Shown: piece after piece, positions 1-37,372 of the stretch | How positions within the stretch are numbered: the first letter of the stretch is position 1 | How the letters are laid out: each line of letters begins with the position of its first letter | NCBI GenBank assembly: GCA_029938235.1 | Contig: JAOZVH010000004.1 | Coordinates: 1-37,372, forward strand | DNA: 37,372 nucleotides | DNA from: Bacteroidales bacterium | GTDB taxonomy: Bacteria; Bacteroidota; Bacteroidia; Bacteroidales; 4572-128 | Reading direction: 5' to 3' | Notes under the pieces: generated by a model | What the model was told of the DNA's origin: nothing | The model's database searches: none | The model's input: the letters and a program-made list of their open reading frames with translations, nothing else | Made by a program: the position numbers and the translations under genes

Positions 1-8
1 TGTAAATG

Positions 9-16
9 CAAAGATA
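9..16 (-). promoter_or_regulatory. Putative Bacteroidota -7 promoter motif (TATCTTTG)
   Basis: Read on the minus strand this is TATCTTTG, matching the Bacteroidota sigma factor -7 consensus TAnnTTTG. It lies a few bases beyond the stop of the truncated FGE-like gene and points off the left edge, so it would serve a gene outside the window. No convincing -33 TTG is visible. The same octamer occurs ahead of the His-rich lipoprotein gene at 23133. Confidence 0.45.
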
Positions 17-21
17 ATATT

Positions 22-1272
22 TTATACGGAAAAACTTTTAAAAGAGTACTTATCACTTCCAGAATATTTATAATTCTTTCCAGCTTTCGCTGCATATTCC
101 CATTCTACTTCTGTTGGCAATCTTCCTCCTGCCCATTTACAATATGCTTTTGCTCCATACCAAGTAACTTCAATCACAGGATGATTATTTTTTCCTGACT
201 TAGATACAAAACGCCCATTACTTTTTTCTATCTGACAATCACTATCATCAATATCAAGCCAAGTTACTCCGCCTTCTGTTTGGTTTCCTTTTTCATTTAA
301 AAATTCGCAATATTCTTTATTTGTTACTTCATATTTTCCTATATAAAAATCAGAAACTGTTACCTGATGAATAGGTTTTTCATCATCGTCAGCTTCGCTA
401 TCATTACTTCCCATATTAAAAGTTCCTCCCTTTACAAAAATAAGACCTTCTTTTTCTTCTTTTTTCTTGTTACTTTTTTTAATTTTTTGTAAAAAAATAT
501 CTTTTTCATTTTGGTTTAAACTTTTCCAAGTTTCATAAATATCACAATTTTTATTATCTACAATTTCAATATTTCCAATATCTTTTTTAAAATTAGTTTT
601 TTCATTTTCTGATAAATTTCCCCAAATTTCATAAATATCATGGTCTTTATTATTTCCAATATTTTTTTTCAAAAATTTTTCTTTAATATTTTCATTTTGA
701 TTTTTATACAAGTTTTCGAATAAATTATCAATTAAATTAATACTTACAATTTTAAACCTTTCGAAATCTTTTGAATTTTTCTTTTTCCTAAAAGAGATTT
801 GAAATTGCAAATAAGACAATTCTTTATGTTGAGTTTCTGTTATGGTATAATTTCCATCTATATATAATTTGAGGTACAAATTGATATAAAATTTATTTTT
901 TTCATATTCAGTAATTTTTCCCTCAGTAATAAAACTTTCGAAACTAACTTTAGTTTCTCCATACCACGCACGAATATTTCCTAAATATTCGTCTATGCTA
1001 TATGTTCCGTTTTCAATTTCAGGAACCAAATTATTATAAACGGGTACCATTTTATTAGAAAATAATTTTAAAACGGCATTTTTAAAAATTGTAATTTCAT
1101 AATTATCTTCTTCATAACTTGCGTCTAAATAATTTTGCAAATGATTTATATAATCATCAGTAACATTTTTATAGTTCGCTCTGATAATTCTTTTTTGTAT
1201 TATGTCAAAATCCTGTGAATACGAAAATTTAAACATCAAAAACAATATTATTAACAAAATATTTTTTTTCAT
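22..1272 (-). CDS. Exported FGE/sulfatase-modifying-factor-like protein, C-terminally truncated
   Basis: The 416-residue protein starts MKKNILLIILFLMF and has a signal peptide ending around SYSQ, so it is predicted to be exported. Residues about 20-200 form a domain also seen in the two small genes at 1333 and 1782. Residues about 205-270 hold two copies of a roughly 30-residue repeat with the core DIYExW..L..NEK. From about residue 277 an FGE-sulfatase domain begins (FVKGGTFNMGSND, then PIHQVTVSDFYIGKYEVTN, then GGRLPTEVEWEYAAKAG). The domain stops right after YSGSDK with a short unrelated tail, so roughly its C-terminal 100 residues, where the catalytic Cys region of true FGEs lies, are missing. 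Neither alternative frame continues the domain before the window edge, so a simple one-base frameshift is not seen. It may be a decayed gene or a non-catalytic FGE-like binding domain. Confidence 0.8.
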   Translation of the reverse strand: MKKNILLIILFLMFKFSYSQDFDIIQKRIIRANYKNVTDDYINHLQNYLDASYEEDNYEITIFKNAVLKLFSNKMVPVYNNLVPEIENGTYSIDEYLGNIRAWYGETKVSFESFITEGKITEYEKNKFYINLYLKLYIDGNYTITETQHKELSYLQFQISFRKKKNSKDFERFKIVSINLIDNLFENLYKNQNENIKEKFLKKNIGNNKDHDIYEIWGNLSENEKTNFKKDIGNIEIVDNKNCDIYETWKSLNQNEKDIFLQKIKKSNKKKEEKEGLIFVKGGTFNMGSNDSEADDDEKPIHQVTVSDFYIGKYEVTNKEYCEFLNEKGNQTEGGVTWLDIDDSDCQIEKSNGRFVSKSGKNNHPVIEVTWYGAKAYCKWAGGRLPTEVEWEYAAKAGKNYKYSGSDKYSFKSFSV

Positions 1273-1310
1273 TTTTTTTTCATTTTTTTTTAATAAAATT
1301 AAAAAAAATT

Positions 1311-1318
1311 TAATTTTG
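1311..1318 (+). promoter_or_regulatory. Putative -7 promoter motif (TAATTTTG)
   Basis: TAATTTTG fits TAnnTTTG and lies 15 bases before the ATG at 1333. It would drive the 1333-1782 gene pair, away from the divergent FGE-like gene. No clear -33 element is visible, and in such AT-rich DNA the motif can arise by chance. Confidence 0.45.
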
Positions 1319-1332
1319 TAAAAAAAAAATTT

Positions 1333-1758
1333 ATGAAAAATATTTCATTAAAAAAACTTTATATTATTACTTCTATTTTATTTTTTGTTCTTGTTATATT
1401 AACAATAATTAATGTTAAAAATAAAAAAAATGGTATTGAAATAATAGAAAAAAAAGTTCGATATAAAAATTATCTAAAAATTATTTCAGATGTTTCAAAT
1501 ATTTTAAATGAAATAATTAATGACAATAATGAAAATGATTCTTTAAAAAAAGACAAATTAAAGCATTTTTTTAAAACAAATGCTATAGTAATAATTAAAA
1601 AAGGTAAACGTCTTTCTGACGTTAAAAAAATAAATGAATATTTGACAAATATTTCTATAAATAAAAAAACTATTAAAGAGATTATTGTTGAAGAAATTCT
1701 TTTGAATAAAGATAGTTTAATAAATAAAGTTAGTTTAAGCGAGACTTGGAAAAATTAA
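1333..1758 (+). CDS. Small membrane-anchored or exported protein of unknown function
   Basis: This 141-residue protein has one hydrophobic segment (about residues 8-27, IITSILFFVLVILTIINV) that is either an uncleaved N-terminal anchor or a signal sequence. The rest (FFKTNAIVIIKKGKRLSD, then INEYLTNIS) aligns by eye with the following gene and with the N-terminal part of the FGE-like protein (pattern: hydrophobic core, then I.EYL). It looks like a shortened paralogue, because the later YYDL...LEWR part of the neighbour is absent. It is 23 bases from the next gene and probably cotranscribed with it. No function can be assigned. Confidence 0.65.
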   Translation: MKNISLKKLYIITSILFFVLVILTIINVKNKKNGIEIIEKKVRYKNYLKIISDVSNILNEIINDNNENDSLKKDKLKHFFKTNAIVIIKKGKRLSDVKKINEYLTNISINKKTIKEIIVEEILLNKDSLINKVSLSETWKN

Positions 1759-1781
1759 AATTTAATTTAAAAATATAAAAA

Positions 1782-2387
1782 ATGTATAAAAAAAAAGTTC
1801 TATTTTTGATTTTTATGATTTTAATAAAAATCACGGTTTATTCTCAGGACAGCTTAAATCTTGTTAATGAATTTAATCTTGATCATCAAGCTTTGAAAGA
1901 TTTTAAAAAAGCAACAAATGATAAATTGATTTCTTTAACGAATAATATCATAAAAATTACTTCTAAAACAACAAAAGAATCGAAAAAAGACATTATTATA
2001 AATAATACGGTTTTATTATTTACTAAGAAAGCAAAAATAGAAGTTTCTAAAATTTCTTCTGACGGGAAAAAAAAATTTGTAAAGTCTTATCCTATAAGAG
2101 AATATCTTACAAGATTAAAAAAACTCCTCTATACAAAATGCGAAATTTCATATTATGATCTTTCTTATTTGTCTAATTTTCAATTGGGTCCAGACGGTCA
2201 TTATTATGCTGTTGCTACGGTTTTTCAAAAGTTTGTCGGATATCAAGATGAAAATGTTATTTATTATGATAAAACAAAAAAGCAAATAAGTATCAGATTA
2301 GAATGGCGATATGACGAAGTTTTTAAAAAATATAGATGGATGATATTATTTGGAGATACACAAGTTATTGAAACAAAAAAACACTGA
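1782..2387 (+). CDS. Exported protein of unknown function, paralogue of its neighbour
   Basis: The 201-residue protein has a signal peptide (MYKKKVLFLIFMILIKITVYSQ) with probable cleavage before QDS. The mature part carries helices followed by YPIREYLTRLKKL, EISYYDLSYLSNF, then beta-rich KKQISIRLEWRYDEVFKKY and WMILFGDTQVIET. The same order (helical region, EYL segment, YYDL-like segment, ISI.LEWR-like strands) can be traced in residues 60-195 of the FGE-like protein at 22-1272, so this looks like a stand-alone version of that N-terminal domain. It is the second gene of a two-gene unit; the repeat array at 2400 follows. Confidence 0.65.
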   Translation: MYKKKVLFLIFMILIKITVYSQDSLNLVNEFNLDHQALKDFKKATNDKLISLTNNIIKITSKTTKESKKDIIINNTVLLFTKKAKIEVSKISSDGKKKFVKSYPIREYLTRLKKLLYTKCEISYYDLSYLSNFQLGPDGHYYAVATVFQKFVGYQDENVIYYDKTKKQISIRLEWRYDEVFKKYRWMILFGDTQVIETKKH

Positions 2388-2399
2388 TTTTTTACGAAT

Positions 2400-2755
2400 T
2401 TTATAATTTATAAAAAAATTTTTTTCAAAATTCGTCCAAAATTTTAATATTTTTAAATTTCAAAATAAAAAAAATTTTTTTCAAAAATCGTAAAAATTTT
2501 AAGATTTTTAAATTTCAAAATAAAAAAAATTTTTTTTTCAAAAAACGTAAAAATTTTAAGATTTTTAAATTTCAAAATAAAAAAAATTTTTTTCAAAAAA
2601 CGCCCAAAATTTCAAATATTTTAATTTCAAGATAAAAAATTTTTTTTCAAAAAACGCTCAAAATTTCAAATATTTTAATTTCAAAATAAAAAAATTTTTT
2701 TTTTCAAAAAACGCTCAAAATTTCAAATATTTTAATTTCAAAATTAAAAAAAATT
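2400..2755 (+). repeat. Tandem array of six 54-57-bp AT-rich repeats (array 1)
   Basis: Units run A-run, T-run, CAAAAAACG, three variable bases, AAAATTT, a T-rich stretch, ATTTCAAAATAAA. The C following each T-run falls at 2426, 2482, 2539, 2594, 2648 and 2705, giving spacings of 56, 57, 55, 54 and 57. Units 4-6 are almost identical to one another; units 1-3 form a second subtype with ATTTTAAGATTTTTAAATTTC. The array fills the gap between two convergent genes, and its last A/T run merges into the 3' end of the RluA-type gene. The same family recurs, inverted, at 19560-19982 and more loosely at 25640-26000 and 36815-37090. Confidence 0.9.
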
Positions 2756-3406
2756 TTTTGGCAAATTTGCAATAATTTCAATTTCTTCTTTTTTAACAGG
2801 GTGTATAAATTTTATTCTTTTAGAATGCAAAGATATTCCAAGATTTTTATTTGGAAAAGAAAAACCATATTTTACATCACCAATAATTGGCGAACCAATT
2901 TTAGATAATTGACTTCTAATTTGATGATGTCGTCCTGTTTCCAAATTTATTTCTAATAGAAATTTATTTTTTATTTTTTTTTTTACATAATAATGCATTA
3001 TTGCCATTTTGGAATTTGCAATTTCTTTATCATAAGAATATGATTTATTTTGTTTTCTATTTCTGTAAATAAAATGTTTTAAAGTTGCATCTTTTTTTTG
3101 GGGACATTTTTTTACCAAAGCGAAATATGTTTTTTCAATATCTCTTTCTTTAAATAATTTATTCAAACGACTAAGAGATTTAGATGTTTTCGCAAATAAA
3201 ACCACACCACTAACAGGTCTATCTATTCGATGAACAATTCCTAAAAAAACATTGCCTTTTTTAAAATATTTTTTTTTTATGAAAATTTTCAACTTTTCCG
3301 ACAAACTTAAATCATTAGTTTTGTCGGATTGAACAATGTCAGAAGTTTTTTTATTTACTGCTATGATATGATTATCTTCATACAAAATTGAAATGTCATC
3401 AATCAT
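2744..3406 (-). CDS. RluA-family RNA pseudouridine synthase
   Basis: This 220-residue protein belongs to the RluA/RluD class, which isomerises uridine to pseudouridine in rRNA or tRNA. The catalytic motif HRIDRPVSG is intact, with the expected aspartate at residue 62, and GRHHQIRSQLS and PIIGDVKYG follow in the usual places. There is no N-terminal S4 domain, so it is a short form of the family. The start follows der by six bases on the same strand, so the two are almost certainly cotranscribed. The last codons (NLPKNFF) lie in the A/T run that belongs to the repeat array, so the extreme C-terminus may have been altered by the repeat. The exact RNA target cannot be read from the sequence. Confidence 0.92.
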   Translation of the reverse strand: MIDDISILYEDNHIIAVNKKTSDIVQSDKTNDLSLSEKLKIFIKKKYFKKGNVFLGIVHRIDRPVSGVVLFAKTSKSLSRLNKLFKERDIEKTYFALVKKCPQKKDATLKHFIYRNRKQNKSYSYDKEIANSKMAIMHYYVKKKIKNKFLLEINLETGRHHQIRSQLSKIGSPIIGDVKYGFSFPNKNLGISLHSKRIKFIHPVKKEEIEIIANLPKNFF

Positions 3407-3412
3407 TTAAAT

Positions 3413-4720
3413 TTATTTTTTTCTCATAAAAATATTAATTGGAACTCCGGTAAAATTAAATTTTTTTCGCAAAGAATTTTCAAGATAACGTTTATAAGAC
3501 TCTTTAATATATTGCGGTAAATTACAAAAAAACGCAAAATTTGGTGCGTGAGTTGGTAATTGCATTACATATTTAATTTTTACAAATTTCCCTTTCAAAG
3601 ACGGAGGTTTTATCGCATCAATCAATGGTAACATAACTTCATTTAATTTGGAAGTGGAAATTTTTTGTTTTCTATTTTTATAAACTCCTATAGCTTCATC
3701 TAAACTTTTTAAAACTCTTTGTTTATTTTTTACAGAAGCAAAAATAATCGGAATATCAACAAAAGGAGCAAATTTTTTTAAAATTTCCTCTTGATAATTT
3801 TTTGCTGTGTTTGTTTCTTTTTCTTCTACTAAATCCCACTTATTTATTATTATAACTACACCTTTATGATTTTTTCTTATTATTTCAAAAATATTTACGT
3901 CCTGAGACTCAACTCCATGGGTTGCATCTATCATCAATAAACAAACATCAGAACTTTCTATTGCACGTATAGAACGAATGACAGAATAAAATTCTACATC
4001 TTCATTAACTTTATTTTTTTTCCTAACTCCGGCTGTATCCACAAGAATAAAATTATGTCCAAATTTATTATAAGGAGTGTTTATTGTGTCTCGTGTTGTT
4101 CCGGAAATTTTAGTTACAATATTTCGTTCCTCTCCTATTAAAGCATTAATTAGAGATGATTTACCAACATTTGGACGACCAACAATTGCAAATTTTGGAA
4201 TCTCAATTTCTTCTTCTTCATTTTCTTTGGTAAAAGAACTTACAACTTCATCTAATAAATCACCAGTTCCGGAACCGTTAATGGAAGAAATCGGATAAAT
4301 TTCACCCATTCCAAGGGAATAAAAAACATTCGCATCCATTAAAAGTTGGTTATTATCTGTTTTATTTACAACAAGAAAAACTTTTTTTTCACTTTTTCGC
4401 AAAATATTTGCAACTTCTTCGTCAGAAATTGTTATTCCGGAAAAAACATCAACAAGAAATAAAATAATATCTGCTTCTTCTATGGCAAGAACAACCTGTT
4501 TTTTTATTTCTTTTTCAAAAATATCTTCTGAATTATTTATATAACCTCCAGTATCAACAACAGAAAAATCTATTCCGTTCCAGAAAGATTTTCCATAATG
4601 TCTATCTCTTGTTACTCCGCTACTTTCGTGAACGATTGCTTTTTTTTGACCTGTTAATCTATTAAAAAAAGTCGATTTACCAACATTTGGTCTTCCAACT
4701 ATTGCAACTAAATTGCCCAT
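3413..4720 (-). CDS. der: GTPase Der (EngA), ribosome 50S assembly
   Basis: This 435-residue tandem GTPase has two G domains and a C-terminal KH-like domain, the normal architecture and length. The first G domain shows GRPNVGKST near residue 9, DTGG and NKTD. The second shows GRPNVGKSS near residue 180, DTAGVRKK and NKWD near residue 295. The C-terminal part ([20 protein letters not shown], then [13 protein letters not shown]) is typical of the KH-like domain. Der acts in maturation of the large ribosomal subunit. It is the first gene of a two-gene unit with the pseudouridine synthase, both being ribosome or RNA maturation functions. A TAAATTTG promoter motif lies 19 bases upstream. Confidence 0.97.
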
Positions 4721-4738
4721 TTTATTTTATTTTTTTTG

Positions 4739-4746
4739 CAAATTTA
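4739..4746 (-). promoter_or_regulatory. Putative -7 promoter motif for der (TAAATTTG)
   Basis: On the minus strand this reads TAAATTTG, matching TAnnTTTG, and ends 18 bases before the der start codon. It would give a short leader for the der operon. No -33 element is evident. Confidence 0.5.
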
Positions 4747-5221
4747 GAAAATTTATTAAAAAAAAACTTAATTTCAATAATTTTTTTTTATTCGTTTTTT
4801 ATATATAAAAATATCCTTCATTTTTTTATGATAAAATAGAATTTTTATATGATGTATCTGGATATATTTTATCCAAAATAATATTCATTGTAATTCTATA
4901 TTATTTGCAAAAAATATATTATATATATTCAAAAACATCAATACAATTAATAGATTTTGGATATAACATAATTGGCAAATTATGATAATAATAATAAAAA
5001 ATGTTAATTTATTACCAAAAAATTTAATTTTTGTATAAATATGGTGGTCATACAAAATGTTAATTTTACGTTATGCATAAAATTGGAAATATCAAATTAA
5101 TGAAAAATCTTTATAATGACATAATAAGATATATCTAAAAACAATTTGATTTCAAAATCTTGTTTAATGTATGACATTATTATTTGCTCATTTATTATAG
5201 ATAAAATTTTAAGCCATGACA
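4747..5221. other. Long AT-rich intergenic gap, no gene supported
   Basis: Apart from the der promoter at its left end and the terminator at its right end, I see no convincing gene, tRNA or member of the 55-bp repeat family here. One 64-codon open frame on the minus strand (5097-5291) overlaps the citDE end and lacks any recognisable feature. The composition is less homopolymeric than the repeat arrays, and AAAATGTTAATTT occurs twice (near 4999 and 5056), so this may be the remnant of a decayed gene. Confidence 0.5.
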
Positions 5222-5265
5222 TTTTTTTAACATTTGTGTTTAAAAAAACACAAATGTTAAAAAAA
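5222..5265 (-). terminator. Perfect 20-bp stem terminator after citDE
   Basis: Left arm 5222-5241 and right arm 5246-5265 are exact reverse complements (core AACATTTGTGTTT) around a 4-base loop. The arms end in A7/T7, so the minus-strand transcript ends in a U-run. It begins within four bases of the citDE stop and is a strong intrinsic terminator. Confidence 0.85.
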
Positions 5266-5268
5266 TTA

Positions 5269-6489
5269 TTAATTAATATTCCAATTTTCATTTAAAATTT
5301 TAAGTTTTATAGCAAGAGAAATAATTTTTTCAGCACGTTTTACAACAGGTGGGTCTATCATTTTTGTACCAAGAGAAACTACTCCGAGACCTTTTTTTTC
5401 TGCTTCTTGAAATGCAATAATTATTTTTTTCGCTTTTTCTATTTCGTCCTTTTTAGGAGCAAAATTTTCATTAATAACTTTTATTTGTCTTGGATGTATG
5501 CAACCCATACCTTCGAAACCTAATGCTCTGGAAACTTTTACTGTTTCTTCTAAGGCTTTCATATCAGCAACATCAGAAAAAACAGAATCTATCGCCTGAA
5601 TTCCAACAGCTTTACAAGCATTTACAATTCTTGTTCTTGCATAAAAAGATTCTCTTGCTCCTTTTGTTCTGCTTACTCCTAAATCTGCGGTGAAATCTTC
5701 CAAACCTATGGCTAAAGAAACAACATTTTCTGAAGAAGATGCAATTTCAAAAGCATTTTCAACTCCCAATGCACTTTCAATAATTGGCATAAAATAAATT
5801 TTAGAAATTTCTTTTTTGTTTTTCAAAAAAATTTCTTTTATTTTATCTTCAATTTTTAGAATTTGTTTTGCATTTTCGCACTTTGGAACAAGAATTAAAT
5901 TAACATTATGAGGAACAATAAAATTTAAATCTTCCAATCCTCTTTCACCTTGATTAATTCGCACCATACGTTCTGCACCATAAAAATTAACCGCTCTGAG
6001 AGAATTTCTAATTAACAAACGAGCCTCTTCTTTTTTTGTAATTGCTACAGAATCTTCTAAATCGAGAATAATACCATTTGGTTTGTGAATACCTGCATTT
6101 AACATCATACTCGGAGTATTTCCGGGCAAATACAATCTTGAAAAACGAAAATTATCTTTTCCAATGGAATAAGAATTTTCTTCCAAAAAATCAGGCAAAA
6201 ACTCTAAATCTGTTTTCATTAATTGTCGAACACAAGCCTCAAACCTTGCCATTAAAACATGAACCAAAGCTCCTTTATCTAAAATATCAATCCTCACATT
6301 TTCTATGGAAAAAAAATTACACCCATCTTTTATTAATTTAACAATAGATTTTCCAAAAATTGCTTTTACTTTGCTTTTTAAAAAAATTTCTATTCCACCA
6401 TTTTTTGTTAATTCCATAGAAATAAAACAATCAGAACGAACTTTTTTTCCATTATTCCCAGCAAAAACCACTTTATTATAAATTCCCAT
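5269..6489 (-). CDS. Citrate lyase-type fusion: CitD acyl carrier domain plus CitE lyase domain
   Basis: The 406-residue protein joins two citrate lyase subunits. Residues 1-95 resemble the CitD (gamma) acyl carrier protein: GIEIFLKSKVKAIFG and DKGALVHVLMARFEA are the family hallmarks, with a Ser19-Asp20 pair close to where the prosthetic-group serine is expected. Residues about 110-406 are an HpcH/HpaI-CitE fold with LYLPGN (119-124), ILDLEDSV (141-148), VRINQ and a C-terminal GMGCIHPRQ. In the canonical enzyme CitE cleaves citryl-ACP into oxaloacetate and acetyl-ACP. No citF, citC, citX or citG lies beside it in this window: a terminator follows directly and the upstream gene is divergent. 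It could therefore be part of a dispersed citrate lyase or a CitE-like lyase for another acyl substrate. Confidence 0.85.
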   Translation of the reverse strand: MGIYNKVVFAGNNGKKVRSDCFISMELTKNGGIEIFLKSKVKAIFGKSIVKLIKDGCNFFSIENVRIDILDKGALVHVLMARFEACVRQLMKTDLEFLPDFLEENSYSIGKDNFRFSRLYLPGNTPSMMLNAGIHKPNGIILDLEDSVAITKKEEARLLIRNSLRAVNFYGAERMVRINQGERGLEDLNFIVPHNVNLILVPKCENAKQILKIEDKIKEIFLKNKKEISKIYFMPIIESALGVENAFEIASSSENVVSLAIGLEDFTADLGVSRTKGARESFYARTRIVNACKAVGIQAIDSVFSDVADMKALEETVKVSRALGFEGMGCIHPRQIKVINENFAPKKDEIEKAKKIIIAFQEAEKKGLGVVSLGTKMIDPPVVKRAEKIISLAIKLKILNENWNIN

Positions 6490-6509
6490 TTTTTTTATTT
6501 AAAAATTTT

Positions 6510-6575
6510 AAAAAATTAAAATTAAAATTAAAATTAAAAAAAAAACGTTTTTTTTGAAAAAATTTTTTTTATTAT
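6510..6575. repeat. Short AAAATT microsatellite and single copy of the A/T repeat core
   Basis: The gap between divergent citDE and the ankyrin gene holds four tandem AAAATT units, then ACGTTTTTTTTGAAAAAA and a T-run. This is the conserved part of the 55-bp intergenic repeat in the same orientation as array 2. No TAnnTTTG motif is seen for either gene. Confidence 0.6.
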
Positions 6576-6576
6576 T

Positions 6577-7668
6577 ATGAAATACTTTTTGGTTATAGCA
6601 ATTTTTTTATCTTTTTTTATTGAAAAAAATTATTCACAAACACAAGATGATTTGAATTTTGGTTTAATTTTATCAGCAGAACAAAATGAAAAAGATTCAT
6701 TAATAAAATTTATTGAAAAAGGTGCAAATGTAAATTCTATGACAAAAAACGGTGTAACTTCGTTAATGTATGCTTGCCAGAATAAAAATAAAGAAATAGT
6801 ATCTATTTTAATTAAAAACGGTGCTGATTTAAATATTTCTCCGAAAGATGGAGTTAGTGCCTTAATTCGTTCTTGTATGAATAATGATTTAGAGATTGTT
6901 AAACTGTTAATTTTTGCATTAGCAGAAGTAAATGTCTCTGATTCCATTTCAAAAAAAACCCCTTTACATTACGCTTTGGATTGGAAAAATAAAGAAATTA
7001 TAAATTATTTACTTGAAAATGAAGCAGATATTTATTATTCAAAAAATGACGAAATTTTAAATCCCATAGAATATTCGGATAAATATGAAGACAAAGAACT
7101 CTATAATTTATTATTAAATTATCAATGTAAAAAACCAATGGAGAATTTTGAAGAAGAAGAAAACTTTGAAGAGGAAGAAAATTTAGAAAAAATAAGTGCC
7201 GCTGAATTTTTTGAATATAAAAAACATTCCTTAGGTTTATCTGCTCATTTTTCATCAGATTTTATTTGGGGAGGAAATTTTGGAATACATGATATTATTA
7301 ATAATTACAGTTTATTTTTTGGTTTTGATGGTCGTATGTTTGCTAAAAGAATTATGATAGAAAAATCAAAAAATATTTTTTATCAATATTGGGAGAGGCG
7401 ATTTTTACTTTATGCTAATGCAAATAAAACTTTTAAAATAAATGAAAATATTGGTTTTTTAATTGGAATGCGAGTAAGTTCAACATGGGGAAGTTATAGA
7501 GGTTCAGATGAAGGTACAGAAACGAAATTTATAATATCTCCACAATTGGGATTTTCAAATGTTTCAAATGAAAATTTATTAATGAGAATTTTTTACGAAT
7601 ATATGGATTTTGCAGTGGAAGAATTTTCTCCACATAGATTTAATATAAGTTTTTCTTACATGTTTTAA
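6577..7668 (+). CDS. Exported ankyrin-repeat protein with C-terminal beta-barrel-like domain
   Basis: The 363-residue protein has a signal peptide (MKYFLVIAIFLSFFIEKNYS, cleavage before QTQ). Residues about 28-180 hold four to five ankyrin repeats (IEKGANVN, GVTSLMYACQNKNKEIVSI, KTPLHYALDWKNKEIINYL). A Glu-rich linker (about 189-203) contains a duplicated NFEEEE. Residues about 205-363 alternate hydrophobic and polar residues with many aromatics and end in Phe (FNISFSYMF), as outer-membrane barrel proteins do. Ankyrin repeats normally mediate protein binding, so here they would face the periplasm, tethered by the barrel. The barrel assignment is inferred from pattern only. The lipoprotein gene starts 14 bases downstream, suggesting one operon. 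Confidence 0.8.
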   Translation: MKYFLVIAIFLSFFIEKNYSQTQDDLNFGLILSAEQNEKDSLIKFIEKGANVNSMTKNGVTSLMYACQNKNKEIVSILIKNGADLNISPKDGVSALIRSCMNNDLEIVKLLIFALAEVNVSDSISKKTPLHYALDWKNKEIINYLLENEADIYYSKNDEILNPIEYSDKYEDKELYNLLLNYQCKKPMENFEEEENFEEEENLEKISAAEFFEYKKHSLGLSAHFSSDFIWGGNFGIHDIINNYSLFFGFDGRMFAKRIMIEKSKNIFYQYWERRFLLYANANKTFKINENIGFLIGMRVSSTWGSYRGSDEGTETKFIISPQLGFSNVSNENLLMRIFYEYMDFAVEEFSPHRFNISFSYMF

Positions 7669-7682
7669 AAAATTTACGTTTT

Positions 7683-8096
7683 ATGAAAAAAATTTTTTTT
7701 ATTATTTTTTTTATTATTTTTTCTTTAAATTCTTGTTCTCTTATTTATGACGAAGAATTTTGCGAGGATTATAATTATAGCGGTTGTGATACTTATGAAC
7801 CTTATTCTTTCGATATGGAAATAGTAATTAGTTCCAGAAGCGAAGGTGTACCTGTTTGGTTTTATTCTGGAAATGTAGAAAATGGAACACTCTTATTTGC
7901 GGATACCGTTTATAGTACTTTTTATGAGGAGGTTATTTTTGGTGGAGAGTATTCTATAAAAGCAGAATATAAAGAAGGAGATAAAATAATTTTCGCAGTG
8001 GACGGTTGTAAACCGATAAAAAGGTCTACAAATAAATGTGATTCTGTTTGCTGGACAAGTTCACATTGTGATTTAGATGTTTCTTTGATATATTAA
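7683..8096 (+). CDS. Small Cys-containing lipoprotein of unknown function
   Basis: The 137-residue protein has a lipoprotein signal with lipobox LNSC (Cys18) after a very hydrophobic stretch. The mature part has seven further cysteines, four of them near the C-terminus (GCKPIKRSTNKCDSVCW, then SSHCDLD), which suggests disulfides in the periplasm or at the surface. A region of alternating strands (MEIVISSRSEGVPVWFYSGN) hints at a small beta-sandwich. The gene starts 14 bases after the ankyrin-barrel gene and is probably its operon partner. The family was not recognised. Confidence 0.7.
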   Translation: MKKIFFIIFFIIFSLNSCSLIYDEEFCEDYNYSGCDTYEPYSFDMEIVISSRSEGVPVWFYSGNVENGTLLFADTVYSTFYEEVIFGGEYSIKAEYKEGDKIIFAVDGCKPIKRSTNKCDSVCWTSSHCDLDVSLIY

Positions 8097-8178
8097 ATTT
8101 ATTTTTTTTCAAAAAATTTTTTTTTAAGAAAAAAGATTTTAAATTTGCTTTTTTTAAAAAAATAATTTGAAAAAATCA

Positions 8179-9195
8179 ATGAAAACACATGATGCATTTT
8201 TTAAGAATTTGTTTAGCAAGCTGGAAGAAGCAAAACATTTTATCAAAAAAACGTTTCCACAAGAATTTTTAAAAAATCTTGATGTTGATTCTTTGAAAAT
8301 TGATACAACTAATTATGTAAGTAATGACCTAAATGAATTTTTTGCAGATGTAGTTTATGATTGTAATTATTTTATCAATAAGAAAAAGGAAAAAATAAAA
8401 ATTTCTTTGCTCTTCGAACATAAAAGTTACGTAGAAAATTTTATTCATTTGCAGCTTTTGAAGTACCTTGTGAGTATATGGGACCTACAAATAAAGCAAG
8501 CAAAAGATAAGAAATTAAAAATGAAATCTTTCCGTTTACGTCCAGTTATTTTAATGGTTTTTTATCATGGAAAACAAAAATGGGAGAAAAAACATTTTAA
8601 AGAACATTTCGAGTACATGGACGAAAATTTGATAAAATATCTCCCAAAATTTGATTATGAACTAATTAATATTAATGAATTTTCTGACGAAAAAATAAAA
8701 AATTTATTTAGTCGTGAACAATTGCAAGCAAGTTTACTTCTATTAAAAAATATTTTTGATAAAGAAAAGATCATTAAATTATTAAAAAACATAATTATGA
8801 TGGATGGCTTTATAGATAAAAGCCAAAAAAAACAATTTTTAGAGACAATTTCGAGTTATATTTATAATAAAACAGAAATAAGAGTTAATGAATTATTTAA
8901 TATTATGGAAAGTATAGAAACAAAATCCAAAAGAATTTTTATTTCTACAGCTATGCAGCTTGAAATGAAAGGAAAAAAAGAAGGAAGAAGAGAAGGAATA
9001 TTGGAAGGAATTATTCTAGGTAGAACCGAAGGTAGAACCGAAGGAAAAAACGAAGGAAGAAAAGAAGGAAGAAACGAAAGTAGAATAGAAATAGCTTTTT
9101 CTATGTTGAAAAAAAAATATCCAGATGAAGTTATTATGGAGCTTACAGGCTTAGATATTTCTAATATAAAATTACTTAAATCCATAGACGGATAG
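8179..9195 (+). CDS. Rpn-family PD-(D/E)XK nuclease/transposase-like protein
   Basis: The protein matches the Rpn (recombination-promoting nuclease, formerly transposase_31) pattern: KTHDAFFKNLFS at the start, the nuclease core FADVVYDCNYF then SLLFEHKSYV (catalytic D57, E80 and K82 counting from this ATG), PVILMVFYHG, and a long C-terminal run of G/E/R/K repeats (GKKEGRREG, GRTEGRTEGKNEG). Rpn proteins are DNA endonucleases linked to recA-independent recombination; many copies occur in Bacteroidota. The frame stays open back to a TTG at 8167, but ATG at 8179 gives the usual family start. The charged tail is encoded by a purine-rich near-repeat (GAAGGAAGAAAC type) at about 8965-9085, which can expand or contract. 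It stands alone; no other mobile gene is adjacent. Confidence 0.88.
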   Translation: MKTHDAFFKNLFSKLEEAKHFIKKTFPQEFLKNLDVDSLKIDTTNYVSNDLNEFFADVVYDCNYFINKKKEKIKISLLFEHKSYVENFIHLQLLKYLVSIWDLQIKQAKDKKLKMKSFRLRPVILMVFYHGKQKWEKKHFKEHFEYMDENLIKYLPKFDYELININEFSDEKIKNLFSREQLQASLLLLKNIFDKEKIIKLLKNIIMMDGFIDKSQKKQFLETISSYIYNKTEIRVNELFNIMESIETKSKRIFISTAMQLEMKGKKEGRREGILEGIILGRTEGRTEGKNEGRKEGRNESRIEIAFSMLKKKYPDEVIMELTGLDISNIKLLKSIDG

Positions 9196-9230
9196 ATTAT
9201 TGACAAAACTTCTAAAAATAAGATTAAATT

Positions 9231-9249
9231 AAAATATTAATATTTTTTT
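9231..9249 (+). terminator. Weak palindrome with T-run after the Rpn gene
   Basis: AAAATATTAATATTTT (9231-9246) is a 16-bp perfect palindrome followed by more T residues, 36 bases past the Rpn stop. All-A/T stems of this size are common by chance here, so the terminator call is tentative. It merges into a copy of the intergenic repeat (TTTTTTTCAAAAAAAGC). Confidence 0.3.
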
Positions 9250-9327
9250 CAAAAAAAGCAAAAATTTTATTATTTTATTTTGAAAAAAAATTTTTTAATT
9301 ATAAATTTTATTATTTTATTTTGGATT

Positions 9328-9756
9328 ATGAAAATAAGAAAGACATTTTTTTATTTATTTTTTTATTTATTTTTAATTGGTGTTTCTTGTCAAGAAGAGA
9401 ACAATTATAAAGAAATTGATATGATTGGAACTTGGGATATTGATGTGTATTTAAGATATAAATATGTTAATGATGGTGTTTTTAAAATGGACACATTTCC
9501 ATTATCAGGAAAATTTATTTTTGAAAAAAATGGAATTGGAAGAAAAATACTTTTAAATAAAACAAGTTTTATTAAGTGGACTAAAGAAAAGTATGCAGCA
9601 AAAATTATAGAAGACGAAATAGAAACTTCTTTTGTTGTAAAAACAGACTTAGAAAACGAACAAACTTGGATTGGAAATACTTACGAAAGAGACAGTTCTT
9701 TCCAACAAATTAGAATAGAACACACTTTTTTTTTAGAAAGGAAAAAAAACAAATAA
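9328..9756 (+). CDS. Lipoprotein of unknown function, lipocalin-like pattern
   Basis: From the ATG at 9328 the protein is 142 residues with a lipoprotein signal and lipobox IGVSC (Cys21). The frame is open back to a TTG at 9280, but that part lies inside a copy of the intergenic A/T repeat and would put a second hydrophobic stretch before the real signal peptide, so the ATG is preferred. The mature part starts with acidic spacing then MIGTWDIDVYLRY, GKFIFEKNGIGRKILL and IRIEHTFFLERKKN. This strand pattern with an early GTW resembles lipocalin-like small lipoproteins of Bacteroidota. It ends one base before pepA begins, so the two are cotranscribed. No specific role can be given. Confidence 0.75.
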   Translation: MKIRKTFFYLFFYLFLIGVSCQEENNYKEIDMIGTWDIDVYLRYKYVNDGVFKMDTFPLSGKFIFEKNGIGRKILLNKTSFIKWTKEKYAAKIIEDEIETSFVVKTDLENEQTWIGNTYERDSSFQQIRIEHTFFLERKKNK

Positions 9757-9757
9757 T

Positions 9758-11188
9758 ATGTTAAAATTTAATTTAATAGAAAATTTTTCTGATAATAATT
9801 TAATTATTATAGCAGATAAAAATAGTGATCTTTCAAAATTTAATTTCTCTGAAAAGGAATTAAATTTTATAAAGAAATCTATTAAAGACAAAAAAAAACA
9901 AATTACAATAAATCATTATGATAAATTTGTTTTTGTAAATATTTTAGAAAAAAGCAAAAAAAAACTGGAATATAAAGACAAAGAAAATGCAAGAAAATCA
10001 GCATTTGCTTTGTGGAACACAATTCAAAATTATAAATTGAAAGAGATAGAAATTTGTGATATTGAAAATAGAAGTTCAATTGTTCTTGCTTTTGCAGAAG
10101 GACTTGCCCTCAGTAATTATCAATTTTTAAAATATTTTAGTAAAAAAAATTTTGAAAAAAAGAGGTCTTTTCTTGAAAAAATTTCTTTTGTAAATTTAAA
10201 AGAAGAAGATATTTCTGAATTGAAAAATTTAATGGAAGCAGTTTATTTAACAAGAGATTTAGTTAATGAGCCAGTTAATTTTTTAAATACAGAAAAATTC
10301 TCTTGTGAAATTAAAAGAATTTCTGAAGAAATTGGATTTTCTGCGGAAATTTTTGATAAGAAAAAAATAGAGAGTTTAAAAATGGGTGGAATTATTGCGG
10401 TGAATAAAGGGAGTATAGATCCACCAAGTTTTGCCATTTTAGAATGGAAACCAGAAAATCCGAAAAACAAAAAGGCAATAGTTCTTGTTGGAAAAGGCAT
10501 CGTTTACGACACAGGAGGTTTAAGTTTGAAACCTTCAAATTCTATGACGAGTATGAAATCTGATGTTTCCGGAGCCTGCTCTGTTTTGGGAACTTTTTAT
10601 GCTGTCGCAAAAAACAAATTAGATGTTCATATTATTGGTTTAATTCCAATTACAGATAATCGTCCTTCGCATAATGCTTATGCTCCGGATGATATTATAA
10701 AAATGTACGATGGAACAACTGTTGAAGTTCAAAATACTGATGCTGAAGGTCGTATGATACTTGCTGATGCTTTATCATATGCAAAAAGATATGAGCCAAA
10801 ACTTGTTATAGATTTAGCAACTTTGACTGGTGCTTCGGCATATTTCATTGGGAAAGAAGCTATTGTTAGTATGACAAACGAAGATGCTGAACCTCACTTA
10901 AAAAATTTACAAAAAAGTGGAGAAAATGTTTATGAACGTTTAGTAAATCTTCCTATGTGGGAAGAATATGCAGAGCAAATAAAATCTAATATTGCTGACA
11001 TTCGTAATATTGGAGATTACGCTGGTTCTATAACCGCAGGAAAATTTTTAGAACATTTTACTGATTATCCTTGGATCCATTTAGATATTGCCGGAACGGC
11101 TTTTCTTGATAGAAAAGATAATTACAGAGGAAAAGGAGGAACTGGTTCTGGAGTTCGTTTGTTGTATGATTTTCTAAAAAATTATTAA
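9758..11188 (+). CDS. pepA: Leucyl aminopeptidase, family M17 (PepA)
   Basis: The 476-residue protein is a cytosol-type M17 aminopeptidase that removes N-terminal residues from peptides using two metal ions. The metal-binding set is complete: K246 (VGKGIVYDTGG), D251, D269 (MKSDVSGA), and D328/E330 within the signature NTDAEGRM. The catalytic Arg332 is present. The N-terminal macrodomain-like region (residues 1-150) is divergent and Lys-rich. Its length is normal for the family. It follows the 9328 lipoprotein by one base, and nqrE starts 47 bases downstream. Some PepA proteins also bind DNA, but nothing here shows that. Confidence 0.95.
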   Translation: MLKFNLIENFSDNNLIIIADKNSDLSKFNFSEKELNFIKKSIKDKKKQITINHYDKFVFVNILEKSKKKLEYKDKENARKSAFALWNTIQNYKLKEIEICDIENRSSIVLAFAEGLALSNYQFLKYFSKKNFEKKRSFLEKISFVNLKEEDISELKNLMEAVYLTRDLVNEPVNFLNTEKFSCEIKRISEEIGFSAEIFDKKKIESLKMGGIIAVNKGSIDPPSFAILEWKPENPKNKKAIVLVGKGIVYDTGGLSLKPSNSMTSMKSDVSGACSVLGTFYAVAKNKLDVHIIGLIPITDNRPSHNAYAPDDIIKMYDGTTVEVQNTDAEGRMILADALSYAKRYEPKLVIDLATLTGASAYFIGKEAIVSMTNEDAEPHLKNLQKSGENVYERLVNLPMWEEYAEQIKSNIADIRNIGDYAGSITAGKFLEHFTDYPWIHLDIAGTAFLDRKDNYRGKGGTGSGVRLLYDFLKNY

Positions 11189-11235
11189 AAAAAAATTAAA
11201 AATTTTAAAAAAAATTATTTCGTAAATAAAAAAAT

Positions 11236-11856
11236 ATGGAAAATTTATTAAATATTTTTGTCAAATCAATGTTTATTGATAATATGATATTTGCCTATTT
11301 TTTGGGTATGTGTTCATATTTGGCTGTGTCTAAAACAGTTAAAACTTCTGTTGGACTTGGGCTTGCTGTAATTTTTGTACTTGGAATTACTGTTCCTGTA
11401 AACTATTTATTGGAAAATTACATTTTAAAAAAAGGTGCTTTAGCTTGGGTTCTTGGTGAAAGTGCAAAGGATGTAGATTTAAGTTTTTTAAGTTTTATAA
11501 TGTTTATCGCTGTGATTGCGTCTATGGTTCAGTTGGTTGAAATGATAGTTGAAAAAGTTTCGCCAGCTTTATATAATGCTCTGGGTATTTTTCTACCATT
11601 AATTGCCGTAAATTGTGCGATACTTGGTGGAGCATTATTTATGCAAGAAAGAGCTTATAATTCAATTGTCGAAGCAACAGCTTTTGGAATGGGGTCTGGA
11701 TTAGGATGGTTGCTTGCTGTAATTGGAATTGCTGCCATACGTGAAAAAATACAATATTCTAATGTTTTACCACCTCTAAGAGGTTTAGGAATTACATTCA
11801 TCGCAACAGGAATTATGGGAATTGCATTTATGGCATTTATGGGTATAAAATTATAA
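11236..11856 (+). CDS. nqrE: Na+-translocating NADH:quinone reductase subunit E
   Basis: The 206-residue integral membrane protein has six hydrophobic segments and close similarity by eye to Nqr[59 protein letters not shown] and [14 protein letters not shown]. These distinguish NqrE from its paralogue RnfA. NqrE and NqrD are inverted-topology subunits; their half-helix cysteines bind a 2Fe-2S cluster in the membrane, and a Cys is kept in both halves (GMCSYL and VNCAIL). The Na+-NQR complex oxidises NADH, reduces quinone and exports Na+. Unusually, no other nqr gene is adjacent: pepA precedes it and a long palindrome and a nuclease gene follow. Confidence 0.95.
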
Positions 11857-11901
11857 TTAAAATTTATATAAAAAATAATTATTTGAAATAAAGAAACTTG
11901 A

Positions 11902-11957
11902 AAATATTTTTCAAATTTTAAAATAAAATATTTTATTTCAAAATTTGAAAAATATTT
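11902..11957 (+). terminator. 56-bp near-perfect palindrome after nqrE
   Basis: Arms 11902-11929 and 11930-11957 are inverse complements with one mismatch (core TTTTTCAAATTTT / AAAATTTGAAAAA). It lies 45 bases downstream of the nqrE stop. It is followed by AT-rich sequence with a T-run and by one copy of the repeat core (GGCGTTTTTTTTGAAAAA, from about 12018). A terminator role is likely, and it supports nqrE being the last gene of its unit. Confidence 0.6.
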
Positions 11958-12016
11958 AAATTTTAAGCAATTTTTTCAATTTTTTTTTTTTTAATTATTT
12001 AAAATCTTAAAAATTT

Positions 12017-12060
12017 TGGCGTTTTTTTTGAAAAAAATTTTTTATTTGAAAATTTTTAAA
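12017..12060 (-). repeat. Single copy of the intergenic A/T repeat (inverted orientation)
   Basis: GGCGTTTTTTTTGAAAAA followed by a T-run and ATTTGAAAAT is a lone copy of the 55-bp repeat family, in the same orientation as array 2. It ends about 60 bases before the start of the PDDEXK nuclease gene. Confidence 0.6.
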
Positions 12061-12116
12061 AAGAAAAGTGTTTTGATTTTTAAAGAATAGAGTATTAAAA
12101 AAAATAACAAATAGAA

Positions 12117-13352
12117 ATGAAGAAACTTGATAAACATATTTTTCAACAATTAGAACTTGTTTATAAAAAATATGAATTTTTAAAATCGAAAGAAGAAAAG
12201 TTTAATATTTTTTCAGTATTATACAAAGATTATGAAGAAGTTAAACTGCATTCAAGATTTATTTCAACACTTTTAAATCCTTATGCGTCTCATAAAAAAG
12301 GTTCTATTTTTTTAAAAGAATTTATAAATATATTTTCTGACGATATTTTAAAATTTGATAATTTCGATAAAGCAGTTGTTTATCCAGAAGAATGGAATAA
12401 AAAAGAATATCATCATATTGACATTTTAATAATTGATAGAAAACAACAAAATGCTATCATCATAGAAAATAAACTAAATGCTTATGATAGTAGTAAGGGT
12501 AAACAATTGGAAAGATATTTTAAGTTTGTGAGAGATGAAGAAGAAATTCCTCAAGAAAATATCACTACTTTTTATCTAACATTGGACGGACACGAACCAA
12601 GTGATGATAGTTTAGGAGAGTTTAAAGAATTATCAAATATTAATGGATATTGTATTACATATAATTATCATGTTATAAAATGGTTAAATAGATGTTTAAT
12701 GTACGTTTCTGATAAACCATTTATACGTGAAAGTATTTTTCAATACAAAAATTTAATAAAGAAAATAACAATGGATAATAAAGATATTGAAGAAAGACTT
12801 GAAATTAGAGAAACTATTGCTAAAGATGAGATTTCTATGAACTCAACGAAATACATAATAGATAATTTTAAGCATATTAAATGGCATACTGTGAGAGATT
12901 TTTGGGATGAGTTGAGTTGTAAATTAGTTTCATTAGATTTTGAGGTAGTAGAAGAACCTACTCATGAGCAAATAACAGATATTACTCATTATGAAATATA
13001 TCGTAAAGGACAAAAAGATAAACAATATTGTGGTATTAAATTTAAAGTTAATGAAAATTTAGAATTATTTATTTGGAATGAAGCTGATGACTGGATATAT
13101 TGGGGTGCTTCTATTACAAATGTAAAAAATAGCTCTCTTCATGTTATATTTAATGATTTCTTTTCTTTACAAGAAAAATACAAGTATTGGTGGAAAAATT
13201 CTTTAGAAGATGATAATAGAATTTGGCTTTCAAATTTTTCTCATCAAGCAACTTTTAATCTAATCAATAAAGATAAAAGAGCAAAAGTAGTTGAAAATAT
13301 TATTAAAGAAATAAAAAATTTTTTGATAGTAAAATTACATTTAAAGTTTTAA
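12117..13352 (+). CDS. PD-(D/E)XK nuclease superfamily protein (PDDEXK_4 type)
   Basis: The 411-residue protein shows the pattern of the PDDEXK_4 family (PF14281): an N-terminal helical part, LHSRFISTLLNPYASHKKGS then FLKEFI, followed by the nuclease core YHHIDILIID (D102) and AIIIENKLNAYD (E117 and K119), and a conserved Q (KGKQLERYF). These residues form the metal site of restriction-endonuclease-like nucleases. The C-terminal half (about 220-411) is a separate Trp-rich domain (HTVRDFWDELSCKL, DDWIYWGASI, KYKYWWKNSLEDD) that may bind a partner or nucleic acid. No methyltransferase or known defence gene is adjacent. The role could be defence or DNA repair; the physiological role of the family is poorly defined. 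Confidence 0.85.
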   Translation: MKKLDKHIFQQLELVYKKYEFLKSKEEKFNIFSVLYKDYEEVKLHSRFISTLLNPYASHKKGSIFLKEFINIFSDDILKFDNFDKAVVYPEEWNKKEYHHIDILIIDRKQQNAIIIENKLNAYDSSKGKQLERYFKFVRDEEEIPQENITTFYLTLDGHEPSDDSLGEFKELSNINGYCITYNYHVIKWLNRCLMYVSDKPFIRESIFQYKNLIKKITMDNKDIEERLEIRETIAKDEISMNSTKYIIDNFKHIKWHTVRDFWDELSCKLVSLDFEVVEEPTHEQITDITHYEIYRKGQKDKQYCGIKFKVNENLELFIWNEADDWIYWGASITNVKNSSLHVIFNDFFSLQEKYKYWWKNSLEDDNRIWLSNFSHQATFNLINKDKRAKVVENIIKEIKNFLIVKLHLKF

Positions 13353-13361
13353 ATTTAAAAT

Positions 13362-13397
13362 AACTTTGACTAAGTTTAGAATTTCGTCAAAGTTTTT
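13362..13397 (+). terminator. Intrinsic terminator after the PDDEXK nuclease
   Basis: AACTTTGAC (13362-13370) pairs with GTCAAAGTT (13386-13394) around a 15-base loop and is followed by a T-run. It starts nine bases past the nuclease stop codon. Confidence 0.65.
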
Positions 13398-13441
13398 GCG
13401 CCTGCAGTGTTTTTTTATAATGAATAATTGTGTGGTGAAAA

Positions 13442-13494
13442 CTATACAAACCCAAAAAATTGGCATTTTTTTGAAAAATTTTAGGTTTGTACAG
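13442..13494 (+). other. Structured intergenic segment, possible small RNA or leader hairpin
   Basis: TACAAACC (13445-13452) pairs with GGTTTGTA (13484-13491). The pairing extends outward through CT/AG with one mismatch and inward through A/T pairs. The stretch 13395-13500 is less A/T-only than other gaps (for example GCGCCTGCAGTG at about 13398) and lies between a terminator and the BatA-type gene. No coding frame here looks real. It may be part of a leader or a small RNA; the evidence is only the stem. Confidence 0.3.
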
Positions 13495-13614
13495 TTTGTA
13501 AAAATTTTTACAAAAAAACAACATATTTTTTTATTAAATTTTTTTTTAACAAAATTATTCAAATTTTTAATAGTTTCAAAAAAAAATGCTTTTTTGCGAA
13601 AAAATTAAAAAAAA

Positions 13615-15684
13615 ATGAATTTTTTATATCCTTATTTTTTGTTTGCATTATTTTCAATTTCTATTCCTATAATAATACATTTATTTAATTTTAGGTCTTA
13701 TAAAACGGTCTATTTTAGCAATCTTGAATTTTTAAAAAATATCAAACAAGAAACAAAAGCAAAATCAGAATTAAAACATTTACTAATTTTAATTTCTCGT
13801 ATTTTAATGATTATTTTTCTTGTTTTTGCGTTTGCACAAATTTATATTCCATCAGAGGGAGAAAAAAAAATAGAAAAAGAAAAAATTATTTCTATTTATA
13901 TAGATAATTCTTTTTCTATGGATGCCGAAGGAAAAGATGGTAAATTATTAGAATTAGCAAAAAATAAAGCTGTAAAAATTGCAAATGCTTATGCAAATAA
14001 TACAAAGTTTTTGTTAATTACAAATGATTTTTTTATGGGAAAATCAACATTAATTTCAAAAGAGCAATGCATAGAAATGATTAATGACGTAGAAATTTCT
14101 GCTTCTGTAAAAAATTTAAGCGAAATTTTCAGCCGACAAGAGGATTTTATCTCAGAAGAAAAAGAAGAAATTATTTTTGTTTTATCAGATTTTCAAAAAA
14201 ATTCTAATGATTTTTCAAAAATAAAAAATAATGATAAATTAAAAGTCAATCTTATTCCATTATTTGCGAAAATAAATAATAATTTATATATTGATAGCTG
14301 TTGGTTTGAAACTCCAAGTAGGAAATTAAATCAAACTGAAGAATTATTTGTGAAAATTGTAAATAAATCACAAGAAAATTATCAAAATATTCCGATAAAA
14401 TTATCTTTTTTAAATTCCGAAGATAATGAAAACTATAAAAAAAAATCTGTTGCGAGTTTTAATATAGAAAAAAATTCTAGCGAAATAGTAAAATTAACTT
14501 ACACAAATACAGAAAAAGGTATTTTAAATGGAAAAATTGAAATTTCTGATTATCCAATAACTTATGATAATACATTTTATTTTTCTTATTCCATAGCGAA
14601 TAATGTGAATATTTTAAATATTTTTGAAGAAAAAGAAAATATTTATTTTGATGCACTTTTTGGAAAAGATGAATATTTTGACATTAAACAAGAAAAAGTT
14701 TCTAAGATAAAAGTTTCAGAATTTAATAATTATTCTTTAATTATTCTCGATGAGTTGAAAAAAATTAATTCTGGTTTTTTGCAAGATTTAACAAATTACA
14801 TTTCTTCCGGAGGAACGATTTTATTTTTTCCAAATGAAGAAGGAGATATTGAAAATTATAATTTTTTATTAGAAAATTTGCAAAGCGAAAAAATTCTTTA
14901 TTTAGACGATAAAGAAAGTAAAATTGAAAATATTAATATAGAAAATGAAATTTATAAGAATGTTTTTAAAGAATTAGAAAATAACACAAATTTGCCAGAT
15001 ATTTTTAAACATTTTGTTTTTTCTCAGAATAAAATTAATAAAGAGCAAATAATATTAAGTACAGAAAATAATCATAAAATTTTAAGTTTTACGCCTTTTG
15101 GAAAAGGTGGAATTTATGTTTTTTCCATTCCGAATAAAATTAATGCCAGCAATTTTGTAAAACATCCGATTTTTATTCCAACAATTTATAATATTGCTTT
15201 AAACAGTCAAATTTCCTCCAAAATTTACTATAAATTGGGAGAGAATGAAAATGTTGAAATCAAGAAAAATTATTTAAATTCTGATTTTAATATTTTACAC
15301 ATCACAAATTCTAAATTAAATTTTGATTTCATTCCGGAAAAAAAGTCAGACATTTTAAATTCAAATATTCTTTTGAATGTGGAAGGGAAAATCAAAGAAG
15401 CAAATAATTATTTTGTAAAAAATGGTAAAAAAAATTTATATGGTATTTCTTTTAATTTTAATCGCAAAGAATCTGATTTAATTTATTGGGATATAAACGA
15501 AATAAAAAGTTTAATAAGTTCTAAAAATTTGAAGAATTTTAAATTTTTAGAATTTGAAAATATAAAAGAATTTGCAACAGTCTTAAAAGACATCAGTCAA
15601 GGAAAACAAATATGGAAAATTTTTATTTTATTATCCTTGCTATTTTTTGCAATGGAAATTCTTTTGATAAGAATTTGGAAATAA
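13615..15684 (+). CDS. BatA-domain and VWA-like membrane protein
   Basis: The 689-residue protein opens with the BatA N-terminal domain (PF07584): MNFLYPYFLFALFSISIPII, IHLFNFRSYKTVYFSNLEFL, and two membrane helices at about 5-23 and 58-78. A von Willebrand A-like region follows (about 88-215) with the MIDAS-type motif DNSFSM (D-x-S-x-S) and VLSDFQ. The middle part (220-450) is beta-rich, then a glutamine-amidotransferase-like segment (ISSGGTILFFPNEEGDIENY) appears, and a C-terminal helix (about 666-685) ends the protein. Such proteins occur widely in Bacteroidota, either near Bat/MoxR clusters or alone; they are thought to act in envelope stress or complex assembly. Here there is no MoxR ATPase beside it. 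A long palindrome follows. Confidence 0.88.
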   Translation: MNFLYPYFLFALFSISIPIIIHLFNFRSYKTVYFSNLEFLKNIKQETKAKSELKHLLILISRILMIIFLVFAFAQIYIPSEGEKKIEKEKIISIYIDNSFSMDAEGKDGKLLELAKNKAVKIANAYANNTKFLLITNDFFMGKSTLISKEQCIEMINDVEISASVKNLSEIFSRQEDFISEEKEEIIFVLSDFQKNSNDFSKIKNNDKLKVNLIPLFAKINNNLYIDSCWFETPSRKLNQTEELFVKIVNKSQENYQNIPIKLSFLNSEDNENYKKKSVASFNIEKNSSEIVKLTYTNTEKGILNGKIEISDYPITYDNTFYFSYSIANNVNILNIFEEKENIYFDALFGKDEYFDIKQEKVSKIKVSEFNNYSLIILDELKKINSGFLQDLTNYISSGGTILFFPNEEGDIENYNFLLENLQSEKILYLDDKESKIENINIENEIYKNVFKELENNTNLPDIFKHFVFSQNKINKEQIILSTENNHKILSFTPFGKGGIYVFSIPNKINASNFVKHPIFIPTIYNIALNSQISSKIYYKLGENENVEIKKNYLNSDFNILHITNSKLNFDFIPEKKSDILNSNILLNVEGKIKEANNYFVKNGKKNLYGISFNFNRKESDLIYWDINEIKSLISSKNLKNFKFLEFENIKEFATVLKDISQGKQIWKIFILLSLLFFAMEILLIRIWK

Positions 15685-15692
15685 AATTTCAA

Positions 15693-15740
15693 TTTTTAAT
15701 AAAATTTTCATTTAAATTTAAATGAAAATTTTATTAAAAA
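15693..15740. terminator. Perfect 48-bp palindrome between convergent genes
   Basis: The sequence is its own reverse complement over 48 bases (arms 15693-15716 and 15717-15740, core TTTTCATTTAAA). It begins nine bases after the BatA-type stop and 29 bases before the ybaB end. It carries T-runs on both outer flanks, so it fits a bidirectional terminator. One copy of the repeat core (GCCGTTTTTTTGAAAAAA) follows at 15744. Confidence 0.75.
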
Positions 15741-15742
15741 AT

Positions 15743-15772
15743 TGCCGTTTTTTTGAAAAAATTTTTTTTTAA
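15743..15772 (-). repeat. Single copy of the intergenic A/T repeat core
   Basis: TTGCCGTTTTTTTGAAAAAA and a T-run, in the same orientation as array 2, directly adjoin the 3' end of ybaB. An almost identical TTGCCGTTTTTTGAAAAA starts array 2 at 19565. Confidence 0.65.
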
Positions 15773-16077
15773 CCAAACATATTTTGAATATCTGGCATTA
15801 CATTATTAGCAACTCCTTTCATTTCTATTTCAGAAATTTTTTCGGCTTTTTCTAATGCTCTATTAATTGCAACTATTATTAAATCCTCAACACTTTCTTT
15901 GTCATCCATAAGTTCTTGACTAATAATAATATTTTTAATTTTTTTATTTGCTGTGCAAGTTATTTTTATCAAACCGTTTTCTAATATTTCGTCTATTAAA
16001 ATAGTATCCAAACGTTTTTTAGTTGCTTCCATTTTTTGTTGGGCTTCTTGCATTTTGCCCATTATATCTCCAAACAT
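15769..16077 (-). CDS. YbaB/EbfC family nucleoid-associated protein
   Basis: The 102-residue protein matches the YbaB/EbfC family in length and order: an N-terminal helix MFGDIMGKMQEAQQKMEATK, the conserved beta part NGLIKITCTANKKIKNIIIS, then ESVEDLIIVAINRALEKAE and a C-terminal NNVMPDIQNMFG. The family forms dimers that bind DNA and coat the nucleoid. It has its own TAATTTTG promoter motif 22 bases upstream, inside the stem that follows the PstS-like gene. Usually it is linked to dnaX or recR; here it is not. Given the many A-tract repeats around, a nucleoid protein in the same window is of interest, but no link is shown. Confidence 0.9.
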   Translation of the reverse strand: MFGDIMGKMQEAQQKMEATKKRLDTILIDEILENGLIKITCTANKKIKNIIISQELMDDKESVEDLIIVAINRALEKAEKISEIEMKGVANNVMPDIQNMFG

Positions 16078-16099
16078 AAATTTTTGTATTTGTAAATTG

Positions 16100-16107
16100 C
16101 AAAATTA
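16100..16107 (-). promoter_or_regulatory. Putative -7 promoter motif for ybaB (TAATTTTG)
   Basis: On the minus strand this is TAATTTTG, matching TAnnTTTG, 22 bases before the ybaB ATG. It overlaps the foot of the hairpin that follows the PstS-like gene, so termination and re-initiation would occur at the same place. Confidence 0.45.
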
Positions 16108-16134
16108 ATTTATTTTTAATAAAAAATTAATTTT
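16101..16134 (-). terminator. Possible hairpin between the PstS-like gene and ybaB
   Basis: AAAATTAATTT (16101-16111) is the inverse complement of AAATTAATTTT (16124-16134), with a 12-base loop, right after the PstS-like stop. No good U-run follows on the minus strand, so termination may be weak and read-through into ybaB is possible. Confidence 0.3.
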
Positions 16135-17080
16135 ATTCATAATCATCAATTTCCATTTCCATTAGTTTTTCTAAATTCATATCTAATAATTCTTTTGTAA
16201 TTTTTCTATCTTTTTGTAATTTTTCAAGCTTTTGTTTTGCTTTTTTCATTTTATTCATAAATTTTTCCATAATTTTTTCTTTTTCTTTTCTTATTGGAAC
16301 AGTTCCAGCTTTTCTAATAACTCTTTGTCCTTTTTTTGAAAGTATAAAATTTAAAAAATTCAAAATTTTTTTTTTATTTATATTATCATTATGTACAGTC
16401 AAATAAAGTGGTCTTATTAATTCATATTTCCCTTTTACAATATTTCTAAAAGAAGGTTTAACATTATTTAGTTTAAGAATTTTTAAATTTCTTTTTTTTG
16501 CTGAGGAAATACCTGTTATTCCAATTCCATTTATATCATTTTCTAATGCTTTTTCTAAGGGAGCCGATGATTTATAAATTATAGATTTTGTATATTCAAT
16601 TTCTTGGTCATAAAAAAGGAGAAGTCTTAACATAAAACCAACACCAGATATTTTCCCTTTTCTCGTATGAAGATTTATTTTTTCATCATTACCACCAATT
16701 TCTGACCATTTCGTAATTTCTCCGGAATATATTTTTTTAATATTATCAGTTGTAATGTTATTTATAGGATTTGACTTATTTACAATTACTACAATAGCAT
16801 CCCATGCAACAGGTATTAAAGTTACATTTTTTTCTTTCTCTTCGTTATCTAAACTGTGCCTACAAGTACCACCAATATCTGAGATTTTATTAGAAGTATT
16901 TCTAATCCCTTTTGTTGCTCCGCCACCAGAAAGTTCTATAATTATTCCTTTTTCTTTTTTATAAGCATCAGCTATTTCTTTCATAAAAGCTTTCTTTGTA
17001 ACAGCGCAACCCGTCCATTTTATCTGAGAAAAAGAACAAAAACTGATTAAAATTAAGAAAAAAATAAATATATTTTTCAT
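16133..17080 (-). CDS. PstS-like phosphate/anion-binding protein with C-terminal coiled coil
   Basis: From the ATG at 17080 the protein has about 315 residues and a signal peptide MKNIFIFFLILISFCSFSQ. The frame runs back to an ATG at 17116, but that start lies in the A/T repeat and would precede the signal, so the inner one is preferred. The body is a PBP-like phosphate-binding fold: IELSGGGATKGIRN, DIGGTCRHSL, VTLIPVAWDAIVVIVNKSNP, NIKKIYSGEITKWSEIGG and GVGFMLRLLL, ending with ILSKKGQRVIRKAGTVPI. After the fold, about 50 residues form a Lys/Glu/Met-rich coiled-coil tail (MEKFMNKMKKAKQKLEKLQ) not found in ordinary PstS. No pstC, pstA, pstB or phoU is adjacent, so it may sense or scavenge rather than feed a neighbouring transporter. 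Confidence 0.85.
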   Translation of the reverse strand: MKNIFIFFLILISFCSFSQIKWTGCAVTKKAFMKEIADAYKKEKGIIIELSGGGATKGIRNTSNKISDIGGTCRHSLDNEEKEKNVTLIPVAWDAIVVIVNKSNPINNITTDNIKKIYSGEITKWSEIGGNDEKINLHTRKGKISGVGFMLRLLLFYDQEIEYTKSIIYKSSAPLEKALENDINGIGITGISSAKKRNLKILKLNNVKPSFRNIVKGKYELIRPLYLTVHNDNINKKKILNFLNFILSKKGQRVIRKAGTVPIRKEKEKIMEKFMNKMKKAKQKLEKLQKDRKITKELLDMNLEKLMEMEIDDYE

Positions 17081-17242
17081 ATTATTTTTTTTGAAAATAT
17101 TTAAAAAAAACGTCATTTTTTAAAAAATATTTTTTTTATTTGAAATTAAAATTAAAAAATTTTATTAAAAAAAAAATATTTTTATTTAATAAAACTTTAT
17201 TTAAAATATTTTTTAAATTTAACGTTTAAAAGAAAAAAAATT
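17081..17242. repeat. Divergent intergenic region with a repeat-core fragment
   Basis: Between the divergent PstS-like and WD40-caspase genes lie AAAAAACGTCATTTTTT and several A/T runs that look like decayed copies of the intergenic repeat. There is also an imperfect hairpin near 17155-17200 (TTTTATTAAA / TTTAATAAAA). No TAnnTTTG motif was seen for either gene. Confidence 0.4.
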
Positions 17243-19495
17243 ATGAAAAAATACATTTTTTTATTATTTATTTTAATAAATACTTCTTGTTTTTCTCAGA
17301 ATGATGAATTAATTTTCACATTTAAAGGTCATTTTGAATATTTGCGCAGTGTATCTTTCAGTTCTAACAATAAATTTGTTGTCAGTGCGGCTGAGGATAA
17401 TACTATAAAAATTTGGGATATAGTTGAAAATCGTGAAGTTTATCCTTATAAAGAAGAAAATGACATTGTAAATTGTGCAGTATTTTCTCCGGACGATAAA
17501 TTTATTGCTACTGCTTCTAATAATAAAAATGTTACTTTATGGGAAGCTTTTGGGGATAAAAAAATTTCTGTTTTTAAAGGACATACAAAAAAAGTTTTAT
17601 CTGTATCTTTTTCTCCGGACGGTAAATTTCTTGTCAGTGCTTCTGCTGATAAAACTTTGAAAATCTGGGATATAGATAAAAAAAAACTTGTGAAAACTTT
17701 AAATGGACACAGCAAAATAGTAAATGATGCCACATTTAATTTGAGTGGAAAACAAATTTTAAGTGCTTCTTCTGATAATACTATAAAATTATGGGATGTA
17801 AAAACAGGTAAATTAATAGATACTTTTAAAGGACATTCGGAAGCAGTTTTATCTGTAAAATACAGTCCAAATGGAGAATATTTTGCAAGTTCTGGCAGAG
17901 ATAATAATATTATTTTATGGGATGCAAATAAAAATAAACCACTTAAAATTTTATCCGGTCATACAAATTATGTTAGAGAAGTTGTATTTAGTCCTTCCAG
18001 CGAATATCTTATAAGTGCTTCAAATGATAATTCTCTGAGGCTTTGGGAAGTTGAAACAGGAAAAAATATAAAATCTTTTAGAGGACATAAAAAATCTATT
18101 TCTTGTGTTGATTTTTCAAAAGATGGTAGAAGTATTGTCAGTGGTTCTAATGATTATCTTGTAAAATTATGGGATACTAAAGAATATCTTACAAAAGAAG
18201 GTAAAATTAGAGTTTTTGTAGAAAATAAAATAAATAAATGGCAAAAAAAAAGACCAAAAGAATTAGAAAAAACTTATAAAAGACGAGTGAATAAAAAAGA
18301 AAAAGAGAAAAAAATTATGTTCGCTATGAATGAAGCCATTTTGAAATTTGAAAATATTGCTTGGCAAAGTGCTATGAGAGATTATAATTTAGACCAGCAA
18401 TCTTTTAAAATTAAAATAGATAATTTTCAAGAAATTTATGTTCAAGTTCCACTTGAAGAAGCTGATGATTTTGATAATAATTTCAATATAGGTTTAAAAT
18501 ATTTAAAAGCTAAAATGGCAATAAAAGATTCTAGTTATGTTTTGTTGTATGTTGAAATAGAAAATCCAAAAAACAATAAAAAATATATTTATAAAAATAA
18601 AGAAAAATATAAATTAGACATAAATAAAATAGGTTTTCATTTTGAAAGTACGGAAAAAGAAAAATTGAAAAAGAAAAAAGAAATTCCGTATATTGAAATT
18701 GACATTCCTATAACAATGAAAAAAAATGATAATATTTTTGCATTAATAATTGGCAATGAAGATTATAATTCAGAAAAAGACACTGTCTTAAAAGATAAAA
18801 ATGTAGATCTTACTTTTGCAATAAATGACGCTAAAATTTTTAAAGAATATCTTGCGAAAACAATAGGCGTAAAAAAAAAAAATATTATTTATATAGAAAA
18901 TGCAAAAGAAAACGAAATGAAAGATGGAATTAAAAATCTTATAGAATTTATGAAAAAAAATGATTCTAAATATACTGAAGTAATTTTTTATTACTCTGGT
19001 CATATTTTACCTTTTACGCATCCACGAAAAAGATTTCCTTATTTAATGCCAACAAATATAAGCGAGAAAAATATAGAAAAAGCTATTAATTTAGAAGATA
19101 TTTATTACGAAATATCAAAAGAAAAATCTCATAAAACAACATTTTTTATAGATGCTTGTATGGGAATAAATGGCAGAGAAGAAAGTCTTTCGGAAAGCAA
19201 TTATAATGTAGAAACAAAATCAAATGCAATAAAAGGAAATATTATTAGTTTTATTGCTTGTGGAGATAAACAAAAAAATATTTATTGGAAAGAAAAAAAA
19301 CATTCTTTATTTACTTATTTTCTTTTAAAGAAATTAAAAGAAACCTCAGGAAATGTAAATTATTCTGATCTGAATAAATATCTTAGTAAACAAGTACGTT
19401 TAAAAGCATCTTCTTTAAAATCAAAAAAACAAAATACAAAATTAATGATAGGAGAAAAAGCAAAATATAGTTGGGAAAAATGGAACATGAAATGA
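17243..19495 (+). CDS. Exported WD40-repeat and caspase-like (peptidase C14) protein
   Basis: The 750-residue protein has a signal peptide (MKKYIFLLFILINTSCFSQ); a Cys lies near the cleavage site but is not in a good lipobox. Seven WD40 repeats cover about residues 28-315 (GH...WD pairs such as GHTKKVLSVSF and LWDVKTGKL), enough for one propeller. A charged middle domain (about 325-490) has WQKKRPKELEKTYKRRVNK and beta-rich segments. The C-terminal domain (about 497-745) is caspase-like: IFALIIGNEDYN, then the catalytic His587 in YYSGH and Cys639 in FIDACMG, both retained. The usual SGHG is SGHIL here. The family cleaves after basic residues in related orthocaspases; the substrate here is unknown. 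Location outside the cytoplasm is inferred from the signal peptide. It stands alone, flanked by the PstS-like gene (divergent) and array 2. Confidence 0.92.
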   Translation: MKKYIFLLFILINTSCFSQNDELIFTFKGHFEYLRSVSFSSNNKFVVSAAEDNTIKIWDIVENREVYPYKEENDIVNCAVFSPDDKFIATASNNKNVTLWEAFGDKKISVFKGHTKKVLSVSFSPDGKFLVSASADKTLKIWDIDKKKLVKTLNGHSKIVNDATFNLSGKQILSASSDNTIKLWDVKTGKLIDTFKGHSEAVLSVKYSPNGEYFASSGRDNNIILWDANKNKPLKILSGHTNYVREVVFSPSSEYLISASNDNSLRLWEVETGKNIKSFRGHKKSISCVDFSKDGRSIVSGSNDYLVKLWDTKEYLTKEGKIRVFVENKINKWQKKRPKELEKTYKRRVNKKEKEKKIMFAMNEAILKFENIAWQSAMRDYNLDQQSFKIKIDNFQEIYVQVPLEEADDFDNNFNIGLKYLKAKMAIKDSSYVLLYVEIENPKNNKKYIYKNKEKYKLDINKIGFHFESTEKEKLKKKKEIPYIEIDIPITMKKNDNIFALIIGNEDYNSEKDTVLKDKNVDLTFAINDAKIFKEYLAKTIGVKKKNIIYIENAKENEMKDGIKNLIEFMKKNDSKYTEVIFYYSGHILPFTHPRKRFPYLMPTNISEKNIEKAINLEDIYYEISKEKSHKTTFFIDACMGINGREESLSESNYNVETKSNAIKGNIISFIACGDKQKNIYWKEKKHSLFTYFLLKKLKETSGNVNYSDLNKYLSKQVRLKASSLKSKKQNTKLMIGEKAKYSWEKWNMK

Positions 19496-19559
19496 GGAAT
19501 TAAGAATTTTTAATGTAAATGAGGAATAATTTATTTTTTTAAATTTTTTATTTCCCATA

Positions 19560-19982
19560 AAAAATTGCCGTTTTTTGAAAAAAAAATTTTTTTAATTTCA
19601 AATTTAAAAATCATAAAATTTTGAACGATTTTTGAAAAAAAATTTTTTTTTAATTTCAAAATTAAAAATCATAAAATTTTGGACGATTTTTGAAAAAATT
19701 TTTTTAATTTCAAATTTAAAAATCATAAAATTTTAGACGATTTTTGAAAAAATTTTTTTAATTTCAAATTTAAAAATCATAAAATTTTGGACGATTTTGA
19801 AAAAAAAATTTTTTAATTTCAAATTTAAAAATCATAAAATTTTGGACGATTTTTGAAAAAATTTTTTTTAATTTCAAATTTAAAAATCATAAAATTTTGG
19901 ACGATTTTTGAAAATTTTTTTTTTAATTTTGAAATTAAAAATCATAAAATTTTGGACGATTTTTGAAAAAAATTTTTTTTAA
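19560..19982 (-). repeat. Tandem array of eight 54-58-bp AT-rich repeats (array 2, inverted)
   Basis: Seven units contain ATCATAAAATTTTGGACGAT (small variants), then TTTTGAAAA, a T-run and AATTTCAAATTTAAA. The ACGA core falls at 19625, 19683, 19737, 19791, 19846, 19901 and 19956 (spacings 58, 54, 54, 55, 55, 55), and a variant first unit starts with GCCG at 19567. Read in reverse complement the units have the same plan as array 1 (T-run, CAAAAATCGTCC, AAAATTTTA, TTTTTAAATT). The last T-run touches the stop of the binding-lipoprotein gene. The region 19496-19559 before it has only a duplicated AAATGAGGAAT. Confidence 0.92.
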
Positions 19983-21134
19983 TTATATTTTTTGGTAAAA
20001 ATATAATTCATGATTTTTTAAGATTTCCGGATGAAAAATTTTAATTAAATCTTTTAAAATTATATCTGGTTTTATCATTCCTGATTCCCAGTAATCATTT
20101 CCTCCGTTTGAAAATGAGCGTTTATTATTATTAAACATTTTATCATTTGAAAAAGCTTTAAAATGTCTTAATCTTTCATCTATTGCTATAACTTCTTCCA
20201 AACGTTTTGCCGAACCAATATTTATCCAAATATCTGAATTTCTTGCTTTTAAAAGAACATTTTCAAAATTTAATGGTATGCTATTTTTTTTATTACTATC
20301 TTTCCAAATATAATCTCCACCTGCATCTTCTATTAATTTTGCCATATAAGATTTTCCACCCGGCACATACCATAGATCTTTCCACAAAATATTTGTCATA
20401 ATTTTAGGTTTTATTTTAACATTTTTTATTAATTTTTTTAAATTATTATAATTTTTTACAACTTTATTAAATTTATCAATTACAAATTTTTCCTTATCAT
20501 AAAAAGCTGATAAAAATTTTATCCATTCCATCTTTCCCAATGGATGATTTTCTAAATATTCTCCATTCATTAGGACTTTTATGCCTAAGTTTTCTAACTT
20601 ATTTAAATTATTAGACGAATTTACATCGTAAGCAAGAACAAAATCACTTTTCATCTTTAAAATAAGTTCGTAGTTTAAATTTGCATCATAGCCAATTTCT
20701 TTAATTTTATTTTGTGAAATTGAATTTCTAACTTTGTTATTGCTGACAAATTTTGCTCCGGAAATTCCTATCACAGAATGAGTTTCGTTCATAAAATCTA
20801 AAAGAGAAATATGAGTTGTAGATAAACAAATTATGCGTTTTATAGGAATTTTTATAAAAGTAAATTTTTGTAAATATTTAGGAATTAAACTTTTATCTTT
20901 TCCAAGAACATAAGTGTAATTTTTTAAACGGTAAAATACTTGAACGATTTTATAATTTTCAAAATATTTTATATCAAAACCCTTAGCATATTTTATAGAA
21001 AAAGGTGGGTTTATTTCTTTATCTTTATTTTCAATAATTTCTTTTTTAATTTCATTTCTACAAGAAAACATTAAAAATATTAAAGAAAATAAGAAAAAAA
21101 ATTTTTTCGCTTTTTGATTTTTTAATTTTTTCAT
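19983..21134 (-). CDS. ABC-type metal/cobalamin-binding lipoprotein (BtuF/FecB type)
   Basis: The 383-residue protein has a long basic n-region and lipobox LMFSC (Cys25). The mature part fits the helical-backbone class III binding proteins (PF01497): IPIKRIICLSTTHISLLDFM, VIGISGAKFV, IKEIGYDANLNYELILKMKS with DFVLAYDV, then a linker, KIMTNILWKDLWYVPGGKSY, LIEDAGGDYIW, and NGGNDYWESGMIKPDIILKD with IKIFHPEIL. This set is typical of Bacteroidota iron-chelate or cobalamin uptake proteins. The usual neighbours, a BtuC/FecD permease, an ATPase and a TonB receptor, are absent. The substrate is not determinable from the sequence. It is 56 bases downstream of the histidine kinase gene on the same strand and could be cotranscribed with it. 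Confidence 0.88.
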   Translation of the reverse strand: MKKLKNQKAKKFFFLFSLIFLMFSCRNEIKKEIIENKDKEINPPFSIKYAKGFDIKYFENYKIVQVFYRLKNYTYVLGKDKSLIPKYLQKFTFIKIPIKRIICLSTTHISLLDFMNETHSVIGISGAKFVSNNKVRNSISQNKIKEIGYDANLNYELILKMKSDFVLAYDVNSSNNLNKLENLGIKVLMNGEYLENHPLGKMEWIKFLSAFYDKEKFVIDKFNKVVKNYNNLKKLIKNVKIKPKIMTNILWKDLWYVPGGKSYMAKLIEDAGGDYIWKDSNKKNSIPLNFENVLLKARNSDIWINIGSAKRLEEVIAIDERLRHFKAFSNDKMFNNNKRSFSNGGNDYWESGMIKPDIILKDLIKIFHPEILKNHELYFYQKI

Positions 21135-21183
21135 TTAATTTAAATTTATTTTTTAATTTCAAAAAAGAATTTTTAATTTATAT

Positions 21184-21205
21184 ATTCCATTTAATTAAAT
21201 GGAAT
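21184..21205 (-). terminator. 22-bp palindrome over the histidine kinase stop codon
   Basis: ATTCCATTTAATTAAATGGAAT is a perfect palindrome containing the kinase stop codon. No long U-run follows directly on the minus strand, so it may be a weak terminator or an mRNA 3' stem between the kinase and the binding-lipoprotein gene. Confidence 0.3.
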
Positions 21206-23020
21206 GATAAAATGAAAAGTTGAACCTTTATTTATTTCTGATGTAAACCAAATTCTACCATCAAGAAGTTCTATGATTTTTTTTGAAATGGTTAAACCTA
21301 AACCAGCTCCTTGATAATTTTGAAATACATTTTCTTCTACCTTTCTAAATCTTATAAAAATAATATTTTTGTATTCTTTTTTTATTCCAATTCCAGTATC
21401 TTTTACAGAAAATTGCAAATAATTTTCATCATTTATAAAAAATGAGATTTCTATTTTTCCACGCTCTGTAAATTTAAAAGCATTATTTAATAAATTCTTA
21501 ATAACTTGTCTAATTCTCTCTTTATCAGAAAAAATAGCAAAATCTTCTATATTATTATTAATTTTAAATTCTATATTTTTATTTTCTCTTTCTTTTTTTA
21601 TTTTTAATAAATTCATTTCCTCTTTCAAAATACTGCTTATAATAAATTTTTCTTTTTTTAATTTAATTTGTCCGGCTTCCATTTTCGATAAATCCATAAT
21701 ATTGTCTATTAATTGCAAAAGTGTATTTGTACTTTCTTTTAAATAAGAAATATAGGTTTTTCTATCTTTTTCTGGAAAATTAGGCATTGCAAGTATATCA
21801 GAAAAACCAATAATTGCATTCATAGGAGTTCTTATTTCGTGAGAAATATTTGCAAGAAAAAATGATTTTAGTTTATCTGATTCTTCTGCTTTTTTTTTTG
21901 CTTTTCTTAAATTTATTTCAAATTTTTTTTGTTCAGTAATATCTCTCAAAATGACAATCAAATTCCAATCTCCATTAATATATGTTGTTGTAATGGAAGC
22001 ACTTACAATTATTTTTTCAAAGTTTTTTTTTTGTAAAAAAAATTCAATATTATTATAATTTTTCTTTTTTCTTTTTATTTTTTCTAGGTTTGAAAATGTT
22101 TTTTCTAAAACAAGTTTATGTTTTTTTTTTGATAATAAAATATAAAATTTTTTTTCCATTACTTCTTCTTTTTTATAGCCAAACAGTTTTTCAGCTGCTT
22201 TATTCCAAAATACAATATCTGCATTTTTATTTATCATAAAAATTGTATCATTTGCAAATGATGTTATTTTTTCAAATTGCTCTTTACTTTGTTTCAAAAA
22301 TCTTTCTGCGGATAGATATTTGTTTCTTCTTTCTTCTAATTTATTCAACATTTTATTAAAAGATGAATACAAAACACTAAATTCATTATTATGGTATTCT
22401 TTTAATCGAAAAGATGAATAATCGGAAATATTGCTGATTTTTTTTGTGAATTTTGTCAATTGTAAAATAGGCTTTATTATAAAACTTTGAGACCATAAAG
22501 ACAAAATTAAAGATAGTAATATCATAAAAAAAGCAATAACTATAAAAGTTTCCAAATGAATTTTTATTTTATTGTTCAAATTTATTGTAGAATAAGTCAA
22601 ATGTATGTAGGCAATAATTTTATTATTTTCAAATATAGGCTCTGAAACCAGTATATAATCATCGCTAATTTGCTGTAAACCTTCCCTAGAAAAATCGAAA
22701 AGAAAAAATTCAAAATCTCCATAATTACTATAAATAGAAATTATTTCTTTTTCTGCATTGTACAAACGAACATCTTTTACCATTTTTACAAACTTAAGAT
22801 TTTCTAATATACTTTTTGCTTCTTCTTTATTATTCTTTTTCAAAGAACGAAGAGAATGTTGTCCGATTAATTTACTATGTAAAATAGCGTTATTTAACGC
22901 CTCTTTTTTAAAATTATTAATATCTCTTGTTATAATAATTGTCATTCCAATAATTATCACAAGAAAATTAATGAAAAATATAGTAAAAATAATTTTATAT
23001 TTTATGGAAAAATCTTTCAT
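21191..23020 (-). CDS. Membrane sensor histidine kinase (HAMP-PAS-HisKA-HATPase)
   Basis: The 609-residue protein has a membrane helix at about 10-31, a periplasmic sensor of about 120 residues, a second helix at about 157-176, a HAMP-like linker (about 177-230), a PAS domain (about 245-365, FANDTIFMINKNADIVFWNK and VILRDITEQKK), HisKA with phospho-accepting His394 (ANISHEIRTPMNAIIGFSDI), and a HATPase domain with the N-box (IKNLLNNAFKF), DTGIGI and GAGLGLTISKK. All catalytic boxes are intact. There is no receiver or output domain and no response regulator gene nearby, so it is an orphan kinase that must signal to a distant partner. The gene downstream codes for a metal/cobalamin-type binding lipoprotein. 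The signal sensed is unknown. Confidence 0.95.
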   Translation of the reverse strand: MKDFSIKYKIIFTIFFINFLVIIIGMTIIITRDINNFKKEALNNAILHSKLIGQHSLRSLKKNNKEEAKSILENLKFVKMVKDVRLYNAEKEIISIYSNYGDFEFFLFDFSREGLQQISDDYILVSEPIFENNKIIAYIHLTYSTINLNNKIKIHLETFIVIAFFMILLSLILSLWSQSFIIKPILQLTKFTKKISNISDYSSFRLKEYHNNEFSVLYSSFNKMLNKLEERRNKYLSAERFLKQSKEQFEKITSFANDTIFMINKNADIVFWNKAAEKLFGYKKEEVMEKKFYILLSKKKHKLVLEKTFSNLEKIKRKKKNYNNIEFFLQKKNFEKIIVSASITTTYINGDWNLIVILRDITEQKKFEINLRKAKKKAEESDKLKSFFLANISHEIRTPMNAIIGFSDILAMPNFPEKDRKTYISYLKESTNTLLQLIDNIMDLSKMEAGQIKLKKEKFIISSILKEEMNLLKIKKERENKNIEFKINNNIEDFAIFSDKERIRQVIKNLLNNAFKFTERGKIEISFFINDENYLQFSVKDTGIGIKKEYKNIIFIRFRKVEENVFQNYQGAGLGLTISKKIIELLDGRIWFTSEINKGSTFHFIIPFN

Positions 23021-23087
23021 ATAAAAAAGTATAAAAATTTATTTATTAAAAATAAAATAAAAATTTTTTTTATTAAAATAAAATTTT

Positions 23088-23095
23088 TATCTTTG
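23088..23095 (+). promoter_or_regulatory. Putative -7 promoter motif (TATCTTTG)
   Basis: TATCTTTG followed by C is the best Bacteroidota -7 match in the window, 38 bases upstream of the His-rich lipoprotein ATG at 23133. No clear TTG is visible 19 bases upstream. Confidence 0.6.
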
Positions 23096-23132
23096 CAAAA
23101 TAATTTTTATATTTTTTTTATATTTTTTAGTT

Positions 23133-23726
23133 ATGGTTAAGAACTTATTTTTTATCTTATTATTTTCTTCTTTTTTATTTTCTTCTTGCAAAGATTGTGC
23201 TCCTGGTGAAGGAGATGACAAAGAAAAGAAAATGAAATCAGAAAAACTAGCTTCAAGTGCTATTACAGTAGATGATTTGAAAGCTAAAGGGAAAGAATTT
23301 ATTGGCAAAGAAGTTACCGTAAAAGGAACTATTACTCACATTTGTCATACAAGTGGTAAAAAAATGCATATTATAGGAACTGATAAAAAGTTTTCTGTAA
23401 AAGTAGAAACGAATGGAACTCCTTTTGATATAAAATTAGAAAGTTCTCAAAAACAAGAAATAGAAGTTGTTGGTATTCTTAGAGAAATAAAACTTGGTGA
23501 GCATAAAGATGCTGAAGGACATGACCACAAAGATGGTGAAGCACATGAGCATAAAGAAGGTGAAGCACATGACCACAAAGATTGTAAAGGACACAAAGAT
23601 GGTGAAGCACATGACCATAAAGATGGTGAAGCACATGACCACAAAGATGGTGAAGGACACAATTCAACAGATGCTTGTGGAAATTCAGGTTATGTGATAG
23701 AGTATAAATCACATAAATTATTATAA
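23133..23726 (+). CDS. His-rich lipoprotein with OB-fold-like domain, likely metal-binding
   Basis: The 197-residue protein has lipobox FSSC (Cys19). Residues about 45-120 look like an OB-fold (tRNA_anti-like) module: GKEVTVKGTITHICHTSGKK, then MHIIGTDKKFSVKV and QEIEVVGILREIKL. The conserved C-H-x-S-G-K could itself bind a ligand or metal. Residues about 122-178 form an 8-residue tandem repeat (GEAHDHKD and variants) with a His at nearly every second or third position, then NSTDACGNSG. His/Asp repeats of this kind usually bind Zn, Ni or Cu, so metal storage, buffering or delivery at the membrane is likely but inferred. The repeat DNA is a 24-bp unit at about 23499-23660 and can change length. 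It has its own promoter motif and a strong terminator, so it is monocistronic. Confidence 0.85.
   Translation: MVKNLFFILLFSSFLFSSCKDCAPGEGDDKEKKMKSEKLASSAITVDDLKAKGKEFIGKEVTVKGTITHICHTSGKKMHIIGTDKKFSVKVETNGTPFDIKLESSQKQEIEVVGILREIKLGEHKDAEGHDHKDGEAHEHKEGEAHDHKDCKGHKDGEAHDHKDGEAHDHKDGEGHNSTDACGNSGYVIEYKSHKLL
23499..23660 (+). repeat. 24-bp tandem repeat encoding the His-rich tail
   Basis: Units such as GACCACAAAGATGGTGAAGC recur about every 24 bases, with one shortened unit (CACAAAGAT after TGTAAAGGA). They encode the HDHKDGEA tract. Near-identical units suggest recent expansion by slippage or recombination. Confidence 0.85.
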
Positions 23727-23756
23727 GTTTTTAAATAAATTTTTAATTTTATTTTT

Positions 23757-23809
23757 AAAATGGAATTTTACGAAAAAATTTTTTCGTAAAATTCCATTTT
23801 TTTTTAATT
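23757..23809 (+). terminator. Perfect 44-bp palindrome terminator after the His-rich gene
   Basis: Arms 23757-23778 and 23779-23800 are exact inverse complements (core TGGAATTTTACGAAAA), followed by a T-run to about 23805. It lies 30 bases after the His-rich stop and only 14 bases before the next ATG, so that gene must start its transcript within or after the palindrome, or rely on read-through. Confidence 0.8.
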
Positions 23810-23814
23810 TTTTT

Positions 23815-25638
23815 ATGAAAAATCGTTTAAAATATATATTTTTTTTAACTTTATTTTGGCTTTTTATTTTTTTTATATCAAAAATTTTATTTCTAATATA
23901 TCAATTTGAGTTTTCAAAAGAAATTCAATTTTTAGATTTATTGAGAATTTTTTTTTACGGAATGCCTCTTGACATTTCTATGATTTCTTATTTATTGATA
24001 ATTCCTTTTTTATTTTTTATTTTTTATTTTTCATCAAATGAAAATTTTATTAGGAATTTCCTTAGAATATATAATATCATTTTTATTTTTATTTCATTAC
24101 TTTTAATTGTTTTTAATTTAGAATTATATAGAAATTGGGGCTTTCATATTGATAGTACAATTTTACTTTATATAGAAACACCGAAAGAAATGATGGCTTC
24201 GGTTGATTTATCTACAAGTTTAAAATCTATATTTTTATTAGTTTTTTTATTCTCTTTCTTAATTGTTATTTACAATAAAATTTTTTTCAAAATTAATTTT
24301 GAAAAAAATAATTTCCCTAAGTCATTGATAATGTTTGTTTTAATTTTATTATTAATAATTCCAATTCGCGGAGGAATAGGAATTGCCCCTGTAAATGTTG
24401 GAACAGTTTATTTTCATAAAAAAAAATTTATTAATCATTCTGCTGTAAATGTTATCTGGAATTTTATGTATTCCATTTCAAAAATCGGAAAACATAAAAA
24501 AGTTAAATTTTTTGAAGAAAAAGAAGCAAAAAAAATTTTTTCTGATTTATACAAGGAAAATTTAGAAAATAATTTTATTTTAAAAAATAAAAATCCAAAT
24601 ATTGTTTTTATTATTTTGGAAAGTTTTACAGCAAAAGTTATAGAAAATCTTGACGGTAAAAAAGGAATTACTCCAAATTTTAAAAATTTACAAAAAGATG
24701 GCATATTTTTTAAAAATTTTTACGCAAATGGCGACCGTTCAGATAAAGGCATAGTTTCTATTTTAAGTGGCTATCCTGCTCAGGCAACAACTTCCATAAT
24801 AAAATTTACAAAAAAGACAGAAAATTTGCCTTTTATTTCAAAAGATTTAAAAAAATTAAATTATAAAAGTTCTTTTTATTATGGTGGAGATATAAATTTT
24901 GCAAATTTGAAATCTTATTTTGTAAACGGTGAATTTGATGAAATTATTAGTAAAAAAGATTTTCCAAGCGAATTTCATAATTCTAAATGGGGAGTTCATG
25001 ACCATTTACTTTTTGAAAAATTTTTTGAAGATATTTCTAAAGAAAAGGAAAAATTTTTCAAAGTTCTTTTTACTCTGAGTTCACACGAGCCTTTTGACGT
25101 TCCGATGAAAATAGTTTTTCAAGGTGATGATGAAGAAAATAGATTTTTAAATTCTGTTTATTACACTGATAAATGTATAGGAATTTTTTTTGAAAAAATA
25201 AAGAAAACAAAATTTTGGGAGAATACTTTGTTTATTTTGGTTGCTGACCACGGAAGTCGTTTACCTGATAATACTGCTAATTTTGAAATAAAAAAATTTC
25301 ACATTCCTATGCTTTGGCTCGGCGGAGTTTTGAAAAAAAAAGATACAATAATTAATTTATTTTCTTCGCAAACAGACATCGCAAAAACTCTTATGTCTCA
25401 ATTAAATATTGAAAATAAAAATTATATTTTCAGTAAAAATATTTTTTCTAAAAAAGCAAAATCATTTTCTTTTTATACTTTTAATGATGGTTTTGCTTTT
25501 ATAAACGATGGAAATCAAATTATTTTTGACAATATTAAAAAAGATTTTTTATTAAAAAACGGAATAAATTTTAAAGAAAATGAAAAAAAAGGTAAAGCAT
25601 ATTTTCAAATTTTAAACAATGATTTTTCTCTAAGATAA
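23815..25638 (+). CDS. LTA-synthase/phosphoglycerol-transferase-like membrane sulfatase-fold enzyme
   Basis: The 607-residue protein has about five N-terminal membrane helices (about 8-30, 55-73, 84-103, 137-155, 170-185) and a large extracytoplasmic sulfatase-fold domain (PF00884) from about residue 258. Key residues are visible: E269 in IVFIILESF, the nucleophile region NGDRSDKG with S309 (threonine in LtaS itself), SILSGYPAQ, SSHEPFDVP and VADHGSRLP. This matches the LTA synthase family common in Bacteroidota, whose members transfer phosphoglycerol or phosphoethanolamine-type groups onto envelope glycans or lipids. The substrate cannot be told; a Gram-negative cell has no lipoteichoic acid. 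It is the only gene of its type here, flanked by the His-rich lipoprotein and the giant repeat protein. Confidence 0.9.
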   Translation: MKNRLKYIFFLTLFWLFIFFISKILFLIYQFEFSKEIQFLDLLRIFFYGMPLDISMISYLLIIPFLFFIFYFSSNENFIRNFLRIYNIIFIFISLLLIVFNLELYRNWGFHIDSTILLYIETPKEMMASVDLSTSLKSIFLLVFLFSFLIVIYNKIFFKINFEKNNFPKSLIMFVLILLLIIPIRGGIGIAPVNVGTVYFHKKKFINHSAVNVIWNFMYSISKIGKHKKVKFFEEKEAKKIFSDLYKENLENNFILKNKNPNIVFIILESFTAKVIENLDGKKGITPNFKNLQKDGIFFKNFYANGDRSDKGIVSILSGYPAQATTSIIKFTKKTENLPFISKDLKKLNYKSSFYYGGDINFANLKSYFVNGEFDEIISKKDFPSEFHNSKWGVHDHLLFEKFFEDISKEKEKFFKVLFTLSSHEPFDVPMKIVFQGDDEENRFLNSVYYTDKCIGIFFEKIKKTKFWENTLFILVADHGSRLPDNTANFEIKKFHIPMLWLGGVLKKKDTIINLFSSQTDIAKTLMSQLNIENKNYIFSKNIFSKKAKSFSFYTFNDGFAFINDGNQIIFDNIKKDFLLKNGINFKENEKKGKAYFQILNNDFSLR

Positions 25639-25639
25639 A

Positions 25640-26040
25640 ATATTTAATTTTTTTTAATTTCAAAATAAAAAATCGTAAAATTTTGAATTAAAAAAAAATT
25701 TTTTTTCAAAAAAACCACTTTTTTTTATGATTTTTTTATAAAAAAATCATAAAATGCTGAAATTTTCAACATTTTTTAAATTAAAAAAAAATCAAAAAAC
25801 TTAAAATTTTAATGTTTTTTAAATTATTAAAAAAAAATTTTTTTCAAAAATCATTGAAATTTTAATGATTTTAAATTATTAATAATAAAAAATTCAAAAA
25901 ATACCGAAATTTTTATGACTTTTAAATTATTTTATTTTTTTTCAAAAATATTAAAATTTTAATGATTTTAAATTTTTAAAAAAATCAAAAATTTTAATAT
26001 TTTTTATATTAATTTTTTTTTATTAAAAAACGTTTTTTTT
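25640..26040 (+). repeat. Degenerate AT-rich repeat array (array 3)
   Basis: This gap before the giant gene holds about six loose copies of the intergenic repeat (T-run or A-run, then CAAAAA, then AAATTTTAATG, then TTTTAAATTATT). The marker C is at about 25707, 25793, 25845, 25895, 25943 and 25986. Spacing (43-86) and sequence are much less regular than in arrays 1 and 2, so this looks like an older, decaying array. No gene is seen in it. Confidence 0.65.
25723..25754 (+). terminator. 15-bp A/T hairpin after the LTA-synthase-like gene
   Basis: TTTTATGATTTTTTT (25723-25737) and AAAAAAATCATAAAA (25740-25754) are exact inverse complements with a 2-base spacer, about 85 bases past the stop. The stem has only two G:C pairs and sits inside array 3, so the terminator role is tentative. 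Confidence 0.4.
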
Positions 26041-26065
26041 TAAAATTTAATTTTTGAAATTGTTT

Positions 26066-26073
26066 TATATTTG
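26066..26073 (+). promoter_or_regulatory. Putative -7 promoter motif for the giant gene (TATATTTG)
   Basis: TATATTTG matches TAnnTTTG and lies after array 3, about 100 bases before the first in-frame ATG (26171) and about 52 before the likely non-ATG start region (26126). The reading frame of the giant gene opens at 26075, directly after this motif. Confidence 0.5.
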
Positions 26074-26125
26074 ATATTTTAAAATTAAAAAAAAAATAAA
26101 AAATTTTATAAAAAATTATATAATT

Positions 26126-26170
26126 ATAAAAAAAATTTTTCTTAAAAAACCGCTATTATTTTTAATTTTC
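26126..26170 (+). other. In-frame upstream extension coding the missing signal-peptide n-region
   Basis: The frame of the giant gene continues without a stop upstream of its first ATG to 26075. From ATA at 26126 it reads I-KKIFLKKPLLFLIF and then joins MFLYFSFFS, which together make a classical basic-then-hydrophobic signal peptide. Without it the protein would begin MFLYFSFFSINKK, with no basic residues ahead of the hydrophobic core. There is no ATG, GTG or TTG in the stretch 26075-26170. Translation from ATA or ATT, or a mutated ATG, is the simplest reading. A copy of the intergenic repeat core (TTAAAAAACCG) is part of it. Confidence 0.6.
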
Positions 26171-29100
26171 ATGTTTTTGTATTTTTCTTTTTTTTCAATA
26201 AATAAAAAAATACAAATAAAAGAAGATCAAGTAAATATTTTTGGTTTAGAAGAAAATTATTGTGAAAATTCCGAAAATGTAACTTTAATAGGAAATCCAG
26301 AAGGAGGAATTTTTGATGGTCCCGGAATATATGGAAATGAATTTAGACCAAATTCTTTAACAGCAGGAACTTATGAAATAAGTTACATTTTTGGTGAATT
26401 AAGTTATAGCAAAATTGTTACTATTAATACGGTTACAGAATTAAATTTTGAAAATTTAGAATTAGAAAACTTTTTTTGTCAGAATGATACAAATAATATC
26501 GTTTTAAAAGCAAATGTGCAAGGAGGAATTTTCTCTGGAGATGGTGTTCAAGACAGTATTTTTTCACCATTTTTGCTGGAAGCAGGAACGCAAACAATTC
26601 ATTATCAATATTATAATGAGTATAATTGTCTAAGTACAATAGAAAAAGAAATTGAAATAAAAGAAAAACCAAATTTAAGTTTTTCAAATTTAGAAAATAG
26701 ATATTGCAAAAATTCTGAGGATATAGTTTTATCTGCTAATCCAGAAAATGGAACTTTTTATGTCGAAAACATTATAAAAAATAATTTTGAAATTTCTAAT
26801 TTAGAAATTGGAAGTTATGCTATTTCTTATTTTTACAAGGATGAAAATAATTGTACCGATAGCATTTCAAAAAATGTTATAATTAATCCAATTCCTGAAT
26901 TAAATTTTAATTCTTTGGAAGCAGAATATTGTTATAATTCTCAGGACATAATTTTAAATGCAGAACCAGAAGGAGGAATTTTTGAAAATGAAGCAGTTGA
27001 TGGAAATATTTTTAATCCATCTTTACTTTCAAGTTCCGGAGAAACTAACATAGTTTATAATTTTACAGATGAAAATAATTGTCAAAATACAATTTCGCAA
27101 ACAATAAATATTCTCGATTTGCCAGAAATTAATTTCTCAGGTTTAGATGAAAATTATTGTAATAATGATAATTCTGGAAACATTTTAAATGGTGAACCTG
27201 CAGGAGGAGTTTTTTCTGGTTCTGGAATAATTGGAAATAAATTTTATCCAAAAAATCTTTCCGAAGGAACTTATGAAATTACATACAATTTTAGTGATGA
27301 AAATCTTTGTTACAACTCTGTAAAAAAAATTGTAAATATTTTTGGAGCTGGAGAAATTTCCATAGAAAATCTTGAAAATGAATATTGTATAAATTCTGAA
27401 AATGTAAATTTAGAAGTAAATATAAACGGAGGAATTTTTTCCGGCGACGGAATAACCGGAAGTATTTTTTCACCGAATGATGCTGGAGTTGGAGCAAAAA
27501 CTATAAATTACTCTGTGGAAGACGCTAATAATTGTCAATTGAATCATTCAAAAAATATTGTTATTTATGATTTGCCAGAAGTAACTATGCAATCTTTGAC
27601 AGAAAATTATTGTGTCAATTCAGATGATGTTGCTATAATTGTTTTTCCTGAGAATGGTGAATTTTCCGGAGATATAGAAATTTTAAACAACACTTTTTCG
27701 CCAAGTAATATTGTCGCAGGAAATTATGAAATTTCATATTCGTACACAAATGAAAAATCTTGTTCTAATACAATAACACAAAATATTTCCATTAATAATT
27801 TACCAATTTTAGATTTTGAAGGTTTGGAAAGTTCTTATTGTGGAAATGAAAATCCTGTAAATTTAACGCCAAATATTGAAGGAGGAATTTTTTCTGGAGT
27901 TGGAGTAAATTCTGCCAACGCAACTTTTAATCCAAACAATCTTATTCCAAATGAGTATGAAATTTATTATACATTTACAGATGAAAATTCCTGTACAAAT
28001 ATAGATACTCAGAAAGTAGAAATTCTTGGTCTTTATGATTTAGAGATTTTAAATCTATATGATTCTTATTGTTCTGATGCTTTGCCTATTTTGTTAGAAA
28101 CAAATTTGAACGGTGGAACTTTTACCGGAAATGGAATGGTTGGAAATCAATTTAGACCGTCAGATGCAGAATATGGAATTTTTGAAATTTCTTATCAATT
28201 TAGCGATGCAAATTTATGTGTCAGTGAAGTTAAAAAGATGGTTACTGTTTATTCTGCTCCGGAAGTTGATTTTGAAAATTTAGAGAGTGATTATTGTGAA
28301 AATTCTAATGTCGTAAATTTAGTTGGAATTCCTGAAAATGGAAGTTTCGAAGGAAATGGAATTGACGAAAAAGCATTTAATCCAGAAATTGCTGGTGAAG
28401 GTATTCATTCTATTTCTTATTCTTATACAGACGAAAATGGTTGTTATGCTTCAAAAATAAAAACCGCTATAGTTCATCCGATAGAAGATATTGATTTTAA
28501 CGGTATAGAGGAAGAATATTGTTTGAATACAGAAGATGCTATTTTAACTTCGGAAACAGAAAATGGAACTTTTTATGGTGATGGAATTTCTGGAAATTTA
28601 TTTAAGCCAAATTTGGCTGGAGTTGGAAATCACACGGTAACTTATTCTGTTACAGATGAATATCTTTGTACACATTCTAAAACTAAAAATCTTGTGGTTT
28701 ATGATTTGCCAAATGCAAATTTTATTAATTTTGACCAAACTTATTGTTTAACAAGTCCAGAAGTAATTTTACTTCCCGGTAATGAAAATGGCATTTTTTC
28801 CGGAGACGGAATAATTGAAAATGAGTTTAAATTTTCGCCAGAACTTGCTGGTCTTGGTGAGCATCAAATTACTTATACAGTAACTGACGAAAATAATTGT
28901 ACAAATACAGAAACAAAAAAAACTGATATTTTGGAAGTTCCTGAATTAGAAATTTTGGGTTTAGAAGACAATTATTGTATTGGAATTACAGAAATTGAAT
29001 TATCTGCAAATTTAGAAGGAGGAACTTTTTCTGGCGATGGAATAGTTGGAAATTATTTTTATCCAAATAATTTAGAAGTTGGAACTTATGAAGTTTTTTA

Positions 29101-32100
29101 TAATTTTAATAATTATTGTGATAATACCATCAGCAAAACTGTAAATATTCGTGGATTACCAGAATTAAATTTTGATGGTTTAGATGAAAATTATTGTCAT
29201 AATGCTGATTTTGTAAATCTTTCCTCAGAGCAAGAAAATGGTATTTTCTCTGGAAATGGAATAATAGAAAATAAATTTTTTCCACAAAATGCAGAAATTG
29301 GAGAAAATGAAATTACATATACTTACACAGACGAATTTAATTGTGAAAATTCAATTTCAAAAAGTGTAAATATTTATGAAATTGCGGAATTAGATTTTGA
29401 TGGTTTAGATGAAAATTATTGCATAAATTCTGTATTTGCTATTTTAACTCCAAATATTGAAGGGGGAAGTTTTTCCGAAAATATAGAAAATAATGAATTT
29501 AATTCTCAAAATTTAGGAGTTGGTACACATCAAATAACTTATTCTTTTACAGATTTAAATAATTGTTTTTTATCAAAAACGAAAAACGTTTCTGTAAATG
29601 ATATTCCAGAAATAAATATTTTAAATTTAGACGATGAATATTGTGAAAATTCTTTTTCTGTAAATTTAGAATCGTCGCCTGCAAATTGTAATTTTTCCGG
29701 AAACGGTGTAATTGATAATGTTTTTACACCGTCTTTAGCTTCGTATGGAATTAACACAATTATTGCAACTTTTACAGATGAAAAAAATTGTTCAAATTCC
29801 ATTTCAAAAGATGTTTCTATTTTTGATATGGAAGATTTAACTATAGAAAATCTCGAAAATGATTATTGCGAAGATGCAGAAAATGTTACTTTATCTGCAA
29901 ATATAGATGGAGGAACTTTTAGCGGAGCTGGTATAAATGAAAATATTTTTAGCATAAATAATTCTGGAATTGGTGAACATACAATTTATTATAATTACAC
30001 AGATTTAAATAATTGTACACAAATAATTTCTCAAAATGTTAATGTCCATCAAAATCCAGTTGTTGATTTTGGTTACACAACAAATATTTTTACAGATACG
30101 CCTGAAAATATTGTTTTAAATGCTGGTGCTGGATTTTCATCTTACGAATGGCAAGATGGCTCTAACGCACAAGCTTTTAATGTTCAAACTTGGGGAGATT
30201 ACAGTGTAGAAGTTACAGATGAAAATTCTTGTAAAAGTATCGCTGAGGTATCTATTTCTTTTAGTACTAATGATTTAGGAATAAAAAAAATCATTTCTCC
30301 TGTTTCAAAATGTGAACTTAGCGATAATGAAAATATTATTTTAGAAATAGAAAATTGCGGAGAAACTATTTTAGCAGGTGAAACTATCACCATAAATTAT
30401 AATATAGGTTCAACTCCTTTTGTTGAAGTAATTACATTAGAAGAAGATTTTCTTGCTTATACAAGTTTAATACATACTTTTTCACAAACAGCAGATTTTT
30501 CTAATTTTGAAAGTTATGATTTTGCGTTTTCTTTGGCAGGTGGAGATGGAAATTTTACTAATGATACAAAAAATGCTGTAATTAAAAATTTAAATTTTGT
30601 TGATTTAGCTTTAGATTTTGAAAATTTAGAAGACAATTATTGTATAAATTCTGAAAATTCTTTATTAACTACAAATGTAGAAGGTGGAATTTTTTCTGGA
30701 AATGGAATTAATGAAAATTATTTTTCTCCGGAATTAGCTGGTGAAGGAATTCATGAAATTAAATATACTTATATAAATGAAAATAATTGTGTTTCTGAAA
30801 TTACAAAAAATGTAGAGGTTTTTGATGTTCCAAATTTTGATTTTGAAATTAATGATTCATATTGTATGGGTTCAAATCCAGTGTTTTTAAATGCTTCTGT
30901 TGAAGGAGGTAATTTTTCTGGAAACGGAATTAATGGAATTAATTTTAATCCTAATGTTGCAGGAGTTGGAAGTCATAATATTTCTTATAATTACACAGAC
31001 GGAAATAGTTGTAATTATGAAATTACAAAATCAGTAAATATTTATGAGCCGCTTATTGCGAATATTAACGGTTTAAATGATGTTTATTGTAAAAATGGAG
31101 AAAGTTCAATTTTAATTGGTTTTCCAGAAAGTGGTTCTTTTTCAGGAACAGGAATTAGTGGAAGTGTTTTTAACCCTAATTTTGCAAATGACGGTGAAAA
31201 TACAATTTATTATAATGCTACAGATTTTAACGGTTGTGCTGTAAATACGACAAAAAATGTTTTTATTAATTCTTTAGAGGATTTAGATTTTGATTTAGAA
31301 GAAAATTATTGTATAAATTCAGAAAATATTTTATTAACACCAAATTTAGAAAATGGTATTTTTTCCGGAGAAGGAATTTTTGAAAATAATTTTTTCAATC
31401 CAAGTGTTTCTGGAATTGGTAATAATGCGATAACTTACACTTATAAAGATGAAAATAATTGTGTTTCTCAAATTACAAAAGAAACTAATATTTTAAGTGT
31501 TGGAGAGGTAGATTTTGACGGTTTAGAAAATGAATATTGTGTAAATTCCGAAGATCTTATTCTTTTACCAACCATTGAAAATGGTATTTTTTCCGGAGAA
31601 GGTATTGATGGAAATACTTTTTCGCCAGAAAATGCCGGAGAAGGTGCAAAAAACATAACTTATTCTGTTACTACAGAAAATAATTGTTTAATTTCTGTTA
31701 CAAAAAATGTAATTATTCACGGTTTACCGTCTTTAGAATTTAAAAATTTAGAAGATTTTTATTGTGTTTCTGAGCAAGGTTTTATTATGAATACAAATTA
31801 TACCGGAGGAATTTTTTCAGGAAACGATGGAATTGCTGGAAATGGATTTTTTCCACAAATTGCAGGTTCAGGAACTCATACTATAAATTATAATTTTACA
31901 GACGAAAATTCTTGTGAAAATACCATTTCAAAAGAAGTAGAAATTATAGAATTGCCTGATGCAAGTTTTACAGAATTAGAAGAAGAATATTGTTTAAATA
32001 CTCCAGATATAGATTTAGAAGCTTCAAATGAAGGAGGAATTTTTTCCGGAGATGGAATAATAGAAAATAAATTTTATCCGGAATTTGCAGGACTTGGAAC

Positions 32101-35100
32101 TCATATTTTAGAATATTCTTATACGGATGAAAATAATTGTAAAAATGATCTTTCACAAAATGTAACAATTAGAAATATTCCAAATGTAAAATTTAGAATG
32201 TTGGATAATAGTTTTTGTAAATCTGACGAAGCCATAGAATTGGAAGCAACTCCAACAGGTGGAACTTTCTCCGGAAATGGTGTTAATGGTGAATTTTTTG
32301 ACCCAAATGATGCTGGCGTAGGAACTCATAATATTGAATATAATTATGTAAATAATTTTAATTGCAGTAACACAGCTATAAAAAGTTTTACTATAAATGA
32401 TGTTCCAAGTTTAGATTTTCAAGGACTTGAAAATGAATATTGTCATAATTCTGACATTGTGAATTTAACACCAAATTTAACTGGTGGAATTTTTAGCGGA
32501 ATAGGAATTTATGAAAATACTTTTAATCCATCTTCATTAGAAACAGGAGTTTATAATATAAGTTACTCTTTGAATACAGAAAATAATTGTTATTCAAGTG
32601 TAGAAAAATCTGTTACTATTTTACCAATAATTGATGTAGATTTTACAAATTTAGATACTGACTTTTGTATAAATGAGACAAATATGACTTTGTCAGCAAA
32701 CGATGAAAATGCAACTTTTTCCGGAACAGCGGTTAATAAAAATATTTTTAATCCAAGTGTTGCAGGAATTGGGACGAATACAATAAATTTACATTTTACT
32801 GACGAAAATAATTGTAATATTGTAAAAAGCGAAATTGTAAATATACATTCTTTGCCGAATGTAGATTTTCAAAATTTAGAAAACGAATATTGTTTAAGTT
32901 CTGATACTGTACATTTACAAGGAAATTTTGAAAATGGAAATTTTTATTTTGATAATTCGGCTCTGGGAGATACTTTTTTTAGAATTGATAATTATAATGT
33001 TGGAAATCATCAAATAAAATTTTCTTATTTAGACGAATTTAATTGTTTTTCTTATAAAACTAAGGATTTTGTTATTGCTAATTTGCCACAAATAGAATTT
33101 GTAAATTTAGAAGAAGAATATTGTAAAAATTCTGAAGAAGTAATTTTACAATCAAATTTTCCAGAAAGTATTTTTTCCGGAGAAGGAGTTGTTGATGGAG
33201 TTTTTTATCCAAATCTTTTAGATGAAAATGTAGAAACTACAATTATTTACTGTTCATATACAGATGAAAAATCTTGTGTAAATTCTATAGAAAAAGAAAT
33301 TACAATAAATTATCCGACAGAAATAAGTTTTGAAAATTTAGAAAATTCCTATTGTTTAAATGATGAAATTGTAGTTTTAAATTCAGAATTTGAAAATTCT
33401 TATTTCTCTGGAAATGGAGTTATCGGAAACACTTTCAATCCAGAACTTGCTGCAGCAGGAGAGCATAATATTTATTTGCATTTTGTAAATGATAATAATT
33501 GTTTTTCTGATATTTCGCAAAGCGTAAATGTTTTAGAATTGCCGAATTTAAGTTTTGAAAATTTAGAAAATTCATATTGTAAAAATGACGAAAAAATTGC
33601 TTTGGAAGCAAATTTTGAAAATGCAATTTTTGAAATTCAAGCAGAAGAAAAAGATACTTTAGATATTCCAAACTTGGAAGTTGGAAGTTATAATATTATT
33701 TGTAATTATACAGATGAAAATTCTTGTTCAAATTCCATTTCAAAAAATGTAATTATAAATAACTTTCCTGACGCAAATTTTCAAGGTTTAGATACTGCAT
33801 ATTGTCAAAATTCTTTATTTTCTGTTTTACAAGCAAATGAAAATGGAGGAGAATTTAATGGTGATGGTCTAATTGAAAATATTTTTTATCCGAATTTATT
33901 AGATTCAGGAAATTATGAAATTTCTTATAATATAACTAATGAAAATAATTGTTCAAATTCTTTTACAAAACTTGTAAAAATTCATCATTTAGAGGAAATT
34001 ATTTTTTTAAATTTAGAAGAAAATTATTGTAAAAATGACATTGTAGTTTTAAAAGCTGCTCCTTCTGATGGATTTTTTGAGGGTTTTGGAATAGAAAGCG
34101 ATTCTATTTTTAAAGCTATTAGCTCTGGCGAACAAATTATTTTTTATAATTACACAGATACAAATAATTGTTTTCAGAAAGTTTCAAGAATTACAAATAT
34201 AAGGAATTTACCAATTATTGAATTTGATGAATTAGAAAAAAATTATTGTAAGAATGATATTTTAATTGCATTAAATGGAAATCAATTATCAGGTATTTTT
34301 TCCGGAGATGGGATAATAGGAAATAATTTAAATCCATCTTTGGCAGATGCTGGAGAAAATCAAATAACTTATTCATATACAGATAATAATAATTGTACAT
34401 CAGAAATATCGCAAAGTTTTAATATTAATCTTTTGCCTGATTTAAGTTTTGAAAATTTAGAAAATCATTATTGTAAAAAAGATGAAATTATAAATATACA
34501 AACATCTCCAACTTATGAAAATACTAATTTTTCTGGTGGAAATACAGATAAAGATGACGAGCTTTCATTAAATGAAATTGGAACTTTTATAATAAATGCA
34601 TCTTATACAGATGAAAATTTATGTGAAAATTCCATTTCACAAAATATAGAAATTCATGATTTACCAACCGTTTCTATTAATTTGGATTCTTTAGATTATT
34701 GCAAAGGTAATTCTTTACACCAATTAAGTGTTTCGCCAGAAGGAGGAACTTTTGAAGGAATGGAAGTTATAGATAATTCTTTCAGTATAGATAAATTGGA
34801 AAGTGGAAATTATAAAATTGTTTATGAGTTTACAGATGGATTTTCTTGTACTGCAAAAGACTCTGTAAATTTCGAAATTCATAGTTTACCGAGTGTAAGT
34901 TTTTCTGGAATAGATGAAGAATATTGTTTAAATAATGATACTGTTCATTTAACAGGAACTCCGGAAAATGGAATTTTCTCTAACTATACAGATACTTCAT
35001 TTTTTGTGCCGTCTATTTCCGGAGATTTTGAAATTAAATATGAGTTTGTGGACGAGTTTTTTTGCAAAAATTCGCAAACAAAAAACTTTACAGTTCATAA

Positions 35101-36763
35101 TTTACCAGATATTTCTTTCGAAGGTTTAGCGGAAAATTATTGTAAAAATAGTGAATTTGATATTTTAACAGCAAGTATTTCTTCGGCGACTTTCTCTGAA
35201 AATATAGAAAATGAAAATGAATTTCATCCGGAAAATGCTGATATTGGAGAAAATACGATTTTTTTAACTTACACAGACCAAAACCTTTGTACTGCTTTGG
35301 ATTCTCAAAAAACCATAGTTTATGAAATTCCAGAGATAACTTTTGAAATTGAAAATAATGTATTTTGTATAAATGATGCACAAATTTTTTTAGATGTAAA
35401 TCCATTAGGAGGAACTTTCGAAGGAAATGCTCTTACAAATAATTCATTTTTCCCATCTGAAGCAGGAGCAGGAACTCAGGAAATTATTTATACTTATACT
35501 GACGAAAATTTTTGTACAAATTTTGTTACGCAAGAAATAATTGTAAATCCTTTGACGGATTTGAGTTTTATAAATTTAGAAGAAAGATATTGTGAAGATT
35601 TTGGAGATATAGAATTGCAAGCATATCCAAGTGGTGGAAAATTTTATAAGAACAATTCTTTTGAAGATGAAATTGAGAATTTTGTATATGAATATCCGGG
35701 GGATTATATTATTACTTATAAACACACAGACGAAAATAGTTGTAAAAATAGCATTTCAAAAAATATCAGAATAATGCCTTTGCCAAATGTTGATATTTTA
35801 AATTTGGATAGTATTTTTTGTGTAAATTCTAATGATATTGAGATTTTGCCATTTCCATTTACAGCAAAACTTTTTTATAATAATGAAGAAATAAATGAAA
35901 ATATTTTTTCTCCGGAAGATTTTGGAGTGGGAAGTTTTGAAATTATTTGTAAATATGAAGACATAAACAATTGTAAAAATTCTAAAACGAAAATAATAAA
36001 AGTCAAAGACATTCCTGATGTGGAATTTTTATTAGATTCAGATACTTTATTATGTCAAAATAGTGATTCTATTTTATTAAAAGCCATTCCAAAAGGTGGA
36101 ACTTTTTCTGGACTTGGTGTTGAAAAAGACTCTTGTTTTTTTCCTGAAATTGCAAATATTGGAACTCATAAAATTAAATATGTTTTCACAGATACTACAG
36201 CTTCTGATAAAAAATGTTCAAATTTTGCGGAAATAAATTTAAAAGTAAATTCTTTACCAAATTTAGAATTTGAAAAAAGTATTATAGAAACAGATTTACC
36301 TTTGAATTTGTATAATACTTTGAATATTGAAAATACTGACACTGATACGAGTTTTTTTAATTTCATTTGGAATGATGGTATTATTGATTTATTAAATTAT
36401 GAAATTAAAAATTACGGTAATTATTCTTTAAAATTGGAAAATAGAGATACAAAATGTTCTATTTTTGAAAATATTTCTATTGAACGAAGTTCTAATTATG
36501 GAAGATTAGTAATTAATGCTTATCCAAATCCATCTTATTCTCGTGATAAGTTAATGATTTCTGTTGACCAACTTGAAGAAAAAGATGTTGTTATTGAACT
36601 TTTAACTTTTATTGGTCAAGTTTTATATCATAAAGAAATTAAAGATGTTTTATTTTTTGTTGATGAATTTGATATTTCTAATTTAGAAGAGGGAATTTAT
36701 TTTATTAGAGTAAATTACGGAGTTCAAGAAAACACAATTAAAAAAGTTGTAATTATGAAATAA
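26171..36763 (+). CDS. Giant T9SS-secreted surface protein with 42 Cys-paired Ig-like repeats
   Basis: This 3530-residue protein consists almost entirely of a module of about 72 residues repeated 42 times by my count. Each unit follows L-E-x-x-Y-C-x-N-S, then x-E-G-G-x-F-S-G-x-G-I, F-x-P, A-G-x-G-x-H-x-I-x-Y, then Y-T-D-E-N-N-C and a closing V-x-I strand. The two Cys per unit probably form a disulfide. Such GGxFSGxG...YTDxNxC modules are common in large Bacteroidota surface proteins. Units 1-17 and 18-42 are separated by an Ig-like and a CARDB-like segment (about 30053-30600); a second Ig-like domain ends the array (about 36250-36490). The last 85 residues are a type A T9SS sorting domain (YPNPS, FIGQVLYHKEI, LEEGIYFIRVNYG, KKVVIMK), so it crosses the outer membrane and is anchored or released. 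A role in adhesion is inferred. The first ATG is probably not the true start. Confidence 0.93.
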   Translation: MFLYFSFFSINKKIQIKEDQVNIFGLEENYCENSENVTLIGNPEGGIFDGPGIYGNEFRPNSLTAGTYEISYIFGELSYSKIVTINTVTELNFENLELENFFCQNDTNNIVLKANVQGGIFSGDGVQDSIFSPFLLEAGTQTIHYQYYNEYNCLSTIEKEIEIKEKPNLSFSNLENRYCKNSEDIVLSANPENGTFYVENIIKNNFEISNLEIGSYAISYFYKDENNCTDSISKNVIINPIPELNFNSLEAEYCYNSQDIILNAEPEGGIFENEAVDGNIFNPSLLSSSGETNIVYNFTDENNCQNTISQTINILDLPEINFSGLDENYCNNDNSGNILNGEPAGGVFSGSGIIGNKFYPKNLSEGTYEITYNFSDENLCYNSVKKIVNIFGAGEISIENLENEYCINSENVNLEVNINGGIFSGDGITGSIFSPNDAGVGAKTINYSVEDANNCQLNHSKNIVIYDLPEVTMQSLTENYCVNSDDVAIIVFPENGEFSGDIEILNNTFSPSNIVAGNYEISYSYTNEKSCSNTITQNISINNLPILDFEGLESSYCGNENPVNLTPNIEGGIFSGVGVNSANATFNPNNLIPNEYEIYYTFTDENSCTNIDTQKVEILGLYDLEILNLYDSYCSDALPILLETNLNGGTFTGNGMVGNQFRPSDAEYGIFEISYQFSDANLCVSEVKKMVTVYSAPEVDFENLESDYCENSNVVNLVGIPENGSFEGNGIDEKAFNPEIAGEGIHSISYSYTDENGCYASKIKTAIVHPIEDIDFNGIEEEYCLNTEDAILTSETENGTFYGDGISGNLFKPNLAGVGNHTVTYSVTDEYLCTHSKTKNLVVYDLPNANFINFDQTYCLTSPEVILLPGNENGIFSGDGIIENEFKFSPELAGLGEHQITYTVTDENNCTNTETKKTDILEVPELEILGLEDNYCIGITEIELSANLEGGTFSGDGIVGNYFYPNNLEVGTYEVFYNFNNYCDNTISKTVNIRGLPELNFDGLDENYCHNADFVNLSSEQENGIFSGNGIIENKFFPQNAEIGENEITYTYTDEFNCENSISKSVNIYEIAELDFDGLDENYCINSVFAILTPNIEGGSFSENIENNEFNSQNLGVGTHQITYSFTDLNNCFLSKTKNVSVNDIPEINILNLDDEYCENSFSVNLESSPANCNFSGNGVIDNVFTPSLASYGINTIIATFTDEKNCSNSISKDVSIFDMEDLTIENLENDYCEDAENVTLSANIDGGTFSGAGINENIFSINNSGIGEHTIYYNYTDLNNCTQIISQNVNVHQNPVVDFGYTTNIFTDTPENIVLNAGAGFSSYEWQDGSNAQAFNVQTWGDYSVEVTDENSCKSIAEVSISFSTNDLGIKKIISPVSKCELSDNENIILEIENCGETILAGETITINYNIGSTPFVEVITLEEDFLAYTSLIHTFSQTADFSNFESYDFAFSLAGGDGNFTNDTKNAVIKNLNFVDLALDFENLEDNYCINSENSLLTTNVEGGIFSGNGINENYFSPELAGEGIHEIKYTYINENNCVSEITKNVEVFDVPNFDFEINDSYCMGSNPVFLNASVEGGNFSGNGINGINFNPNVAGVGSHNISYNYTDGNSCNYEITKSVNIYEPLIANINGLNDVYCKNGESSILIGFPESGSFSGTGISGSVFNPNFANDGENTIYYNATDFNGCAVNTTKNVFINSLEDLDFDLEENYCINSENILLTPNLENGIFSGEGIFENNFFNPSVSGIGNNAITYTYKDENNCVSQITKETNILSVGEVDFDGLENEYCVNSEDLILLPTIENGIFSGEGIDGNTFSPENAGEGAKNITYSVTTENNCLISVTKNVIIHGLPSLEFKNLEDFYCVSEQGFIMNTNYTGGIFSGNDGIAGNGFFPQIAGSGTHTINYNFTDENSCENTISKEVEIIELPDASFTELEEEYCLNTPDIDLEASNEGGIFSGDGIIENKFYPEFAGLGTHILEYSYTDENNCKNDLSQNVTIRNIPNVKFRMLDNSFCKSDEAIELEATPTGGTFSGNGVNGEFFDPNDAGVGTHNIEYNYVNNFNCSNTAIKSFTINDVPSLDFQGLENEYCHNSDIVNLTPNLTGGIFSGIGIYENTFNPSSLETGVYNISYSLNTENNCYSSVEKSVTILPIIDVDFTNLDTDFCINETNMTLSANDENATFSGTAVNKNIFNPSVAGIGTNTINLHFTDENNCNIVKSEIVNIHSLPNVDFQNLENEYCLSSDTVHLQGNFENGNFYFDNSALGDTFFRIDNYNVGNHQIKFSYLDEFNCFSYKTKDFVIANLPQIEFVNLEEEYCKNSEEVILQSNFPESIFSGEGVVDGVFYPNLLDENVETTIIYCSYTDEKSCVNSIEKEITINYPTEISFENLENSYCLNDEIVVLNSEFENSYFSGNGVIGNTFNPELAAAGEHNIYLHFVNDNNCFSDISQSVNVLELPNLSFENLENSYCKNDEKIALEANFENAIFEIQAEEKDTLDIPNLEVGSYNIICNYTDENSCSNSISKNVIINNFPDANFQGLDTAYCQNSLFSVLQANENGGEFNGDGLIENIFYPNLLDSGNYEISYNITNENNCSNSFTKLVKIHHLEEIIFLNLEENYCKNDIVVLKAAPSDGFFEGFGIESDSIFKAISSGEQIIFYNYTDTNNCFQKVSRITNIRNLPIIEFDELEKNYCKNDILIALNGNQLSGIFSGDGIIGNNLNPSLADAGENQITYSYTDNNNCTSEISQSFNINLLPDLSFENLENHYCKKDEIINIQTSPTYENTNFSGGNTDKDDELSLNEIGTFIINASYTDENLCENSISQNIEIHDLPTVSINLDSLDYCKGNSLHQLSVSPEGGTFEGMEVIDNSFSIDKLESGNYKIVYEFTDGFSCTAKDSVNFEIHSLPSVSFSGIDEEYCLNNDTVHLTGTPENGIFSNYTDTSFFVPSISGDFEIKYEFVDEFFCKNSQTKNFTVHNLPDISFEGLAENYCKNSEFDILTASISSATFSENIENENEFHPENADIGENTIFLTYTDQNLCTALDSQKTIVYEIPEITFEIENNVFCINDAQIFLDVNPLGGTFEGNALTNNSFFPSEAGAGTQEIIYTYTDENFCTNFVTQEIIVNPLTDLSFINLEERYCEDFGDIELQAYPSGGKFYKNNSFEDEIENFVYEYPGDYIITYKHTDENSCKNSISKNIRIMPLPNVDILNLDSIFCVNSNDIEILPFPFTAKLFYNNEEINENIFSPEDFGVGSFEIICKYEDINNCKNSKTKIIKVKDIPDVEFLLDSDTLLCQNSDSILLKAIPKGGTFSGLGVEKDSCFFPEIANIGTHKIKYVFTDTTASDKKCSNFAEINLKVNSLPNLEFEKSIIETDLPLNLYNTLNIENTDTDTSFFNFIWNDGIIDLLNYEIKNYGNYSLKLENRDTKCSIFENISIERSSNYGRLVINAYPNPSYSRDKLMISVDQLEEKDVVIELLTFIGQVLYHKEIKDVLFFVDEFDISNLEEGIYFIRVNYGVQENTIKKVVIMK
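26236..30052 (+). repeat. First block of 17 coding repeats in the giant protein
   Basis: Seventeen units of roughly 210-225 bases, each recognisable by the Y-C codon pair at its start and AATAATTGT-type N-N-C codons near its end. Units differ from each other by many substitutions, so the duplication is old apart from short shared phrases such as GGAGGAATTTTTTCCGGAGA. Confidence 0.85.
30053..30600 (+). other. Ig-like plus CARDB-like insert inside the repeat array
   Basis: The coding repeat is interrupted by NPVVDFGYTTNIFTD, SSYEWQDGSN, WGDYSVEVTDENSC (an Ig-like unit), then NDLGIKKIISPVSKCELSDN, IENCGETILAGETITINYN and FTNDTKNAVIKNL (CARDB-like). The same Ig-like pattern (FIWNDGI...NYGNYSLKLENRDTKC) returns just before the sorting domain. 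Confidence 0.7.
30601..36252 (+). repeat. Second block of 25 coding repeats in the giant protein
   Basis: Twenty-five more units of the same module (units 18-42), beginning LEDNYCINSENS and ending with a variant LLCQNSDSILLKA. Several late units are irregular: some lack the FSGxG core (for example units 31, 36 and 41), which suggests drift toward the C-terminus. Confidence 0.85.
36510..36763 (+). other. Type IX secretion C-terminal sorting domain (coding segment)
   Basis: This encodes the final ~85 residues with INAYPNPSYSRDKLMISVD, VIELLTFIGQVLYHKEI, FDISNLEEGIYFIRVNY and KKVVIMK. The order YPNP, G..v, L..GiYfirv, kk.vi.K is that of the type A (TIGR04183) sorting signal recognised by the T9SS. 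Confidence 0.92.
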
Positions 36764-36780
36764 TTATAATTTAAAAATTT

Positions 36781-36817
36781 AAAAAAATTCCAAAATTAAA
36801 ATTTTGGAATTTTTTTT
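36781..36817 (+). terminator. Intrinsic terminator of the giant gene
   Basis: AAATTCCAAAATT pairs with AATTTTGGAATTT (arms within 36781-36797 and 36800-36816) and a T-run follows. It begins 18 bases after the stop codon and has two G:C pairs in an otherwise A/T stem. Confidence 0.75.
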
Positions 36818-37105
36818 CAAAAAACTCCCAAAATTTCAACAATTTATTCGAAAAAAATTTTTCAAAATTCACCCCAAAATTTCAACATTTTTTAATTTAA
36901 AAGAATAAAAAAAAAATTTTTTCAAAAATCGTCCAAAATTTCAATATTTTTTAAATTGAAAATAAAAAAATTTTTTTCAAAAAACGTCCAAAATTTTAAT
37001 GTTTTTAAAAAAACAACATTGGAGGTTTTTTTTTAACCTCCAATGTTTCGACATCAAAAATCGTCCAAAATTTCAATATTTTTTAATTTAAAAGAATAAA
37101 AAAAA
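36810..37105 (+). repeat. AT-rich repeat array (array 4) interrupted by a hairpin
   Basis: Five copies of the intergenic repeat in the same orientation as array 1: T-run, CAAAAATCGTCC, AAAATTTCAATATTTT, then TAATTTAAAAGAATAAAA in two of them. The marker C is at 36818, 36863, 36923, 36978 and 37055. The last interval is longer because the hairpin at 37015-37047 sits between the A-run of unit 4 and the CAAAAA of unit 5. Confidence 0.8.
37015..37047. terminator. Perfect 13-bp stem-loop inside array 4
   Basis: AACATTGGAGGTT (37015-37027) and AACCTCCAATGTT (37035-37047) are exact inverse complements with a T7 loop. It has five G:C pairs, far stronger than the A/T stems around it. It could terminate transcription from either side, but flanking U-runs are short, so another structural role is possible. 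Confidence 0.6.
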
Positions 37106-37110
37106 CATCC

Positions 37111-37220
37111 ATATGCGTCAAGCGTCCACGATGATTTGGTATTCCACGTGTCAAGCGTGGACGCTTGACGCATAATAGGTAAGATACTTCCGTGTCAAGC
37201 GACACGCTTGACGCATAAGG
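37111..37220. repeat. G+C-rich mosaic palindromic element (BIME-like)
   Basis: By direct count 54 of 110 bases are G or C, against well under 30% elsewhere. The octamer GTCAAGCG occurs forward at 37117, 37150 and 37194 and reversed (CGCTTGAC) at 37162 and 37205. The outer stem TATGCGTCAAGCGTCCACG (37112-37130) pairs perfectly with 37156-37174. Two inner hairpins are 37150-37169 and 37194-37212, each followed by GCATAA. This alternating small-palindrome layout resembles REP/BIME elements or a MITE. Confidence 0.8.
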
Positions 37221-37251
37221 TTCTTGGGAGATAATGATAATGCAATGCAAT

Positions 37252-37314
37252 AATTCTTCCATTATTTGCCAATTTTATAATAATGGAAGAATTTTAAAAA
37301 ATTCTTCCATTATT
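37252..37314. terminator. Three-part inverted repeat forming two exclusive hairpins
   Basis: AATTCTTCCATTAT occurs at 37252-37265 and 37300-37313, and its inverse ATAATGGAAGAATT at 37280-37293. The middle copy can pair with either side; the right-hand stem is 17 bp (37279-37295 with 37298-37314). It may be a terminator for a minus-strand gene entering from the right edge, or an attenuator-like switch. Confidence 0.5.
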
Positions 37315-37372
37315 ATTATCTGAAACTTTCAAATCTACATTAAAATGACATTCCCAATGGTCAATACGTGGG
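37294..37372 (-). CDS. Possible C-terminal end of a gene entering from the right edge
   Basis: One minus-strand frame is open from the edge for 25 codons (RIDHWECHFNVDLKVSD, then NNNGRIF) and stops at 37294, with the hairpin set overlapping and following its end. The residue mix looks protein-like, but the piece is too short to identify, and its last codons lie inside an inverted repeat. Treat as tentative. Confidence 0.25.
   Translation of the reverse strand, partial: PRIDHWECHFNVDLKVSDNNNGRIF

Follow-up and report, generated by a model that had tools for sequence, protein, structure and literature searches.

The window analysed here, a stretch of 37,372 nucleotides, is contig C54 of a Bacteroidales MAG (3.36 Mb, 328 contigs, 92% complete). 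A compact repeat element is located near its right end, 152 bp from the end of the contig; on its other side, a 3530-aa ORF (26171-36763) terminates in a type IX secretion (T9SS) sorting domain (TIGR04183). The patch 37111-37220 contains G or C at 54 of its 110 bases (about 49%, as the initial annotation had counted), while the window mean is 23.9%. The patch had also been placed in an A/T-only surrounding; the window is indeed low in G+C, but the wording is a little too strong, the richest other 110-mer before 36900 reaching 43.6%.

The palindromic layout described earlier for this patch was reproduced in full. Five octamers occur in alternating orientation, three as GTCAAGCG (37117, 37150 and 37194) and two as the reverse, CGCTTGAC (37162 and 37205), and a perfect 19-bp outer stem (100% complementary) joins a left arm on the plus strand, TATGCGTCAAGCGTCCACG (37112-37130), which contains the 5' tag TATG, to a right arm on the minus strand, CGTGGACGCTTGACGCATA (37156-37174). 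Two inner hairpins, GTCAAGCG[TGGA]CGCTTGAC (37150-37169) and GTGTCAAGCG[ACA]CGCTTGAC (37192-37212), lie about 43 bp apart, and GCATAA follows both of them. When one mismatch was allowed, GCGTCAAGCG was found 5 times in the window against 0.06 expected, a count reached by none of 100 shuffles. The DNA fold of the patch has a z-score of -8.5, with none of 200 shuffles equally stable, and its RNA fold is likewise strong (z = -8.6).

Overall, 37109-37220 contains three stem-loops. Two of them, about 33 bp apart, are inverted relative to each other and carry their tags on the outside; the third belongs to a related subfamily. The first two form a REPIN-like inverted doublet of about 70 bp at 37109-37178, CCATATGC-GTCAAGCG[TCCA]CG ... 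GTCAAGCG[TGGA]CGCTTGAC-GCATAATAG, which is assigned to neither strand and was delimited by its copies and the conservation of their ends. Its intact REP-like hairpin (37150-37169) is read on the minus strand, where the loop is TCCA and the tag lies at 37170-37174. The first hairpin of the doublets in this genome is often imperfect, with CGATGAT in place of CGCTTGAC, and the window doublet is one such case. The third stem-loop, GTGTCAAGCG[ACA]CGCTTGACGCATAAGG (37192-37220, minus strand), represents a triloop subfamily with relatives carrying AGA/TCT loops on C6, C209 and C214, and has arms in common with the main hairpin family.

A genome-wide search for the hairpin, which the initial annotation had called for, revealed a multi-copy family with variants and not the single invariant copy that would have spoken against a mobile family. 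CGCTTGACGCATAA, with at most one mismatch, matched 70 sites in the MAG (reversed control, 0), and the core AAGCGTCCACGCTT matched 47 (control, 0); about 60 hairpin clusters were read in their context. The 70-bp unit has about a dozen further copies at 84-96% identity, and near-identical doublets of 61-64 bp occur in unrelated surroundings on C17, C33, C40, C54, C55, C296, C310 and C312. Inverted doublets of the unit number 18, again with unrelated flanks, and comparison of the bases flanking all copies indicates that conservation starts roughly at (C)CC[AT]TATGCG. Coding sequence makes up 78% of the total, yet 61 of 63 clusters lie outside ORFs; around the 26 clusters with a gene on both sides, gene orientation is convergent in 10, tandem in 15 and divergent in 1. 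Moreover, 35 clusters are near contig ends, and many of these contigs stop inside an adjoining insertion sequence (IS). No clear target duplication was seen at the 18 doublets, where direct repeats in the flanks have a mean length of 1.8 against 1.4 after shuffling, a value reached by 9% of the shuffles. A search of the element against Rfam gave sub-threshold chance matches only, plasmid and phage records gave no match, and viral contigs gave 0 matches to TATGN4AAGCGTCCACGCTT.

In the family unit, a 5' tag (TATG) precedes a stem of about 9 bp, whose closing pairs are AGCG/CGCT, and the loop is TCCA. The spacing between the tag (TATG or GTTA) and the stem on its 3' side is usually constant: ATG is at one fixed offset in 13 of 13 hairpins in genome G068, 5/5 in G462, 6/8 in G071 and 11/12 in the window's own genome, and the equivalent place is taken by GTTN in G053 and mostly by GTTA in G095. 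In G551 the stem arm is shorter by one base. Of 76 distinct hairpins, 71 are paired at stem position 6 and 68 at position 7 (shuffle maxima, 42 and 30); this set was preselected for AGCG[TCCA]CGCT, most members also having AAGCG[TCCA]CGCTT. Both positions use all four Watson-Crick pair types; the changes are compensatory and pairing has been kept. The 13 distinct hairpins of G068 illustrate this freedom, with 12 different 5-base arms around a constant ATG tag and loop. Such an anatomy is that of a REP, and we infer that the unit is read by its tag, structure and loop.

We also looked for the family in related genomes, mostly draft assemblies whose copies were sampled partly through the core that defines them. 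Among 40 relatives searched with GCGTCAAGCGTCCACG, only the sister species G001 was positive, with at least 11 sites, and the other 39 had none. The core AAGCGTCCACGCTT is abundant in six genomes (G053, G068, G071, G095, G462 and G551; 10-60 sites each, control 0) from four families of the order other than the window's own; most of the order's 295 genomes have few sites or none. The copies read in the genomes carrying the core have one architecture, the tag being followed by a stem of 7-12 bp and then the TCCA loop, and hairpin pairs stand about 36 nt apart in G462 and G071. At one locus of G071 (C69, 1600-1760), a longer inverted repeat, TGGCTACCCACGTAA, encloses two core hairpins, which, judging from this arrangement, look as if they were carried within another small mobile element.

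The comparison with the sister species bears on the window element itself. Positions 17467-20000 of G001 contig C32 are 97.5% identical to 34072-36605 of C54, just upstream of the element; the window has two exact copies of GCGTCAAGCGTCCACG, and none was found on C32 within one mismatch. Two further copies, at the C227 and C296 junctions, lie against sequence that runs on uninterrupted in G001; the left junction on C296, read by eye and on the left side only, is AATTCAC joined to (A)CCATATG. These cases are presence/absence differences of the hairpin between the two species, for which loss in G001 may also account. The examination of related genomes yielded copies and variants, in G001 and the six others; no empty counterpart of a doublet with both flanks was recovered between the window's genome and its sister.

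The initial annotation had pointed to mobilisation by a RAYT-type transposase, in which case these hairpins would be a REP family proper, served by a dedicated REP-associated tyrosine transposase gene that is missing from this MAG. The anatomy (tag, hairpin, inverted doublets) fits, a Bacteroidetes subclass of TnpA-REP with atypical, non-GTAG structures is known (PMC6006769), and the order has Y1 genes with hairpins of their own. However, the only Y1 match in the window's genome (C203, 4307-5000) is out of frame, with stops, and this remnant is directly preceded by a palindrome with 35-bp arms on AACTTTGCCAAAGTT, of another kind than the hairpin family. The core is absent from all 31 Y1 loci searched up to 1.5 kb on each side, the remnant included, and no intact Y1 gene was found in the two species G001 and G000 (the window's own) together. 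Y1 genes of related genomes often adjoin hairpins, but of other sequence; the one on C632 of G462 scores with the IS200/IS605 model and also, under the cut-off, with the REP-associated transposase model. Thus, no dedicated transposase was seen for the hairpins, the own Y1 being broken and those of the order having other hairpins or none, and at none of the 31 loci does this REP flank a Y1 gene in the arrangement of a REPtron, a result that is not final given that the MAGs are incomplete. As tested, the RAYT association is not supported, and we regard a RAYT family with a missing gene as unlikely.

At three loci of G462 and G003 (L346, L365 and L369), Y1 genes are flanked by hairpins of their own, such as CCCCGACA[TGAA]TGTCGGGG or CCGTCCCA[TGAA]TGGGACGG; these are candidate REPtrons of the order, with tags other than GTAG.

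A second possibility, small MITEs, had also been raised by the initial annotation and was the one we favoured initially, as 20 bp are common to IS ends and hairpins. Here, the hairpins would be non-autonomous derivatives of an IS4-type (DDE) element, with which they would have the terminal inverted repeat in common and whose transposase would move them. A transposon with IS4-like protein remnants has CATAGCCGTCAGTCTAAG... as its terminal repeat, and many contigs end in this sequence; terminal inverted repeats were seen on the element. Its ends read GCGTCCACGC joined to CATAGCCGTCAG at many places, and outside nearly every end stands the hairpin core GCGTCCACGC or a variant. A 310-bp IS-like element on C85, with both ends present, indicates that some short IS derivatives with hairpin-like ends do exist; its two flanking cores are inverted, not direct.

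Against a MITE origin, the hairpin that adjoins the IS on C75 is undisturbed in G001 up to the very point at which the IS starts, the sequence outside the core varies between IS copies, the variant core GCGTAGACGC at the IS on C238 agrees with that of its own doublet, and a single 10-bp core serves two IS ends on C224. Because of these four observations, we consider that the IS4-type element inserts into pre-existing hairpins and is not their parent; it was after the C75 comparison and the varied outer bases that the MITE explanation was dropped. The compensated variation of stems across genomes and the lack of a fixed-length target duplication at the 18 doublets also speak against it, and we now judge it improbable.

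Judging from its junctions, the IS4-type element uses the hairpin core as a landing site. In the window's genome, IS left ends with an intact core carry TCCA and right ends are of the TGGA type in 7 of 8 cases, as a 10-bp direct repeat would require; the few IS ends of G001 do not fit a 10-bp direct duplication of the core, and no IS4-type copy with both ends on one contig was found. All the transposase pieces seen are decayed. A related fragment in G071 matched NF033592 over its fragment (E = 2e-17), the window genome's own fragments, too short or decayed, gave no family match by themselves, and no full-length IS4 transposase (PF01609, NF033592) was found in this genome or its sister. The sole full-length match in G071, on C206, is a different IS with other ends. 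A class-wide search with a composite IS fragment (E <= 1e-20) found nothing, which shows little.

Just as improbable is a role as functional RNA hairpins, selected at gene ends as mRNA 3'-end stabilisers or terminators and not mobile, since the skew towards the 3' ends of genes (10 convergent sites, 1 divergent), the covarying stems and the strong RNA fold are outweighed by the lack of a U-tract, by a terminator scan that misses the hairpins, by near-identical 61-64-bp doublets with unrelated flanks in one genome, which argue for copying, by the failure to find them on the sister's orthologous contig C32, and by the fact that termination needs no strand-specific loop and tag.

On balance, we therefore favour the reading that 37109-37220 is a REP-like (REPIN/BIME-type) repeat, spread by a trans-acting enzyme of the HUH/Y1 kind, on which the IS4-type element landed later. 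The BIME-like character proposed initially is borne out by short intergenic palindromes dispersed in many copies and variants per genome, their inverted doublets, the conserved loop and 5' tag, the covarying stems and the presence/absence differences with the sister species. We class the family as REP-like and do not count it among the RAYT systems. Its units would have moved in the form of single-stranded hairpins, with a structure-reading enzyme cutting and joining them in trans; this is suggested by the tag at the stem foot, the absence of a detected target duplication and the lack of an associated transposase acting on terminal inverted repeats. Such an enzyme is the likeliest mechanism, though unproven; this genome may since have lost it, or it may be unsampled or have escaped recognition here. 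At a later stage, the IS4-type element would have settled and multiplied at the hairpins, which offered it safe places between genes; breaks in the assembly at hairpin sites agree with this. More tentatively, the family may be part of a tag-and-loop REP superfamily of this order, spread by a structure-reading enzyme that is no known RAYT and that recognises nothing but the tag, the AGCG/CGCT closing pairs and the TCCA loop, the remaining stem being free to vary; this we see as possible but rather doubtful.

The REP-like family shares with the REPs, BIMEs and REPINs of RAYT/TnpA-REP systems (PMC3116915, PMC2817692, PMC6006769) its intergenic stem-loops in tens of copies and several subfamilies, the 5' tag at the stem foot, the strand-specific loop and the inverted doublets. 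It differs from REPs with RAYTs in its fixed-position tag, which is TATG or GTTA where those have GT[AG]G, in the lack of a RAYT beside any copy examined, and in stems that vary widely within one genome, as in G068. CGTC-tagged REPs, reported from Bacteroidetes among other phyla without a dedicated transposase and with 8-9-bp stems and 4-5-base loops (PMC3733652), resemble it in host, in the missing transposase and in comparable stem and loop sizes, but have a CGTC tag and a CCA tail, whereas the tag and tail here differ; CGTC does stand beside the stem in the window genome's own copies and is not kept in G068, G071 or G053. The family was not found described in the literature searched, and in the open literature the exact core gave no match whose title or abstract concerned a repeat family. 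These findings add an order of Bacteroidota to the range of tagged REP elements, with a tag, a loop and a stem behaviour that would go unnoticed in surveys based on GTAG or CGTC tags. Moreover, the varying stem and constant tag and loop of G068 offer a direct way to ask which feature of a REP its mobiliser reads, for REPs without a RAYT.

The family is also an example in which an IS4-type element homes to REPs. ISs that target REPs are known, such as ISRm22 (IS4 family) of Sinorhizobium meliloti, which inserts at the axis of REP palindromes (PMC1525189). The IS4-type element described here is similar in this respect, and differs from ISRm22, with its 6-bp repeats, in its Bacteroidota host, its 10-bp flanking core and its decayed transposase pieces.

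Other repeats occur in the window. Right after the element, at 37249-37316, AATTCTTCCATTATT is present in three copies that are complementary to one another. Another repeat, A/T-rich and about 55 bp long (AAAATTTTGGACGNTTTTTGAAAAAA...), forms short tandem arrays between genes at 2412-2759, 19580-19984 and 36851-37090; its segment AAAATTTTGGACG occurs 11 times in the window against 0.5 expected, and the repeat has many sites in both species of the genus.
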